Notes under the pieces: model-generated
What the model was told of the DNA's origin: nothing
The model's database searches: none
Seen by the model: only the letters and a program-made list of their open reading frames with translations
Shown: piece after piece, positions 1-64,000 of the stretch
Layout of the letters: every line of letters begins with the position of its first letter
Numbering within the stretch: the stretch's first letter is position 1
Origin: Rhodoluna limnophila
Lineage (GTDB): Bacteria; Actinomycetota; Actinomycetes; Actinomycetales; Microbacteriaceae
Assembly (NCBI GenBank): GCA_945883505.1
Contig: CAMCXL010000001.1
Location: 1 to 64,000, forward strand
Reading direction: 5' to 3'
Length of the DNA stretch: 64,000 nt
Made by a program: the position numbers and the translations under genes

Positions 1-456
1 ATCAGCGAACTCACAGCGCTAAATCTCGATGATCTTTTAGATCCAACAATGATTCGGCTTTTTGGAAAAGGATCCAAAGAACGAGTTGTGCCAGTTGGAA
101 GCTTTGCCCAACGAGCCATCAGCACCTATTTGGTTCGTTCGCGACCAGCACTTATAGGGAAAGGAAAAGGGACACCGGCGTTTTTTTTGAACCAACGCGG
201 AACCAGGCTCTCCAGACAATCGGCTTGGCAGATAATTAGCGACGCTGCCGACCAGGCCAAGATTTCGGGGGAGATTTCACCACACACACTGAGGCACTCT
301 TTCGCGACCCATCTTTTGGAAGGCGGGGCCGATGTTCGAGTTGTTCAAGAACTGCTTGGTCACTCCTCGGTTGCCACCACCCAGATTTATACCCTGGTGA
401 CGGTTGATGCGTTGCGAGAGGTCTATGCAACTAGCCACCCGAGAGCCAGGAAATAG
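1..456 (+). CDS. xerD: Tyrosine recombinase XerD, 3' part only
   Basis: This is the C-terminal catalytic part of a XerC/D-type tyrosine recombinase, which resolves chromosome dimers at dif. The reading frame is open from base 1, so the N-terminal core-binding domain and the first catalytic Arg lie outside the window. The first visible residues (ISELTAL) normally follow that Arg directly. Visible catalytic residues, counted from the window edge, are the beta-hairpin Lys26, His95, Arg98 (HxLRH motif), His121 (LGH) and nucleophile Tyr130. Position next to parA-scpAB matches the usual actinobacterial place of xerD rather than xerC. No truncation is seen apart from the window edge. Confidence 0.9.
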
Positions 457-498
457 GGGTAATCTCAGGGCGGGTAGGCTATTAGCTCGGGAGGATTC

Positions 499-1332
499 AT
501 GGCACAGCGACCAGTAAAACGGCCAAAGTTTGAAATCCCCGCCCCTTTGTCTTCTCACGGTCCGGCTCGGATTATTGCGATGTGTAATCAAAAGGGTGGG
601 GTGGGTAAAACCACCACAGCCATCAACCTAGCCTCGGCTCTTGCCGGCTACGGTCGCAAGGTCCTAGTTGTTGACTTCGACCCACAGGGGGCGCTGTCCG
701 CAGGACTTGGTGTGATATCTCACGACATAAAGACCATTTACGACCTGATGGTTGAAAAAGACCTAAAGGTACAAGACGTAATTGTTTCATCGAGTGTGAA
801 AAATCTCGACGTAATACCGGCCAATATCGACCTGTCGGCTGCCGAGGTGCAGCTAGTGAACGAGGTGGCCAGGGAGCAGATTCTCGCTCGAATTCTAAAG
901 CCAGTAGTTGATAACTATGACGTTGTAATAATCGACTGCCAGCCATCGCTTGGACTACTAACTGTAAATGCCTTGACTGCGGCTCACGGAGTTTTGATTC
1001 CCCTAAACTGTGAGTTCTTTGCCCTCCGCGGGGTTGCACTATTGATTGAAACCATTGACAAGGTTCGTGATCGACTAAATCCCGCAATTAAACTCGATGG
1101 AATTTTGGCAACTATGTATGACCCGAGAACTTTGCACGCCAGGGAAGTCGTTGAGAGGCTATACGAGGCCTTCGGTGATCAGGTCTTTGACACCATCGTG
1201 AATCGAACCGTGAAGTTCCCAGACGCCACAATCGCAGCTTTACCAATTACCGAGTTTGCCCCAACATCGGATGCAGCCGAGTATTACCGGACCGTAGCCA
1301 GAGAGTTAGTAGCCCGTGGCAGCGCCCCATAG
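499..1332 (+). CDS. parA: ParA/Soj-type chromosome partitioning ATPase
   Basis: This 277-residue ParA-family ATPase has a deviant Walker A motif (KGGVGKTT, residues 32-39), a DFDPQG switch I region near residue 60 and an IIDCQPSLG segment. The ATG at 499 is preceded by GGGAGG. The family binds DNA nonspecifically in the ATP dimer form and moves or positions cargo. The scpA start lies inside its 3' end, so the two are probably translationally coupled, which suggests a role in chromosome organisation with condensin. No parB lies next to it, so this is the xerD-linked ParA, probably distinct from the origin-proximal parAB pair. Confidence 0.9.
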   Translation: MAQRPVKRPKFEIPAPLSSHGPARIIAMCNQKGGVGKTTTAINLASALAGYGRKVLVVDFDPQGALSAGLGVISHDIKTIYDLMVEKDLKVQDVIVSSSVKNLDVIPANIDLSAAEVQLVNEVAREQILARILKPVVDNYDVVIIDCQPSLGLLTVNALTAAHGVLIPLNCEFFALRGVALLIETIDKVRDRLNPAIKLDGILATMYDPRTLHAREVVERLYEAFGDQVFDTIVNRTVKFPDATIAALPITEFAPTSDAAEYYRTVARELVARGSAP

Positions 1333-2140
1333 CCCCGAGGTGCTGGAGCCTCCCAAGGACTCAGGCTTTGCTCTAACGCTGAGCAATTTCGAGGGTCCTT
1401 TTGACCTACTCTTGTCGTTAATTTCTAAGCACGAGTTAGATATCACCGAGATTTCACTATCTCGAGTAACCGATGAGTTCATTCAGTACGTGAAGCAATT
1501 GGACGAGCACGAGGAAATGGAACAAGCCAGCGAATTTCTGGTTATCGCCGCAACCCTGCTTGATTTGAAAATTGTCAGCCTGCTTCCAAGAGGCGAGTTG
1601 GTTGATGCCGAAGATGTTGCTTTGCTTGAAGCTCGAGACCTATTGTTTGCAAGGCTCTTGCAATACAAGGCTTTCAAGGAAGTATCCGGCTGGTTCGCAT
1701 CGCGCTTTGAGGTTGAGGCCAAGCGACTAGCCCGCGAAGTTCCTATCGAGAACCGCTTCCGGGAGAGCACCCCGGAGCTGGTCTGGACGATGACCCTGGA
1801 GGAATTTCACGCCCTCTCTCAGGATGTTTTCACGCCTCGTGAAATTCCGGGAATCGGACTTACTCACTTGCACGCTCCCGCTGTTAGCATCCGCGAGCAG
1901 GCCACCGAGGTAATCCTTCGGCTTCGTAAGGCTGGAAGCCTTACCTTTTTTGATCTGATTCGAGGCGAATCAGACATAGCAGTTGTGGTAGCAAGATTCT
2001 TGGCTGTTTTGGAGCTTTATGGTCTCTCGGCAATCTCGATGCACCAAGATGGTCCGCTTTCTGATCTCCTGATCAGTTGGCAGGCCGACCACTTTGATGA
2101 TGAACAACTAGCAACTCTGGGAGCTAACTATGACTCGTGA
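1316..2140 (+). CDS. scpA: Segregation and condensation protein A
   Basis: This is the 274-residue ScpA kleisin, which bridges the two SMC head domains in bacterial condensin. The N-terminal signature around residues 25-45 (FEGPFDLLLSLI followed by HELDI) is the classic ScpA start. The C-terminal winged-helix region that contacts the SMC head is also present (about residues 190-250). The start is a GTG lying 17 bases inside parA, and its end overlaps scpB by 11 bases, so parA, scpA and scpB form one translationally coupled unit. Length is normal for the family. Confidence 0.92.
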   Translation: MAAPHSPEVLEPPKDSGFALTLSNFEGPFDLLLSLISKHELDITEISLSRVTDEFIQYVKQLDEHEEMEQASEFLVIAATLLDLKIVSLLPRGELVDAEDVALLEARDLLFARLLQYKAFKEVSGWFASRFEVEAKRLAREVPIENRFRESTPELVWTMTLEEFHALSQDVFTPREIPGIGLTHLHAPAVSIREQATEVILRLRKAGSLTFFDLIRGESDIAVVVARFLAVLELYGLSAISMHQDGPLSDLLISWQADHFDDEQLATLGANYDS

Positions 2141-2720
2141 TGAAAATCAGGGATTTGAAAACACACTGAAGGAAGACAGCATCGAGGGAGCCATAGAGGC
2201 GATCTTGATGGTGACCGATGCACCCATCTCACTGGTTTCTTTGGCAACCGCCCTAGAGATTCCGGTGAATCAAGTTAGGGATGCTGTTCTAAAGCTCCGC
2301 GAAGACTACGAGGGTAACGCTGGCCAAGGCGCTAGGGGATTCGAGCTTAGGGAAGTTGCCGGAGGCTGGCGAATCTATGTTCGCGAAAACTACGACTGGG
2401 CAGTGAAGATGTTTATCGCCAACGAGAACCCGACCAAGCTATCTCAAGCTGCTCTTGAGACACTTTCGGTTATTGCCTACAAGCAGCCAATTGCCAGAGG
2501 CCAGATTGCATCCATCCGTGGTGTGAACGTTGACTCGGTAGTTCGAACCCTTACCTCAAGAGGTTTAGTGACTGAGTTGTATACCGACTCAGAGACCGGA
2601 GCTATTCACTACGGAACTACCTCATTGCTTCTGGAGCAGCTGGGCATCAATTCGCTGGATCAGCTCCCACCGATTAGCCCATATCTTCCAGATGTCACCA
2701 GTGACTTCAATGAGCGGTAG
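2130..2720 (+). CDS. scpB: Segregation and condensation protein B
   Basis: This 196-residue ScpB is the winged-helix dimer that binds the middle of ScpA in the SMC-ScpAB complex. Two winged-helix domains are recognisable. The conserved stretch LSQAALETLSVIAYKQPI lies near residues 109-126, followed by RGVNVDSVVRTL and a region containing RGLV. It starts with ATG inside the end of scpA and its end overlaps rluB, consistent with one operon. The acidic first 15 residues are not conserved in the family. Confidence 0.92.
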   Translation: MTRDENQGFENTLKEDSIEGAIEAILMVTDAPISLVSLATALEIPVNQVRDAVLKLREDYEGNAGQGARGFELREVAGGWRIYVRENYDWAVKMFIANENPTKLSQAALETLSVIAYKQPIARGQIASIRGVNVDSVVRTLTSRGLVTELYTDSETGAIHYGTTSLLLEQLGINSLDQLPPISPYLPDVTSDFNER

Positions 2721-3456
2721 TAGCCAAGAGGGAATCAGACTTCAGAAGGTGCTAGCTGCCGCCGGGGTTGCCTCGAGGCGCGTATGCGAAGACATGATTG
2801 TTCAAGGTGCCATCAAGGTAAACGGCAAAGTGGTAACCGAGCTTGGCACCAGAATCAATCCTGAGGTCGACAAGGTTATCGTCAAGGGCACCCCAATCCA
2901 GCTTGATGTCACGAAGGTTTATCTGATGCTCAATAAGCCCTTTGGCGTTGTTAGCAGCATGCAGGACGAGCACGGTAGACCAGATTTGAGCCAGTACGTC
3001 CTTGATTACGATCGGGTCTTCAACGTTGGAAGACTGGATGCAGAGACCACCGGGCTACTACTTTTGACCAACGATGGAGACTTGGCCCATAAGCTCATGC
3101 ACCCTTCTTTCGAGGTGCCAAAGACTTACCAGGCCAAGATTCACGGCCAGATAACCCAGCCGCTGCTAAACAAGTTGGTTGCCGGCATCGAACTAGAGGA
3201 TGGTCCGATCAAGGCCGATAAGGCAAGGCTGTTATCGGCCTCGGGAAATCACAGCTTGGTGGAAATCGAGCTACACAGCGGAAAAAACCGCATCGTTCGA
3301 CGCATGTTTGAATCAATCGGTTTTCCGGTAGTTGCACTAGTTAGGCGCCAATTTGGGCCACTTCATCTTGGGCATTTGAACCTGGGGCATATGCGTCAGC
3401 TCAGTAAAATAGAGCTCGGAGCCCTTTTGAAAGCGGCCGACAAGAAGAGGCGATGA
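2692..3456 (+). CDS. rluB: 23S rRNA pseudouridine synthase, RluB type
   Basis: This is a pseudouridine synthase of the RsuA/RluB/E/F group. An S4 RNA-binding domain (starting GIRLQKVLAAAG) is followed by the catalytic domain with GRLDAETTGLLLLTNDG, in which the Asp is the nucleophile. The order scpA-scpB-rluB is conserved in many Gram-positive genomes and supports RluB, which acts on helix 89 of 23S rRNA. The ATG at 2692 gives the longest frame. A second ATG at 2710 (MSGSSQ) would shorten the overlap with scpB from 29 to 11 bases and is equally plausible. Neither has a clear ribosome-binding site. Confidence 0.88.
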   Translation: MSPVTSMSGSSQEGIRLQKVLAAAGVASRRVCEDMIVQGAIKVNGKVVTELGTRINPEVDKVIVKGTPIQLDVTKVYLMLNKPFGVVSSMQDEHGRPDLSQYVLDYDRVFNVGRLDAETTGLLLLTNDGDLAHKLMHPSFEVPKTYQAKIHGQITQPLLNKLVAGIELEDGPIKADKARLLSASGNHSLVEIELHSGKNRIVRRMFESIGFPVVALVRRQFGPLHLGHLNLGHMRQLSKIELGALLKAADKKRR

Positions 3457-3457
3457 G

Positions 3458-3820
3458 ATGGCAGTTCGAGCAATCAGGGGAGCAATCCAGCTAGATACCG
3501 ACGAGCGCGAGCACCTGCTTAAATCCACCGCAGAGCTTTTGTCAAAAACCCTGCACGCCAACAACGTAGACAACTCGTCGCTGATTTCGATTCTGTTCAC
3601 TGCAACACCGGATGTGACTTCGGAGTTTCCAGCGCTGGCGGCCAGAGAGCTCGGCCTAGGGGATGTCCCGCTGATGTGTTTTGTTGAGATGGATGTTGCC
3701 GGGGCAATGCCAAGGGTCATCAGGCTCTTGATTAATGCAGACCTTGATGTTCCAAGAAGCGAGATTCAGCACGTCTACCTTCGGGGCGCAACTGCTTTGC
3801 GCTTGGATTTAGCCCAGTGA
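3458..3820 (+). CDS. aroH: Chorismate mutase, AroH type
   Basis: This 120-residue monofunctional chorismate mutase of the trimeric AroH (Bacillus subtilis) fold converts chorismate to prephenate. The N-terminal VRAIRGAI carries the substrate-binding Arg seen in this family. PRVIRLL in the middle and HVYLRGA near the C-terminus carry the other active-site Arg and Tyr. This fold is unrelated to the more common helical AroQ type. It sits directly in front of tyrA with a GTGA overlap, so the product prephenate is passed to the next enzyme of tyrosine synthesis. Confidence 0.9.
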   Translation: MAVRAIRGAIQLDTDEREHLLKSTAELLSKTLHANNVDNSSLISILFTATPDVTSEFPALAARELGLGDVPLMCFVEMDVAGAMPRVIRLLINADLDVPRSEIQHVYLRGATALRLDLAQ

Positions 3821-4902
3821 GCCAAGCAAGAGTTATTGGCCCAGTCAAGATAGTTGGCACCGGCCTAATTGGCACCTCAATCGGCCTAGCCCTAACCGGA
3901 CTTGGGGTCCGGGTGCTGCTTCTAGATAGCTCGCCGCAGGTAGCAAAATTGTCGGTGGATTTTGGAGCCGGAGAAAAATTCGAATCAGGTCAAGAGCCCA
4001 AGCTGGTTGTTGTTTGTGTGCCGCCCGATGTTGCCGCAAGCGTGATTGCTTCAGAACTTGTGAGTCACCCCGGGGCCTTCGTGACCGATGTTGCAAGCGT
4101 GAAGGCAACCATATTGACAGAACTGGAAGCTTCCTTGTCGGATCTGACCAGATACGTTGGATCTCACCCAATGGCCGGACGAGAGCAGGCCGGAGCTCTT
4201 GCCGGTAGGTCAGATATCTTTATCGGCCGACCTTGGGTTATTTCAGCCAACAAAGCTTCTTCCAAGCAGGCAATCGATTCGGTTGAGGCACTGGCGCTTG
4301 ATCTGGGGGCAAGTCTTATACACCTAAGCCCAGCTGAGCACGATCGGGCTGTGGCACTTGTATCTCACACCCCTCAGCTGGTGTCTTCTTTACTTGCAGC
4401 AAGGTTGGCCGAATCAGAAGGTGGCGACATCGCGTTGGCCGGCCAGGGACTTAGAGACACCACTCGAATCGCAGCATCGGATCCAAAACTTTGGCTACAG
4501 ATATTGGCCGCCAATAGTGAACAAGTTGCCAAGGTGGTTAGCTCTTTGAAGATTGATTTGGACGCTGTGCTTTCCTCGCTTGAAAAAGTTGATGAGCCCG
4601 GATCACTTGCTGCCCTTGGCAAATTATTGGAGCGAGGAAACCTCGGTGTCGCACGCATTCCTGGCAAGCACGGCCAGCGAGCTACCGAGTACGCAAAAGT
4701 CATCGTGATGATTGACGATAAGCCCGGTGAGCTTGCCAGACTCTTGACCGAAATCGGTGAGGTTGGAATAAATCTTGAGGACCTAACCCTAGAGCACGCT
4801 ACTGGAGCGGCGGTTGGCTTGCCGGAACTATATGTCCTTCCCTCATCTGAAGAAAAGCTAGTAAAAGAGCTATCGGCCCGTGGCTGGAAAATAGTCGGAT
4901 GA
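3817..4902 (+). CDS. tyrA: Prephenate dehydrogenase with ACT domain
   Basis: This 361-residue TyrA makes 4-hydroxyphenylpyruvate from prephenate with NAD. The N-terminal Rossmann motif (VGTGLIGTSIGLAL) starts near residue 12. The GSHPMAGRE segment typical of TyrA lies near residue 116 and contains the catalytic-region His. The last 75 residues form an ACT domain (DKPGELARLLTEIGE), the usual place for feedback binding of tyrosine. The start is GTG in a GTGA overlap with aroH, and the stop overlaps cmk by ATGA. Confidence 0.92.
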   Translation: MSQARVIGPVKIVGTGLIGTSIGLALTGLGVRVLLLDSSPQVAKLSVDFGAGEKFESGQEPKLVVVCVPPDVAASVIASELVSHPGAFVTDVASVKATILTELEASLSDLTRYVGSHPMAGREQAGALAGRSDIFIGRPWVISANKASSKQAIDSVEALALDLGASLIHLSPAEHDRAVALVSHTPQLVSSLLAARLAESEGGDIALAGQGLRDTTRIAASDPKLWLQILAANSEQVAKVVSSLKIDLDAVLSSLEKVDEPGSLAALGKLLERGNLGVARIPGKHGQRATEYAKVIVMIDDKPGELARLLTEIGEVGINLEDLTLEHATGAAVGLPELYVLPSSEEKLVKELSARGWKIVG

Positions 4903-5546
4903 GTCAAATAGTCGTTGCGGTTGATGGTCCAGCTGGATCGGGTAAATCAAGCGTTTCGAAAGCGGCTGCCGCGCAACTTGGCTTTGGATATCTTGACACC
5001 GGAGCTGGCTATCGGGCACTAACCCTTACAGCGCTCAAAAATAATCTGGAACTCGACTCAGTGGGGGAGCTCGACCTTGTCCAAATCTTTCCCTATGAGA
5101 TTTCCACCGATCCAGCGAACTATTTTGTTCGAGTTGGTGATGAAGATCTCACCTTGGGTATTAGATCTAAAGAAGTTGAGCTAAACGTCAGCAGGGTTGC
5201 TGCCCAGCCGAAGGTTCGGGCATTTATGCGGGAAATCACTCGCTCGATAGCAAATGGCTGCAAAAGCCCCGGAATCATCGTCGAGGGACGGGACATAACC
5301 ACGGTTGTGCTACCTGATGCCAAAACTCGGGTGCTGCTAACGGCCAGTGAAGAAGTTAGACTTGGAAGAAGGTCAGTTGATCTGCAGTCAGACGGATCAA
5401 TCTCGGCGCAAGTTAGCGATCGAGACAAGAAAGACTCTAAAGTGGTTGATTTTCTAAACCCAGCCCCTGGGGTTTTGCTACTAGACACCACTGAACTTTC
5501 GTTCGAAGGGTCTGTTTCTGCCCTGGTTGATCTGATCAACCGCTAA
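4899..5546 (+). CDS. cmk: Cytidylate kinase
   Basis: This 215-residue (d)CMP kinase transfers phosphate from ATP to CMP or dCMP. The P-loop GPAGSGKSS lies at residues 10-18. The lid region and the [11 protein letters not shown] motif, which is diagnostic for Cmk (GRDIGTVV in most species), are present. It overlaps tyrA by ATGA and is followed 16 bases later by der. The cmk-der pair is conserved across Actinobacteria. Confidence 0.93.
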
Positions 5547-5562
5547 ACAAGCTAAAGGATTT

Positions 5563-7017
5563 ATGGTGCACGAAGAAAACTTCGACGAGCAAGCACGCGC
5601 AGACGTGTTGCGCGGCTCCCTTAGCGACTACGAACTTGACGAGGAAGACTTAGCCCTCCTCGATATTCAGCTAGACGATAACGCCGTCCCAGGCTATCTA
5701 CCAGCACTTCCAGTGCTGGCAATTGTCGGTCGGCCAAACGTTGGTAAGTCCGCCCTAGTGAACCGAATCATCGGTCGCCGGGAGGCTGTTGTTGAGGATG
5801 TTCCAGGCGTCACAAGAGACCGAGTTTCATATAAAGCCGAGTGGAATGGACGAAAGTTCACCCTGGTTGATACCGGTGGCTGGGAACCAAACCCCAAGGG
5901 AATTGATGCAGCCGTTGCTGCCCAAGCCGAGGTAGCAGTTGAGCTATCGGATGCAGTTTTGTTTGTTGTAGATGCCATGGTCGGTCCAACCGCGAGCGAC
6001 GAGCGGGTGGTGAAGATGCTTAGGGCTTCGGGAAAGCCGGTTATTTTGGTGGCCAACAAGATTGATGACGCCAGACAAGAACCCGAAGCCGCAGCGCTTT
6101 GGTCGCTGGGACTGGGAGAGCCTTACCCGGTTTCGGCAGTTCACGGACGCGGGGTAGCGGACCTACTGGATGTTGCAATGTCGAAGCTTCCAAGTGTTTC
6201 GGCGGTTGCGGTTCAGGAGTTCGGTGGACCAAGAAGAGTTGCCCTGATTGGTCGACCAAACGTAGGTAAGTCCTCGCTATTAAACAAAGCAGCTGGAAGT
6301 ATTCGCGCTGTGGTCAGTGAAATAGCCGGAACCACAAGGGACCCGGTTGACGAGCAAATTGAACTGGGCGGAAAGATATGGCGCTTTGTTGATACTGCAG
6401 GTATCAGAAGGCGCATCAAGTTAGCCCAGGGGGCAGATTTCTATGCCTCGCTTCGAACCGCTGCCGCCTTGGAGCGAACCGAGGTAGCGGTTATCTTGTT
6501 TGACGTCACCGAACCAATCAGCGAAGGCGACATTCGAATCGTGGACCTTGCCCTTGAATCAGGCCGTGCCATGGTGCTGGCCTTCAATAAGTGGGATCAG
6601 CTGGAAGAGGAAAGAAGAAAGTATCTGGAGCGCGAGATTGAGCAGGACCTAGCTCACGTGGCTTGGGCTCCCAGGGTAAACATCTCAGCTCTTACTGGTC
6701 GGCACCTTGAAAAGCTCGTACCTTCTTTAGAGGTAGCCCTACACAGCTGGGACCTTCGAATTCCGACCGGAAAACTCAATACCTTTATACAAGAGCTGTC
6801 CATGGAGTTTCCGCACCCGGTCAGGGGAGGCAAACAGCCAAGAATTCTGTTCGCGACCCAGGCCTCGACCAGGCCGCCTAAGTTCATCTTGTTCACAACC
6901 GGCTTTTTAGACCCGCAGTACCGAAGGTTTATTGTCAGGCGCCTTCGCGAAAGCTTCGGGTTTGAGGGAACTCCAATCGAGGTATCGATGCGGGTTCGCG
7001 AAAAACGCAAGCGCTAG
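5563..7017 (+). CDS. der: Ribosome biogenesis GTPase Der (EngA)
   Basis: This 484-residue protein has two tandem GTPase domains and a C-terminal KH-like domain, and acts in 50S ribosome assembly. Domain 1 has GRPNVGKS near residue 56, DTGGW, and NKID. Domain 2 has GRPNVGKS near residue 230, DTAGIRRR and NKWD. An acidic N-terminal tail of about 50 residues precedes domain 1, as often seen in actinobacterial Der. It ends 14 bases before a tRNA gene. Confidence 0.95.
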
Positions 7018-7031
7018 AATTCTTCCAAGAA

Positions 7032-7105
7032 CGGGCTATAGCGCAGCTTGGTAGCGCGCTTGACTGGGGGTCAAGAGGTCGTGGGTTCAAATCCCGCTAG
7101 CCCGA
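7032..7105 (+). tRNA. tRNA-Pro(GGG)
   Basis: A complete cloverleaf can be drawn. The 7-bp acceptor stem is perfect (CGGGCTA with TAGCCCG). The D-stem is GCGC/GCGC. The anticodon stem is CTTGA/TCAAG around the loop CTGGGGG, with U33 and anticodon GGG at 7066-7068. The T-arm is GTGGG-TTCAAAT-CCCGC. The discriminator base is A, and the 3' CCA is not encoded. It reads proline codon CCC, and CCU by wobble. Confidence 0.96.
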
Positions 7106-7146
7106 CGGGGACAAAATCACTCGGGTTAGGTTCATACCAAACCCAA

Positions 7147-7152
7147 TAGAAT
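7147..7152 (+). promoter_or_regulatory. -10 box of a probable leaderless promoter for pgsA
   Basis: TAGAAT lies 6 bases before the ATG at 7159, so transcription would be expected to start at or next to the A of the start codon. No usable ribosome-binding site is present. No good -35 box is visible. Leaderless messages are common in Actinobacteria. This is inference from spacing only. Confidence 0.55.
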
Positions 7153-7158
7153 CAAGGC

Positions 7159-7782
7159 ATGACCTCGGGCAAAGAAGCTGGCTTCCTAAAAGGTGAAGTG
7201 CTGAACATCCCAAACTTCTTGAGTTTTTTGCGCATCGCGCTGGTCCCAGTTTTTCTTTGGTTTCTACTTGAGGAAATGTTTGTTTCCGCCATTACCGTTC
7301 TGGCGGTAGCCGGTCTAACCGATTTCCTTGATGGCTACCTAGCCAGAAAGCTTAACCAGACCACCAAGCTTGGTAAGTTGCTAGATCCCGTCGCCGACCG
7401 GTTATATATTTTTGCTACCCTATTGGCTCTTTCCGCAACCGGCTATGTTCCCTGGTGGCTAGCGGGCCTAGTCATATTGCGTGATTTGCTGATGCTCATC
7501 TCTCTTCCGGTCTTGGCCTCGGTTGGTCACCGAACACTGCCGGTTCATTACCTGGGCAAGGCAAGCACCTTTGCACTTCTTTATGCGTTCCCTCTGCTCT
7601 TAATGGGAAAGATCTTCACCGAGGCGGCATTTATCATCACCCCGTTGGCCTGGGCCTTTGCTCTTTGGGGGGTGGCTCTGTACTGGTGGTCCGGCTTTGT
7701 CTACCTCTGGCAGCTGGTTTTATTGATTAGAGAACAGCGTCAAGAGTCCACTAATGTAAATGTAAGCAAAAAGGGAGTGTGA
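7159..7782 (+). CDS. pgsA: CDP-alcohol phosphatidyltransferase (PgsA family)
   Basis: This 207-residue membrane enzyme makes phospholipid head groups from CDP-diacylglycerol. The full family motif D-x2-DG-x2-AR-x8-G-x3-D-x3-D is present with Asp55, Asp58, Ala62-Arg63, Gly72, Asp76 and Asp80. Five or six hydrophobic segments surround it. In mycobacteria the pgsA2 gene sits close upstream of garA, so this is the likely ortholog. Whether it makes phosphatidylglycerophosphate or cardiolipin cannot be read from sequence, because actinobacterial cardiolipin synthases belong to the same family. Its stop shares one base with the garA start (TGATG). Confidence 0.85.
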   Translation: MTSGKEAGFLKGEVLNIPNFLSFLRIALVPVFLWFLLEEMFVSAITVLAVAGLTDFLDGYLARKLNQTTKLGKLLDPVADRLYIFATLLALSATGYVPWWLAGLVILRDLLMLISLPVLASVGHRTLPVHYLGKASTFALLYAFPLLLMGKIFTEAAFIITPLAWAFALWGVALYWWSGFVYLWQLVLLIREQRQESTNVNVSKKGV

Positions 7783-8213
7783 TGGGCGACAACGATAACA
7801 AGGACGAGGTCGAGTCGACCCTCCGCTTTAACTCCGAGTGGCTCACCGAGGAAAACCAGGCCCTCAGCCCAGAACACCAGGTGGCAGTTGACGCCCTGCC
7901 AGAGGGCCATGCCTTGCTAATCGTCCGCCAGGGCCCAAAATCAGGGGCCCGATTCTTGCTGGATAGCGATGTAACGACCGTGGGAAGACACCCAAACGCC
8001 GACATCTTTTTGGATGACGTAACCGTCTCTCGAAGGCATGCCGAATTCCACCGTCATGGGAATTCCTTCCAAGTTCAGGACTTGGCATCTCTGAACGGAA
8101 CCTATTACGATGGGGTTCGGATTGAGAGCGCGCTTTTAGAAGAGGGTGCCGAAGTTCAAATTGGAAAATTCAGACTCACCTTTTATTCTTCGAGAGCAGT
8201 AGGCACCAACTAA
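7782..8213 (+). CDS. garA: FHA-domain metabolic regulator GarA/OdhI
   Basis: This 143-residue forkhead-associated protein is an ortholog of GarA/OdhI, which inhibits 2-oxoglutarate dehydrogenase and tunes glutamate metabolism when unphosphorylated. The FHA core has GRHP (68-71), a SRRH phosphopeptide loop (83-86) and SLNGT (103-107). The N-terminal phospho-switch, usually ETT followed by S, appears here as E11-S12-T13. I chose ATG 7782 over the GTG at 7779 because AAGGGAG lies upstream and it couples to the pgsA stop. The ftsR start overlaps its stop by one base. Confidence 0.9.
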   Translation: MGDNDNKDEVESTLRFNSEWLTEENQALSPEHQVAVDALPEGHALLIVRQGPKSGARFLLDSDVTTVGRHPNADIFLDDVTVSRRHAEFHRHGNSFQVQDLASLNGTYYDGVRIESALLEEGAEVQIGKFRLTFYSSRAVGTN

Positions 8214-8914
8214 TGGGTTCAGCGCAGAGCAACGTTAGGGCAATTTCCTCAAGTGGGAAACTGTTCACTATCGGTCAGGTGCTCGGCGTGCTAAATAGAG
8301 ACTTCCCAGATCTTTCACCTTCAAAGCTTCGCTTCTTAGAAGAGCAAGGTTTGATCGAGCCACAAAGAACTCCAGCTGGTTACCGCAAATTTTCAGAGCA
8401 AGATGTTCATCGCACCAGAGTAATTCTTGAGCTTCAAAGAGATCAGTATCTTCCGCTTCGAGTCATCCGCGAATATTTAGAGCAGCTCGATCAGGGTAAG
8501 ACTCCAAACTTTCCGCAGGCTCAGCCTTCGGTTTCTAAACTTCAGCCAAAGAATCCTCTCAAGTTGACCAAAGTAGCTCTTATGAGCGAAACCGGAATTA
8601 GTGCCGGGCTGCTTCAGGAAGCACAGACCTTGTTGCTCATCGCTAAAGAGCCTTTCGAAGTTAGCGATTTGGAAATTGCGCGTGCGCTTGTTCACCTGCA
8701 GCGTTTCGGAATTTCTCCGCGTCACCTTAGGGGACTAAAAGCCTCAGCCGATCGAGAGATTGGAATCATCGAAGGTGTTGTTGCACCGGTACTTGGGAAG
8801 AACGAACCGGCCAGCAAGTCCAGGGCCTCTCACTATGCCCAGGAGATCGAGAATCAGTTCGCAACTATCCGTGGCGAACTTATGAAATCGGTCATTTCCA
8901 AGATCGACCAGTAA
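8213..8914 (+). CDS. ftsR: MerR-family regulator, FtsR/Rv1828 type
   Basis: This 233-residue MerR-type regulator follows garA directly, the position of Rv1828 in mycobacteria and of FtsR in corynebacteria, where it is reported to act on ftsZ expression. The helix-turn-helix begins near residue 18 (FTIGQVLGVL), with the wing region EEQGLIEPQRTPAGYRKFS ending near residue 63. A second, longer region (about 110-225) matches the family's effector/dimer part and has no metal-binding cysteines. Function is assigned by family and synteny. Confidence 0.85.
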   Translation: MGSAQSNVRAISSSGKLFTIGQVLGVLNRDFPDLSPSKLRFLEEQGLIEPQRTPAGYRKFSEQDVHRTRVILELQRDQYLPLRVIREYLEQLDQGKTPNFPQAQPSVSKLQPKNPLKLTKVALMSETGISAGLLQEAQTLLLIAKEPFEVSDLEIARALVHLQRFGISPRHLRGLKASADREIGIIEGVVAPVLGKNEPASKSRASHYAQEIENQFATIRGELMKSVISKIDQ

Positions 8915-8963
8915 ATAGCTAGCGAGCTGGGCCTTCGACACGCCGTAAAGCCCGATTAACTGG

Positions 8964-9001
8964 CCTTGTTACCTCTTACAAGGGACAATTAGACCCTGTC
9001 C
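8964..9001 (+). promoter_or_regulatory. Inverted repeats upstream of the second merR gene
   Basis: CCTTGT (8964-8969) and ACAAGG (8978-8983) form a 6-bp inverted repeat with an 8-base spacer. A second pair, GGACA (8983-8987) and TGTCC (8997-9001), overlaps it. The pair lies 20 to 60 bases before the merR start, where a promoter should be. This fits an operator for self-regulation by a MerR dimer, but that is inference. No convincing -10/-35 pair could be fixed. Confidence 0.4.
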
Positions 9002-9023
9002 AAGGCATCTAAAGGAGTGTGAA

Positions 9024-9557
9024 ATGACTGACGACTCGATTCTTGGAGGCGACATGCTCTTTACTGACGGGCTGATCTCCCAAGACCCAAAAGTTGGCTA
9101 CCGCGGAACTGCGGCAGCTGCCGCAAGCGGCATTAGCTACCGTCAGCTTGATTATTGGGACCGCACCAATCTACTTCAGCCTTCCGTTCGTGGTGCATCA
9201 GGTTCTGGTTCACAGCGCCTTTACGCGTTCCGCGACATCTTGGTTCTCAAGCTTGTAAAACGACTTCTCGACACCGGAGTTTCGCTTCAGCAGATTCGAA
9301 TTGCAGTGGATCAGCTTCGAGCTGCTGGACTAAATGACTTGGCAAGAATCACTTTGATGAGCGATGGGGCCAGGGTTTACCTGTGCACTTCGGAGGACGA
9401 GGTTATTGACCTACTCGGCCGCGGTCAGGGAGTATTTGGTATTGCTGTTGGACGAGTTCTGCGTGAAGTTGAGGCTTCGCTGGTAAATATCGCAACCCTC
9501 CACCTAGACGACATGGATGAGCTTGCAGCCCGCAGGGCAAACAAGAAAGCCGTTTAG
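9024..9557 (+). CDS. MerR-family regulator, Rv1830-like
   Basis: This 177-residue MerR-type transcription factor has its winged helix-turn-helix at about residues 25-95 (GTAAAAASGISYRQLDYWD and the LYAFRDILVLKLVKRL segment), followed by a short region that probably forms the dimer coil. In many Actinobacteria a garA-merR-(DUF151)-merR order is seen. Here the DUF151 gene is absent between the two regulators. The start ATG has AAAGGAG at 6-7 bases. The stop shares bases with the opposite parA-like gene (TTAG). Confidence 0.82.
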   Translation: MTDDSILGGDMLFTDGLISQDPKVGYRGTAAAAASGISYRQLDYWDRTNLLQPSVRGASGSGSQRLYAFRDILVLKLVKRLLDTGVSLQQIRIAVDQLRAAGLNDLARITLMSDGARVYLCTSEDEVIDLLGRGQGVFGIAVGRVLREVEASLVNIATLHLDDMDELAARRANKKAV

Positions 9558-10450
9558 TCTTTTTTACTTTCTCCAAAATCAAGACCTGCTTCAAGTGATG
9601 CTCCGCGCCTGATTTTTACTGACTTAGTGGCCTTTTTGTTTCTCTTCAGCGATCTTGAGCTTTGCTCAATCACCGGACCCTCAAAAACTTTGTCCAAAAC
9701 CTGCTCGAAGTTTTTGGCCATTTGGCTGGCAATTTCCCCCGGCCAACTGTGGATTGGTCGAGCAGCACCCTGAGCTTGCTGCACCGCGGAATGCTCTTCG
9801 ATTGCCACCGAGATTAATCTGGGGCCAAATAATTGCTGAAGCTCAGCAAAACGAAACTGGTGCTCTTTGGAAGCTGGGATGTATCGATTCACCAATACCC
9901 CCAACACTTGCAATCTGCCAGCGGTCTGTTTGCTAATTTCTGCAATGGCGCGTATCGCTCGGTCGGCGGCCAAGACCGAAAATATCGACGGCTCGGCAAT
10001 CACTAGCACTTTGTCACTAGCCGTCCAGGCCAGCTGGGTAAGCCCATTTAGAGAAGGTGGAGTGTCGATAATTACGATGTCGTATTCGGTCTCCACGCGG
10101 CTGAGGGCTTCTTCTAATCGCCATAGGTCACGCTTGGTTGGGGTTGGGCTGTCGAATTCGACTACCTTGGGGCTACCGGGGAGTAGATCCATAATTCCGC
10201 CCGACAGCGACTCCCAATCACTGACTACTATTGCCTTATGCACATTGGCGTGCTTGGGAAGTCTTAAGACCTCGGCACAAGTCGCCTTCAATTCTCTGGT
10301 GGCACCCAATGCAGTGGTCGCGTCAGACTGTGGATCAAGATCCACTACCAATGTTCGAAGTCCTCTTGAGAGGGCAGCGGATGCTAACCCAAGGGCAACG
10401 GTGGTCTTTCCGACCCCGCCTTTGAGAGAGCTCACGCTTAGAACATGCAC
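9554..10450 (-). CDS. ParA/MinD-family ATPase, orphan
   Basis: This 298-residue P-loop ATPase has an N-terminal deviant Walker A motif (KGGVGKTT) after about ten residues, DLDPQSDAT for switch I and a D-T-PPSL segment. The last 45 residues are basic and low in complexity, ending near LDFGESKKD, and may bind nucleic acid or a partner. No ParB, MinC or obvious cargo gene is next to it. It is divergent from pyc across 68 bases and convergent with merR. ParA-like proteins in this place are widespread in actinobacteria, but I do not know their cargo. Confidence 0.8.
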   Translation of the reverse strand: MHVLSVSSLKGGVGKTTVALGLASAALSRGLRTLVVDLDPQSDATTALGATRELKATCAEVLRLPKHANVHKAIVVSDWESLSGGIMDLLPGSPKVVEFDSPTPTKRDLWRLEEALSRVETEYDIVIIDTPPSLNGLTQLAWTASDKVLVIAEPSIFSVLAADRAIRAIAEISKQTAGRLQVLGVLVNRYIPASKEHQFRFAELQQLFGPRLISVAIEEHSAVQQAQGAARPIHSWPGEIASQMAKNFEQVLDKVFEGPVIEQSSRSLKRNKKATKSVKIRRGASLEAGLDFGESKKD

Positions 10451-10518
10451 CCAAATAGGCTACCTTTTTATTTAGAGATAGCTTTGAAGCGAAACTGGCT
10501 CATTCAGGTTAGGAACAG

Positions 10519-13500
10519 ATGTTTAGCAAGATTTTGGTTGCAAACCGCGGTGAAATCGCTGTTCGCGCCTTTCGAGCAGCCTTTGAGCTAGGCGCCAAAA
10601 CGGTAGCGGTCTTTCCTTACGAGGATAGAAACTCAACCCACCGCCAGAAAGCCGATGAGGCTTATCAAATCGGAGAAATCGGTCACCCGGTACGCGCCTA
10701 TCTAGATGTTTCGGAAATTATCCGAGTTGCCAAAGAATGTGGGGCGGATGCCATATATCCAGGCTACGGATTTCTTTCTGAAAACCCAGAGCTAGCAAAA
10801 GCCGCCAGAGAAAACGGCATCGCTTTCATTGGTCCAAACCACGACGTTCTTGAGCTAGCTGGAAATAAGGTAAACGCTATTCAGGCCGCCTCGAAGGCCG
10901 GGGTGCCAGTTCTGAAATCCTCCAAGTCATCCGCTGACCCCAAAGAACTTCTGAAAGCTGCCAAGGAAATAGGGTTTCCAATCTTTGTAAAGGCGGTAGC
11001 TGGCGGCGGCGGTCGCGGTATGAGACGGGTAGCCGAAGAGTCCGAGTTGGCCGGCGCGATAGCGGACGCCTCCCGCGAGGCGGAAAGTGCCTTTGGTGAC
11101 CCAAGAGTATTTCTAGAGCAGGCGGTACTTAGACCTAGGCACATAGAAGTTCAGATTCTGGCCGATAGTCAAGGGAACGTGGTGCACCTATTCGAGCGCG
11201 ATTGCTCGGTGCAAAGACGAAACCAAAAAGTAGTTGAGATTGCTCCGGCTCCAAACATTGACGAGAAACTGCGCCAACGCCTCTACACCGACGCCGTCAA
11301 CTTTGCCAAGGAACTCGGTTATGAAAATGCCGGAACAGTGGAGTTTTTGGTGGACACCGTTGGCCCCAATGCTGGAAAGCACGTCTTTATTGAGATGAAC
11401 CCCAGAATCCAGGTCGAGCACACCGTCACCGAAGAAATCACCGACATTGACCTAGTTCAGTCCCAGATGAGAATTGCGGCAGGGGAGTCACTTAAAGATC
11501 TGGGTCTAAGCCAAGAAAGCATCTCGATGCACGGCTTCGCGATCCAGTGCCGCATCACAACTGAAGATCCGGCAGCAAACTTTAGGCCCGACACCGGAAA
11601 AATCACCACCTATCGCTCTCCAGGTGGAGCTGGGATCAGGTTGGACGGCGGAACTGTCTCTACCGGTGCCGAGATTTCCCCACACTTTGACTCGATGCTG
11701 GTGAAGCTAATTGCCCGAGGTAAAAACTTTCAAGCGGCTGTCACAAGAGCTAGGCGAGGCCTAGCCGAATTTAGAATTCGCGGAGTTTCAACCAACATCT
11801 CATTCCTACAGGCCGTGCTAGCTGATGAAACTTTTGCAAGCGGGGAGCTCAGCACTTCCTTTATTGAGGAGCGCCCAGAGCTTTTATTGACCAAGCCCTC
11901 CAAGGATCGCGGTGGAAAACTTTTGCAGTGGCTTGCCGAAACCACCGTGAACCAGCCAAATGGCCCAAGACTGAACTATGTAAACCCGGCGTTGAAACTT
12001 CCCCGAGTGGATCTATCAAAACCGGCACCTAATGGTTCTAGGCAGCGGCTGCAAGAGCTTGGACCAGAGGGCTTTGCCAAAGCACTTCGCCAGCAAAAGC
12101 AGGTTGCGATAACCGATACCACCTTCCGCGATGCACACCAGTCACTGCTTGCAACCAGAGTAAGGACAAGAGATCTGGTTCAAGTCGCACCGCATCTTGC
12201 AAGGCTTACCCCGGAACTACTTTCAGTAGAAGCTTGGGGTGGAGCAACATACGATGTTGCTCTTAGATTCCTTGCAGAGGACCCCTGGGAAAGGCTCGAG
12301 GCTCTTCGAGAAGCGATGCCTAATCTATGTATCCAAATGCTGCTTCGTGGAAGAAATACCGTCGGTTACACTCCTTACCCAGAGATAGTCACCAAGTCTT
12401 TTATCGAAGAGGCAACAAAATCCGGAATAGACATATTCCGTATCTTCGATGCCCTAAACGATGTTGAGCAGATGCGTCCGGCAATTGAAGCGGTTTTGGC
12501 AACCAAGACAGCTGTTGCTGAAGTTGGAATTTGCTACTCCGGGAATCTGCTGGATCCACAGGAAGATCTCTATACGCTGGATTACTACCTAAACCTTGCC
12601 GAGAAGATAGTTGCTGCCGGCGCACACATCCTGGCTATCAAAGACATGGCGGGTCTTCTAAGGCCAGAGGCTGCGAGAAAACTTGTCACGGCACTGCGCG
12701 AAAAATTCGATCTGCCAGTTCACTTACACACCCACGACACCGCCGGTGGTCAGCTCGCAACTTTATTGGCTGCAATTCAAGCCGGGGTGGACGCTGTTGA
12801 TGTAGCCAGCGCTCCAATGGCCGGAACTACCTCCCAACCATCGGCATCATCTTTGATTGCAGCTTTGGCAAACACCGAGCACGATGCAGGAATTGAGCTT
12901 TCAGCGGTAACGCAGTTGGAGCCTTACTTTGAGGCAGTTCGGAAAGTTTACGCACCGTTTGAGTCTGGGCTTCCAGGTCCTACCGGTCGGGTCTATAAGC
13001 ACGAGATACCGGGTGGTCAGCTTTCCAATCTTCGTCAGCAGGCGATTGCTTTGGGTCTTGGAGATCAGTTCGAAAAGATCGAGGATATGTACGCGGCGGC
13101 TAATGAGATTCTTGGTCGCCCCACAAAAGTGACCCCATCATCGAAGGTGGTTGGTGATTTGGCGCTTCACCTGGTGGCTGTGGATGCAGACCCAGTAGAT
13201 TTCGCGAACAATCCTCAGAACTATGACGTACCGGATTCGGTGGTTGGTTTCATGGCCGGCGAGCTCGGAGATCTACCTGGCGGGTGGCCAGAGCCATTTA
13301 GGACCAAGGTACTAAAGGGTCGGGAAATCAAGTTTGGTGTCGAAGAAGTATCTGAGGAAGACCTAAAGCTTCTTGCGGGCTCTTCTTCGCAGCGTAGGGC
13401 AACACTAAATCGATTACTGTTCCCGGCCCCGTTCAAGGAATTTAGCAAGATGCGTGAGAACTACGGTCGCCTAGATCAGGTCGACACCATCGATTTCTTA

Positions 13501-13923
13501 TATGGCTTAGAGCAGGGCACCGAGCACCTGATTGAGCTTGCCAAGGGCTTAAGACTTTATGTCGGACTAGAAGCTATCGGTAGCCCTGACCCCAAGGGCT
13601 TCCGAACAGTGATGGCAACTTTGAATGGCCAGCTTCGTCCGGTAAATGTGCGTGACCGTAAAATTGTTAGCGACGTTGTGGTCGCAGAAAAAGCCGATCC
13701 AAAGAACTTAGCTCACGTCGCTGCACCGTTCCAGGGTGTTGTCACTCTAAAAACCGTGGTCGGGGCCAAGGTGGAACTCGGTCAGCCGGTTGCGAGCATT
13801 GAGGCCATGAAGATGGAAGCCACCATTACCTCAAGCGCGTCGGGAGTTATCAAAAGGCTTGCTATCTCGGGCACCCAGGCTGTTGAGGCCGGGGATCTAA
13901 TCATTGAGCTAGAGCTCAGTTAG
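10519..13923 (+). CDS. pyc: Pyruvate carboxylase
   Basis: This is a full-length single-chain pyruvate carboxylase (1134 residues) that makes oxaloacetate from pyruvate, bicarbonate and ATP. The N-terminal biotin carboxylase begins with ILVANRGEIAVRAFRA and has the glycine-rich GGGGRGMR ATP loop and the EMNPRIQVEHTVTE active site. The central carboxyltransferase starts near residue 525 (ITDTTFRDAHQSLLATR). The biotin carboxyl carrier domain ends the chain, with biotinyl Lys1098 in EAMKMEA. It is the only anaplerotic enzyme in the window. AGGA lies 4 bases before the ATG. Confidence 0.97.
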   Translation: MFSKILVANRGEIAVRAFRAAFELGAKTVAVFPYEDRNSTHRQKADEAYQIGEIGHPVRAYLDVSEIIRVAKECGADAIYPGYGFLSENPELAKAARENGIAFIGPNHDVLELAGNKVNAIQAASKAGVPVLKSSKSSADPKELLKAAKEIGFPIFVKAVAGGGGRGMRRVAEESELAGAIADASREAESAFGDPRVFLEQAVLRPRHIEVQILADSQGNVVHLFERDCSVQRRNQKVVEIAPAPNIDEKLRQRLYTDAVNFAKELGYENAGTVEFLVDTVGPNAGKHVFIEMNPRIQVEHTVTEEITDIDLVQSQMRIAAGESLKDLGLSQESISMHGFAIQCRITTEDPAANFRPDTGKITTYRSPGGAGIRLDGGTVSTGAEISPHFDSMLVKLIARGKNFQAAVTRARRGLAEFRIRGVSTNISFLQAVLADETFASGELSTSFIEERPELLLTKPSKDRGGKLLQWLAETTVNQPNGPRLNYVNPALKLPRVDLSKPAPNGSRQRLQELGPEGFAKALRQQKQVAITDTTFRDAHQSLLATRVRTRDLVQVAPHLARLTPELLSVEAWGGATYDVALRFLAEDPWERLEALREAMPNLCIQMLLRGRNTVGYTPYPEIVTKSFIEEATKSGIDIFRIFDALNDVEQMRPAIEAVLATKTAVAEVGICYSGNLLDPQEDLYTLDYYLNLAEKIVAAGAHILAIKDMAGLLRPEAARKLVTALREKFDLPVHLHTHDTAGGQLATLLAAIQAGVDAVDVASAPMAGTTSQPSASSLIAALANTEHDAGIELSAVTQLEPYFEAVRKVYAPFESGLPGPTGRVYKHEIPGGQLSNLRQQAIALGLGDQFEKIEDMYAAANEILGRPTKVTPSSKVVGDLALHLVAVDADPVDFANNPQNYDVPDSVVGFMAGELGDLPGGWPEPFRTKVLKGREIKFGVEEVSEEDLKLLAGSSSQRRATLNRLLFPAPFKEFSKMRENYGRLDQVDTIDFLYGLEQGTEHLIELAKGLRLYVGLEAIGSPDPKGFRTVMATLNGQLRPVNVRDRKIVSDVVVAEKADPKNLAHVAAPFQGVVTLKTVVGAKVELGQPVASIEAMKMEATITSSASGVIKRLAISGTQAVEAGDLIIELELS

Positions 13924-13943
13924 CGCACTTTCAGTATCTGCTT

Positions 13944-13949
13944 TAGAAT
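13944..13949 (+). promoter_or_regulatory. -10 box upstream of the MinD-like gene
   Basis: TAGAAT lies 40 bases before the TTG start at 13989. A candidate -35 region near 13920 is poor. The gap to pyc (65 bases) holds no terminator, so readthrough from pyc is also possible. Confidence 0.4.
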
Positions 13950-13988
13950 TAGGCGAGCATTTCACCGGGGGCTAACTTAGGAGTTTTC

Positions 13989-15197
13989 TTGGCAAAGAAA
14001 AAAGACGCGCGTTTTGAAGAAGAGGGCACTGGCCTTGGCGAATCTGCTCCAGCGGTAGATCCTGCAAACTTTGACGTCGACGAATATTCTGAGCGCGAAG
14101 CTAGCTCTGAGATTGATCTTTCACCGTCAACTTCTTCGATAGCTGTTGTTGCAACCACCGAGTCCACGATCGAGGTGGTGGAAGCCGCAGCTGAGCCCGA
14201 GTCGACTAAATCTCGTTACAGCCGAAGAGACAGCATTCGAGGCGAGAACTTTGACGAACCAGAACCAGCCGCCATGCTTACAGCAGACCGTTTGCTGGAT
14301 GCCTCGGCGAAGTTTCGTCCGGCTCCCGAGTCAGGCTGGAGAAAGCTTGCCTACTACCTGAGCTTGAAACTATGGAATCCAGGAGATTCACCAAAGGTTA
14401 AAGCGCGCAAAGCGTTGGACGCTCGTATCGGGGCGGTACTGGAAGGCGGAGCAAAGTTCATCCCAGTTTTGACCCGCAAGGGTGGAGTGGGAAAGACCAC
14501 CATTTCAACACTGCTTGGAATGGCGATGGCTCAGGTTCGAGAGGACCGCGTTATTGCTATTGACGCTAACCCTGACCGTGGAACCCTAGCCGAGCGAGTG
14601 AGTAAGTCAACCAGGTTTACAGTCCGTGACGTGGTAAACCGCGCAGCCGCAATCGACGGCTTTTCAGAGTTTTCAAATATGGTTTCAAGAGATGAGACCA
14701 GACTCGATGTGTTGGCTTCCGATTCGGACCCTATGTTGTCGGAAGCTTTTGACGAGGGTGATTACAACGTGGTTGCGGATATGGCAGCCCGCTACTACTC
14801 GATCGTTATCACTGACTGCGGTACCGGTATCGTCCACTCGGTTATGCGTCCAACCCTGCAGCGCGCAAACGCTCTGGTTATTATCTCCGGCGGTTCGGTG
14901 GATGAGGCAAGACTTGCGTCTGAGACTCTTACCTGGCTGGAAGCTAATGGCTATGGTGAACTGGTTAGAAACTCAGTAGTTGCTCTAAACACCGCAACCC
15001 AGGCAACTCTGCTCGTCAAATTGGATGAAATCGAACAACACTTCAGGACTCGCGTTCGCACAGTAATCCGAATTCCTTATGACCCAGCTCTTGCCGCAGG
15101 TTCTGTCATTAAGTTCAACGAATTGAAAAAGCCAACTCGTGACGCGGCTCGCGAGCTCGCCTCCGAGGTCATTGGCTCGATTACAACTCCGATCTAA
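13989..15197 (+). CDS. MinD/ParA-like ATPase with acidic N-terminal extension
   Basis: This 402-residue protein begins with about 135 residues that look disordered and are rich in acidic and small residues. An ATPase domain follows, with KGGVGKTT near residues 164-171, AIDANPDRGTLAER and a TDCGTGIVHS segment. The C-terminal half resembles MinD-like proteins found in many Actinobacteria, some linked to type VII secretion, but no secretion gene is nearby. The start is TTG with TAGGAG 5 bases upstream. def follows after 6 bases. Function unknown: localisation of a membrane or polar complex is the family-level guess. Confidence 0.75.
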   Translation: MAKKKDARFEEEGTGLGESAPAVDPANFDVDEYSEREASSEIDLSPSTSSIAVVATTESTIEVVEAAAEPESTKSRYSRRDSIRGENFDEPEPAAMLTADRLLDASAKFRPAPESGWRKLAYYLSLKLWNPGDSPKVKARKALDARIGAVLEGGAKFIPVLTRKGGVGKTTISTLLGMAMAQVREDRVIAIDANPDRGTLAERVSKSTRFTVRDVVNRAAAIDGFSEFSNMVSRDETRLDVLASDSDPMLSEAFDEGDYNVVADMAARYYSIVITDCGTGIVHSVMRPTLQRANALVIISGGSVDEARLASETLTWLEANGYGELVRNSVVALNTATQATLLVKLDEIEQHFRTRVRTVIRIPYDPALAAGSVIKFNELKKPTRDAARELASEVIGSITTPI

Positions 15198-15203
15198 TTC
15201 TTC

Positions 15204-15704
15204 ATGACGGTTCGTGAGATCAGGCTATTTGGTGATCCGGTTCTAAAAACCGCTTCCGAGCCGATAACTTTCATAACCGACGCGGTCAAATCTCTAGTTG
15301 GCGATTTAGAAGAAACCACCGCCCTTCCCGGAAGAGCGGGAGTTGCTGCCAATCAAATCGGTGTAAACCTCAGGGCCTTTAGCTTTCATGTGGAGGGCAA
15401 AGTGGGTCACCTTTTGAATCCTGAAATCGTTGAGGCATCAGGTGAGCTAGTAGTTCTTGACGAAGGCTGCCTTTCGCTTCCAGAGATTTGGGGTAAGACA
15501 GCAAGACATACCAAGGTCAAGGTTCGGGGAATGAACATTTTGGGCGAACCGGTGGAAATCGAAGCCGAGGGATTACTCGCCCAAGTCATGCAGCACGAAA
15601 TTGATCACCTAGATGGCATGGTTTATCTAGACCGGCTAGATGGCCCAGCTCGCAAGGAGTGCATGGCAGCACTTCGCGAGACCAGCTGGTTTATGCGCGA
15701 CTAG
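15204..15704 (+). CDS. def: Peptide deformylase
   Basis: This 166-residue enzyme removes the formyl group from new N-termini. The metal-site motifs are EGCLS (Cys89) and HEIDH (His131, Glu132, His135). Motif 1 reads GRAGVAANQ, in which the first Gly of the usual GxGLAAxQ is replaced by Arg, a variant seen in actinobacterial deformylases. The stop codon shares a CTAG palindrome with the stop of fadD on the other strand. Confidence 0.95.
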   Translation: MTVREIRLFGDPVLKTASEPITFITDAVKSLVGDLEETTALPGRAGVAANQIGVNLRAFSFHVEGKVGHLLNPEIVEASGELVVLDEGCLSLPEIWGKTARHTKVKVRGMNILGEPVEIEAEGLLAQVMQHEIDHLDGMVYLDRLDGPARKECMAALRETSWFMRD

Positions 15705-17533
15705 TCTTCGATTTTCAGAGCTTCAGAGGTGGTCGGAGCACCGCCGTATATCTGATCAATGATTGGCGCAAAGTCTCGAGTGACTACCTCTCGCTTGATC
15801 TTCATAGATGGGGTTAGGTGTCCCGATTCTTCAGTTAGTTCACTTTCGATCACCGCAAACTTCTTGATTCCCTCAGCGTTGGAAACGGTGGCATTTACTT
15901 CATCGACTTTTCTCTGAAGCTCTGCTAACACCACGGGATTCTGAGCTGCCTGAGCCAAGCTCAGGTCAGATTTTTGGCCCTTGTTTCCAAGCCAGACCGG
16001 CAGCATCTCTGGGTCCAGCGACAAAAGGGCGGAAACAAAAGGACGCTGGTCGCCGATCACAACAGCCTGGGCAATTATCGGGCTGGCACGAAGCGGATCT
16101 TCCAAAGCAGTTGGGGCGACGTTCTTGCCTCCTGCTGTTACGATTAGTTCCTTCTTGCGTCCGGTGATTGAGATAAAGCCTTGCTCGTCCAACTCTCCGA
16201 TGTCGCCGGTTCTAAACCAACCATCTTGAATTGCGGCGGCGGTCGCCTCTGGGTTTTTCCAGTAGCCACGAAGCAGGTTAGAGCCCTTGAGCAAGATCTC
16301 GCCGTCGTCGGCAATCTTGACGGCGCAACCTGGAAGCACTCTACCGACCTTTCCAATTTGTGCATCTGAGGGTCTGCCGATCATAGCTGGAGCCGAAGTC
16401 TCGGTGAGTCCGTAGCCTTCGAGAACTATCAGTCCGATGGAGCGGAAGAAGTGTCCAAGGCGGTCTCCGAGCGGAGCGCCGCCGGAGACTGCATACTTCA
16501 CGTTGCCACCCATGGCGGCGCGTAGTTTCTTATAAACCAGAGCGTCAAAGACTTTGTGCAAAAGCTTGAGAGAAAGTGAGGGACCCTTTTTGGTATCGAG
16601 AGCTCTCGAGTAATCAATCGCTACCTGAACCGCCTTTCGGAAAATGTTACCCTTTCCGCCGGCTTCAGCTTTTTGTTCGGCTGAGTTATAGACCTTTTCA
16701 AATACTCTTGGAACAGCCAATAAAAAGTGTGGCCTGAACGACTGCATGCCGGCGGCAACAGTCTTGGTGTCGGGCTGGTGCCCGACTTTTATTCCGCCGT
16801 GTACGCAAAGAATGGAGATGAACCTCGCGTAAACATGGGCCAGCGGCAAAAATAATAGCGTTGCCTGTCCTTCTTTCACTACCTCTGGAAGTTCGAGCTG
16901 GGAGTTTCTAGAAAGGTCCACAAAGCCGCGGTGAAGTAGTTCACAACCCTTGGGTTTGCCGGTGGTTCCGGAGGTGTAGATGATTGTGGCCAGATCATCA
17001 AGGCCTCGGGAGGTCCTAGCTTTTTCAACTTCAGCCAGATCTACGCTTTTACCGAGTCCGACCAGCCTAAATAGCGAGTCGTCATCTAATCTCCAGACTT
17101 GCTTCACCGAGGGAGTGTTTTGCTTAATTTTTTCGAATCTTGCCTCGTGGTCCTTAGTCTCAACTATTAGCGCCACCGAGTTGGAGTCCGACAGCACCCA
17201 CTCGATTTGGGCTGGTGCGCTGGTTTCATAGATTGGAACCGATACCGCTCCTGCAAACCACAGCGCAAAGTCGATAAGTGCCCACTCGTATCTGGTGCGA
17301 CTCATTAGAGCAACTGAATCTCCAGGCCTAATTCCAGCTGCAATAAATCCTCGGGCCAGGTCTTTTACCTGCTCCAGGAATACTGCAGCGCTAACCTCGC
17401 GCCAGACACCGGGAGAATCCTCAACACCAAAAAGTGCAATGTCAGGTGTTTTTGAAACTCTTTGGACCAATAGGTCGGAGATGTTTTCGTTATTGGGGGA
17501 TTGAACCAGACTCGGTAGCTCGTAGGATCTCAT
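15701..17533 (-). CDS. fadD: Long-chain fatty acid-CoA ligase
   Basis: This 610-residue AMP-forming acyl-CoA synthetase of the FadD15 type activates fatty acids with ATP and CoA. Motif IIYTSGTTGKPKG is the phosphate loop, EGYGLTETSA the adenine pocket, and GWFRTGDIGELDEQGFISITGR spans the hinge to the C-terminal domain. The last catalytic Lys region is in the segment near LTPSMKIKRE. The ATG has CGGAG upstream. It stands alone on the minus strand and diverges from the glucokinase gene. Confidence 0.92.
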   Translation of the reverse strand: MRSYELPSLVQSPNNENISDLLVQRVSKTPDIALFGVEDSPGVWREVSAAVFLEQVKDLARGFIAAGIRPGDSVALMSRTRYEWALIDFALWFAGAVSVPIYETSAPAQIEWVLSDSNSVALIVETKDHEARFEKIKQNTPSVKQVWRLDDDSLFRLVGLGKSVDLAEVEKARTSRGLDDLATIIYTSGTTGKPKGCELLHRGFVDLSRNSQLELPEVVKEGQATLLFLPLAHVYARFISILCVHGGIKVGHQPDTKTVAAGMQSFRPHFLLAVPRVFEKVYNSAEQKAEAGGKGNIFRKAVQVAIDYSRALDTKKGPSLSLKLLHKVFDALVYKKLRAAMGGNVKYAVSGGAPLGDRLGHFFRSIGLIVLEGYGLTETSAPAMIGRPSDAQIGKVGRVLPGCAVKIADDGEILLKGSNLLRGYWKNPEATAAAIQDGWFRTGDIGELDEQGFISITGRKKELIVTAGGKNVAPTALEDPLRASPIIAQAVVIGDQRPFVSALLSLDPEMLPVWLGNKGQKSDLSLAQAAQNPVVLAELQRKVDEVNATVSNAEGIKKFAVIESELTEESGHLTPSMKIKREVVTRDFAPIIDQIYGGAPTTSEALKIED

Positions 17534-17565
17534 TGCCAGTCTCCGTTATCTCGCGATTTGGCATA

Positions 17566-17571
17566 ACTATA
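17566..17571 (-). promoter_or_regulatory. -10 box for fadD
   Basis: On the minus strand TATAGT lies 32 bases before the fadD ATG, close to the TATAAT consensus. The -35 region is weak (a TGAC core about 19 bases upstream). The 146-base gap to the glucokinase gene must also hold that gene's promoter, which I could not fix. Confidence 0.5.
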
Positions 17572-17679
17572 GCCAATAGGCCCCCGTGAGGGGTCATTTT
17601 TTTGCAGCTGGCATCTATCCGATGGCGGGGTAAACTTCTTTTTTGGTTGGATTCTGGGCAATTTTTGATAGGGCAAGTT

Positions 17680-18630
17680 ATGCATGCGGTCGGAATAGAC
17701 ATTGGTGGCACCAAGATTGCCGGTGCCCTGGTCGATGAAGCCGGAACAATCATTCAAGAACTTAGGGTTCCAAGCCCTATCTCTGACTCCGGTTCAATGG
17801 TCGATGCAATCGCAGCTGTTATTGATCAACTCACAGCCGGTCACCAGGTGGTTGGGGTTGGGGTCGCAGCAGCTGGATTCATCAGTGCTGACCGAGAGAT
17901 TATGTTTCACTCCCCAAACATCGCCGCCTGGCGAAACGAACCACTAAAGTCTCGAATCCAGGAAAAGACCAGTCACCCGGTTCTCTTGGAAAACGACGCC
18001 AATGCCGCCGGTTGGGCTGAATTTAGATTTGGAGCCGGCAGGGGCTCGAACTCCATGATTATGCTCACGATCGGAACCGGTGTTGGAGGCGCGGTTATCT
18101 CCGAGGGCCGATTGCTAAAGGGCGGGTTTGGAATTGGCGGTGAGCTTGGTCACATCGTTTCAATTCCAGGCGGCAGGGATTGTGGTTGCGGTCTAAAAGG
18201 CTGTATCGAAACCTACGCTTCCGGAACTGCGCTTTTGCAAGCCGCTAGAGATCTTGCCGAATCCAGTGACTCCTTAGGCGCCAGACTCAGACAGTTGAAT
18301 TCCGAGCACGGTTTATTGACCGGCGAGCATGTCTTCCAGGCGGTTATGGAAGACGATCCCGGTGCACTGAAGTTGATCTCGGAGCTCGGGGAGCAACTTG
18401 GAACCGCCATTGGGTCAATATTTGTTCCGATACTAGATCCAGAGCTAGTTGTTATTGGCGGTGGAGTTAGCGCCGTTGGAGAGAGACTTCTGGAGCCAAT
18501 TCGAACCAGCTACTCCAAATCCATGCCAGCCAAGGGTTATCGGCCCGAGCTTAAGATTGTGAAAGCACAGTTTTTGAACCAGGCCGGGCTTATTGGAGCG
18601 GCTGATTTGGCTCGCCAGAGCTTTTCTTAG
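17680..18630 (+). CDS. glk: ROK-family glucokinase
   Basis: This 316-residue ROK kinase is similar to actinobacterial glucokinase GlkA. The ATP-binding DIGGTKIAGAL is at the N-terminus, GTGVGGAVI in the middle, and the ROK zinc motif CGCGLKGCIE follows the GGELGH segment that holds the sugar-binding residues. No helix-turn-helix precedes it, so it is an enzyme rather than a ROK repressor. I chose ATG 17680 because the longer frame would add 26 nonconserved residues. It probably feeds glucose-6-phosphate into glycolysis. Other sugars are possible. Confidence 0.88.
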   Translation: MHAVGIDIGGTKIAGALVDEAGTIIQELRVPSPISDSGSMVDAIAAVIDQLTAGHQVVGVGVAAAGFISADREIMFHSPNIAAWRNEPLKSRIQEKTSHPVLLENDANAAGWAEFRFGAGRGSNSMIMLTIGTGVGGAVISEGRLLKGGFGIGGELGHIVSIPGGRDCGCGLKGCIETYASGTALLQAARDLAESSDSLGARLRQLNSEHGLLTGEHVFQAVMEDDPGALKLISELGEQLGTAIGSIFVPILDPELVVIGGGVSAVGERLLEPIRTSYSKSMPAKGYRPELKIVKAQFLNQAGLIGAADLARQSFS

Positions 18631-18663
18631 CTCGAGCTATAAACTAGGACTTTTGAGTGGCAT

Positions 18664-18670
18664 AAGGAGG
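18664..18670 (+). promoter_or_regulatory. Strong ribosome-binding site fixing the plsC start
   Basis: AAGGAGG lies 4 bases before the GTG at 18675 and decides that start codon. It is one of the best Shine-Dalgarno matches in the window. A possible -10 (TAAACT, 18640-18645) lies a little upstream. Confidence 0.7.
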
Positions 18671-18674
18671 ACTC

Positions 18675-19364
18675 GTGGCGTATTTCATTCTGAAGACGTT
18701 CGTGCTGGGTCCGTTGCTACGTTTCATTTTTAGGCCCTGGGTTCGTGGTGTTGAAAATGTACCTTCCTCGGGCGCTGCCATATTGGCGAGCAATCATCTT
18801 TCCTTTTCGGATTCAATATTCCTGCCATTGCAGTGCCCAAGACCGGTGGTCTTTTTAGCAAAGAGCGAATACTTCACCGGCCGAGGCCTGAAGGGTTGGC
18901 TAGTGAAGACATTCTTCAAGGCAACCGGTCAGCTTCCCATCGACCGCTCCGGAGGCAAAGCCTCCGAGGCGGCCCTAAACACCGGACTCGGTGTTTTGGA
19001 ACAGGGGCAGCTTCTTGGTATTTACCCGGAGGGAACCAGGTCTCCCGATGGCAAGCTCTACCGCGGAAGAACTGGAATCGCCCGAATGGTGCTGGAAGCC
19101 AAAGTGCCAGTAATTCCGGTTGCCATGATTGACACCGAGAAAGTTCAACCAATTGGAAAGAGGCTTCCTCGGGTAAGAAGAGTAGGCATCGTTTATGGCA
19201 AGGCTTTAGATTTTTCCAGATTCGATGGGATGGAGGGTGACCGCATTGTTTTGCGTGCGGTAACTGATGAGATTATGTATGAACTCAAGAAAATCAGCGG
19301 CCAGGAGTACGTAGACCAGTACGCCTCAACAGTGAAGGAAAAGCAGGTTTCACCTGCTAGGTAA
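18675..19364 (+). CDS. plsC: 1-acyl-sn-glycerol-3-phosphate acyltransferase
   Basis: This 229-residue PlsC-type acyltransferase adds the second acyl chain in phosphatidic acid synthesis. Block I is NHLSFSD (the His and Asp of the HX4D catalytic motif), and block III is YPEGTRSPDG with GRTGIARM after it. A hydrophobic N-terminal segment anchors it to the membrane. GTG start with AAGGAGG. It lies between glk and the DAHP synthase, both on the same strand. Confidence 0.92.
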   Translation: MAYFILKTFVLGPLLRFIFRPWVRGVENVPSSGAAILASNHLSFSDSIFLPLQCPRPVVFLAKSEYFTGRGLKGWLVKTFFKATGQLPIDRSGGKASEAALNTGLGVLEQGQLLGIYPEGTRSPDGKLYRGRTGIARMVLEAKVPVIPVAMIDTEKVQPIGKRLPRVRRVGIVYGKALDFSRFDGMEGDRIVLRAVTDEIMYELKKISGQEYVDQYASTVKEKQVSPAR

Positions 19365-19370
19365 TAAAAG

Positions 19371-20732
19371 ATGAACGAACCAAACATCAAAGCCGACCCC
19401 GCTGTCCTAAAGGGCCTCGACAACTATAAAAATCTAACGGCTGCTCAGCAGCCGACTTGGACCGACGAGTCCAAGCTGCAAGCTGCCAGGGATGAGCTAG
19501 CTGTTCTGCCACCGCTTGTGTTCGCAGGAGAGGTTGATACTCTGCGTTCACGCCTAGCTGCTGCTGCCGAAGGTAAAGCGTTCTTGCTCCAGGGTGGAGA
19601 CTGCGCAGAAACTTTCGCAGATGCCACCGCAGACCGGATCAGAAATCGTGTCAAGACAATTTTGCAGATGGCCGTTGTGCTGATGTACGGAGCATCGATG
19701 CCGGTAGTGAAAATGGGACGCATGTCGGGTCAGTTTGCTAAGCCTCGCTCATCAGACACCGAAACCCGCGGGGAGATTACTCTTCCTGCTTACCGTGGGG
19801 ATGCTGTAAACGGTTACGATTTCACAGCGGAATCTAGAGCTACCGACCCGAACCGAATGGTTCGCGCCTACCACACTTCAGCCTCAACGTTGAATTTGAT
19901 TCGCGCCTTCACAACCGGTGGGTTTGCTGACCTGCGCTCGGTGCACGAGTGGAACAAGGGCTTTACTGAAAACCCTGCCAACATTCGCTACGAGCAGCTG
20001 GCTACTGAAATCGATAGAGCCATAAAGTTCATGGACGCTTGCGGAGCCGACTTTGAAGCTCTGAAGGCAACCGAGTTCTACGTATCTCACGAGGCACTGT
20101 TATTTGACTACGAGCGGCCGATGACAAGGATTGACTCTAGAACTGGGAATCCGTACGCCACCAGCGGACACTTCTTATGGGTGGGGGAAAGAACCAGGCA
20201 AATCGATGGCGCACACATTGATTTCATGTCCCGAATCAGAAACCCAATTGGGGTCAAGCTTGGACCGACAACCGAAGTTTCGGATGTAATGGCATTGATT
20301 GAAAAGCTTGACCCGAATCGTGAGCCGGGCAGGCTTACCTTTATCACGCGCATGGGTGCCAGCCAGATTAGGGAGAAACTTCCTAAGCTGGTCGAGGCAG
20401 TCAAGGCAAGCGATGCCAATCCACTTTGGATTACCGATCCGATGCACGGCAATGGCATGACTACCAAAAACGGCTACAAGTCCAGGAGATTCGACGACGT
20501 CATGGACGAGGTGGCAGGCTTTTTTGAGGTTCACGCTCAGGCTGGAACTTTCCCAGGCGGAATCCACATCGAACTAACCGGCGACGATGTTGCTGAGTGC
20601 TTGGGTGGATCGGAAATGATTGATGAGAAAACTCTTGAATCTCGCTACGAGTCACTTTGCGACCCAAGGTTAAACCACATGCAGTCACTCGAGCTAGCCT
20701 TTTTAGTGTCTGAGGCATTGGCCAAGCGCTAG
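19371..20732 (+). CDS. aroG: 3-deoxy-7-phosphoheptulonate synthase, class II
   Basis: This 453-residue class II (plant-like) DAHP synthase carries out the first step of the shikimate pathway, from PEP and erythrose 4-phosphate. Signature stretches include LLQGGDCAETF near residue 75, RGEITLPAYRGDAVNG, YHTSASTLN and VRAY, and DPMHGN near the C-terminal third. Cys and His metal ligands are in the GDCAE and MHGN segments. It supplies chorismate for aroH-tyrA and trpD in this window. Its stop shares CTAG with that of the kinase gene. In mycobacteria aroG and pknL are also near neighbours. Confidence 0.95.
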   Translation: MNEPNIKADPAVLKGLDNYKNLTAAQQPTWTDESKLQAARDELAVLPPLVFAGEVDTLRSRLAAAAEGKAFLLQGGDCAETFADATADRIRNRVKTILQMAVVLMYGASMPVVKMGRMSGQFAKPRSSDTETRGEITLPAYRGDAVNGYDFTAESRATDPNRMVRAYHTSASTLNLIRAFTTGGFADLRSVHEWNKGFTENPANIRYEQLATEIDRAIKFMDACGADFEALKATEFYVSHEALLFDYERPMTRIDSRTGNPYATSGHFLWVGERTRQIDGAHIDFMSRIRNPIGVKLGPTTEVSDVMALIEKLDPNREPGRLTFITRMGASQIREKLPKLVEAVKASDANPLWITDPMHGNGMTTKNGYKSRRFDDVMDEVAGFFEVHAQAGTFPGGIHIELTGDDVAECLGGSEMIDEKTLESRYESLCDPRLNHMQSLELAFLVSEALAKR

Positions 20733-22591
20733 CGAGAAATAATGGTGACGCTGTCGCCAACCCGAGTTTCACTTCCGGCGGTTGGAGTTTGATTTCTAAC
20801 TTTGGCGATTCCAAAATTGCTGGATAGCTGATTGGTGTCAATTACCACTCGAAGCCCTAGGTTTTCAAGCAGGGTCTTGGCAGCCGCGATGGTTTCTCCA
20901 ACCACGTTTGGCATGATCACAATCTCCGGTCCTTTGGATGTCTCAAGCTTTACTTTTCCGCCTTCTTCAAGCGGGGTTTTTGAAAGTACGAGGGACACCA
21001 CCGAACCGGCTGGAATTTCGTTGCTAAATACCTCGGCTTCCTCAAGGACTATGTCGATGTCGGCAAGTAAAGCTCGCGCTTGTTCCGCGGTTAATCCAGC
21101 CACTTCCGGTAGCTCACCTAGTGATACTCGAATGTCAATCACGCTGCCTTGGTTCAAGACCGCTCCGATTTCAGCAGAAAGGGCGAACACTTGGCCACTG
21201 GGCTCTGAGCTAAAGAAGTTCTTGATGGCGCCGGGTGTGAAGCCGCTGTCGCTCAGAAGCGACCTGGCCTCTTGGGGGCTTAGCCCACGCGCGTCCGGAA
21301 CCTTTAGTTGTTTTGGACCCAAGGAAAGGTAAATAGTCACGGTTGACCCCTTGAAAATTCGGGAACCAGAAGCCGGATCAGTTCTTGATACTGCACCGAC
21401 TGGAACAGTTGCACTATCTTCCTCGGCCTGCTCGATTATCACTTCCAGTGGCTCCAGCGCCAAAATCGCTGCCTCAAGAGTTCGTCCGGTTAGGTCAGGA
21501 ATAACTGCAAGCCCACCAGGCCCGGAAGAAAACCACCAACCGGAACCGGCTCCTCCAAATATCGCCAGCAGGGTAAAAACAGTCAACCAAAGCTTGGATC
21601 GCCGATTGGCTTTTTGAAGTTTCAATGCGATTCCCGAATTGAATTGTTCAGGTTCTAGAGTCTCCAGCGAGATAACCTCGGTTGCCCCGGCCGGTGCTAA
21701 GAATTCCTCATCAAAGTTAATCCTTGCTGTCTTGTCTATTTGTTGAAGCGATGTATCCAGGCCGCGGGCCAGATCGGATCTAGCTCTTTTGATAACGGGA
21801 AGTAAAGCTTCAGCCGAGGAAGGCCTATGGGCCGGATTTCTAGCGGTTGCCCAGAGAACTATCTCATCCAGCAGCTCGGGAACTGTTGGCTTCACACTTG
21901 AAGGTGCCGGGATGTTGTCATTGGCGTGCTGGTAGGCGATCTGCACCGCTTGCTCGCCTTGATAAGGCTGCGACCCGGTGAGCATTTCAAAGATCATCAC
22001 ACCCAGTGAGTAGACATCGCTTCTGGCATCTGCTTGGCCGCGAAGAACTAATTCGGGGGATAGGTAAGCAACTGTTCCAACCACCGATCCAGTTTGAGTG
22101 TGTTGGGTGATTGCCCTGGCAAGGCCGAAGTCACCGAGTTTGACTGTGCCGCCGTTTGATAGAAAAACATTCTCGGGCTTTAGATCCCGGTGCAAAATTC
22201 CGGCAGCGTGCGCTGCCGCGAGGGCGGCCGTTAGTGGCTCAATAATGTCGAGAGTCTTGTTGGCATCGAGGGCACCAAAGTCATTCATGGCATCGCGAAG
22301 AGTGATTCCTGGGACGTATTCCATCACAAGGAAAATCACCTCGCCATCGGTGCCTTGATCGAAGACATTAACTAGATTCGGGTGCGAGAGCTTGGCGGCA
22401 ACCTTGGCTTCTCTTCGAAACTTATCGACGAAGGATTTATCCTTGGCCAGGTGCGGGTGAATGACTTTTAGAGCCACCTCGCGATCTAGCACGTTGTCTT
22501 GGGCGAGATAGACACTAGCCATGCCGCCTTCGGCAACCAGTGAACGAACGAGGTAGCGCTGAGCAATCAATTGGCCGGCTAAGTTAGCCAC
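20729..22591 (-). CDS. pknL: PASTA-domain serine/threonine kinase, PknL type
   Basis: This 620-residue membrane receptor kinase has an N-terminal kinase domain with a GGMASVY loop (22-28), Lys42, HRDLKPEN (134-141) and DFG (154-156). A single membrane helix follows at about 334-354. Four PASTA repeats (about 363-620) face the outside and probably bind cell-wall fragments. The neighbours aroG, Rv2175c-like gene and prenyl synthase match the pknL locus rather than the pknAB locus near the origin. It overlaps the upstream LysM gene by 8 bases, so sensor and wall enzyme are likely made together. Confidence 0.92.
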   Translation of the reverse strand: MANLAGQLIAQRYLVRSLVAEGGMASVYLAQDNVLDREVALKVIHPHLAKDKSFVDKFRREAKVAAKLSHPNLVNVFDQGTDGEVIFLVMEYVPGITLRDAMNDFGALDANKTLDIIEPLTAALAAAHAAGILHRDLKPENVFLSNGGTVKLGDFGLARAITQHTQTGSVVGTVAYLSPELVLRGQADARSDVYSLGVMIFEMLTGSQPYQGEQAVQIAYQHANDNIPAPSSVKPTVPELLDEIVLWATARNPAHRPSSAEALLPVIKRARSDLARGLDTSLQQIDKTARINFDEEFLAPAGATEVISLETLEPEQFNSGIALKLQKANRRSKLWLTVFTLLAIFGGAGSGWWFSSGPGGLAVIPDLTGRTLEAAILALEPLEVIIEQAEEDSATVPVGAVSRTDPASGSRIFKGSTVTIYLSLGPKQLKVPDARGLSPQEARSLLSDSGFTPGAIKNFFSSEPSGQVFALSAEIGAVLNQGSVIDIRVSLGELPEVAGLTAEQARALLADIDIVLEEAEVFSNEIPAGSVVSLVLSKTPLEEGGKVKLETSKGPEIVIMPNVVGETIAAAKTLLENLGLRVVIDTNQLSSNFGIAKVRNQTPTAGSETRVGDSVTIISR

Positions 22592-24026
22592 TAGCGCCCG
22601 CCTCGATTAGGTCAAGCCAGCTCCACGCCGAGAGCTCCCATTTTTGATAGGCCTCTGGAAAAGCCGAAATCTGCACCGCTTGGGCAGCTTTAGTTAAGGT
22701 CATGGTGGACCAGTTCTTTATATCTAACAGTCCGCGAACTTTTCCAAAGTTGGGACCGCTGGCCCCTCCAAAAAACGCCCTGGCCGAATACTCCGGATCC
22801 ATTATTTGTTCAACGCTGCCCCAACCTTGACTTGGTCTTTGCTGGAACAGTCCAATCGAATCACGATCGCCGAAATCAATGTTTTTCAGACTGGACTCTT
22901 GCATTGCGGTCGCTAGGGCAATTGCAATTCCATAGTCACTAACTCCAAGGCTTTTGCCAACTCGATGGATTACTTCAGCATTTGATCGCATCTCTGGGGA
23001 GAGCTTAGTGATGCTGGGGCAGTGCTTTATTTCGTGCACGCCCGGAATAGTAAGTCGCTGACCGACATAGATTGTGCTGGACCAGCTCAAAGAGTTTGCA
23101 CTTAGCACCGATTGAGTGCTCACTCCGTAAACGGCGGCAATCCGGCTAACTGTCTCGCCGGCCAGTACGGTGTGAAAGCCGTGGATCGTGCAGGCTCCGG
23201 TGGGCCGCATCGGGTCTAGGTTTGATATTTCGTCGCTCAGGGTACTTGCCGAGGGAGCGGGAGCAGCAGGGCTTGCATCAGAGGTTGGGGCTCTAGGAGC
23301 CTCGGGTGCAACCGGAGGCTTAGCTTGAGTCGGTTTTAGACTCAAAACCTGCCCGACGTAAATGATTGAGTTTTTGTTTAGACCGTTGAAATCTCGAAGT
23401 GCTGACAGGCTCAGTGAAAAACGTTTTGCTATCGACTCAAGGGAGTCCCCGGCCTGAACTTGGTAGCTATCGGGTGAATTAGCTTCCGGAGCCGGTGTAG
23501 TTAGTATTTTGGCAACCCGAAGCACCTGGCCCGGATAAATGATGGTTTTGGAAGATATTCGATTCACCGCAGTCAGTTCCTGCAGAGTCAAGCCGTGTCT
23601 TTTAGCAATCGCCGATAGGTTATCGCCAGCCTTAACACGGTAGCTTTCCACCACTGCTTTTTTTGGCGAAGAACCGGTTAGCTTTAGGGTTTGTCCGACC
23701 CTGATCAAAGAGTTGGGACCTAGGTTATTGAGCTGGGCTATTTTCGATATCGAGACCCCGAAGCGTTTTGCAATTTGAGTGACGGTATCACCGGATTTGA
23801 CGCGGTAGCTTGAAACTGGATTTGCCTTTACTACCTCTGGAATTGCTCCAGTTACCTCGGTTGAAACCGAGGCTTGCGTTAGCTCCTGGGAGTCTGAGTT
23901 CTTTTGAACCTCGGAGCTGGGGCTGGCACTTACTGGAAGTTCTCCTAAAACCGGCGAGGCCATGGCTAGGGGTACAGAAAGCATCGCCAACTTATTTGGC
24001 TTTTTTGGTTTATCCGAGCGATCCAT
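22584..24026 (-). CDS. LysM-repeat exported protein with lysozyme-like domain
   Basis: This is an exported protein of 480 residues. After a basic start and a hydrophobic segment (LAMLSVPLAMASPVL) it has four LysM repeats that bind peptidoglycan, each with the YRVKxGD start and VGQ end, separated by Pro/Ala-rich linkers. The last 150 residues carry a lysozyme-like fold seen in actinobacterial wall proteins (AMQESSLKNIDFGDRDSIGLFQQRP, here given as the span around the ES pair), with the Glu as probable acid. The ATG at 24026 has GAGGTG upstream. A longer frame to 24203 would run into the opposite gene and is rejected. It probably remodels cell wall. Confidence 0.82.
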   Translation of the reverse strand: MDRSDKPKKPNKLAMLSVPLAMASPVLGELPVSASPSSEVQKNSDSQELTQASVSTEVTGAIPEVVKANPVSSYRVKSGDTVTQIAKRFGVSISKIAQLNNLGPNSLIRVGQTLKLTGSSPKKAVVESYRVKAGDNLSAIAKRHGLTLQELTAVNRISSKTIIYPGQVLRVAKILTTPAPEANSPDSYQVQAGDSLESIAKRFSLSLSALRDFNGLNKNSIIYVGQVLSLKPTQAKPPVAPEAPRAPTSDASPAAPAPSASTLSDEISNLDPMRPTGACTIHGFHTVLAGETVSRIAAVYGVSTQSVLSANSLSWSSTIYVGQRLTIPGVHEIKHCPSITKLSPEMRSNAEVIHRVGKSLGVSDYGIAIALATAMQESSLKNIDFGDRDSIGLFQQRPSQGWGSVEQIMDPEYSARAFFGGASGPNFGKVRGLLDIKNWSTMTLTKAAQAVQISAFPEAYQKWELSAWSWLDLIEAGASG

Positions 24027-24078
24027 AGGCACCTCAAGCTTCACACAGCCAGAATGGTTATTCCCTGAACCGGCTAGG

Positions 24079-24444
24079 GTGTGGCAGGCTTGGAGGGTGA
24101 ATAACCCTTCGGACAAGGTCGCCAACTGGCTGACCATTTTGGAAACTGCTGAGCTCTTGGGTATCCCCAAGGGCAAGGTGAACCGACTACTCGAGGAGCA
24201 CACCCTGGTAGCGGTAAAAAAAGACGGTCAGCTGATGATTCCAGCTGAACTGATTGTTGCTGGTGAGCCGCTGGCTCCGCTTCGCGGCACCATAATTATG
24301 TTGCAAGATTCCGGCTACAGCATCGAAGAAGCTGTCGAGTGGCTATACACCCACTCTGAGGTATTGGGGCAGACCCCGCTTCAGTCTCTGCTGGAAGGCA
24401 AGAAGGCTCCAGTTAGGCGCCTAGCTCAGATGCTCGATATCTAA
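24079..24444 (+). CDS. Rv2175c-like DNA-binding protein
   Basis: This is a small winged helix-turn-helix protein of about 121 residues. It contains ILETAELLGIPKGKVNRLL (the helix-turn-helix), followed by VAVKKDGQLMIP and a helical C-terminal part. The mycobacterial homolog Rv2175c is a substrate of PknL, so the divergent kinase gene (with the LysM gene between) is a meaningful neighbour. The start is uncertain: GTG 24079 and GTG 24097 are both possible, and a TTGGAGG sequence directly abuts the second. The longer frame from 23962 overlaps the LysM gene and is unlikely. Confidence 0.78.
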   Translation: MWQAWRVNNPSDKVANWLTILETAELLGIPKGKVNRLLEEHTLVAVKKDGQLMIPAELIVAGEPLAPLRGTIIMLQDSGYSIEEAVEWLYTHSEVLGQTPLQSLLEGKKAPVRRLAQMLDI

Positions 24445-24452
24445 AAGATCGC

Positions 24453-25613
24453 CTAAGCCTGGCGGTTGATGACTTTTTCAGCCATCGACTTTAGATGAGC
24501 CATGGCCTGCGGTTCCAATTGGATTCTGTTTAGAGCGGCCATTGCCGTGTCGGCTAGCTCGCTGATGGTGCGCTCCACTTTTTCAAGCGCTCCGGATCCG
24601 ATGATGGTCTGCTGCAAAAAGCCCACTTGCTCGTTGGTGAGTTCGCGAGAGGAGAGCATCTCATCAAATAACTTGCCAACCGAGTTAGAAAGCGAAGCCC
24701 TGGTATACCCAACCAGCACGGTTCGCTTGCCCTCTCGAAGGTCATCGCCGGCCGGCTTGCCTGTAATGGCTGGGTCTCCGAATACCCCCAGCACGTCGTC
24801 TCTTAGCTGAAAAGCCATGCCGAGCGGGACGCCAAAGGCCGATACTTGCCTGAGCTGTTCTGGGCTGGCACCAGCAAAAGCAGCGCCGATCAAAAGCGGT
24901 GCCTCAATTGAGTACTTGGCGCTTTTATAGAGGATGACATTATTGGCTCGACCAACGGCGTCTTCGACTGGCCTGGTGATGGCAGCATTTTCTTCAACCA
25001 CGTCCAAATACTGTCCCGCCATTACTTCAACTCTCATTCTTGAGAACTCATCGCGGCAAGCAGCGGAGACATCAAAGCTCGGGGCATTTAGTAAAGCGGT
25101 TCCAAAGATCTCGCTGCTCCAGCCCAACATCAGGTCACCAACTAAAACTGATCCGGCAACTCCGAATCTTTCATCGGAGCCGGCCCAACCCGAACTTGAG
25201 TGCAGGGTTTCAAAGCGTTTATGAACTGCGGGTTGGCCTCGTCTGGTGTCGGATTGATCCAGTAGGTCATCATGAACTAGAGCTGCCGCATGGAACATTT
25301 CCAGCGAGGCTGCGATTGCGACCATGGCCTCGGCGGAAAGAGCCTTTTGGGAGGATGACTGGGCGGGAGAGTGAGGGAGGTGACCCACCCAGGACCAATA
25401 GCAAAACAGGGCGCGGAAGCGTTTTCCTCCCTGAAGCAGCGACTGGGTGTAGTCCACCAGGGGCGCAAGATCGTCTGAAATAGCGGCAAAATCCTGCCGT
25501 TGAACGGAACAAAACTCATCCAAATGCTCTTGAACTAATTTGAGCAAGGTTTCCGATTCATTCACATCGTCTAGCCTAACTAGCCCCAGCGGAATAGAAT
25601 GAACCGTAGGCAT
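24453..25613 (-). CDS. idsA: Polyprenyl diphosphate synthase, IdsA type
   Basis: This trans-isoprenyl diphosphate synthase of about 386 residues makes geranylgeranyl-type chains from IPP and allylic substrates. The first Asp-rich motif is DDLLDQSDTRRGQPA, in which DDxxD binds magnesium. The second reads DDVLGVFGD. A GGKRFRA motif binds IPP. The longest frame starts at ATG 25613. A GTG at 25565 is an alternative, because a TAGGCT -10 box lies 7 bases before it and the opposite gene's promoter sits between. Likely products feed quinones, carotenoids or lipid carriers. Confidence 0.9.
   Translation of the reverse strand: MPTVHSIPLGLVRLDDVNESETLLKLVQEHLDEFCSVQRQDFAAISDDLAPLVDYTQSLLQGGKRFRALFCYWSWVGHLPHSPAQSSSQKALSAEAMVAIAASLEMFHAAALVHDDLLDQSDTRRGQPAVHKRFETLHSSSGWAGSDERFGVAGSVLVGDLMLGWSSEIFGTALLNAPSFDVSAACRDEFSRMRVEVMAGQYLDVVEENAAITRPVEDAVGRANNVILYKSAKYSIEAPLLIGAAFAGASPEQLRQVSAFGVPLGMAFQLRDDVLGVFGDPAITGKPAGDDLREGKRTVLVGYTRASLSNSVGKLFDEMLSSRELTNEQVGFLQQTIIGSGALEKVERTISELADTAMAALNRIQLEPQAMAHLKSMAEKVINRQA
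25573..25600. promoter_or_regulatory. Back-to-back -10 boxes between idsA and DUF3040
   Basis: On the minus strand TAGGCT (25573-25578) lies 7 bases before a GTG at 25565 in the idsA frame. On the plus strand TAGAAT (25595-25600) lies 40 bases before the DUF3040 ATG. If both are used, idsA is read from a leaderless message starting at the GTG, 16 codons downstream of the ATG at 25613. No good -35 elements were seen. Confidence 0.4.
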
Positions 25614-25640
25614 CCTAAACTCAAGTCCTTGGAGGAAATG

Positions 25641-25994
25641 ATGGGTCTGTCAGAGCGCGAACAAAAGCTCCTTGATGAGCTCGAGCGTGGCCTCATGGAA
25701 GGCGATAGCGGCTTTGCCGCCAAAGTTGAGCGGGTTGGAAACCCCGCCAGCAAGCTGATCGCCGGAGTATTGCTTTCAATCATCGGCCTTGGAGTTTTAC
25801 TCACCGGCGTATTTATCCAGTTTGCTCCAGTCGGGGTCGTAGGCTTTTTGGTCATGCTGGGCGGGCTGGTGGTTGCCACCTCCAATATTCAGCTGCCAGA
25901 TATGCCAAGCGGGTTGTCCAACCCAGGTTCTGGCGGCAAGGGTCCAGGTCGAAACTTCTTCGAAGACCGCTGGGATAAGCGCCAGGGAGGCTAA
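25641..25994 (+). CDS. DUF3040 membrane protein
   Basis: This 117-residue DUF3040 protein begins GLSEREQKLLDELERGL, the family signature. Two membrane helices follow (about residues 38-58 and 63-82), then a Gly/Pro-rich tail. DUF3040 genes sit next to mraZ in most Actinobacteria, but their function is not known. I chose ATG 25641 because GGAGG lies 5 bases upstream. ATG 25638 and a longer frame from 25599 are less likely. A strong terminator follows. Confidence 0.85.
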   Translation: MGLSEREQKLLDELERGLMEGDSGFAAKVERVGNPASKLIAGVLLSIIGLGVLLTGVFIQFAPVGVVGFLVMLGGLVVATSNIQLPDMPSGLSNPGSGGKGPGRNFFEDRWDKRQGG

Positions 25995-26011
25995 AACCCC
26001 CTAGATTCCTC

Positions 26012-26039
26012 AAAAAGACCCCCATTTGGGGGTCTTTTT
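26012..26039 (+). terminator. Intrinsic terminator after the DUF3040 gene
   Basis: A 12-bp stem (AAAAAGACCCCC with GGGGGTCTTTTT) closes a 4-base ATTT loop. The A and T runs at each end make it potentially active in both directions. It separates DUF3040 from the mraZ promoter, so the dcw cluster has its own start. Confidence 0.92.
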
Positions 26040-26062
26040 CAGTTACTCAAGCAACACGCCCA

Positions 26063-26121
26063 AGTGGAGGAATTTTGGGTAAATTTAACCCAAAGTGGGG
26101 AATAGTGGTGTAGAGTGGAGG
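26063..26121 (+). promoter_or_regulatory. Candidate MraZ box in front of mraZ
   Basis: AGTGG occurs at 26094, 26104 and 26114 with exact 10-base spacing, and once more at 26063. Three G-rich repeats at 10-bp spacing upstream of mraZ are the pattern of the known MraZ operator (TGGGN repeats in Escherichia coli). A possible -10 (TAGAGT, 26111-26116) overlaps the third repeat, which fits autorepression. The identity of the repeats and spacing is seen directly. The binding is inferred. Confidence 0.75.
26074..26094 (+). repeat. Inverted repeat within the mraZ upstream region
   Basis: TTTGGGT (26074-26080) and ACCCAAA (26088-26094) form a 7-bp inverted repeat around AAATTTA, between the distal and proximal AGTGG repeats. 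It may be an operator for a second regulator, or part of the MraZ site, since it contains TGGG in both directions. Confidence 0.5.
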
Positions 26122-26162
26122 AAATCGGCGCAGCTGCCAATTTCACGGGGAAGGGGAATTCA

Positions 26163-26594
26163 ATGCTGTTAGGCACTCACGCCCCCAAACTGGACGAGAA
26201 GGGCCGGGTTATTCTTCCGGCTAAGTTCCGCGAAGAACTCTCCCAAGGAGTAGTTCTAACCCGTGGCCAGGACCGCTGTTTGTATGTTTTTTCCACCAAG
26301 GAATTTGAGGCGGTCAACGAGACCATCCGCCAGGCCCCGGTCACCAGCAAACAAGCTCGTGACTACCTAAGAATTTTCCTCTCCGGAGCATCGGATGAAA
26401 TCCCTGACAAGCAGGGAAGAGTCACCATCCCACAAGCGCTTAGAAGCTATGCGGGTCTTGGAAAAGAATTGGTCGTTATCGGCGTTGGCTCGCGAGCCGA
26501 AATTTGGGATTTCGCTGCCTGGAGCCAGTATCTGGCAGCGCAAGAAAACAACTTCTCGGAAATATCCGAGGAGGTGGTTCCAGGTCTTTTCTAG
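26163..26594 (+). CDS. mraZ: Transcriptional regulator MraZ
   Basis: This 143-residue MraZ has two AbrB-like halves, each with the DEKGRV/DKQGRV motif (near residues 11 and 77) that binds DNA. It forms a ring and binds repeats in its own promoter, controlling the dcw cluster. The ATG at 26163 follows AAGGGGA and starts the conserved [11 protein letters not shown]. The longer frame from 26115 would put the start inside the operator and is rejected. Confidence 0.94.
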
Positions 26595-26632
26595 CCTCGG
26601 TGGCCTGATCTTTTCTTTGACACTCTTCCCCG

Positions 26633-27640
26633 ATGTCAAATAAAGATCAGGTCTCCCTGGGACCTACCTCACTTATGACAACAACAAACCAAGAATTCCT
26701 ACACGAACCAGTGATGCTTTCGCGCACCCTAGAACTTTTAGCCCCGGCGCTAGCTAAAGACTCAGCCGTCATGGTTGACTGCACCCTTGGCCTCGGAGGA
26801 CACTCCGAGGCATTTTTGCAAGCCTTTGAGAATCTCACCCTGATCGGAATCGACCGCGACCTAAGCGCGCTGGCTCTTGCCAAGGCGCGCCTTGCGCACT
26901 TTGGTGATAGAGCAAAGTTTTTCTACGGAACCTACGACCAAATCGCTAAGGCTCTTTCAGAAAACGGTAAGTCCCAAGCCGACGCCATCTTGATGGACTT
27001 AGGCGTTAGCTCGATGCAGATTGACAGCAAAGACCGCGGCTTTGCATACAGTTTCGATGCACCCCTTGACATGCGAATGGACTTAGATTCAGGCACAACC
27101 GCGGCAACTCTTGTGGCATCGGCGACCGAGGCCGAGCTCTCCAGAATCTTCAAGGACTACGGCGAGGAGCGCTTTGCTTCCAAGATCGCAGCCGAGCTAG
27201 TAGCAAGAAGGCAACAGAGCCCAATTCTTTCAAGCAAGCAGCTAGCTTCCATCGTGAGTGACGTAGTGCCATTTATCCCTGGCAAATCTTCCGGGCATCC
27301 GGCCAAGCGAGTCTTCCAAGCACTGAGAATCGCGGTTAATGAGGAACTTGAGATCTTAGAGCGTGCGGTTCCATCCGCTATTGCGGCCTTAGCTCTGGGG
27401 GGCCGCTTATTGGTGCTGTCCTACCACTCGCTCGAAGACCGAATTGTTAAGCAGGCGATTGTTCAAGCCGCTAACTCATCGGCCCCAGTTGAGATGCCAT
27501 TTGAACTTCCGGAGCACGCGCCGATTCTAAAACTCGTCGTCAAGGGTGCCGAGAAGGCCAGCCTCGAGGAAATCGCAAGTAATCCCAGGTCCGCTTCGGT
27601 GCGACTTCGGGCAGCGGAAAAGATAAGGAAAGTGGCATGA
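26633..27640 (+). CDS. rsmH: 16S rRNA (cytosine(1402)-N4)-methyltransferase
   Basis: This 335-residue SAM-dependent methylase modifies C1402 in the ribosomal P site. The family start HEPVMLSRTLELL, the SAM loop DCTLGLGGHSEAF and MDLGVSSMQID are present, and the PAKRVFQALRIAVNEEL segment is typical. ATG 26633 gives the longest frame. ATG 26675, with 14 fewer residues, is also possible, and neither has a clear ribosome-binding site. It overlaps ftsL by ATGA. Confidence 0.94.
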   Translation: MSNKDQVSLGPTSLMTTTNQEFLHEPVMLSRTLELLAPALAKDSAVMVDCTLGLGGHSEAFLQAFENLTLIGIDRDLSALALAKARLAHFGDRAKFFYGTYDQIAKALSENGKSQADAILMDLGVSSMQIDSKDRGFAYSFDAPLDMRMDLDSGTTAATLVASATEAELSRIFKDYGEERFASKIAAELVARRQQSPILSSKQLASIVSDVVPFIPGKSSGHPAKRVFQALRIAVNEELEILERAVPSAIAALALGGRLLVLSYHSLEDRIVKQAIVQAANSSAPVEMPFELPEHAPILKLVVKGAEKASLEEIASNPRSASVRLRAAEKIRKVA

Positions 27641-28116
27641 GGGGATTAGCGCAAACCAAGGCAAGGGGGCCGCTGGTGATGATTGTGGTGATGGGCTTCT
27701 TAGCCATCTCGATACTTCACCTACTGTTGACTATCGCAACCTCGCAGTCGGTATACGAACTATCTGATCTGAAGCGCGAAAAGCGTGAGCTGGACACAAC
27801 TTTACAGATTGTGGCCGAGGAAGTAGCGGCACTTTCTTCGCAGCAGAACCTATTGAACACCGCGAGCAAGCTTGGAATGGTCACCAATTCGAACCCTGTG
27901 TTCTTACGTCTGGATGATCAGAAAGTTTTGGGCAAGCCAAAACCAGCCCTTGGCTCGAGCAGTCAATCCCGCAATCTGGTGGCTAACTCAAGCATGATTA
28001 ATCAAGCACCTGCCAAGCAAAAGGCGGCGCCGGCAAGCACGGAAACACCCGAGCCACTTTCTGAAGTGCCTGAGGTGTCAACTGTGAGCGCTATCCCAGC
28101 TTCACCGACAAGGTAA
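27637..28116 (+). CDS. ftsL: Cell division protein FtsL-like
   Basis: This 159-residue single-pass membrane protein lies between rsmH and ftsI, the place of ftsL. A short basic cytoplasmic start is followed by a membrane helix at about residues 12-34 and a leucine-zipper-like stretch at about 40-75 (DLKREKRELDTTLQIVAEE). The Ala/Pro/Ser-rich tail after residue 100 shows no conservation. FtsL normally forms the FtsQ-FtsL-DivIC complex that activates FtsW-FtsI. Assignment rests on position and architecture, since FtsL sequence is poorly conserved. Confidence 0.8.
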   Translation: MRGLAQTKARGPLVMIVVMGFLAISILHLLLTIATSQSVYELSDLKREKRELDTTLQIVAEEVAALSSQQNLLNTASKLGMVTNSNPVFLRLDDQKVLGKPKPALGSSSQSRNLVANSSMINQAPAKQKAAPASTETPEPLSEVPEVSTVSAIPASPTR

Positions 28117-28136
28117 TCCGCGAAAGGTATTCGATC

Positions 28137-29894
28137 ATGAATCACGCGGGACCGGTTAGCGCTAGACGCATCAGACTAATGGTAACCATCTCGGTGATTT
28201 TGGTTGCCGTTTTTGCTATCCGACTCATTGATTTTCAGATCGTTCGAGCCGAATCAATCAATGAAACCTCGCTCGAAAAGCGAGCGGTCACTATGACCAT
28301 CCCAGCTGTTCGTGGCGACATCCTGGATGCCAACGGCAAGGTTCTAGCAACAACCGTCTACCGCTACGACATCAATGCCGCTCCGGCCATTGTTCGGCCA
28401 GTTGAGAAAGTTATTGACGGTATCTCGCAGGTAGTAAGTGTCGAGTCAGTGGTCCAAGAGCTGGCCAGCATCCTGGAACTGGACGCAGCCGAACTACTTC
28501 CAAAGCTGATTGGCACTTCGCACTACGTGAACCTCAAAAAGCGAGTCGATGCGGAAACTCACCGCCAGATTGTTGAACTTGGAATTCCTTGGATTTTCTC
28601 TGACGCTCACCAGAACCGCTTATATCCAAACGGAGCGGTTGCCGGAAACCTCACCGGGTTTGTTGGAACCGATGGGGACGCTCTGGCGGGGATCGAAAGA
28701 CAGTTCAACGCTTGCCTTGCAGGAGTCGACGGTAAGGAAAGTTTCGAAAAAGGTGTTGACGGAATCAAGATTCCTGCCAGCACGGTAGTGCTGCAGGAAG
28801 CCAGAGCCGGTCAAAACGTGGTTTTGACCATAGATGCTGACCTTCAGTACCAAGCGCAGCAAGTGCTAGCTAGTGAAGTCAGAAGACTCGATGCCGACTG
28901 GGCAACTGCAGTTGTGATCGAGGTAAAAACCGGACGCATAGTGCTTGCCGCTGAGGCGCCGAGTGTGGATCCTAACAACCCTGGAAAATCCAAACCGGAA
29001 GAGCGCGGTGCGAGAGTATTCCAGTTTGCTTTTGAGCCAGGCTCAACCATGAAAGCGATAACTGCCGCGACTGCAATTGAGACCGGTTATGCCAATGTTG
29101 GAACTCCAGTTCGCGCTCCTTATTCGCTTCGAGTATTTGATCACACCATCACAGACAGCTTTGGGCACCCCGCAACAAACTGGACACTGACCGGTGTGTT
29201 ACGGTTTTCCTCCAACACTGGAACCATCAAGATAGCTGAGAACATTCCAGCCAAGACCAGGTACGAGTATATGGAACGGTTCGGTTTTGGTAAGCCAACC
29301 GCGGTTGCATTCGAGGGTGAAACCAGGGGAGTGTTAAACCACTACAAGGATTGGGACGGTGTCACAAACTACACCACGATGTTTGGGCAAGCTCTTTCAG
29401 TATCACCGGTTCAGATGGCCTCGGCATACCAGACCCTTGCCAATGAAGGCGTCAGACTTAATCCAGTTCTGGTGGCTGGATGCCAGGATAGTGATGGCAA
29501 CTTGACCGCAGTGCCAAAAGAAAATGCCACCCAGGTAGTTTCAGCTGCAACTGCCAACGACGTAATGCACATGCTCGAAAAAGTTGTTGAGCAAGGTGGC
29601 ATTGGACAAGCAACTGCCGTTTCGGGATACCGCTCAGCCGGAAAAACGGGAACCGCTGAAATTAAGGAAGGTAGCGGCTATGGTCGCTACTACGCTGCTT
29701 CATTTTATGGAATGGCACCGGTTGATAATCCACAGTATGCGATGGGTGTGATGATCTATAAGCCAAAGCAGGTTTGGCAAAACTCCATGGCGGCTGCAGC
29801 TGGTTATCAAAAGATTCTTTCCCAGGTGCTGCTTGCCAATCGAGTACCACCTTCCACTGGCAAGTCACCGGATTTACCTACCGAATGGAAATAG
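28137..29894 (+). CDS. ftsI: Septal peptidoglycan transpeptidase FtsI (PBP3)
   Basis: This 585-residue class B penicillin-binding protein cross-links septal peptidoglycan. One membrane helix (about 13-33) is followed by the dimerisation domain starting with PAVRGDILDANG. The transpeptidase domain has STMK (Ser303 nucleophile, Lys306), SSN (358-360) and KTGT (503-506). It ends soon after the transpeptidase domain, with no C-terminal PASTA repeat. It works with FtsW, encoded 5.5 kb downstream. Confidence 0.95.
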   Translation: MNHAGPVSARRIRLMVTISVILVAVFAIRLIDFQIVRAESINETSLEKRAVTMTIPAVRGDILDANGKVLATTVYRYDINAAPAIVRPVEKVIDGISQVVSVESVVQELASILELDAAELLPKLIGTSHYVNLKKRVDAETHRQIVELGIPWIFSDAHQNRLYPNGAVAGNLTGFVGTDGDALAGIERQFNACLAGVDGKESFEKGVDGIKIPASTVVLQEARAGQNVVLTIDADLQYQAQQVLASEVRRLDADWATAVVIEVKTGRIVLAAEAPSVDPNNPGKSKPEERGARVFQFAFEPGSTMKAITAATAIETGYANVGTPVRAPYSLRVFDHTITDSFGHPATNWTLTGVLRFSSNTGTIKIAENIPAKTRYEYMERFGFGKPTAVAFEGETRGVLNHYKDWDGVTNYTTMFGQALSVSPVQMASAYQTLANEGVRLNPVLVAGCQDSDGNLTAVPKENATQVVSAATANDVMHMLEKVVEQGGIGQATAVSGYRSAGKTGTAEIKEGSGYGRYYAASFYGMAPVDNPQYAMGVMIYKPKQVWQNSMAAAAGYQKILSQVLLANRVPPSTGKSPDLPTEWK

Positions 29895-31439
29895 TTGGTA
29901 GAGCAATCGATACCCCCAATACTTCGGCCCGATAACCCAAATCAGGTTCGGCTAAGCCAGCTCGCCTCCGAGCTTGGTGTTCCATTCGAGGAAACCTCGA
30001 TAGATGTTTTACTAACCGGTGTTTCGATGAACACCGGTGACATCCGCCAAGGAGACATATTCTTTGCGATGCCCGGATACAAAACTCACGGGGCAAACTT
30101 CGTACAAGAGGCACTAGCCGGCGGAGCAGTTGCGATTGCAACCGACAGCGCAGGACTTGAAATTATTGGAGCAAGCGATGCTCCCGTGATTGTGGTTGAA
30201 AACCCAAGGCTTCGACTGGGCCAGGCGGCCAGGTATGTTTACGGCAATCTCGGTTCCGATATGCCGATTATGTATGGGGTTACAGGTACCAACGGCAAGA
30301 CCTCAACGGTGCATTTCCTATCGGCCATATTCCGACAACTTGGCGCGATCCCTGGCATGAGCTCTAGCGTAGAGCGGCACTTAGCTGAAGACATCATCAT
30401 CTCTCGACTTACCTCTCCGGAAGCCCCGGAATCACACGCCCTGATTGCAAGAATGCGCGAATCGAAAGTAACCGATGTTGGCTGGGAGGTTTCTGCGCAG
30501 GCACTGAAGCAACATCGTGTGGATGGAATCTTTTTCGACGTGGTTGCATTTACGAACCTGAGCCACGATCACTTCGATGAGTTTGATTCATTTCAGCAAT
30601 ACCTGGAATCCAAGATGCCGCTATTTCACAAAGTTCGAGCTGGTAAAGGCGTTGTATGCCTGGACACTTCCTACGGTCAACCTTTCTTGGAAGCCAGTGA
30701 AGTGCCTTGCGTGACAATCACAATTCGTGAGGATGTGGCCTCGGATTGGAAGGTGGTAGTCACCAAGCAAGCAACCGGGCTCACCGCATTTGATTTACTG
30801 GGTCCAAAAGGTGAAAAGATTTCCTCTTCGGTTCCGATCATCGGTGACTACATGGCCTCAAACGCCGGGGTCGCAATTTTGATGGCGATTCAAGCCGGGC
30901 ACGATTGGAAAAAGCTTGCTGCAGCTCTGAAAGATGGCATCGATGCTCCGATTGCCGGTCGCGGTGACAACGTAGCTCCGGAGGGAGCACCGAGTGTCTA
31001 TGTTGATTTTGGTCACACCCCGGATTCGATTGAGATGACAATCCAGGCGGTTAGAAATATCACTCCGGGCAAGCTAATTGTTGTGGTTGGGCTAGACGGC
31101 GATCGCGACAAGATTAAGCGGCCAATGATTGGGGCCATTTGCGCAAGGCTAAGTGACGCGATGATTGTCACAGATCACAATCCAAGGTTTGAAGACCCAG
31201 GCATCATTCGCCAGATGATTTATGACGGGGCCATCTCCGAAAGACCAGATCACGACATCAGAAACCTAGAAGGGCCTGAGCGTGCCATTCGCATCGCAGT
31301 TTCTATGGTCAAAAAAGGCGACACCATAATTTGGTTTGGTCCTGGCCACCAAGAGCACCGAGACATCATGGGAGTTAGAACTAAGTACTCAGGTCGCGAA
31401 CAAGCTCGCCAAGCCCTAGCGGAAGCCGGTTGGAAATGA
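29895..31439 (+). CDS. murE: UDP-MurNAc-tripeptide ligase MurE with altered amino-acid pocket
   Basis: This 514-residue Mur ligase adds the third amino acid to UDP-MurNAc-L-Ala-D-Glu. The ATP loop is GVTGTNGKTSTVHF near residue 130. The motif that binds meso-diaminopimelate in most species, DNPR, reads HNPR here (His428 to Arg431), and GKGHE reads GPGHQ (482-486). A different diamino acid is therefore likely, as in B-type peptidoglycan of Microbacteriaceae. The start is TTG immediately after the ftsI stop. It ends in an ATGA overlap with murF. Confidence 0.92.
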   Translation: MVEQSIPPILRPDNPNQVRLSQLASELGVPFEETSIDVLLTGVSMNTGDIRQGDIFFAMPGYKTHGANFVQEALAGGAVAIATDSAGLEIIGASDAPVIVVENPRLRLGQAARYVYGNLGSDMPIMYGVTGTNGKTSTVHFLSAIFRQLGAIPGMSSSVERHLAEDIIISRLTSPEAPESHALIARMRESKVTDVGWEVSAQALKQHRVDGIFFDVVAFTNLSHDHFDEFDSFQQYLESKMPLFHKVRAGKGVVCLDTSYGQPFLEASEVPCVTITIREDVASDWKVVVTKQATGLTAFDLLGPKGEKISSSVPIIGDYMASNAGVAILMAIQAGHDWKKLAAALKDGIDAPIAGRGDNVAPEGAPSVYVDFGHTPDSIEMTIQAVRNITPGKLIVVVGLDGDRDKIKRPMIGAICARLSDAMIVTDHNPRFEDPGIIRQMIYDGAISERPDHDIRNLEGPERAIRIAVSMVKKGDTIIWFGPGHQEHRDIMGVRTKYSGREQARQALAEAGWK

Positions 31440-32833
31440 TTCGCGTCACTGCTGGCGAATTGGCCAAGGTGCTTTCAGCAAAGCTGGTTGGGGAAGGCGC
31501 AATAGAAATCACCGGTTCGGTCGAGACCGATTCCAGACTTATCGGCTCGGGAGGTCTTTTCATCGCTAAGCCTGGCGAGAAACTAGATGGACACGATTTT
31601 GTTTCTGACGCTAAGGACAAAGGTGCAGTCTTGGCAGTTGTTCAGCAAAGAGTCGATGTTGACATAGCGCAACTAGTTGTTAGTGACAGTGTTTTGGCTC
31701 TGGGTGAACTGGCGGCTTGGTTGATTACGGTTTTGAAGTCAAAGGGCAAGTTGAAAGTTGTTGGCATCACCGGTTCCAACGGTAAGACAACAACCAAGAA
31801 CATGCTGCGGGCAATTTTGTCCAAGGTCGGAAACACAATCGCCCCGATTGAATCGTTCAACAATAAAGTTGGAGCTCCGATTTCGATTCTTCGGGCTGAT
31901 TTAGACACTGAGTTTTTGGTTGTGGAAATGGGTGCCGAAGGACTCGGCAGCATTGCATACCTTGCCAAACTGGCTCGCCCCGACATCGGCGTGATCTTGA
32001 AAGTTGGTATGGCGCACGCTGGAGAATTTGGCGGAATCGAGAATACCGCCATCATCAAGGGCGAACTGGCTGAGGCTCTCAGTTCAGATGGTGAACTTGT
32101 TCTAAACGCCGACGACGCGATGGTTTCTTCGATGAAGGACAGAACAAAGGCCAAGGTGCACTTTTTTGGAACCAGCCCGGAGTTGGAATACTCAGCTTCC
32201 GAGATAGCGCTTTCCAAATCTGGAACTTCTTTCGAGTTGAAGTGGCCTAGTGGGGATAGCTCGAAAATCCAGCTTGGTATCTTGGGTGAGCACCACATCA
32301 TGAATGCTCTAGCTGCAGCATCAGTTGCTACCTTTTTGGGAGCAACCAAACAGCAGATCGTTGGTGCGCTAGAGGCGATGGAGCTAGCCGAGCGCTGGAG
32401 AATGCAGCGGATTGTTAGACCAGATGGCGTCACGGTGATCAATGACGCCTATAACGCCAGCCCAGACTCCATGAAGGCAGCTCTTCAGACGCTGGCTCAG
32501 CTGGGCAAAATGGGCTCAAGGACAATTGCCGTTTTGGGGGAGATGGCCGAACTCGGTGAATATTCGATTCACGAGCACGACTCCATCGGACGCCTGGTGG
32601 TTCGGTTGAACATCGACCAATTGGTAGTGGTTGGTGAAGGGGCAAAGCTGATACACATGGGCGCTAGCCAAGAAGGCTCCTGGGACGGCGAATCGCAGTT
32701 TTTTGTTTCGATTGCCGAGGCTTTGGAGTACCTGCGTGGGATACTCACAGATGGCGATACCGTCTTGGTGAAATCATCCAAGTCGGCTAACTTACGGTTT
32801 TTGGGAGACGACCTCATGGAGCAGGGTAAATGA
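31436..32833 (+). CDS. murF: UDP-MurNAc-tripeptide-D-Ala-D-Ala ligase
   Basis: This 465-residue MurF adds D-Ala-D-Ala to complete the pentapeptide precursor. [15 protein letters not shown] is the ATP loop near residue 108, with the [13 protein letters not shown] segment and [17 protein letters not shown] both typical of MurF. I chose ATG 31436, in an ATGA overlap with murE, over the TTG two codons upstream. The stop overlaps mraY by ATGA. Confidence 0.94.
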
Positions 32834-33915
32834 GAGCGCTACTTCTAGCCGGTGCGATATCGATGGCCTTCACACTGTTTCTAACACCGGTTTTTATCTG
32901 GCTGTTTCGAAAATGGAACTGGGGACAGTTCATCAGGGACGACGGGCCTGAATCCCACCACACCAAGCGTGGAACTCCAACCATGGGTGGATTGGTAATC
33001 ATCCTGGCAACCGTCACCGGGTATTTTTCGGGCAAGTTCTTAAACGGCGAGACTCCATCGGTTTCGGCGCTGCTGGTAATTCTTGCGATGGTCGGACTTG
33101 GTTTAGTTGGGTTTATTGATGACTTTATTAAGACCCAAAGACAAAGATCTCTCGGACTAGGCGGTTGGGCCAAGCTTGCCGGCCAGGCGATGGTTGCTTT
33201 GGTATTTGCCAGCTTTGCATTTTCAAACCCCAACGCTCGTGGCGTGACCCCGGCCTCAACAAATATCTCTGTGGTTCGAGACACCGGTTTCGACCTAATG
33301 ATGTTTGGAACTGTAGCCGGTTCGGTGCTAGTTGTGCTGTGGATTTTTCTTTTGATCTCGGCTACCTCTAACGGCGTTAACATCGCCGACGGGTTGGATG
33401 GTCTTGCTATTGGAGCGAGCATCATGGCAATTGGTGCCTACGCGGTAATTGGCTTTTGGCAGTTCAATCAGCTTTGTGGAACTGCGGTAGAAAACTTATC
33501 CAGATGCTACGAGGTGCGCGATCCACTTGATCTGGCCGTAATCGCGGCCGCCATCACCGGAGCCGCTATCGGATTCTTGTGGTGGAACACGGCTCCTGCT
33601 CAAATCATCATGGGTGACACTGGAGCAATGGCCCTAGGTGGAGCCTTAGCTGCACTTGCCATATTGTCCCGCACTGAAGTGTTGCTTGTTTTGATCGGCG
33701 GGTTGTTTGTCATTGTTACCGGTTCGGTTATTTTGCAACGGGCTTACTTCAAAATAACCAAGGGTAAGCGCATATTCCTAATGAGCCCACTGCATCATCA
33801 CTTTGAACTCAAGGGCTGGGCGGAAATCACAGTAGTGGTTCGTTTCTGGATTATCTCCGGCCTTTCTGTTTTGGCTGGAATTGGTCTTTTCTATCTCGAG
33901 TGGATCTATGGCTAA
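32830..33915 (+). CDS. mraY: Phospho-MurNAc-pentapeptide transferase MraY
   Basis: This 361-residue integral membrane enzyme makes lipid I from UDP-MurNAc-pentapeptide and undecaprenyl phosphate. The signatures are [10 protein letters not shown] near residue 39, FIDDFIK (catalytic Asp pair), [10 protein letters not shown] and the HHHFELKGW loop near residue 318. About ten membrane helices are expected. Start and stop overlap murF and murD by 4 and 8 bases. Confidence 0.95.
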
Positions 33916-35383
33916 CCATGGGGCAGACCTACAACAGCTAACCAGCTGGAGTTCAGACTGGTCCAAAATCAGAGTTGGCGTTGTCGGTCTTGGGAAAACT
34001 GGGTTCTCGGTTGCAGATACGCTCGCAGAGCTCGGATCAAAACTTTTAGTGGTTTCAGAATCTGGCTCTGCTGAGACTCTGGATATCCTGGATGTTTTAG
34101 GCGTTGAGTACGTGATTGATAAAAATCCGGAAGCGCTGCAGGGCTCTCTTGGTGCATTTGATCCAGATCTGCTGATTGTTTCGCCGGGGGTCGAGCCAAG
34201 CAGCTTGATTGTTGCAGAGGCTAACTCTTTAGGGATACCGGTTTGGACCGACATAGATCTGGCCTGGAGACTCAAAGATCGATTTGGTCCAGGTCAAGAG
34301 TGGATTTGTATTACCGGAACTAACGGTAAGACTACGACAACCGAAATAACCGAAGCGATGCTCCAAGAAGCTGGTTTTCGGGCAGTTGCCTGTGGCAACA
34401 TCGGAACCCCAATTCTGGACTGCATCAGAGATCCGGCAGAGTTTGAAGTTTTGGTTGTTGAACTTTCGTCTTTTCAACTTCATTACCTAGACAGCATTGA
34501 ACCCTTTAGCGCGGCGGTTTTGAATGTGGCAAATGATCATTTGGATTGGCATGGCGGGTTCGAAAAGTATCGGGCTGCCAAGGGCCGGATGTACGAGAAC
34601 ACCAAAGTGTCCTGCATATACAATCTCGAAGACAAAACCACCGAAGAGCTAGTTCAGGCAGCTGATGTCAAAGACGGAGCTCGCGCGATTGGGTTCGGTC
34701 TCGGATCTCCCGCAAGGAGCAACATCGGTTTCGTAGAGGATTTGCTGGTGGATCGAGCGTTCCTAGATGAGCGCGCCGACCAGGCACTTGAAATCGCCAA
34801 CTTGGATGATCTTGCAAGTTTTGGTGTTCTAACACCTCATCTATTGAGCAACATCGCTGCTGCCACCGCGCTTGCCCGAAGTTTTGGGGCAAAACCCGAG
34901 GCATGTAGAGCGGCCCTTCGAAAGTTTAAGATTTCCGCACACCGCATTGAGTTAGTTGCAGAGCTTGCCGGCGTTCGATACATAAATGACTCGAAGGCAA
35001 CCAACGCTCATGCCGCGCAAGCATCCCTTGGCTCGTTTGATTCGGTGGTCTGGATTCTCGGGGGACTACTAAAAGGCGTTGATATCTCAGAGCTGATAGG
35101 TCAATTTGCCCCTCGACTGCGTGGTGCAGTCATTATTGGCCAAGACCGTGCTGAGATTAGAAATGCGTTTGCACTTTTGGCGCCGAAGCTTGCGGTAACA
35201 GAAATTGAGGAGGGTGATCAGGTTATGCAAAGAGCCGTGATTGCTGCAGCCTCGCTGGCCCAATCAGGCGATGTTGTATTACTGGCTCCGGCCGCTGCAT
35301 CGATGGATCAATTTTTTAACTATCAGGAGCGCGGCGAAATGTTTAAGGCTGCGGTTGGCAAGCTAGGGGGCGAATCTAGGTGA
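33908..35383 (+). CDS. murD: UDP-MurNAc-L-Ala-D-Glu ligase
   Basis: This 491-residue MurD adds D-Glu. The N-terminal Rossmann stretch [16 protein letters not shown] binds the uridine nucleotide, [13 protein letters not shown] is the ATP loop, and [11 protein letters not shown] with ILGG is the C-terminal domain signature of MurD. I chose ATG 33908 (MANHGAD). The longer frame from 33881 would overlap mraY by 35 bases. It ends in a GTGA overlap with ftsW. Confidence 0.94.
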
Positions 35384-36591
35384 CAAGAACCACGCCTTCA
35401 ACTAAAGCGCGCTCCCCGAGGAAGCTGCGCAGTAATCCCATTCAAAAGCTTTCGGCCTGGCTGCAGGATAACTTTAGAGCCGAATCGATTTACTTCTACC
35501 GACTCGCTGGGCTAACTGGTTTCCTGGTGGTCTTTGGCCTTGTCATGGTCTTGTCTTCCTCGTCAATTGACTCTTTAGTGGCCAACCGGGATGCCTACTA
35601 TATATTTTCCAGACAGCTGCTTTATGCATTGATTGGTTTAGCGCTGATGCTCTTTATTGCGAGCCTGTCCATTAATTTCATAAAGCGTCGAGTGGCACTG
35701 GTGCTTCTGGTTTGCTTTGGTCTGCAGTTGGCGGTTCCATTTATAGGTATTTCGGTAAACGGAAACACCAACTGGATCTCAATTGCTGGCTTTACTTTGC
35801 AGCCCTCGGAGTTTCTAAAGCTGGCTTTGATTATGTATATGGGCTGGTTCATTGCCAATCGCGAGTATGAAATGGATGACCCGAAGCGTGTTAGCTATCC
35901 ACTGTTAGCCGTTGGTGGCGCAGCTATTTTGCTTGTTATGGCAGGCGGTGACTTGGGAACCGCGGTTATCTTCGGGCTAATAATCTTTGGTGTCCTGATT
36001 GTCTCGGGTGCTCCGATAAAGACCCTAGGACAAGTTGCGTTGATTGCGACTTCGTTGGCTGCTGTTGCTGCAGCGACCAGCGCATCGCGCATGGCTCGAA
36101 TCACTGCCTGGCTCAATCCCGGATCAGCATCCTCGGAGGCTTTCAATTGGCAGTACGAGCACGGCACCTGGGCACTTGCAGCAGGCGGTGTGTTTGGTGT
36201 TGGGCTCGGAAACTCCAAGATGAAGTGGTCTTGGATTCCTGAGGTCGAGAACGACTTTATCTTTGCGGTTATTGGGGAAGAGCTAGGACTTGTTGGCGCA
36301 CTGGTAGTAATCGGCCTATTTGCGCTTTTGGTTGCGTCGCTAATTCGAGTGATGATGCGGTCGCAAGACACTTTTGCAAGGGTTGCATCGCTGGGAGTCG
36401 TGGTTTGGATCATCGCTCAGTCAGCCGTGAACATTTCAGTGGTGTTGGGTATTTTGCCGGTGCTTGGTGTCCCACTACCTCTTATATCTGCCGGAGGGTC
36501 CTCGCTTATTGCGACCCTGGCTGGAATTGGATTGGTGCTTGCTTTCGAGAAGGACAATCACCGCCAAGGCTCTAGGGGAGTAAGGCGTTGA
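35380..36591 (+). CDS. ftsW: Septal glycosyltransferase FtsW
   Basis: This 403-residue SEDS-family polytopic protein polymerises glycan at the septum together with FtsI. It has about ten membrane helices. Characteristic stretches are GDLGTAV near residue 190, GLGNSKMKWSWIPEVENDFIFAVIGEELG (about 273-301, with the catalytic-loop acidic residues) and PVLGVPLPLISAGGSS near the end. The 45-residue N-terminal tail is basic. GTG start in an overlap with murD. Confidence 0.94.
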   Translation: MTRTTPSTKARSPRKLRSNPIQKLSAWLQDNFRAESIYFYRLAGLTGFLVVFGLVMVLSSSSIDSLVANRDAYYIFSRQLLYALIGLALMLFIASLSINFIKRRVALVLLVCFGLQLAVPFIGISVNGNTNWISIAGFTLQPSEFLKLALIMYMGWFIANREYEMDDPKRVSYPLLAVGGAAILLVMAGGDLGTAVIFGLIIFGVLIVSGAPIKTLGQVALIATSLAAVAAATSASRMARITAWLNPGSASSEAFNWQYEHGTWALAAGGVFGVGLGNSKMKWSWIPEVENDFIFAVIGEELGLVGALVVIGLFALLVASLIRVMMRSQDTFARVASLGVVVWIIAQSAVNISVVLGILPVLGVPLPLISAGGSSLIATLAGIGLVLAFEKDNHRQGSRGVRR

Positions 36592-37664
36592 CCAACTACC
36601 TCTTGACCGGCGGTGGCACCGCGGGTCACGTTAATCCCTTGCTCACGGTGGCCAGAGCACTGCGTGAAAGAAATCCTTCGGACCAGGTCTGGGCTCTTGG
36701 AACTCAGGCAGGTTTGGAATCTCGTCTGGTTCCAGAAGCTGGCTTCGAGCTTTTGGTTATTGAAAAGCTACCGTTCCCAAGACGTGTTGGGATCTGGGCG
36801 CTAGTTTTCCCATTTAAGTTTTTGTTCGCAGTTTCTAAGGTTCGAAAGTATCTAAGAGCTCATGCAATCAGGATTGTTGTTGGCTTTGGGGGATACGTTA
36901 GCGCCCCGGCTTACCTTGCCGCTCGATTGGAGAAAGTGCCCTTGGTGATCCATGAGGCCAACGCCTTGCCTGGGATTGCCAATAAGTTTGGCAATCGGTT
37001 TGCCAGCGCAGCGGGAAAGGCATTTCGTTCGGCAAAGCTTCCGCACACCGAGTTTGTTGGGATGCCGCTTCGGAAAGAGATTGTTGCTCTGGCTACAAAA
37101 AAAGATGTTGTCGCAGCCAGAAAGCATTTTGGGCTAATGGCCGATCAGATGACCCTTTTGGTTACCGGAGGTTCACTGGGGGCTAAAAGTATCAATCAAA
37201 CTATTGAAGCTTGCAGGCCACTGCTAACAGCTGCCGGAATTCAGGTGCTTCACATAGTTGGAGGAGCAAGTGATCTAGAGGAGGTTTCAGAGGCCGAGTA
37301 TCGAAGAATTCGATACCTGGATCAAATGGAGCTTGCGATTGCCGCAGCTGATTTTGCTATCTCCAGAGCTGGAGCTGCCACCGTTTCAGAGTTTTCTGCG
37401 GTTGGGTTGCCTGCTCTTTACGTTCCATATCCGGTTGGAAATGGCGAGCAAAACTTAAACCTGGCAGATGTGGTCAAAGCCGGGGGAGCCGTCAGCCTTC
37501 AAGATGCCGAGTTCACACCGGAATATGTTCGTTCAGTTCTGATCCCGATGCTCTCTGATACCAAGAAACTTGCCGCCATGTCACTTGCTGCCCGCGAGGC
37601 GGGTGTGTTGGACGGAACCGAACGGTTCATCAAACTAATTGACGAGGTACTCTCAAGGAAATGA
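36588..37664 (+). CDS. murG: Lipid II synthase MurG
   Basis: This 358-residue GT28 glycosyltransferase adds GlcNAc to lipid I. The N-terminal [12 protein letters not shown] and [11 protein letters not shown] loops, [24 protein letters not shown] and the C-terminal [11 protein letters not shown] (UDP-GlcNAc binding) all match. The start is TTG in a TTGA overlap with ftsW, and the stop overlaps murC by ATGA. Confidence 0.95.
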
Positions 37665-39046
37665 TTAAGCCAGATTTTTCTCAACCGGTTCCCAAAAACC
37701 TGGGTGTGGTGCACTTTATCGGCATCGGTGGTTCGGGCATGAGTGGTATCGCTCGACTGCTGCTTGGCATGGGCCACAAAGTCACCGGCAGCGACCTTCG
37801 TGACACCGACAACGTCAAAGCACTTCGCGAGCTTGGGGCTAGCATCTCGATAGGCCATGCTGAAGCAAATCTTGGAACCCCCGACACCGTTGTTGTCACA
37901 AGTGCACTTTGGCCAACAAATCCTGAGTATCTGTTGGCAAGAAGTAGAAACATTCCAGTTATTCACCGGTCCCAAGCACTTGCTTACTTGGCCTCTCAAA
38001 AACGACTGATTGCTGTTGCCGGCGCACACGGTAAGACCACTTCTACCGGAATGGTTATCACGGCACTTTTGGAGTTGGGTCAAGACCCGAGCTTTGTAAA
38101 CGGCGGAGTTATTAACTCCATTGGTGCCAGTGCCAATTCTGGATCGGGAGAGTTATTTGTAATTGAAGCCGATGAATCGGACGGCTCGTTTTTGCACTAC
38201 GAGACTTCGATTAGCTTAATAACCAACGTCGACCCCGATCATCTGGACCACTACGGAAGTATTGAAGCTTTTCACGGAGTCTTTGCCGAGTTCGCGAATA
38301 AATCCAAAGAGTTTGTCGTCATAAGCTCCGACGATGCTGGAGCCAAGGAAGTTGCCAAGCTCATCACCGTGCCGATGCTCACTTTTGGTGAAGCAGCCTC
38401 TTCTGATGTTCGAGTTCAGAAGGTAGTTGAGAGCGCGCAGGTGGAGTTTGAACTTGTTTATAAAGGTCAAACTGTTGGGGCGAAACTTTTGCTTGCTGGA
38501 AGACACAACGCCCTAAATGCCGCCGGCGCAATTGCAACCTTGGTGGGACTGGGCTTTGATTTTGATTCAGTTGTTAGAAGCGTGACCAACTTTCAGGGCA
38601 CCGAGCGCAGATTCGAGCTTCACGGTGCAGAGCGCGGGGTCTGTGTCTATGACGACTTCGCACATCACCCAACCGAGGTTGCAGCCGCTCTCAATGGTGC
38701 TCGAGCAGTGGTTGGGTCTGGCAAGATCATCACTGTTTTTCAGCCTCATCTTTACTCCAGAACCAGATTGTTTGCCAAAGAATTCGCAGAGGTTCTTGCG
38801 GCAAGCGATGAGGTGGTGTTGCTGGATATTTACGCCGCCCGCGAAGACCCTGAACCGGGTGTGACGGGGGAGTTGATTTACGAGAAGTTCGCCGACAAGT
38901 CAAGAATTCACTACGTGCCGAATTGGTCGGACGCTCCAGCCGTGGCCGCCGCATTAGCCAGTAAAGGTGATTTTGTCGTGACGATGGGTTGTGGCGATGT
39001 CTATCGCATGGTCCCGGAATTACTAGCAGCACTTCAAACGAAATAG
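37661..39046 (+). CDS. murC: UDP-MurNAc-L-alanine ligase
   Basis: This 461-residue MurC starts stem-peptide synthesis by adding L-Ala to UDP-MurNAc. It has [17 protein letters not shown] for the nucleotide, [13 protein letters not shown] as the ATP loop, [12 protein letters not shown] and [11 protein letters not shown] in the central domain, and [12 protein letters not shown] at the start of the C-terminal domain. The gene order murG-murC-ftsQ is standard for the cluster. Confidence 0.95.
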
Positions 39047-39049
39047 AAC

Positions 39050-39880
39050 ATGAAGCGACCACTTTCCAAAAAGCTGCCGAATGAGAAGCTTCAGCGTCAG
39101 CGGTTAAATGCACTAGCCAAAGCTCCGAGGCGAGTCACTGCTCGTGAGTTAGAAAATTCGCTAGTGGGCAAGATGATTTCCACTCGCCGAGCCCGGAGGA
39201 TTGTGGCTTCGGTGAGCGCTGCTTCGCTGGCCATTTTGCTCGGTATTGTTGCAACCGCAACTTTTTCGCCGCTACTTGCGGTCAAGGAAATTATTGTTTC
39301 GGGAACCGAGCGGATTGACCCCGCTCAAATCTCCAAGGCTCTGCAAGCTCACATTGGGACCCCACTGCCACTTTTGAACGAACAAGAGGTTGCGGCTTCG
39401 CTGGCAGGTTTTGAACTCATTGAAAGCTTCTCTGCAACCGCTGTTCCTCCAAATGGTTTGAACATTCGAATCTCTGAGCGTCAGGCCATATGTATCATCA
39501 ATTCGGGCGGTTCCCGATGGCTCTATGATCCTGCCGGGGTCCGGATAGCAAAGTCCTCAGCAGGGGACCTGCTGCCCGAGATTCTCATAAGCGAGAATCC
39601 GCTGAACTCGTTGCGATTTAGAAACTCCATTGAGGTGCTGATGGCACTTCCCGAACAGTTGCTTGATGATGTTGAGTTCATTGAGGCCAGGAGTAAGGAC
39701 GACGTCCAGCTGAGTCTTCGGTCCTCCAAGAATCAGAGAATAATCTGGGGGGACAGTTCGGACTCGGTTCTGAAGTCAAAGGTGCTCCAGGCCCTTATGA
39801 AAAACCACCGGAAGGAAACCTCAGTGACTTTCGACGTTTCGTCGCCAAACGCACCGGTTGTTCGGTTCGACAATTTTTAG
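39050..39880 (+). CDS. ftsQ: Cell division protein FtsQ
   Basis: This 276-residue bitopic division protein has a long basic cytoplasmic tail and one membrane helix (about residues 50-73). A POTRA domain follows, starting VKEIIVSGTERIDPAQI, then the FtsQ beta domain. FtsQ recruits FtsL and the DivIC-type partner to the division site. It ends just upstream of a terminator-like hairpin that separates it from ftsZ. Confidence 0.92.
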   Translation: MKRPLSKKLPNEKLQRQRLNALAKAPRRVTARELENSLVGKMISTRRARRIVASVSAASLAILLGIVATATFSPLLAVKEIIVSGTERIDPAQISKALQAHIGTPLPLLNEQEVAASLAGFELIESFSATAVPPNGLNIRISERQAICIINSGGSRWLYDPAGVRIAKSSAGDLLPEILISENPLNSLRFRNSIEVLMALPEQLLDDVEFIEARSKDDVQLSLRSSKNQRIIWGDSSDSVLKSKVLQALMKNHRKETSVTFDVSSPNAPVVRFDNF

Positions 39881-39904
39881 ACACGCCCGTTCGCGTTGCG
39901 CCAT

Positions 39905-39931
39905 AAATGGGCTATCTGGGCCTATTTTTTT
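39905..39931 (+). terminator. Terminator-like hairpin between ftsQ and ftsZ
   Basis: AAATGGGC (39905-39912) pairs with GCCTATTT (39920-39927), including one G-U pair, around a 7-base loop, followed by a run of seven T residues (39925-39931). The stem is only 8 bp, so termination may be partial. Confidence 0.65.
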
Positions 39932-39953
39932 GCCGCGGAGGACAAAAACCGTA

Positions 39954-40032
39954 GAGCTTAAGGCTAAAGCTGAGCTTGAAGGTTTGTCGTTCGCAGCAAC
40001 TGTGGAAAGTCACAGTCACCGATTTGAAGGAG
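39954..40032 (+). promoter_or_regulatory. ftsZ upstream region: direct and inverted repeats, ribosome-binding site
   Basis: GAGCTTAAGG (39954) and GAGCTTGAAGG (39972) form an imperfect direct repeat 18 bases apart. ACTGTG (39999-40004) and CACAGT (40011-40016) form a 6-bp inverted repeat with a 6-base spacer, placed 20 bases before the ftsZ ATG. GAAGGAG (40026-40032) is the ribosome-binding site. I could not fix a -10/-35 pair. The repeats are candidate sites for a division regulator such as FtsR, by inference only. Confidence 0.5.
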
Positions 40033-40036
40033 CATC

Positions 40037-41266
40037 ATGGGGCTAAACCAGAACTACCTGGCCGTTATTAAGGTCGTTGGAGTTGGTGGCGGTGGCGTCA
40101 ACGCACTCAACCGAATGATTGAGTCTGGGTTGCGTGGAGTTGAGTTCGTAGCAATCAACACCGACGCTCAGGCACTTTTGATGAGCGAAGCTCACGTCAA
40201 GCTTGACATCGGTAGAGACCTAACCCGCGGCCTTGGAGCCGGAGCCGATCCTGAAATTGGTAAACGCGCTGCTGAAGATCACGAAGAGGAAATGGAAGCC
40301 GCACTTCGCGGTTCCGACATGGTATTTGTTACCGCTGGTGAAGGTGGAGGAACCGGAACCGGTGCCGCTCCGATTGTTGCCAGAGTGGCCAAGCGAGTTG
40401 GAGCACTTACGGTCGGTGTTGTCACCAAGCCATTTGGATTTGAAGGTAAGCGCAGAATGCAGCAAGCCGAACGCGGCATCGAGGCACTTCGCGCCGAAGT
40501 CGACACCTTGATTGTTGTGCCAAACCAAAGACTTCTAGAAATTGCCAACAAGTCTGTTTCTGTCGTTGAAGCCTTCAATACAGCCGATGATGTTCTTCGC
40601 GCCGGTGTGCAGGGTATTACCGACTTGATTACAACACCTGGTCTTATCAACCTAGACTTTGCAGACGTGAAGTCGGTGATGCAGGGAGCTGGTTCTGCAT
40701 TGATGGGTATTGGAACTGCCAAGGGCGAAGATCGCGCCGTGCGAGCAGCCGAGATGGCAGTATCTTCTCCATTACTGGAGGCAAGCATCGAAGGTGCTCA
40801 CGGAGTGCTACTGCTAGTTCAGGGAGCTTCTGATCTTGGACTTCACGAGATAGATGAAGCAGCACGACTAGTTCAGGAAGCGGTAAGCCCAGAGGCCAAC
40901 ATAATTTACGGAACAACAATCGATGACACACTCGGTGATGAAGTTCGAATCACGGTCATCGCTGCAGGTTTCGATGGCGGACTTCCAAAGATGAGAAAGT
41001 CGCCTCGGACTGTCTTCGCAGAAGTTTCCGAAGCCAAGCCGCTGACCGTTCCTATTCAGGAACCGGAAGTGACTTCGATGTCATTTTTTGACACACCTGC
41101 AATTGAAGTTGAGCCTGAGCCTCTGCCGGTTCAAAGTTTTGCGATGGACTACGTCGAGCCAATGGAAATTCAAATTGATGAGTCTCCGACTCTTCCGAGA
41201 CAGCCTCAGACCGCTGATGGCACCTTCGGAGACGACCTAGACATCCCTGAATTTCTCAGAGGGTAA
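40037..41266 (+). CDS. ftsZ: Cell division GTPase FtsZ
   Basis: This 409-residue tubulin homolog forms the Z-ring. [14 protein letters not shown] starts the Rossmann part, the tubulin signature GGGTGTG is at 103-109, and the T7 loop lies in the segment containing [10 protein letters not shown] variable linker from about residue 318 ends in the conserved tail [11 protein letters not shown], which binds SepF. No FtsA is encoded nearby, as expected in Actinobacteria. It has its own upstream region behind a terminator. Confidence 0.97.
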
Positions 41267-41952
41267 TGAGCGAGCTTGGAGCGCGCTACCAAGCAATCCT
41301 TGATCGGGTAGCCGCTGCAGCCGAAGCCAGTTCTCGAAGCTTGGATGAAGTCACTCTGGTGGTGGTCACAAAAAATCACCCTCACCAGCTGGTTTTAGAT
41401 CTTCTGGAACTAGGGGCTTCGGACTTTGGAGAAAATCGCGACCAGGAAGCAGCTCCGAAGGCCAAAGACATTTCGACCCAATCGGATAAAAAGTTCAATT
41501 GGCACTTCATCGGTCAACTTCAGTCCAACAAGGTCAAATCAGTCCTTGAGTATGCAAACTTTCTGCATTCTTTGGACCGGCCATCGCTTCTGGATGAGCT
41601 ACAGAAAAGAACCCAAGAGCGATCTGATCCACTCAAGGTATTTGTGCAGGTCAACTTAACCGATGACCCCGGCCGAGGTGGCATCACACCGCAAGACCTC
41701 CCAGCTTTCGCGAAGCGAGTGATCCAAAGCCCAGGTCTTGAACTGGTTGGTCTGATGGGCGTTGGTGGCCTCGAGGTTGCCCCAGAGGCCGAGTTCGAGC
41801 GTCTAGCCAGCCTGTCTCAGCAGCTCCAGCAGCTGGCCCCACAGGCCAATCAGTTGTCCATGGGGATGTCGGGGGATTTTGAGGTGGCAATTGGCTACGG
41901 CGCGACACACTTGCGAATAGGCACGGCAATAACGGGTAAACGGCCGATCTAG
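41266..41952 (+). CDS. PLP homeostasis protein YggS/YlmE
   Basis: This 228-residue PLP-binding TIM-barrel protein of the YggS family takes part in vitamin B6 and amino-acid homeostasis. The PLP Lys is at residue 36 (VVVTKNH), followed by FGENRDQE, WHFIGQLQSNK and, near the end, SMGMSGDFEVAIGYGATHLRIG. The start shares one base with the ftsZ stop (TAATG). The neighbouring pgeF (ylmD) gene often found before it is absent. Confidence 0.93.
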   Translation: MSELGARYQAILDRVAAAAEASSRSLDEVTLVVVTKNHPHQLVLDLLELGASDFGENRDQEAAPKAKDISTQSDKKFNWHFIGQLQSNKVKSVLEYANFLHSLDRPSLLDELQKRTQERSDPLKVFVQVNLTDDPGRGGITPQDLPAFAKRVIQSPGLELVGLMGVGGLEVAPEAEFERLASLSQQLQQLAPQANQLSMGMSGDFEVAIGYGATHLRIGTAITGKRPI

Positions 41953-41990
41953 CCATATTCTTGGAAATAGCTAAACCCCAGGAGGAACTA

Positions 41991-42419
41991 ATGGCCGGAA
42001 TACTACAGCGCAGCATGGAATTTCTCGGATTCGCCGAGGAATCCAATGAGTTGCCTACACGCCAGGAGTCAGTCACAACCGCTGCTCGACCTGCTCGAGT
42101 CATGAGCCCGCGTCCGCGCCGAGGTTCCAACGATGTTGCTGAGATCTTTACTATCGAGCCAAAGGCATACGAAGAGGCCCCGTTGGTCGCGGCTCACTAT
42201 CGAGTAGGCATCCCTGTGATCGTGAACATGGGTGAAATGAGCGAAGTAGATTCTCGCCGGATGTTGGATTTTATGCTCGGTCTGAAAGAAGGCCTTGAAG
42301 GTCACATGCGTCGTGTAACCCCGAAAGTTTTCTTGCTAACTCCGACCCACGTGGCGGTAAACGAAGAGCAGGCAGCAAAGGAAACCAACGAGGTTGACGA
42401 CTTACTAGTTCGCCCGTAA
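41991..42419 (+). CDS. sepF: Cell division protein SepF
   Basis: This 142-residue SepF is the membrane anchor of FtsZ in Actinobacteria, which lack FtsA. The N-terminal MAGILQRSMEFLGF is the amphipathic membrane helix. After a linker rich in Arg and Pro, the beta core (IPVIVNMGEMSEVDSRRMLDF) dimerises and binds the FtsZ tail. I chose ATG 41991 because AGGAGG lies 7 bases upstream, instead of ATG 41961, which has no site. Confidence 0.94.
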   Translation: MAGILQRSMEFLGFAEESNELPTRQESVTTAARPARVMSPRPRRGSNDVAEIFTIEPKAYEEAPLVAAHYRVGIPVIVNMGEMSEVDSRRMLDFMLGLKEGLEGHMRRVTPKVFLLTPTHVAVNEEQAAKETNEVDDLLVRP

Positions 42420-42429
42420 GTTTTTCAGT

Positions 42430-42714
42430 ATGAGCCCACTTGCCCTAATCGCTTATTGGGCGCTCCAGATTTACTTCTACGCACTCATAGGTAGGTTGAT
42501 CTTGGATCTGCTTATGTCTGTGAACCCATCCTTCAGGCCGAAGGGCATTTTGTTGCCGGTGGCCGAGGTTATATTCACACTTACCGACCCACCGCTAAAG
42601 TTTCTGCGGCAGTTTATAAAGCCAGTCCAGCTTGGCGGGATTTCACTAGATTTTGCCTGGACCGTGCTGGTTCTGGCCGTAGTGTTCGCAAGAGGCCTGG
42701 TTCAGGGGCTCTAA
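42430..42714 (+). CDS. YggT-family membrane protein
   Basis: This 94-residue protein has two membrane helices (about 4-26 and 73-92). Between them lies the YggT signature with LTDPPLKFLRQF near residue 53. The family is linked to division and envelope integrity by its place between sepF and divIVA, but its biochemical role is not established. It starts 10 bases after sepF. Confidence 0.85.
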   Translation: MSPLALIAYWALQIYFYALIGRLILDLLMSVNPSFRPKGILLPVAEVIFTLTDPPLKFLRQFIKPVQLGGISLDFAWTVLVLAVVFARGLVQGL

Positions 42715-42726
42715 TGGCGACGTTTT

Positions 42727-42743
42727 GCCTAATGCGTTAGGCT
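42727..42743 (+). promoter_or_regulatory. Inverted repeat and possible -10 in front of divIVA
   Basis: GCCTAA and TTAGGC form a perfect 6-bp inverted repeat around TGCG (42727-42742). TAGGCT at 42738-42743 could be the -10 box of a divIVA promoter. The core AATGCGTTAG also occurs upstream of the Rid gene at 57453. Confidence 0.45.
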
Positions 42744-42790
42744 TGTCCGAGCAATGCCAAAGCTGGCCAATCTAAAGAGGAAAGACAGTA

Positions 42791-43417
42791 ATGCCACTAA
42801 CTCCAGAAGATGTAGTCAACAAGCGGTTCCAGCCAACCAAGTTTCGCGAAGGCTATGACCAGGACGAAGTAGACGATTTTCTCGACGAAATAGTCATTGA
42901 GCTAAGACGTCTCTACCAGGAAAACGAGGACCTTCGCAGAAGGCTGCTGGCAGCAGATGGTCGAATCGCAGAGCTCCAGCGAAGCGGTGCGGACCTTCCA
43001 GCTCAGTTGGCTCAAGCACCTTCTGTTCCAACTCCTCCGATGCCGTTTCCAGAGGCAGTGAGCGACCCGTCAACCCTAGATTCTTCCAACACCAACAACT
43101 TGCTGCAGCTGGCTCGCAAGCTTCACGACGAGCACGTTCGCGAAGGCATGGTCAAGCGCGACGAACTTATCGCCGAGGGTCACGCAACAGCTGCCAGATT
43201 GGTTCGCGAAGCAGAAGCTCACCAGAGGTCGGACATGAACCGCCTCGAGCAGGAGAAGGCTGTTATCGAACACCGCATTCAGGAGCTTCGCACCTTCGAG
43301 CGCGAATACCGCACGAAGCTAAAGTCTTACATCGAGTCTCAGCTTTCTGAGCTCGACTCCGCAGGGGTTGCTCCTTCGCAGCAGGCACCTGGATACATCC
43401 CCGGCATCAGCGGGTAG
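42791..43417 (+). CDS. divIVA: Polar growth protein DivIVA/Wag31
   Basis: This 208-residue coiled-coil scaffold marks the poles and directs tip growth in Actinobacteria. The DivIVA start MPLTPEDVVNKRFQPTKFRE, with the FREGYDQDEVDDFLD segment, binds curved membrane. A Pro/Ala-rich linker (about 75-100) separates it from a second coiled coil (about 105-190) used for oligomerisation. The ATG has AGAGGAAAG upstream. In mycobacteria Wag31 is phosphorylated by PknA; the site cannot be judged here. Confidence 0.94.
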   Translation: MPLTPEDVVNKRFQPTKFREGYDQDEVDDFLDEIVIELRRLYQENEDLRRRLLAADGRIAELQRSGADLPAQLAQAPSVPTPPMPFPEAVSDPSTLDSSNTNNLLQLARKLHDEHVREGMVKRDELIAEGHATAARLVREAEAHQRSDMNRLEQEKAVIEHRIQELRTFEREYRTKLKSYIESQLSELDSAGVAPSQQAPGYIPGISG

Positions 43418-43426
43418 TGCAGGTTC

Positions 43427-43933
43427 TTGATCAAGAAAAAAGCAGCCGCCTTCAACTGGTTGTATTTGATCGTTGCGCTAGTTCTAGTTGGCTTGGACCA
43501 GTTCACCAAGAATCTGGCTATCGCCTCTTTGGAACTTGGTGTGAACTATCCAGTAATTAAAGATGTAATCTCTTGGCAACTTGTCTATAACGACGCCGCT
43601 GCTTTTTCGCTGGGCTTAGGGTACACCTGGATTCTGGCTGTCATTGGGGCAATCGCAGCCCTTGCAACCATTTGGTTCGCAAGAAATATAACTTCCGTAT
43701 CTTGGCAAATCATGACCGGAATCTTCTTGGCTGGTGTGGTGGGAAACCTTATCGACAGAGTGATTCGCGAGCCCAGTTTTGGAAACGGCCACGTTGTCGA
43801 TTTCATTCGGATTCCCTTTAACTTTCCAGTCTTTAATCTGGCTGATATTTTCATTGTCTCGATGGCAATTCTCACGGTTATTAGGGTTTACCGCGGTGAG
43901 AATATCGGCGGCGTTCAGGCCAAGACAAAATGA
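43427..43933 (+). CDS. lspA: Lipoprotein signal peptidase
   Basis: This 168-residue signal peptidase II cuts prolipoproteins before the lipid-modified Cys. Its conserved boxes are [18 protein letters not shown] (first catalytic Asp) and FNLADIFI (second catalytic Asp). Four membrane helices are visible. The start is TTG shortly after the divIVA stop. It overlaps rluD by ATGA. CtaC, encoded in this window, has a lipobox and is a likely substrate. Confidence 0.94.
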
Positions 43934-44847
43934 GCGAGAGCTTCGAGATCGACGACTCGCTCGGCGGTGAAAGAGTAGACACGGCTATCGCCAGACTTCT
44001 TGGGATTTCAAGGTCAGCTGCAGCGGAGGTTTGTGAATCCGGTGGAGCCAGGGTTGGCAACAAAGTGCTGGGTAAATCCGATCGGGTAAATCAAGGAGAC
44101 CTACTCTTACTCGAACCACCTAAACCGCATGAGCAGCTTCAAGTAGTTGCAACCCCAGTTGATGAACTCTCCATCGTCTATCAAGACGATGACCTGGTTA
44201 TTGTTGACAAGCCGGCAGGGGTAGTGGCACACCCGACAGTTGGATTTGAGGGTCCAACCGTTGCAGGCGCCCTACTGGCAAGAGGTATCTCGCTTACCAC
44301 CTCCGGTGCCCAAGAGAGGCAGGGGATTGTCCAACGCTTGGATGTTGGAACCAGCGGTTTGATGATGCTGGCCAAGTCTGAGCTTGCCTATTCAAGACTG
44401 AAGCAAGCTTTTCGAGACCGTTCAGTTCATAAGCTCTATCACGCAATTATTCAAGGACACCCCGACCCTTCGGAGGGTACCTTCGATGCTCCGATAGCTA
44501 GGCACCCGAAAGCTGAGTTCAAATTCGCAGTGATGGAAGGTGGCAAGCCCTCGGTCACCCACTACAAAACACTGGAACTTTTTGCAGCGGTTGCGCTTTG
44601 TGAAGTGATTCTAGAAACCGGCAGAACCCATCAAATCAGGGTTCATTTCTCGGCTTTTAGGCACCCGCTGCTTGGTGACACGATGTATGGCGCGGATCCA
44701 ACTCTTGCCAAGAAACTTGGTATCGACCGGCAGTGGCTGCACGCCAAGGAACTTGGCTTTTCCCACCCGATAACCGGTGAGCAGTTGCACTTTGTTTCCG
44801 AATACCCCAGGGACTTGGCCGAGGTGCTTGTGAAGCTAAGGGCCTAG
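43930..44847 (+). CDS. rluD: Pseudouridine synthase, RluD type
   Basis: This 305-residue RluA/RluD-family enzyme has an N-terminal S4 domain ([21 protein letters not shown]) and a catalytic core with [15 protein letters not shown], in which Asp is the nucleophile (HRLD is usual; Gln replaces His here). RTHQIRVHF follows later. The usual target is helix 69 of 23S rRNA. lspA-rluD is a conserved pair. A hairpin straddles the stop codon. Confidence 0.93.
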
Positions 44848-44857
44848 AAGCCCTTAG
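44836..44857 (+). other. Hairpin across the rluD stop codon
   Basis: CTAAGGGC (44836-44843) and GCCCTTAG (44850-44857) form a perfect 8-bp stem whose 6-base loop holds the rluD stop codon. The 3' side is followed by A residues, not T residues, so it is not a normal intrinsic terminator on the plus strand. It may limit readthrough into dnaE or stabilise the message end. Confidence 0.5.
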
Positions 44858-44901
44858 GCTAAAAATCCAATCCTCCCGGAAAATTGATTTAGAAGGCCGA
44901 A

Positions 44902-47900
44902 TTGTCAGCAAAAGATTCCTTCGTGCACCTTCATGTGCACAGCGAATACTCCATGCTCGATGGCGCAGCCAGGGTCAAACCCCTGACTGAAGAAGCAGCC
45001 CGAATGGGCATGCCTGCGATTGCAATTACCGACCACGGTAATAACTTTGGTTCCTACGATTTCTATCAAACTGCTAAGGCAAATGGAATCAAGCCGATTA
45101 TCGGCATCGAGGCCTACTTGGCTCCCGGCACAAAACGAACCGAGCGAACCAAGGTTCAGTGGGGCAATGGCGGCGAGGACGACGTTTCCGGTGGAGGAGC
45201 GTTTACTCACCTGACAATGTTTGCTGAGACCACAGAAGGTATGTACAACCTGTTTAAGATGTCCTCGAAAGCTTGGCTGGATGGCTTCTATTTCAAACCG
45301 AGGATGGACCGCGAATTACTGGAGCAGTACGGCAAGGGAATTATCGCCACCACCGGCTGCGCCTCGGGAGAAGTCCAGACATTACTCCGGCTCGGTAGAT
45401 ACGACAAGGCACTGGAAGCGGCAGCTTTCTATAGAGACCTATTTGGCAAGGACAACTACTTTGTCGAGATTATGGATCACGGCATCGACATTGAGCGCCG
45501 TGCGATGCCGGATCTTTTAAGACTTGCCAAGGACCTAGCTTTGCCGCTTGTGGCAACTAATGACCTGCATTACACCCACGCTACCGATGCAACAAGTCAT
45601 GAAGCATTACTTTGTGTTCAGTCCGGAACAAACCTGCTTGATCCAAACCGCTTCAAATTTGATGGGCGCGAGTACTATTTGAAATCACCCGAGCAAATGC
45701 GAGAGCTTTTTAGAGACCATCCTGAGTCCTGCGACAACACTTTGCTAATCGCTGAGCGCTGCAACGTGGAGTTCAAAAAGCGTGATCTGATGCCCAAGTT
45801 CCCACTCCCGGAAGGCGAAACCGAGGCAAGTTGGTTTGCTAAAGAAGTAGCCCGCGGAATGAAACGTCGCTACGGTGACCAAGTTCCCGAGCGTCAGGCC
45901 AAACAGGCCGAGTATGAAGTGAATGTAATTGCGCAGATGGGCTTTCCAGGATATTTCTTAGTGGTTTCAGACTTCATCGCCTGGGCGAGGGAGCAGGGGA
46001 TTCGAGTTGGACCTGGTCGAGGTTCGGCAGCCGGATCGATTGTTGCTTATGCGATGGGAATCACCGAGCTCGATCCAATCGTGCACGGGCTAATCTTCGA
46101 GCGTTTCCTAAACCCGGATCGTGTTTCACCTCCCGACATTGACGTTGACTTCGACGATCGAAGACGCGGTGAAGTTATTCGCTATGTAAGTCAGAAATAC
46201 GGCGAAGATCGCGTCGCTCAGATTGTGACCTTCGGAACCATCAAAGCTAAGCAGGCCTTGAAGGACTCGGCAAGAGTTTTAGGGATGCCCTATGCGGCTG
46301 GGGAAAAGCTCACCAAGCTAATGCCTCCTATGGTGCTAGGAAGAGATGTGTCACTGGGTGAACTAGTTGAAAAGCCAAAAGATAAGCAGTCTGAGCAATC
46401 TTCCAGATACAAAGAAGCAGCTGAGTTCCGCGAGGCACTTGAGAATGATTCAGACTCAGCAAAAATATTTGAACTGGCCCGCGGCCTGGAGAATCTAAAG
46501 CGTCATTGGGGAGTTCACGCGGCTGGCGTGATCATGTCGGCTGAGCCACTGCTGGATGTGATTCCAATCATGCGTCGTGAAGACGATGGGGCAGTAATCA
46601 CCCAGTTTGATCAGCCGCCCTGCGAGAAGCTTGGTCTTTTGAAGATGGATTTTTTGGGTCTTCGAAATCTCACTGTCCTAGATGATGCTCTTGCGAACAT
46701 CAAGTCAAACCGCGGGGTAGAGATCGTGCTTGAAGGGCTTGACCTCAATGCCGATAGCAATACCTTTGAACTTCTTTCAAGGGGTGACACTCTTGGGGTA
46801 TTCCAGCTCGACGGAGCTCAGATGCGTTCTTTGCTTAGGATGCTAAAGCCAAGCGAGTTTGAGCACATATCCGCCGTAATCGCACTCTATAGACCAGGTC
46901 CGATGGGAGAGAAATCTCACACCAACTACGCGCTTCGAAAAAATGATCTACAGAAGTCAGAACCGATTCACCCTGAGTTGGCTGAAACTTTGGCGGAGAT
47001 ATTGGATCCAACCTACGGCCTGATTGTTTATCAGGAGCAGGTGATGGCGGTGGCTCAAAAAGTCGCTGGATTCTCGCTCGCACAAGCCGATCTACTTCGT
47101 CGAGCAATGGGTAAAAAAGACAAGAAAGAACTGGACCGCTCCTATAAAGACTTCAGCGAGGGCATGGCCAAGCAAAACTACTCGGAGCCGGCAATCGAGA
47201 CCCTTTGGAAGACCCTGTTACCATTTGCCGACTACGCGTTCAACAAGGCGCACTCCGCCGGCTACGGGGTGTTGAGTTATTGGACCGCTTATCTAAAGGC
47301 AAACTTCCCAGCTGAGTATATGGCTGCGCTACTTACCTCGGTTGGAGATTCAAAAGACAAGCTGGCTATTTACCTAAACGAGTGCCGCAGGATGGACATT
47401 AATGTTCAGGCCCCAGACGTTAACCAATCGATTGGCCCATTCAGCGCCGTTGGTGACACCATTCGTTTTGGCTTGGGCGCAATTAGAAACGTTGGCAACA
47501 ACGTAGTTGATGGCATCATTCAGGCTCGAAAGGACAAGCCCTTCGACTCTTTTGCCGACTTCCTTCGTCGGGTGCCGCAGCAGGTTTGCTCAAAGCGCAC
47601 CATCGAATCGCTGATTAAAGCCGGCGCGTTTGACTCCCTTGGGCACACTCGCCGTTCTTTGATGGAAATTCACGAAGAAGCGGTGGATTCCCAGTCGGTA
47701 ATCAAGAGAAACGAATCAACCGGACAAGTTGACCTGTTTGGCGACTTATTCGCCGAGTCCGATTCGCAATTTGTGGTTCCAACTCGACCTGAGTGGCCAA
47801 AGGCAGAAAAGCTTGCTCACGAAAGAGAAATGCTCGGGCTTTACGTTTCTGATCACCCGCTAGCGGGTAGGGAGCGCCAACTCGCTCAGTTCGCCGATTT

Positions 47901-48459
47901 CACCATTGGGGATTTGTTAACCAGCGAAGACATTCGGGATGGTGAGACTGTGACGATCGCTGGTCTTATCTCGAGCGTGACCCATCGGGTAGCACGAGCC
48001 TCGGGTAATCCTTACGCCAACGTTAGCCTTGAGGATTTCGAGGGGGAAATCTCAGTGATGTTCATGGGCAAGACTTATCGTGAATACTCCGAGGCGCTAA
48101 TCAACGACGAGGTTGTGATGATTCGCGGCCGAATAAATTCAAGAGATGATGGCTTTGCCATCTCGGCATTTTCCATGGAGACCATCGCGCTAGGTTCCGA
48201 AATGGTCACACAGGGTCCGCTTAGACTTCAGATTCCCGAAGCTGATGCCACCAGGACCATTCTTGAAAACCTCGATGCCACGCTAAAGGCGCACCCGGGT
48301 AAAGAGGAAGTCCAGTTGACATTTATTGATGATCTAAATCCCAGAAGCTTTAAGCTTCAGCCCACCGTAAGAATTTCCGATGATCTCATTGGTGAACTTA
48401 AGGCTCTGCTGGGCGCCAGTTGCTTGGCTCAGAGTGCAGTGTCGGCTGGAGTGAAGTAA
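44902..48459 (+). CDS. dnaE: DNA polymerase III alpha subunit
   Basis: This 1185-residue replicative polymerase is of the DnaE1 type. The N-terminal PHP domain keeps all metal ligands expected of an active proofreading exonuclease: HVH (His11, His13), Asp20, His45, the Glu of IEAY, His in THLTMF, Cys in TGCASGE, and Asp/His in NDLHY. The polymerase core has PDIDVDFDD and GRGSAAGS. A helix-hairpin-helix and OB-fold region lies after residue 850. The start is TTG with AGAAGG upstream. The last 31 bases overlap a gene on the other strand. Confidence 0.96.
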   Translation: MSAKDSFVHLHVHSEYSMLDGAARVKPLTEEAARMGMPAIAITDHGNNFGSYDFYQTAKANGIKPIIGIEAYLAPGTKRTERTKVQWGNGGEDDVSGGGAFTHLTMFAETTEGMYNLFKMSSKAWLDGFYFKPRMDRELLEQYGKGIIATTGCASGEVQTLLRLGRYDKALEAAAFYRDLFGKDNYFVEIMDHGIDIERRAMPDLLRLAKDLALPLVATNDLHYTHATDATSHEALLCVQSGTNLLDPNRFKFDGREYYLKSPEQMRELFRDHPESCDNTLLIAERCNVEFKKRDLMPKFPLPEGETEASWFAKEVARGMKRRYGDQVPERQAKQAEYEVNVIAQMGFPGYFLVVSDFIAWAREQGIRVGPGRGSAAGSIVAYAMGITELDPIVHGLIFERFLNPDRVSPPDIDVDFDDRRRGEVIRYVSQKYGEDRVAQIVTFGTIKAKQALKDSARVLGMPYAAGEKLTKLMPPMVLGRDVSLGELVEKPKDKQSEQSSRYKEAAEFREALENDSDSAKIFELARGLENLKRHWGVHAAGVIMSAEPLLDVIPIMRREDDGAVITQFDQPPCEKLGLLKMDFLGLRNLTVLDDALANIKSNRGVEIVLEGLDLNADSNTFELLSRGDTLGVFQLDGAQMRSLLRMLKPSEFEHISAVIALYRPGPMGEKSHTNYALRKNDLQKSEPIHPELAETLAEILDPTYGLIVYQEQVMAVAQKVAGFSLAQADLLRRAMGKKDKKELDRSYKDFSEGMAKQNYSEPAIETLWKTLLPFADYAFNKAHSAGYGVLSYWTAYLKANFPAEYMAALLTSVGDSKDKLAIYLNECRRMDINVQAPDVNQSIGPFSAVGDTIRFGLGAIRNVGNNVVDGIIQARKDKPFDSFADFLRRVPQQVCSKRTIESLIKAGAFDSLGHTRRSLMEIHEEAVDSQSVIKRNESTGQVDLFGDLFAESDSQFVVPTRPEWPKAEKLAHEREMLGLYVSDHPLAGRERQLAQFADFTIGDLLTSEDIRDGETVTIAGLISSVTHRVARASGNPYANVSLEDFEGEISVMFMGKTYREYSEALINDEVVMIRGRINSRDDGFAISAFSMETIALGSEMVTQGPLRLQIPEADATRTILENLDATLKAHPGKEEVQLTFIDDLNPRSFKLQPTVRISDDLIGELKALLGASCLAQSAVSAGVK

Positions 48460-48935
48460 GCACGCTGATTGTAAAGCAACGCTTTATCTTCTGCTCCAAG
48501 CTTTCCCGAGACCACATCACCTATGAAAACCGCGTTCTGTTCGACGTGGTGAAATTCCCGCACCTTGACAAAAAGCACGGCAGTGACATCCTTGAACACT
48601 GGAAGCCCAAACTCGGAAAACTCCCAGTCAGAATCTAAAAACCGCTTTGTCCTGTCTTCGGCCATCTTTTGGGCGAGGCCGTAGTTCCCGGCTCCGAGCA
48701 TGTGTAGGGCAAGGTGGGTTGTGTTCGAAATTGTCGGCCAGGCCGATGAACCGCGAGAGACATTGAAGGTGACCAGGGGAGGGTTTGAGCCCAGCGATGT
48801 CATTGATGTTGCGGTGAAACCAACCGGGGATCCGTCTTGAGCGGTTGCTGTTATCACTGCCACGCCAGAGGCGTGCCTTCGGAAGGCAGCTTTTAGGGCG
48901 TCGCTCGGGTCTTTGTTTAGATTATCTTCAAGCAT
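48429..48935 (-). CDS. Flavin reductase-like FMN-binding protein
   Basis: This 168-residue protein of the flavin reductase-like family starts after AFRRHASGVAVITA and GFTATSMTSLGSNPPLV, the FMN-binding signature, followed by FNVSRGSSAW. Such proteins reduce FMN with NAD(P)H to serve a monooxygenase, but no partner oxygenase is encoded nearby. Its 3' end runs 31 bases into dnaE on the other strand. A TAATCT box lies 8 bases before the ATG. Confidence 0.88.
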   Translation of the reverse strand: MLEDNLNKDPSDALKAAFRRHASGVAVITATAQDGSPVGFTATSMTSLGSNPPLVTFNVSRGSSAWPTISNTTHLALHMLGAGNYGLAQKMAEDRTKRFLDSDWEFSEFGLPVFKDVTAVLFVKVREFHHVEQNAVFIGDVVSGKLGAEDKALLYNQRAYFTPADTAL

Positions 48936-48943
48936 CGATATCT

Positions 48944-48985
48944 AGATTAGCCGAAGGCCTAGCCAAACAGCTGACCAAATAGACT
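48944..48985. promoter_or_regulatory. Divergent -10 boxes between the flavin reductase gene and hisD
   Basis: On the minus strand TAATCT (48944-48949) lies 8 bases before the flavin reductase ATG, so that message may be leaderless. On the plus strand TAGACT (48980-48985) lies 32 bases before the hisD ATG, which also has AGAGAG upstream. -35 elements are not clear. Confidence 0.4.
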
Positions 48986-49017
48986 TGTCGGCAAGCCAAC
49001 CACCAGAGAGTTTTCCA

Positions 49018-50331
49018 ATGTCAATGATTCGAGAGCTTGACCTTCGGGGGTCTACTCTGAGCGAAAGCGAAATAGCACGGCTTATCCCAAGGGCCAAGTT
49101 GGACATAACCTCTGCCATGGATATTGCCTCGTCCGTCATGGACTCGGTTAGGTCAGGCGGTTCTTCATACATAAGGGAACTAACGAAGCAACTGGACGAT
49201 TTTGACCCGGAACCACTCAGGGTTTCCAAGCAAGAACTAACTGACGCACTTAAACAGCTAAGCCCCGAGCTAAAGCTTGCGATTACAGTTTCGATTGAGC
49301 GAAACCGAAAGGTTTCGGAAGCTTCCATGCCTAAGGAATTTAGTGTTGAGCTGTCTCCTGGGGCAATTGTTTCGCAGCGATATGTTCCGATGGATTCGGT
49401 TGGTTTATACGTTCCAGGTGGCAAGGCGGTATACCCCTCCAGCGTTGTGATGAACGTGGTGCCAGCTCAGGTTGCCGGAGTCTCGAACATCTTTCTTGCA
49501 AGCCCTGGTCAAAAACAGTTCGGAGGAAGGCCACACCCCACTGTCTTGGCAACGGCTGCGATGTTGGGTGTTGAGAAGGTGTTCTGCATTGGTGGGCCGG
49601 CGGCAATAGCCTCGTTCACTTACGGAGTGCAGGAGATTGATCTTCCCCCGGTAAGACTTATCACCGGTCCAGGAAATGCCTATGTTGCCGCGGCCAAGAA
49701 AATTGCGCGCCAGCAGGTCGCAATTGACTCCGAGGCAGGCACCACTGAGATATTAATAATCGCCGACCAAAGCGCCAACCCAAAGCTGGTTGCGGCTGAC
49801 CTGATTTCTCAAGCCGAACACGATGAGGCGGCGGCGGCGGTATTGGTTTCCGATAGCGCGGAGCTTATTTCCCAGGTTGCTCTCGAGCTAGCTGATCAGG
49901 TGAAAGGGCAAAAGCACTCAACCAGAATCAAACAAGCCCTTATTGGGCAGCAGTCAGCGCTGGTGCTGGTTGATTCAATTGATAAAGCTATCGAGCTAGC
50001 AAACTCCTACGCGACCGAGCACCTGCAGCTCATGGTTGCTAATCCAGAAACTGTCCTAGGCCAGATTAGAAACGCTGGAGCAGTATTTCTTGGAGACTAT
50101 TCACCGGTGAGCTTAGGAGATTACCTGGCCGGTTCAAATCACGTTTTGCCAACCGGGGGAGCCGCCAAATTTAGTTCCGGTCTCGGTGTTCACACTTTCC
50201 TGCGCCCGCAGCAGGTCATCAATTACTCGAGGGCTGCACTAAGCGAGTTTTCTGAGGCACTGCCGCTTTTTGCAGCGGCCGAAGATCTTCCGGCCCACGG
50301 TGAGGCCGTTTCAAAGCGTTTTGAAGACTAA
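49018..50331 (+). CDS. hisD: Histidinol dehydrogenase
   Basis: This 437-residue zinc enzyme catalyses the last two steps of histidine synthesis, from histidinol to histidine with two NAD. GLYVPGGKAVYPSSV, DSEAGTTEI, SQAEHDEAAAAVL (catalytic region and zinc ligands) and SNHVLPTGGAAKFSSGLGV are all present. I chose ATG 49018, after AGAGAG. The longer frame adds 11 residues without conservation. No other his gene is nearby. Confidence 0.95.
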   Translation: MSMIRELDLRGSTLSESEIARLIPRAKLDITSAMDIASSVMDSVRSGGSSYIRELTKQLDDFDPEPLRVSKQELTDALKQLSPELKLAITVSIERNRKVSEASMPKEFSVELSPGAIVSQRYVPMDSVGLYVPGGKAVYPSSVVMNVVPAQVAGVSNIFLASPGQKQFGGRPHPTVLATAAMLGVEKVFCIGGPAAIASFTYGVQEIDLPPVRLITGPGNAYVAAAKKIARQQVAIDSEAGTTEILIIADQSANPKLVAADLISQAEHDEAAAAVLVSDSAELISQVALELADQVKGQKHSTRIKQALIGQQSALVLVDSIDKAIELANSYATEHLQLMVANPETVLGQIRNAGAVFLGDYSPVSLGDYLAGSNHVLPTGGAAKFSSGLGVHTFLRPQQVINYSRAALSEFSEALPLFAAAEDLPAHGEAVSKRFED

Positions 50332-50378
50332 AGCCCGATAGAACGAAGAATCAAGTCGCATTCTTTCGCGCTCGTCTC

Positions 50379-50384
50379 TAAAAT
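50379..50384 (+). promoter_or_regulatory. -10 box for nrdR
   Basis: TAAAAT lies 23 bases before the nrdR ATG, followed by GAAGGAG as the ribosome-binding site. The -35 region is weak. No NrdR box pair is recognisable in this short gap. Confidence 0.45.
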
Positions 50385-50406
50385 TGGTCCTAGCGAAGGA
50401 GTTTGA

Positions 50407-50880
50407 ATGCATTGTCCGTTTTGTCGTCATGCCGACTCGCGCGTGACCGATTCAAGAACCAGCGAAGATGGCTCCGCCATCAGACGCCGCCGCCAATGCC
50501 CTGAGTGCGGCAAGCGCTTCACAACCTCTGAGACCGCCTCACTAACGGTTATAAAGCGAAGCGGCGTGACCGAACCTTTCAGTCGAGAAAAGATTGTCAG
50601 TGGTGTTGGTAAGGCCTGTCAGGGTCGTCCAGTTTCCGATGCTGACCTTGCAGTGCTAGCGCAGCAAGTGGAGGAAATAATTCGATCTTCGGGAGCGGCC
50701 CAAGTTGAGGCGCACGAAATTGGACTTGCGATCCTGGAGCCGCTTCGAGCTCTCGATGAGGTCGCGTTTATGCGGTTTGCAAGTGTTTATCAGGGCTGGG
50801 AGTCCTTGGAGGACTTTGAGGCGGCAATCGGTGTGCTTCGCGCAACCAAGGACATTCCTGCCGATGAAAACAAGGCTTAG
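50407..50880 (+). CDS. nrdR: Transcriptional repressor NrdR
   Basis: This 157-residue repressor of ribonucleotide reductase genes has a zinc ribbon with Cys3, Cys6, Cys31 and Cys34 (CPFC and CPEC). An ATP-cone follows (about 49-139), starting [16 protein letters not shown], which senses ATP/dATP. The stretch [15 protein letters not shown] is typical. Its targets (nrd genes) are outside the window. Confidence 0.95.
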
Positions 50881-50933
50881 TCCCAAGTTGCTTCTACCAG
50901 TTATCCAGCGCCCGTTAGTGGTGAGTTCATAAC

Positions 50934-51950
50934 TTGTTGTATCGCCTGTTTTTCAATCTAGTGTTTTCCAGGTTTAACTCGGAAACGGCTCACCATCTTG
51001 GAATGTTTCTAATCAAGTTCTTGGGGGCTACTGGTTTGGCAAGGCTTAGCCAGCTCGGTGTCAAGAAAGGAACGACGACCGCTTTAGGTTTGGAGTTCAG
51101 TGGCCCATTTGGAATGGCGGCCGGCTTTGACAAAAACGCCGAGGCGGTCAGTGAGCTTGGGGCTCTTGGATTCTCGCACGTCGAAATAGGTACAGTCACG
51201 CGCCATGCCCAGCCTGGCAATCCAAAGCCAAGACTGTTTCGCCTGAAGCGCGACCTGGGTCTTATAAATCGCATGGGCTTTAATAACGACGGCGCGGATG
51301 CCATCGCGGCTCGCTTAGCGAGGCTTAGAAAAAGCGGAAAGAAACTTCCGGTTATCGGTGTCAACATTGGAAAAAGTAGAATCACAGAACTAGAGGATGC
51401 GGTTTCGGATTACGCATACAGCGCCGAGAAACTTGCTCCATTAGCGAACTACCTGGCAGTGAATGTTTCATCTCCGAACACTCCAGGTCTTCGAGCTCTC
51501 CAGGCCATCGACCAACTTGAGCCGATTCTCTTGGCTGTTATACAAAAGAGCCTCGGTAAGCCAGTTCTGGTTAAAATTGCTCCAGATCTTGCCGATCAGG
51601 ATGTGGTTGCAGTTGCGCAACTGGCTAAGAAACTTAAGCTAGCCGGTGTAATTGCAACCAACACCACAATTCGAAGAGATGGCCTGATTGAACCGGCTAG
51701 CAGGGTTCAGGCTATGGGGGCGGGCGGATTATCTGGGCCAATCCTTGCCGATAGGTCGATAGCTGTTCTAAAGCTGTTGCGCTCGAATCTGCCGGAAGAG
51801 ATGGCGATTATTTCCGTCGGTGGAGTATTCACTTCAGCTGAGGTGAGACAACGGCTGAGTTTGGGTGCACAGCTTGTTCAGGGATACACCGGATTTGTCT
51901 ACGAGGGACCGCTCTGGGCCCGGAAAATAAACAGCGGCCTGTCGGCTTAG
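50934..51950 (+). CDS. pyrD: Dihydroorotate dehydrogenase (quinone)
   Basis: This 338-residue class 2 enzyme oxidises dihydroorotate to orotate and passes electrons to quinone. The hydrophobic N-terminal helix pair (to about residue 45) docks it to the membrane. GPFGMAAGFDKNAEAV binds FMN, VNVSSPNTPGLR holds the catalytic Ser, and IATNTTI with SVGGVF complete the site. The start is TTG (50934, or 50937) with no clear ribosome-binding site. The stop shares TTAG with the opposite DUF3043 gene. Confidence 0.94.
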   Translation: MLYRLFFNLVFSRFNSETAHHLGMFLIKFLGATGLARLSQLGVKKGTTTALGLEFSGPFGMAAGFDKNAEAVSELGALGFSHVEIGTVTRHAQPGNPKPRLFRLKRDLGLINRMGFNNDGADAIAARLARLRKSGKKLPVIGVNIGKSRITELEDAVSDYAYSAEKLAPLANYLAVNVSSPNTPGLRALQAIDQLEPILLAVIQKSLGKPVLVKIAPDLADQDVVAVAQLAKKLKLAGVIATNTTIRRDGLIEPASRVQAMGAGGLSGPILADRSIAVLKLLRSNLPEEMAIISVGGVFTSAEVRQRLSLGAQLVQGYTGFVYEGPLWARKINSGLSA

Positions 51951-52516
51951 AAGATTTTGTTGCCGCGCTTGACCTGTGGTTTTGGAAGTCTCATCCCGCG
52001 CATCTGAATTGAGCGCATCGCTGCGTACCAGCGAAGACCCTTTTCGGCTTTGTCACCATATTTTTCTTGAGCCAGCTTTTGGGTCTTCTTGCCCAGAATG
52101 AATCCGTCTAATCCAACCAGAAGGAAAAGCCCCCACATGGCAATCAAGGTTCCAAGCTGAATGTACAAATCCAGCACAGCGTCTTCAGTTCTTATAGATG
52201 AAATGATGATTACTAGAAATAGTGCTGGGAGCACAAGTTCACCGGCAGTGAATCTTGAATCAACAATGTCTCTTGCCAGCTTTCGCTGGGGTCCGCGATC
52301 ACGAATGGTTAGGTAGCGTTCCTCGCCATTTGCCAAACCCTCTCGGGCCTTAGCTCGCTCAGCCTGCAGGGCTCGCTTGGCTGTTCGCTTAGCCTCCGGA
52401 GAGCGATTTCCAACCACTGGCTTCTTGCGAAGCATCTCCTGCGCTTTTCTGGCAGGGGTCGGCTTTCCTTTGCCGTCCTTTTTGGGCTGGTCGGATATCG
52501 GAGCATCTTGCGGCAT
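51947..52516 (-). CDS. DUF3043 membrane protein
   Basis: This 189-residue actinobacterial DUF3043 protein has a highly charged N-terminal half (about 1-95, rich in Lys, Arg and Ala), two membrane helices (about 96-115 and 120-140) and a basic C-terminal tail. Function is unknown. I chose ATG 52516, with AAAGGA upstream, over the GTG at 52549, which would overlap the promoter of the divergent peptidase gene. Confidence 0.85.
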   Translation of the reverse strand: MPQDAPISDQPKKDGKGKPTPARKAQEMLRKKPVVGNRSPEAKRTAKRALQAERAKAREGLANGEERYLTIRDRGPQRKLARDIVDSRFTAGELVLPALFLVIIISSIRTEDAVLDLYIQLGTLIAMWGLFLLVGLDGFILGKKTQKLAQEKYGDKAEKGLRWYAAMRSIQMRGMRLPKPQVKRGNKIF

Positions 52517-52550
52517 CTGGGTCCTTTGTCTTTTGTGCTGACTTGTCACT

Positions 52551-52556
52551 TAAGAT
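52551..52556 (+). promoter_or_regulatory. -10 box of a probable leaderless promoter for the M20 peptidase
   Basis: TAAGAT is 7 bases before the ATG at 52564, the spacing expected when transcription starts on the A of the start codon. There is no ribosome-binding site in between. No strong -35 is seen. Confidence 0.5.
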
Positions 52557-52563
52557 TACCTTC

Positions 52564-53973
52564 ATGGGCTTATCTATTCCGACCATCAAAGACTCTGAGT
52601 TCGAGGTAGCCAAAACTGCCGTATCGAGAATATATCCAAAGGCCCTTGAGATTCTCGAAGGATTAGTTCGGATTCCTGGGATTGCCTGGGACGCTTTCGA
52701 TGAGCAGCAGCTGGTACTAAGCGCCGAGTCGGTCAAGGATCTTTTTGAAGGAACCGAAATCTTTGATGAAGTTGAGATTCTGCAAGCGCACTACGGTGAT
52801 GGAAAACTCGGAGCACCAGCGGTAGTTGCAACCCGGAAAGCCAAGAATTCTCGCCCAACTATTTTGCTCTACGCGCACCACGACGTTCAGCCTCCGGGGG
52901 ATGAGAGTCTTTGGGACTCCGCGCCATTTGACCCCGAAGTCAGAAATGGTCGACTTTATGGAAGAGGTGCGGCAGACGACAAGGCTGGGGTTGTGGCTCA
53001 CTACGCAGCTGTGAGCGCCCTCGCCGAGCTTGCGGGAGCTGATTTTGATCTTGGGCTTGCCGTATTTATCGAAGGCGAGGAAGAGGCAGGGTCGCCATCT
53101 TTCAAAAACTTCCTGTCCCAGTACCGAGACAAGCTCGAAGCAGATGTCATTATCGTGGCCGACTCGGGCAACTGGAGCACCACGGTTCCGGCGATAACGA
53201 CCACCCTACGGGGTCTGGTTTCGCTGGAACTGGAGGTTCGGACTCTGGGTCACGCCGTTCATAGCGGGATGTACGGCGGCGCTGTGCCGGACGCGATGAT
53301 GGCCTTTATCAAGATCATGGACTCGATCTGGGATGAAAACGGCTCAGTCTCCATTTTGGGTCTAATTTCTAACCAAACCAGCGATTTAGTCTATTCAGAG
53401 GACCAATTAAGGGCCGATTCAGGGCTTTTGCCCTCCACTTTGCCTATTGGGACAGGAGGGATTCTTCCTAGAATTTGGACCAAGCCAGCACTGTCGATTA
53501 TTGGCCTCGATTACCCCTCGGTGGCGCTTTCCTCGAATACCTTGATTCCGAGCCTGAAAGCCAAACTGAGCCTCAGAATTGCCCCTGGAGAGGACCCAGA
53601 ACGGGCTCTGGAGGCCTTAAAGGGTCATATCCTGGCTCATAACCCTCTTGGTGCCGAGATCAGTTTTGGGGCCGTAGAACTAGGTAAGCCCTTTAGCCTA
53701 GGGGAGTCCGGTTGGGCCAAATCCCTGGCCGAGCAGGCCCTAGAGCTCGCGTATGGACATAAGTCGGTGGACATTGGGATTGGGGGCTCTATCCCTTTCA
53801 TCGCCGAACTGGAGAGGGTTTATCAAAGCGCCCAGGTTCTGGTCACCGGAGTTGAGGATCCCGACTCCAGGGCCCACTCGCCGAATGAGAGTCTTCACTT
53901 GGAGAGCTTTAGGTCAGCGATTTTGGCCCAGCTGCTTTTTTTGCTGGGCGGGAATCAGATATCCCAGCAGTAG
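52564..53973 (+). CDS. M20-family dipeptidase
   Basis: This 469-residue metallopeptidase of the M20 family cleaves dipeptides or related amides. Zinc-site motifs are AHHDVQP, RGAADDKAG (bridging Asp), EGEEEAGS (catalytic and metal Glu), VADSGNW and, near the end, RAHSPNES. A lid domain of about 115 residues lies in the middle. The ATG at 52564 fits a leaderless message. A TTG at 52543 would add 7 residues. Substrate cannot be told from sequence. Confidence 0.9.
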   Translation: MGLSIPTIKDSEFEVAKTAVSRIYPKALEILEGLVRIPGIAWDAFDEQQLVLSAESVKDLFEGTEIFDEVEILQAHYGDGKLGAPAVVATRKAKNSRPTILLYAHHDVQPPGDESLWDSAPFDPEVRNGRLYGRGAADDKAGVVAHYAAVSALAELAGADFDLGLAVFIEGEEEAGSPSFKNFLSQYRDKLEADVIIVADSGNWSTTVPAITTTLRGLVSLELEVRTLGHAVHSGMYGGAVPDAMMAFIKIMDSIWDENGSVSILGLISNQTSDLVYSEDQLRADSGLLPSTLPIGTGGILPRIWTKPALSIIGLDYPSVALSSNTLIPSLKAKLSLRIAPGEDPERALEALKGHILAHNPLGAEISFGAVELGKPFSLGESGWAKSLAEQALELAYGHKSVDIGIGGSIPFIAELERVYQSAQVLVTGVEDPDSRAHSPNESLHLESFRSAILAQLLFLLGGNQISQQ

Positions 53974-54022
53974 GTTAGGCCTTGTTAGAGTAATAGCAGA
54001 CGCAGATTCGAGGGAGTCCATC

Positions 54023-54364
54023 ATGGAACAGACACTCAGCCACAAAGTCAGTCTTACCGACACCGCCAAGGACAAGGTTCGTACCCTTTTGGCGGCCGAG
54101 GGTCGAGATGATTTGCGCCTTAGAGTATCGGTTCAGCCTGGAGGTTGTTCCGGACTTATCTACCAATTGTTTTTTGATGAGGTCCTAGAGGAATCCGACG
54201 CGGTTGCTGATTTCGATGGCGTCAAAGTAGTCGTCGACAAGATGAGCGTGCCATACCTCGAGGGTGCTTCGATTGATTTTGAAGACACCATTCAGAAACA
54301 GGGTTTCACTATTGACAACCCAAATGCTGCAGGTTCTTGTGCCTGCGGAGACTCTTTCAACTAA
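54023..54364 (+). CDS. erpA: Iron-sulfur insertion protein ErpA
   Basis: This 113-residue A-type carrier delivers Fe-S clusters to target proteins. The three cluster ligands are Cys42 (GGCSG), Cys106 and Cys108 (SCACGD). I chose ATG 54023, preceded by GAGGGAG. The longer frame from 53753 lies inside the peptidase gene and has no homology. Placement next to the oxidase genes is shared with mycobacteria and may help load the Rieske protein. Confidence 0.94.
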   Translation: MEQTLSHKVSLTDTAKDKVRTLLAAEGRDDLRLRVSVQPGGCSGLIYQLFFDEVLEESDAVADFDGVKVVVDKMSVPYLEGASIDFEDTIQKQGFTIDNPNAAGSCACGDSFN

Positions 54365-54402
54365 TTTCCTATCCCACAAAAGCCCTGATTTAGTGGTGTT
54401 TT

Positions 54403-54421
54403 GGCGCACTGCGCCGATTTT
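54403..54421 (+). terminator. Weak terminator-like hairpin after erpA
   Basis: GGCGC and GCGCC pair around ACT (54403-54415), followed by GATTTT. The stem is only 5 bp but all G-C. It may separate erpA from ctaC, whose 110-base upstream gap must also carry a promoter. Confidence 0.4.
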
Positions 54422-54474
54422 CCTCGCTTAGACTAGTGACATAACGTGCACGCGTCGAAGGGTTAGTTTTTAAG

Positions 54475-55323
54475 TTGAAAAGCCGTTTTAAGTGGGCTCT
54501 AGCCCCGGTTGCAGCAGCCATGGTTCTGCTACTGACTGGTTGTACAGACCAGCTAGCAAGGGGCTTTTTGCCGGGCGAGTGGGGGGTCACAAACCACACT
54601 GACCGTATCACCGGATTGTGGACCACCGCCTGGATCGTGCTTTATGCAATTGGAATCATTGCCTGGGGCCTGATGGCCTGGGCCATTGTGGTTTACAGAC
54701 GTCGGAAGAACGAGACCGGTATCCCGGCTCAGCTTCGCTACAACAACCCAATTGAGGTTTTGTTTACTGTCGTTCCTTTGATCTTGGTGATCGGGTTCTT
54801 TGCCTTTACAGCAAGAGACATGGCAGCCATCGAGACTCCAACTGAGAACCCAGACGTGAACGTACAGGTCATTGCTAAGCAGTGGAGCTGGGACTTTAAC
54901 TACGTAGACGCTGACGTGTTTGAATCAGGAATTCAAGCCCAGTTCGATGGCCAAGAGGGTGTTCCTGAGACTCTGCCAACTTTGTACCTACCGGTAAATA
55001 AAAGCGTAAAGATCGATCTGAGTGCACGCGATGTTATTCACTCCTTCTGGGTTATTGACTTTTTGTACAAGAAAGACATGTTCCCTGGAAAAACGAACAC
55101 CATGTACTTCACGCCTCAAATTGAGGGAACCTATGCCGGTAAGTGCGCTGAACTTTGCGGCGAGTACCACTCGTTAATGCTCTTCCAGGTAAAGGTTGTC
55201 TCGCAGGCCGAGTACGACAGCTATTTAGCTACGCTGGCTGCTAAGGGTCAGACCGGACAGCTAGACACAACTTATGACAGAAACCAGAACCTTCCAGGTG
55301 ACAACCCAGAAATCAGAGGATAG
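54475..55323 (+). CDS. ctaC: Cytochrome c oxidase subunit II
   Basis: This 282-residue CuA subunit of the aa3 oxidase is a lipoprotein: the signal peptide ends with lipobox LTGC, modified at Cys23. Two membrane helices follow (about 50-73 and 93-113). The CuA centre is His189, Cys224, Glu226, Cys228, His232 and Met235. The start is TTG, with AAGGGTTAG upstream. It leads the ctaC-ctaD-ctaF operon. Confidence 0.95.
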
Positions 55324-55328
55324 TCAAA

Positions 55329-57023
55329 ATGGCAACCATCACTGAAACCAGACCAGCCAGCGGATCAGGCGGATCGAATTCTCCTAGAACTAAGAAAAAG
55401 ACCAAGGGTCAGATTCTTGTTGACTGGCTAACCACTACCGACCACAAGAAAATTGGCTACCTGTATCTGATCACCTCGTTCGTTTACTTCCTCATCGGTG
55501 GGGTTATGGCACTTGTCATCCGAGCTCAGCTAGCTGCCCCTGGTCTTGACATCGTTCAGACCAAGGAACAGTACAACCAGTTATTTACGATGCACGGCAC
55601 CATCATGCTTTTGATGTTTGCAACTCCGTTGTTTGCGGGTTTCGCAAACGTTCTAATGCCGGTACAAATTGGTGCGCCGGATGTGGCGTTTCCTAGACTG
55701 AACGCGATTGCTTACTGGTTCTACTTCTTCGGTTCCTTCGTTGCGGTTTCTGGGTTCTTTACTCCACAGGGTGCGGCATCGTTTGGGTGGTTTGCATATG
55801 CGCCGCTCTCGAATACCACGTTCTCGCCGGGAATAGGTGGAGACCTGTGGGTCTTTGGTCTCGCGCTGACTGGATTTGGAACCATCATGGGTGGAGTCAA
55901 CTTCATTACCACCATCTTGACTATGCGCGCGCCTGGTATGACCATGTTCCGCATGCCAATCTTCACCTGGAACACACTGGTGACTTCAATTCTTGTGATC
56001 ATGTGTTTCCCTCCACTTGCCGCGGCTTTGTTTGCTCTCGGGGCCGACCGCAGGTTTGATGCGCACATCTTTGACCCGGCCAATGGTGGGGCGATGCTCT
56101 GGCAGCACCTTTTCTGGTTCTTTGGTCACCCAGAGGTTTATATCATCGCTCTGCCGTTCTTTGGAATTGTTTCGGAGATTTTCCCAGTGTTTAGCCGTAA
56201 GCCAATCTTTGGATACAAGACATTGGTGTACGCAACAATAGCCATCGCTGCTTTGTCGATGACAGTTTGGGCCCACCACATGTATGTCACAGGTTCGGTG
56301 CTTCTGCCGTTCTTCGCGTTCACCACAATGTTGATCGCGGTGCCCACGGGAGTGAAGATATTCAACTGGATTGGAACCATGTGGCGAGGGTCGATAACTT
56401 TCGAGAACCCAATGCTTTGGAGCTTGGGCTTTTTGACCACCTTCATCTTCGGCGGTCTAACCGGAGTTATTTTGGCTTCACCTGCTCTTGACTACCACTT
56501 GTCAGATAGCTACTTTGTGGTGGCTCACTTCCATTACGTGGTGTTTGGAACCGTGGTGTTTGCGATGTTTGCTGGATTCTTCTTCTGGTGGCCCAAGATG
56601 ACCGGAAAGATGCTCAATGAGCGTCTTGGCTACATCCAGTTCTGGATGACCTTCTTCGGATTCCACATCACCTTCTTGATCCAGCACTGGCTTGGTGTAA
56701 TCGGTATGCCACGTCGCTACGCCACCTACCTACCAGAAGACGGTTTTGCTTGGATGAACGCGGTTTCCTCGGCAGGTTCGATCTTGCTCGGTCTGTCGAT
56801 CATTCCGTTCCTATGGAATGTTTACATCACCTATCGAAGTGCACCGACTGTGACCCTTGATGACCCTTGGGGCTACGGAAGGTCTTTGGAGTGGGCAACT
56901 GCGACTCCGTTCCCGCGTCACAACTTCACATCAATCCCAAGGATTCGTTCCGAGTCACCGGCTTTTGATCTTCACCATCCCGAGTACGCAGCTGCAGAAG
57001 CAAAAGCGGCGGCAAGGAACTAG
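55329..57023 (+). CDS. ctaD: Cytochrome c oxidase subunit I
   Basis: This 564-residue catalytic subunit has 12 membrane helices. It keeps the heme and copper ligands: FTMHGTIM (low-spin heme His), [13 protein letters not shown] (CuB His and the cross-linked Tyr), WAHHMY (two CuB His) and HFHYVVFG (heme His pair). The N-terminal 30 residues are basic and unconserved. It receives electrons from the QcrC-CtaC route and pumps protons. Confidence 0.97.
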
Positions 57024-57026
57024 AGC

Positions 57027-57440
57027 ATGAGAGCGAATTATCTTCTTTGGGTGATCCTGACGGTTTTCTACGCGATCGTTACCGCCGGGTACTACCTGTG
57101 GTGGACCCTTACCTACACCGGCTGGGAACCAATTGGAACAGCGGCGCTTGCGATGCTTACCTTCATGAGTGCATTCCTAGCGTTTTATCTTTGGAAGACC
57201 GATAGGACTCAAGGAACAGTTCCGGAAGATCGCCTAGATGCCAACATCGAAGACGGCGAATCAGAGATGGGCTTTTTTGCTCCCTGGAGCTGGTGGCCAT
57301 TTTTTGCAGGCCTCTCAGCCGCGATGGTCTTTGCTTCGTTGGCCATTGGCTGGTGGATTTTCTACATCTCGGTGCCGCTAGGGATCTTGTCCATAGTTGG
57401 ATACGTATTTGAACACAGCAGGGGACAGTACGCTCACTAG
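57027..57440 (+). CDS. ctaF: Cytochrome c oxidase subunit IV, actinobacterial type
   Basis: This 137-residue protein has four hydrophobic helices in two pairs (about 5-28 and 33-55; 85-107 and 109-128) and a charged loop between them. It fits the actinobacterial oxidase subunit IV family that follows ctaD. It starts 3 bases after ctaD. It has no cofactor and stabilises the supercomplex. Confidence 0.9.
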   Translation: MRANYLLWVILTVFYAIVTAGYYLWWTLTYTGWEPIGTAALAMLTFMSAFLAFYLWKTDRTQGTVPEDRLDANIEDGESEMGFFAPWSWWPFFAGLSAAMVFASLAIGWWIFYISVPLGILSIVGYVFEHSRGQYAH

Positions 57441-57496
57441 TTAGAACTAGCCAATGCGTTAGCAAATGAGCTCTAGGTTTTTCCAAGGAGAGGCAA

Positions 57497-57883
57497 TTGG
57501 CAGCAGATAGAAAAATCTCTTCCGGTGGACCCTGGGAAGAATCAATCGGATACTCAAGAGCTGTGGTTGCTGGCCCATACATTCACGTGTCAGGCTCAAC
57601 AGCGACCTTAGATGGCGTTCTGCAGCACGAGGGCGATGCCTACGGTCAAACCAAGGTCGCATTTGAAGTGATTCGACGCGCTCTTGCAGAAGGCGGACAT
57701 TCGCTCTCCGATGTAGTTCGAACCAGAGTCTATTTATCAGATGCCAAGGATATGGACGCGGTGGGAAAAGCCCACGGTGAACTATTTGGAGACATTCGCC
57801 CAGCAGCCACAATGCTTGCTGGAATTAAGTTCATCAACCCCGCCATTCTTGTTGAAATTGAAGTCGACTCCTACAAACCCTAG
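57497..57883 (+). CDS. Rid family (YjgF/YER057c/UK114) protein
   Basis: This 128-residue Rid-superfamily protein forms a trimer that hydrolyses reactive enamines or imines. The family signature is VVRTRVYLSDAKDMDAVGKAH, with an Arg that binds the substrate carboxylate. The start is TTG with AAGGAGAGG upstream. It is not clearly RidA itself, because the N-terminal part differs. It sits between the two halves of the respiratory cluster, and the link to respiration is unknown. Confidence 0.85.
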   Translation: MAADRKISSGGPWEESIGYSRAVVAGPYIHVSGSTATLDGVLQHEGDAYGQTKVAFEVIRRALAEGGHSLSDVVRTRVYLSDAKDMDAVGKAHGELFGDIRPAATMLAGIKFINPAILVEIEVDSYKP

Positions 57884-57890
57884 AAAAGAA

Positions 57891-57925
57891 AAAATCCCCC
57901 GAACCGATTCGGCCCGGGGGATTTT
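57891..57925. terminator. Bidirectional terminator between the Rid gene and qcrB
   Basis: AAAATCCCCCG (57891-57901) and CGGGGGATTTT (57915-57925) form an 11-bp stem. A small inner helix CCG/CGG is in the loop. A runs on one side and T runs on the other make it work for both converging genes. Confidence 0.92.
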
Positions 57926-57935
57926 CAATTAGAGC

Positions 57936-59582
57936 CTATTTGGTTAGCTGGTCCTGAGGCGCTGTTGCAGCAACTGCAGGGGAGTGATCGTGGGACTGAG
58001 CTTCGTTTAGCTCAGTCTGGGTCACTGGTGTGATTCGGTCTTCGAAGTACAGTCTCGATACCGCAGCTCGAAGCCTCGATCCAACGGTGATCTTGCCCTT
58101 CTTGTTTGGAACAACAGCAGTTGGACGGTAGTCCTTAAAGTCAACCAGTTTGTACATCTCGAACTTATCCAGCGGCTCGTGGACCTCGATGTATTCACCG
58201 TGCGGTAGTCGCACAATTCGTCCGGTTTCACGGCCGTGCAAGACAATTTCCCGATCCTTGCGCTGCAGTGACAAGCAGGTTCGCTTGGTGATGATGTAGG
58301 CAGCAAATGGACCAACAATCAACAGCACCTGCATGAATGTCAAAACGTGGTTCAGCGACATCTGGAAGAAGGTTGCAATCAAGTCGGTGGAGGCAGCTGC
58401 CCAGAGGACTCCGTAGAAAGTGACTCCAGCCGCGCCGATACCGGTGCGAGTAGGAGCATTTCTTGGACGGTCGAGAACGTGGTGCTCTCTTTTATCTCCG
58501 GTGACCCAGGCTTCGGCGAATGGGTATGCGGCAACTAGGCCTAGGAATACCAAGCTAACAACCAGTGGAACTAGAACTCCCATTGGGTAGGTGAAGCCAA
58601 ACAACATGATGTCCCAGTTGCTAGGAGCAAGCCTTAGCGCACCGTCCAACCAGCCGATGTACCAGTCCGGCTGAGTTCCTGCCGAAACAGGGGAGGGGTC
58701 ATATGGTCCGTAGTTCCAAATTGGGTTCACTGTAAAGGTTGCTGAAATCAACATCACAACGCCGAAGACGATGAAGAAGAATCCACCTGCCTTAGCAACG
58801 TATACCGGCATCAGTGGGTAGCCAACGACGTTTTCGTCGGTGCGGCCCGGACCGGAGTAGTGGGTGTGCTTGTGGATGACCACCATAAACAAGTGAATCG
58901 CGATGAAAATCAGAATCAGAGCTGGAACCAGAAGAATGTGTAGACCGTAGAGTCTTGCAACAATCTCAGTACCGGGGAACTCTCCTCCGAACAAGCCAGA
59001 AGAAATCGAAGTTCCAATAACGGGGATACCCTTGATCATTCCGTCGATGATGCGAAGACCGTTTCCAGAAAGTAGGTCATCTGGAAGTGAGTAGCCGGTG
59101 AAACCAGCAGCCATTCCAAGAACGAAAAGCATGAAACCAACTAACCAGTTGATCTCGCGAGGCTTACGGAAAGCACCGGTGAAAAACACGCGCAACATGT
59201 GAAGACCAGCTGCAGCAACAAACAACAGAGCTGACCAGTGATGGGCCTGACGCATGAGCATTCCACCGCGAATCTCGAATGAGATGTCAAGGCTTGATGC
59301 ATAGGCAATCGACATCTGGGTTCCCTTTAGCGGAACGTAGGCTCCGTCGTAGATAACCTCGGTCATGGCCGGCTGATAGAAGAAGGTAAGGAAGGTTCCA
59401 GAGATCAGCAAGATAACGAAGCTGTAGAGAGCAACCTCACCGAGCATGAAGGACCAGTGGTCCGGGAAGACTTTGCGTCCGAAGGACTTGAGAATTCCAC
59501 CAACACCGACTCGTTCGTCTAGGTAGTTAGCAGTTGCAGCAAGGGCTCCGCCTTGCTTTTTCTCGTTTACCGTTGTGCTCAT
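57936..59582 (-). CDS. qcrB: Cytochrome bc1 complex cytochrome b subunit
   Basis: This 548-residue cytochrome b is the quinol-oxidising core of the actinobacterial bc1 complex. Heme-ligand His pairs lie in RQAHHWSALLF with GLHMLRVFF, and in GLHILLV with HLFMVVIHKHTH. Eight or nine membrane helices are present, and the C-terminal soluble extension of about 120 residues is typical of the phylum. It is third in line after ctaE, qcrC and qcrA, with 2 bases between qcrA and qcrB. Confidence 0.96.
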   Translation of the reverse strand: MSTTVNEKKQGGALAATANYLDERVGVGGILKSFGRKVFPDHWSFMLGEVALYSFVILLISGTFLTFFYQPAMTEVIYDGAYVPLKGTQMSIAYASSLDISFEIRGGMLMRQAHHWSALLFVAAAGLHMLRVFFTGAFRKPREINWLVGFMLFVLGMAAGFTGYSLPDDLLSGNGLRIIDGMIKGIPVIGTSISSGLFGGEFPGTEIVARLYGLHILLVPALILIFIAIHLFMVVIHKHTHYSGPGRTDENVVGYPLMPVYVAKAGGFFFIVFGVVMLISATFTVNPIWNYGPYDPSPVSAGTQPDWYIGWLDGALRLAPSNWDIMLFGFTYPMGVLVPLVVSLVFLGLVAAYPFAEAWVTGDKREHHVLDRPRNAPTRTGIGAAGVTFYGVLWAAASTDLIATFFQMSLNHVLTFMQVLLIVGPFAAYIITKRTCLSLQRKDREIVLHGRETGRIVRLPHGEYIEVHEPLDKFEMYKLVDFKDYRPTAVVPNKKGKITVGSRLRAAVSRLYFEDRITPVTQTELNEAQSHDHSPAVAATAPQDQLTK

Positions 59583-59584
59583 TT

Positions 59585-60628
59585 TTAACGCTCCCAGAAA
59601 CTAGGGCCGACTGGTTCCAGAAAATCGCTCTGTGCGATTAGGTACCCTTCAGCATCTACCGTGATCGGTAGCTGCGGCAGGGGACGAGATGCCGGTCCAA
59701 ATACAACCTTGCAGTGCTCGGTGACGTCAAATGTTGACTGGTGGCACGGGCACAGCAACGAGTGCGTGTGCTGTTCGTATAGTGCCACCGGACATCCGAC
59801 GTGTGTACAAATCTTAGAATAGGCAACGATGCCATCGTAGGACCAGCTCTTGCGATCCTCAGCCTCGTTCAGGCTTTGCTGGTCAAGACGAACTAGCAAG
59901 ACCGCAGCCTTAGCTTTTTCTTCCAGCTTGTGCTCGTGCATCTCAGCAAGACCTTCGGGGATTACGTGAAAGACAGAACCCAGGGTGACATCGGAGGCCT
60001 TGATTGGAACACCGGTTGGATCCTTGGTGAGCCTGGTGCCAGCTTTCCACATGGTCTGACGCAATGTGTTTCCAACCTCAGGACCAAGATCCCCAAAGAC
60101 GATCAATGCTGGCAGTGGGAACACGGCGAGTGCTCCATAAAGCGTTCTGCGAATAAGTTTTCTTCGGCTAAAGCCCGACTCGGAATCTGCTAGCTTCACG
60201 ATCTCAACCGCACGAGCACGAACTTCCTCGCTACCACGAGTTTGGTGACGGGCTTCAGAAACTTCAAAGTCTGGCATCAGTGTCTTGGCCCAGTGCACAG
60301 CGCCGATTCCAATGCCAAGCAGTGAAAGAGTCATACCAAGGCCTAGGAATAAGTTATTGGCTCTTACTGTGCTCAAGTCTTCGGTAATTGGGAACGCAAC
60401 GTATGCCCAAAGGGCAAAGAAGCTACCGAGTACTGAAATAAGAAAAAGAGCAGCTACCTGACGTTCGGCATTTCTAGCTTTGGCAGGTTCTTTGTCAGTC
60501 ATCCGGACGCGGTGAGGCTCAAGACCTGGGTCTTTGATCTTGTCTGGCGGGATTACCGCAAGACCGGATTCGAAGTCGTGCTCGAAGCCTTCGGCTTCTG
60601 AGCCCTTCTCTAAGTCCTTACCTTCCAA
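59585..60628 (-). CDS. qcrA: Cytochrome bc1 complex Rieske iron-sulfur subunit
   Basis: This 347-residue Rieske protein binds a 2Fe-2S cluster with Cys274, His276, Cys293 and His296, and the usual disulfide pair is Cys279 and Cys295. The first 200 residues contain three membrane helices (about 57-75, 91-110 and 165-185), an actinobacterial feature. An RRKLIRR segment (about 154-160), part of a twin-arginine-like signal, precedes the third helix. Confidence 0.96.
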   Translation of the reverse strand: MEGKDLEKGSEAEGFEHDFESGLAVIPPDKIKDPGLEPHRVRMTDKEPAKARNAERQVAALFLISVLGSFFALWAYVAFPITEDLSTVRANNLFLGLGMTLSLLGIGIGAVHWAKTLMPDFEVSEARHQTRGSEEVRARAVEIVKLADSESGFSRRKLIRRTLYGALAVFPLPALIVFGDLGPEVGNTLRQTMWKAGTRLTKDPTGVPIKASDVTLGSVFHVIPEGLAEMHEHKLEEKAKAAVLLVRLDQQSLNEAEDRKSWSYDGIVAYSKICTHVGCPVALYEQHTHSLLCPCHQSTFDVTEHCKVVFGPASRPLPQLPITVDAEGYLIAQSDFLEPVGPSFWER

Positions 60629-60642
60629 TTAGCTTTCTCCCT

Positions 60643-61431
60643 CTAGTTTGACTTGGCGCCAAGCCATACCGTGATGGCGATAATCAAGCCCAACCCAAAA
60701 ATCCAAATAAATAATCCTTCTGCTACCGGCCCCAAGCTTCCAAGCTCGAATCCTCCTGCAGAAGGGTTCTCATCGATGTAAGCCAGGTAGGTGATGATGT
60801 CTTGCTTGTCTTCGGGGGTAATGTTTGAGTCGTTGAACACCGGCATGTTCTGAGGCCCAATAACCATTGCCTCATAAACGTGCTTTGCTTCAATGTCGTT
60901 TAGCATCGGTGCATACTTTCCTTCGGTTAGAGCACCACCCGCTCCAACGGCGTTGTGACACATCGCACAGTTGATTCTGAACAACTCACCACCGTGACTT
61001 GCATCACCGGTCGCCTCTAAGTACTTGGCATCTGGAATTGCAGGGCCGGGAGCTAGCGATGCCACATAGGCAGCCATCAAAAGAATCTGGTCGTCGGTGA
61101 ACTGAACGTTTTTCTTCGGTAGCTGAGGCCCAGAACCTTGACCCGGCATACGTCCGGTGCCAACCTGGAAATCAACCGATGCAGCACCAACACCGATCAT
61201 GCTCGGACCGGCTGCGGTACCTTCCGCGTTTAGTCCGTGACAGCTGGCACAGTTAGCTAGGAAAAGTTTGCGACCTTCGGAAATCTGCTCCGCGGTGTAC
61301 TCGGTTGCAGCAGTTGTCGCCACAACATTAGTAGCCACCGCATATCCACCGCCCGAGAACAACAAACCCGCGGCAATAACTAAAGTCGCTGCCAGCGGCT
61401 TCCTGCGCGAGAGGTTCAAACGTTTTCTCAT
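60643..61431 (-). CDS. qcrC: Cytochrome bc1 complex diheme cytochrome c subunit
   Basis: This 262-residue protein has two heme-c motifs, CASCH (61-65) and CAMCH (155-159), in two tandem cytochrome domains. An N-terminal membrane segment and a C-terminal membrane helix (about 238-258) flank them. The two-heme form carries electrons straight to CtaC, so no soluble cytochrome c is needed. Heme needs the cytochrome c maturation system, which is outside the window. Confidence 0.96.
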   Translation of the reverse strand: MRKRLNLSRRKPLAATLVIAAGLLFSGGGYAVATNVVATTAATEYTAEQISEGRKLFLANCASCHGLNAEGTAAGPSMIGVGAASVDFQVGTGRMPGQGSGPQLPKKNVQFTDDQILLMAAYVASLAPGPAIPDAKYLEATGDASHGGELFRINCAMCHNAVGAGGALTEGKYAPMLNDIEAKHVYEAMVIGPQNMPVFNDSNITPEDKQDIITYLAYIDENPSAGGFELGSLGPVAEGLFIWIFGLGLIIAITVWLGAKSN

Positions 61432-61443
61432 GACTGCTTTCTC

Positions 61444-62070
61444 TTATTTCAGAACGTAGATGATCAAGAACAAGCCGATCCAAACAACATCGACGAAGTG
61501 CCAGTAGTAGGAAACCACGATGGCTCCAGTTGCCTCATAGTGACCAAACTTCTTGGCCGCGTAAGTCTTTCCAATGATGAGCAAGAACGCGATTAGGCCT
61601 CCGGTCACGTGCAGAGCGTGGAAACCGGTTGTGATGTAAAAGGCGCTGCCATAGGAGTTGCTGCTGAGGGTAATTCCCTCTGAGACCAGCATCGCGTACT
61701 CGTAAACCTGACCCGCCACGAAGATCGCTCCAAGGATGTAGCTGAGGAAGAACCACTCGACTAGACCCCACTTGAGAGGAGATTTACCGGTCGCACGAGG
61801 CTGCATGCGCTCGGCTGCGAAGACGCCAAACTGCGCGGTAAAGGAAGACGCCACCAGAATCAAGGTGTTTATAAGGGCAAACTGAACGTCAAGAATTTGA
61901 GAGTCATTTGCCCAAATTTCTGGGGCGTTAGCTCGAAGGCTGAAATACATGGCAAAAAGCCCGGCAAAGAACATGACCTCACTGCCCAGCCAAACAATGG
62001 TCCCAACCGAGGTCGCGCTCGGCCGATTGATGGTTATGGCTTGGTTTTGAGCCAATGGCGTGGAGGTCAT
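61444..62070 (-). CDS. ctaE: Cytochrome c oxidase subunit III
   Basis: This 208-residue subunit III has five membrane helices. Recognisable stretches are [22 protein letters not shown] (about 23-44), [19 protein letters not shown] and [21 protein letters not shown] at the end. It heads the qcr operon, a standard place in Actinobacteria. TATCAT lies 6 bases before the ATG, so the message is probably leaderless. Confidence 0.96.
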
Positions 62071-62076
62071 GAATTA

Positions 62077-62082
62077 ATGATA
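62077..62082 (-). promoter_or_regulatory. -10 box of a probable leaderless promoter for ctaE-qcrCAB
   Basis: On the minus strand TATCAT, five of six matches to TATAAT, is followed by 6 bases and then the ctaE ATG. There is no ribosome-binding site. The -35 region is weak. The 78-base gap also serves trpD on the other strand. Confidence 0.55.
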
Positions 62083-62140
62083 ACCCGAGAATCCGCGTCA
62101 TTTAGGCAATTTGACCTCGGTTCACTCATTTATTCATCAC

Positions 62141-62146
62141 TAAGCT
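62141..62146 (+). promoter_or_regulatory. Possible -10 box for trpD
   Basis: TAAGCT lies 8 bases before ATG 62155 and 2 bases before ATG 62149 of the trpD frame. If used, translation starts at 62155 on a leaderless message. A TTGACC at 62111 is too far away (24 bases) to be its -35. Confidence 0.35.
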
Positions 62147-62148
62147 TG

Positions 62149-63219
62149 ATGTTTATGAAACCGCAAGTCAGCTGGCCAAGTATCCTCGCAAAACTCATCG
62201 CGAAACAGGACCTTGATCGCTCGGAAGCAAACTGGGCCATGACACAAATCATGGCCGGCGATTCCAGCGACGCTGAAATCGCAGCATTTATGTTGGCATT
62301 GAGATCCAAAGGTGAGACGGTTTCTGAGCTTGCTGGATTGGTCGACGTGATGCTCAAGCAGGCAGTTTTGTTAGAAACCGGAAACGATGCTCTAGACATC
62401 GTTGGAACCGGAGGAGATTTAGTTGGGACTGTCAACGTTTCGAGCATGGCTTCGATCTTGGCATCGGCTGCCGGGGTTCCAGTTCTCAAGCATGGCTCCA
62501 GATCGGCTTCTGGCAAGACCGGCTCCTCGGAGATGCTCGAGGTGCTCGGAATCAAATTAGATCTCTCGCCACAGCGAGTTGCCGAGGTGTTTCAAGAGAC
62601 AGGAATTACGTTCTTTTTCGCACCGGTCTTTCATCCGGCCATGAGACACGTTGCTCCAATCAGAAAACAGCTCGGGGTCCCAACAACTTTTAACTTTTTG
62701 GGACCGCTGGCAAACCCAGCCCAGCCGATCGCGACCGCGCTAGGGGTAGCAAACCCCCAAATTGCCCCTCTAATGGCAAAGGAGTTGGCCGAAAGGGGCC
62801 GTTTCGGACTAGTTTTCCGAGGTGATGATGGCTTGGATGAGCTAACCACCACCACAACCAGTTCGACCTGGATGGTGACCCCGGAAGGGGTTCAGCAACA
62901 ACAGCTCAATCCAGCTGATTTTGGCATCAAAACAGCCTCCAAGGAAGCCCTGCTGGGCGGAGATGCGAAGCAAAATGCACAAGTTGCAAGGGATCTATTC
63001 GCCGGAAACACCCAGAACCAGCTTGGTGCGGTCCGCGATATTGTAATTTTGAACGCCGCAGGGGGAGTGGTGGCCTATCGGGTGGCCAAGAACCCCCAGC
63101 TAAGCGGTTCCAGCCTCAAATCGCTCTTTGGCGCTGCCATCGAGCAGGTCACATCAGCTCTTGATTCCGGCGCTGCAGCCAGCAAGCTCGAGCAGTGGGT
63201 TAGCGCCTCTCAGAAATAG
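62149..63219 (+). CDS. trpD: Anthranilate phosphoribosyltransferase
   Basis: This enzyme of about 356 residues joins anthranilate to PRPP in tryptophan synthesis. DIVGTGGDLVGTVNVSS is the PRPP loop, KHGSRSASGKTGSSEMLEVLG binds anthranilate and magnesium, and RHVAPIRKQLGVPTTFNFLGPLANPA (about 169-194) is the family signature. ATG 62149 and 62155 are both possible. The longer frame from 61897 overlaps ctaE and is rejected. trpD next to ctaE is also the mycobacterial order. Confidence 0.94.
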   Translation: MFMKPQVSWPSILAKLIAKQDLDRSEANWAMTQIMAGDSSDAEIAAFMLALRSKGETVSELAGLVDVMLKQAVLLETGNDALDIVGTGGDLVGTVNVSSMASILASAAGVPVLKHGSRSASGKTGSSEMLEVLGIKLDLSPQRVAEVFQETGITFFFAPVFHPAMRHVAPIRKQLGVPTTFNFLGPLANPAQPIATALGVANPQIAPLMAKELAERGRFGLVFRGDDGLDELTTTTTSSTWMVTPEGVQQQQLNPADFGIKTASKEALLGGDAKQNAQVARDLFAGNTQNQLGAVRDIVILNAAGGVVAYRVAKNPQLSGSSLKSLFGAAIEQVTSALDSGAAASKLEQWVSASQK

Positions 63220-63306
63220 CAAACTGCCAGCCCGAAGGGGAAGTGGGCGTAAAGCCCAGAAATTTACAACTTGACATAATGCAAATTATCGGCACAAGGA
63301 ACTTGG

Positions 63307-63702
63307 CTAACCCAGGCCAACCAGAAGTTCAGCAAGCCCCGGCGGCCCCACGGTCTCCCCAGAATCAATTAGCTTGCATGGGTTCCACCATTGAACATCC
63401 AAGATGTCTCGATGTTCTTCGGGAGTCCAGAGCGATCTGCTGATCACAAATTCCTCTCGAACTTGTAGTTTGAAAATATGAGCCACCCCGGTCTCGTAAT
63501 CACCGGATCTCCATTCCTGACGAAATTCAATTTCGGCAATCTTGACCCCAAAATCAGCCGACTGCACAACCAACCCAGTCTCCTCAAGCAGTTCTCTCGC
63601 AGCTGCTACCGCCAGGTCCTCACCTGGCTCAATACCGCCTCCAGGGCTTACCCAGCGCGGCTCTAGGCCGCTTTCTGGGCTCCAGTGGGAAAACATCAGC
63701 AA
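63307..63702 (-). CDS. Nudix hydrolase, apparent start missing
   Basis: This Nudix protein has a complete Nudix box (GGGIEPGE, then seven residues to REL-LEETGL), so the hydrolase site for a nucleoside diphosphate derivative is intact. The first usable start is TTG at 63702, with ATG at 63696. The same frame continues upstream for 18 codons with family-like sequence (RETARIALQ, DSGRF) before a TGA at 63757-63759, and has no ATG, GTG or TTG. The protein may be truncated, use an unusual start, or carry a frameshift. Substrate unknown. Confidence 0.75.
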   Translation of the reverse strand: MLMFSHWSPESGLEPRWVSPGGGIEPGEDLAVAAARELLEETGLVVQSADFGVKIAEIEFRQEWRSGDYETGVAHIFKLQVREEFVISRSLWTPEEHRDILDVQWWNPCKLIDSGETVGPPGLAELLVGLG

Positions 63703-63771
63703 GAAGCGTCCCGAGTCAGCCTGGAGGGCGATTCGGGCGGTTTCGCGGTGTCTCTCTCAGGCCCAAAACCG

Positions 63772-64000
63772 CTAATCCTTAGGGATTTTGAAGAACTTCA
63801 GGGACAGTTGGACCAGATAGCCAATACTCAGGGCAAAAATGAGGGTTCCTTCCCGCACCTGTCCACCCATGAGCCATCCAACAGTCAAAACCGTTCCCTC
63901 GTAGCCGGTTCGAACCAGCCAAAAAGGCTTATCTAAGGCGTTAGCCGTCCCCTGCATCAAGCCATCCCTTGGGCCAGAACCAAGCTGAGAGCTGATGTAT
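63772..64000 (-). CDS. YczE-like membrane protein, 3' end only
   Basis: These are the last 75 residues of a membrane protein running off the window edge. The stretch LGSGPRDGLMQG, then RTGYEGTVLTVGWLMGG and EGTLIFALSIGYLVQ, resembles the YczE/YitT-like (COG2364) family, whose function is unknown. It ends 12 bases upstream of the stop codon that precedes the Nudix frame, so the two genes may form one transcript. Confidence 0.6.
   Translation of the reverse strand, partial: YISSQLGSGPRDGLMQGTANALDKPFWLVRTGYEGTVLTVGWLMGGQVREGTLIFALSIGYLVQLSLKFFKIPKD

Follow-up and report, generated by a model that had tools for sequence, protein, structure and literature searches.

An Altered Amino-Acid Pocket in a Rhodoluna MurE and Its Possible Bearing on the Third Residue of B-Type Peptidoglycan

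The MurE ligase encoded in the window (the whole stretch of 64,000 nucleotides analyzed here) has lost both of the acids that hold the side-chain amine of the incoming amino acid in Escherichia coli MurE, and it almost certainly does not add meso-diaminopimelate (meso-DAP) at position 3 of the peptidoglycan stem. With a probability of roughly 0.55, the main residue added is predicted to be L-homoserine (Hse), perhaps with some L-2,4-diaminobutyrate (Dab) alongside. An earlier sequence-only reading had proposed a third residue other than meso-DAP. That part stood, the pocket being unlike that of a meso-DAP-adding MurE; its listing of Dab, ornithine (Orn), lysine (Lys) and Hse as equals did not. 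The observation is real and was correctly read, and the family's B-type wall accounts for most of it. What is new here is a code of two MurE classes and a lead to a GatD homolog without its catalytic residues.

The murE Gene and Its Host

The murE gene belongs to a dcw cluster that runs mraZ, mraW, ftsL-like, ftsI, murE, murF, mraY, murD, ftsW, murG, murC and ftsQ-like (Table 1). Its genes were named from their size and order, from Mur ligase domains and from matches in relatives. In a profile search the MurE product scored 335.8 bits against TIGR01085, above the family cut-off of 257.3; it carries the Pfam domains Mur_ligase, Mur_ligase_M and Mur_ligase_C, and K240 is retained, as is the P-loop. 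The host genome (1.22 Mb, 98.3% complete) has six Mur_ligase_M matches, one of them MurE and the rest MurF, MurD, MurC, a FolC-like protein and MurT. An AlphaFold2 model of the protein (mean pLDDT 88.6; 14 sequences in the alignment) has MurE structures as its top PDB matches, with 8g6p first (Z = 42.7, rmsd 2.4 over 500), and it resembles both E. coli MurE (1e8c; Z = 39.6, rmsd 2.5 over 475) and the L-Lys-adding MurE of Staphylococcus aureus (4c12; Z = 40.5, rmsd 2.4 over 480). Such a comparison of a predicted model confirms only the MurE fold and carries no information on the ligand.

RpoB of the host shows 87% identity with that of Rhodoluna lacicola (G010); the host is thus a congener of R. 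lacicola in the Microbacteriaceae but a different species. The earlier placement of this DNA in the Microbacteriaceae is thereby borne out, in the very genus of R. lacicola, whose wall is described as B-type with Dab and Hse (PMC4156110).

Table 1. Coordinates of the murE gene, its pocket motifs and related genes (positions are those of the window unless stated)
Feature	Position	Strand	Remark
ftsI	28137..29894	+	Upstream dcw neighbor; named from size and place; query finds the ftsI place adjoining murE in relatives
murE	29895..31439	+	TTG start, 514 aa; MurE-family ligase for the third stem residue
P-loop GTNGKT	30285..30302	+	Intact
EVSAQAL, residues 198-204 (E. coli EVSSHGL)	30486..30506	+	E198 and S200 kept; S-H changed to A-Q
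F372 (E. coli Y357)	31008..31010	+	Class position: F in H/Q, Y in F/E
R404 (E. coli R389)	31104..31106	+	Kept in 118/119 family loci
HNPR, residues 428-431 (E. coli DNPR 413-416)	31176..31187	+	H428 in place of the amine-binding Asp
W480 (E. coli V462)	31332..31334	+	Class position: W in H/Q, mostly Y in F/E
GPGHQ, residues 482-486 (E. coli GKGHE 464-468)	31338..31352	+	Q486 in place of the amine-binding Glu
murF	31430..32833	+	Downstream dcw neighbor; the genome's top Mur_ligase_M match; 10-base overlap with murE
murT, then gatD homolog	G000:C1:213019-215027 (L006 272-2280), outside the window	- on L006	GatD without catalytic Cys and His

The Amino-Acid Pocket

Translation of positions 31173-31352 gives DHNPRFED...IIWFGPGHQ, so both altered motifs that had been noticed, HNPR and GPGHQ, are present. 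Alignment to E. coli K-12 MurE agrees with the residue numbers given for them (H428 = D413, N429 = N414, P430 = P415, R431 = R416, P483 = K465 and Q486 = E468, with R404 = R389) and with the statement that the Arg of HNPR is kept. In E. coli MurE, N414 and R416 contact the far carboxylate of meso-DAP and D413 and E468 hold its side-chain amine; in S. aureus MurE, D406 and E460 hold the lysine amine, and Ala at either of them leads to weaker affinity and less activity (both as given in the available part of PMC3829189). In the window MurE the equivalents of Asn414 and Arg416 are present (N429 and R431), and those of Asp413 and Glu468 are replaced (H428 and Q486). The carboxylate side of the pocket is retained and the amine side lost. 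The P-loop, R389, N414, P415 and R416 of E. coli MurE all have identical counterparts in the window MurE, whereas four changes (D413H, K465P, E468Q and Y357F) set the two apart. The S. aureus enzyme also departs from the DAP set, but in the reverse manner, keeping the Asp and the Glu and having Ala for the Arg (PMC3829189, available part). Moreover, the window MurE misses the cut-offs of the mDAP equivalogs (NF001124, 397.7 of 476; NF001126, 317 of 373) and that of the L-Lys-adding MurE (NF010628, 182.1 of 536), and it has neither the Asp nor the Glu that would hold the amine in an L-Lys-adding enzyme.

The MurE of R. lacicola MWH-Ta8 (G010, L038) shows 55% identity with the window MurE, occupies the same place in dcw, and shares H428, P483 and Q486; it reads DHHPR and GPGHQ, and thus has HHPR where the window has HNPR. 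N429 is unusual in this respect, being absent from every other row of the same class (H/Q, defined below) among the 119 family loci; most rows of that class read HHPR. The change of the SSHAL-type motif to EVSAQAL had also been noticed. It does not mark the third residue, since it is common to both family classes (A201 in 102/119 and Q202 in 87/119 loci), and it was dropped as a helper in the choice of the third residue.

Two Classes of MurE in Microbacteriaceae

We compared 119 MurE loci (117 distinct) from Microbacteriaceae genomes. H428, R431, P483 and Q486 occur together in 34 of the 119, and F or Y428 with R431, P483 and E486 in 50 (48 distinct); a further 10 have D428, H431, K483 and E486, and the remaining 25 have mixed residues at these four positions. 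An acid at both 428 and 486 is found in only 12 of the 119 loci. The recurrence of the H/Q and F/Y-E patterns indicates that the substitution in the window is not due to chance. A search for the nearest MurEs outside the family returned 30 loci, of which 20 belong to other families of the order; in 20/20 of these, position 413 is D or E and position 468 is E. A genome-wide pattern scan, which is a sample because the pattern demands particular codons, gave at least 119 stretches, and MurE was found in 118 of the 119 listed. Among these listed matches, 63 MurEs are not assigned to the Microbacteriaceae: both positions can be read in 52, every one of which has D413/E468, 9 are incomplete, and two from actinobacteria unassigned to Microbacteriaceae (L128 and L215) are of the family's F/Y-E kind. 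The same substitutions in meso-DAP species, which the sequence-only reading had named as evidence against itself, were thus sought and not found in these samples from other families.

Two large classes are evident: H428/Q486 (with F372 and W480), hereafter H/Q, and F or Y428/E486 (with Y372 and mostly Y480), hereafter F/E. When 69 distinct P483/Q486 rows were compared with 68 P483/E486 rows, classes being defined by column 486, only 7 of 509 columns split them at a residue overlap of ≤0.10 (372, 428, 462, 480, 486, 490 and 496). At position 428, H is found in 67 of the 69 former rows and F/Y in 65 of the 68 latter, so the second known amine contact is among the few fixed class differences besides the defining 486. 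The window MurE has the full H/Q set of F372, H428, R431, W480, P483 and Q486. The F/E-class MurEs (as in Agromyces, Cryobacterium, Subtercola and Leifsonia) are like it in P483, R431, EVS/TAQAL and the place in dcw, but unlike it in F or Y428, E486, Y372 and mostly Y480.

MurE of the H/Q class is found in Frondihabitans, Frigoribacterium, Curtobacterium (dcw copy), Galbitalea, Marisediminicola (dcw copy), Microcella, Gryllotalpicola, Microbacterium and R. lacicola, and that of the F/E class in Agromyces, Cryobacterium, Subtercola, Herbiconiux, Leifsonia, Naasia, Planctomonas and Rathayibacter (dcw copy); Mycetocola, Labedella and Agrococcus have MurE of neither class. An RpoB tree of 30 genomes (27 labeled; a quick method, with 10/27 inner branches starred) requires no fewer than 5 changes of class label, whereas 2 are enough on a MurE tree of 125 rows (50 H/Q and 40 F/E) from which the motif columns had been removed. 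The kind of MurE therefore reflects more than mere kinship. MurE lineages seem, on these trees, to have moved between genera, via transfer or via loss after duplication. The classes are gene lineages too, and their pocket residues are inseparable from other lineage differences.

Some genomes carry several MurEs. In Rathayibacter Leaf185 there are three, an F/E copy in dcw and, at other sites, an H/Q copy and one with GPGDT. Each of the two Curtobacterium genomes combines an H/Q copy in dcw with a GPGLT copy outside it. Extra murE genes outside dcw, with motifs GPGLT, GPGDT or GPGSY, or GPGHQ in Rathayibacter, were seen at L379 and L383 (Rathayibacter), L375 and L380 (Curtobacterium) and L382 (Marisediminicola). 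Rathayibacter, presumably with a Dab wall, was considered as a breaker of the rule and dropped, its dcw copy being F/E. In Microbacterium, H/Q is found in 10/10 loci (L135, L138, L139, L160, L168, L188, L194, L202, L223 and L232). None of these ten murE genes has an adjoining ftsI or murF, and a single murE was detected at E 1e-40 in each of six Microbacterium genomes.

Several other family MurEs are of separate kinds. Ten (L007-L011, L013-L016 and L123) look canonical in GKGHE and EVSSHAL but have DDVH for DNPR, with His at the place of Arg416; the nine of these loci that have flanks lack an adjoining ftsI or murF. The Mycetocola- and Labedella-type MurEs (L195, L209, L080, L100, L101, L106 and L111) have GLAEK or GLAGK for GPGHQ, with Lys at the place of Glu468. 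A 0.9-Mb family member (L121 in G015:C1), which we take to be probably Tropheryma whipplei, has a very divergent MurE with GHSR and GFGDD.

Wall Chemistry and MurE Class

The R. lacicola wall is reported as B2beta (B10), with Dab 0.8 : Ala 0.5 : Gly 0.9 : Hse 0.4 : Glu 1.0, and D-Ala-D-Dab was found in it, which places D-Dab in the bridge (PMC4156110, available part). Reported types for other genera are D-Lys B2beta for Frigoribacterium, Orn B2beta for Frondihabitans and Dab B2gamma for Cryobacterium (Table 3 of PMC7033078), and Dab B2gamma for Subtercola and D-Orn B2beta for Frondihabitans (PMC5945732). In Clavibacter, position 3 is occupied by L-Dab and the bridge by D-Dab (PMC9603630, available part). 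The MurE of genome G034 is Y/E. This genome, which we believe to be Clavibacter, was left out of the wall-type count. MurE is H/Q in 3/3 B2beta/B10 taxa and F/E in 2/2 B2gamma genera as far as the sources describe their walls, a pattern that is consistent with a rule but not significant (exact p = 0.1). The proposal that wall type is predictable from pocket positions is thus only partly upheld: the classes follow wall type in the five taxa checked, but p is 0.1. Schleifer and Kandler are said to have placed L-Hse at position 3 of B2beta in 1972. The walls of Agromyces, Leifsonia, Herbiconiux and Rathayibacter are B2gamma, and the Curtobacterium wall has Hse with D-Orn.

Species descriptions often quote the diamino acid of the bridge, and position 3 therefore cannot be read directly from them. 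Some L-Lys species of Microbacterium probably have Lys at position 3. The uniform H/Q class of Microbacterium fits the rule if the quoted acid is that of the bridge; any species with Lys at position 3 would break it. For this genus the quoted diamino acid varies, being D-Orn, L-Lys or Dab in the available part of PMC10757982.

A gene for Dab aminotransferase (TIGR00709) scored above cut-off in 6 of 30 genomes, namely G034, Agromyces, a Pseudoclavibacter-like genome (G073), Leifsonia (where the match has an internal stop), Planctomonas and M. aerolatum. It was above cut-off in 5 of 10 F/E genomes and below in Rathayibacter, Subtercola, Cryobacterium, Herbiconiux and Naasia, and is thus poor backing for the assignment of Dab to the F/E half. 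None of six genomes of the genus Rhodoluna reached the cut-off (240.9 bits for the host vs 401.6). Such a gene neither proves nor excludes the use of Dab. The host genome also has DapF and LysA; meso-DAP should thus be made for lysine, and MurE must refuse it.

The Third Residue

Because both amine-holding acids are lost, a neutral residue fits the pocket, which favors L-Hse. In the same direction, the B2gamma genera with published Dab (Subtercola and Cryobacterium) keep the equivalent of Glu468, whereas the class of the window has lost both acids. The window MurE is best explained as the working MurE of a B-type peptidoglycan, its acceptor for the third residue being UDP-MurNAc-(Gly or Ala)-D-Glu. 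With no anions in the H/Q pocket, an ammonium side chain would be left unpartnered while a hydroxyl could bond to Gln or His, and the pocket would prefer a residue without a side-chain amine, that is, L-Hse, with possible leakage to L-Dab. In the sister class the aromatic F/Y428 would shorten the pocket and E486 would leave one carboxylate, which would suit the short L-Dab. The diamino acid quoted for H/Q genera would then sit in the bridge, placed there by another enzyme.

Against L-Hse, the R. lacicola wall contains only 0.4 Hse per Glu and 0.8 Dab (PMC4156110, available part), so that Dab may share position 3. This excess of Dab, together with reports that MurE choice can track metabolite pools (lysine in S. 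aureus, PMC3829189; Thermotoga maritima, PMC9434261; available parts), makes it possible, though rather doubtful, that the H/Q enzyme is an L-Dab ligase or takes Hse and Dab alike, with pool size setting the residue. However, the Dab B2gamma genera with a readable MurE, Subtercola and Cryobacterium, are of the F/E class, and the window MurE has neither amine-binding acid. TIGR00709 also falls below cut-off in the host but above it in five F/E-type genomes and M. aerolatum, a weak point given that five other F/E genomes are below as well and that the Dab of R. lacicola needs some source. Addition of L-Lys or L-Orn is unlikely. Several H/Q genera are described with Lys or Orn as their diamino acid, yet lysine in S. 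aureus MurE requires the Asp and Glu (D406 and E460) that the window MurE has lost (PMC3829189), and the isomer quoted for Frigoribacterium and Frondihabitans is D, which points to the bridge and away from MurE. That MurE still adds meso-DAP through altered contacts is very improbable: N429 and R431 are kept and the presence of DapF and LysA means that DAP should be made, but the protein does not reach the mDAP equivalog cut-offs, it lacks the two amine-binding acids, and the R. lacicola hydrolysate, as listed in the available part of PMC4156110, does not include DAP. A decaying murE, or a protein that is not the MurE in use, is scarcely credible in spite of the long branch (0.89 for its terminal branch in the MurE tree; ≤55% identity to congeners), as none of the other five Mur_ligase_M matches of the genome is a MurE, its gene is in dcw, the P-loop and K240 are kept, and the predicted model is good.

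MurT and a GatD Homolog Lacking Catalytic Residues

Preferential use of L-Hse by the H/Q MurE would leave the bridge diamino acid to another enzyme, and a candidate is encoded elsewhere in the host genome. Cys94 and His189 of GatD form a putative catalytic triad with D349 of MurT (PMC6113224, available part). In the host, Cys94 is Gly and His189 is Asn, so the two GatD residues of a MurT/GatD amidotransferase are missing, while D349 of MurT is kept. Among 69 family loci, 57 have a GatD without the Cys (Gly in 38, Ala in 11, other residues in 8), and 33 of these keep the His; the MurT partners of Cys-less GatD keep the Mg-binding Glu108 in 57/57 and D349 in 51/57. The remaining 12 of the 69 keep the Cys, the His and the Asp, and two genomes carry both the intact and the Cys-less kind. 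In other families the Cys is kept in 30/30 loci examined, of 47 matches (L297 has a CGMYQ motif). Across 16 genera and 3 further genomes with a match, the Cys is absent in 19/19 GatDs, one more locus being incomplete. Loss of the MurT zinc ribbon was considered as a mark of a new kind and dropped, as the kinds could not be told apart by their CxxC counts.

In the B-type wall of Clavibacter the D-Glu carboxyl bears the bridge (PMC9603630, available part). Since MurT keeps its ATP site and is left without an ammonia source, MurT with Cys-less GatD is a natural candidate for attachment of the bridge amino acid. This role cannot be the whole story, since GatD is intact at some family loci and no MurT was found in some genera. 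At E 1e-6, MurT had no match in two of two Microbacterium genomes, in Microcella or in Agrococcus, nor in 16 of 20 further genomes missed by the Pfam search, and the idea of a universal B-type enzyme was dropped for this reason. Microbacterium bridges also contain Gly, which may matter for the absence of MurT.

We tentatively put forward a wider scheme, possible but less than likely, in which two enzymes of the A-type wall have been repurposed for the B-type wall. MurE would have become an L-Hse ligase by a four-position switch (F372, H428, W480 and Q486, the L-Dab version being Y, F/Y, Y and E), and MurT with a glutaminase-less GatD (Cys94 changed to Gly or Ala in most) would join a single bridge D-diamino acid to the alpha-carboxyl of D-Glu instead of amidating it with ammonia.

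Implications and Related Observations

B-type peptidoglycans have been in taxonomic use for decades. Among the matches listed in our literature search, no title or abstract links the third residue of B-type walls to MurE residues, and no listed paper joins MurT, GatD and Microbacteriaceae, though a paper covering only part of the topic could be missed. A residue code for position 3 would allow guesses of wall type for uncultured freshwater actinobacteria, and part of the wall chemistry might be readable from the genome. If the repurposing of MurE and MurT is true, it would name a bridge-attaching enzyme and help to predict B2beta and B2gamma walls from two genes.

Elsewhere in the window, an open reading frame for a protein with four LysM stretches (22584-24203, minus strand) overlaps by 242 bases one on the opposite strand for an Rv2175c-like DNA-binding protein (23962-24444, plus strand); the start of the LysM protein is probably further downstream.
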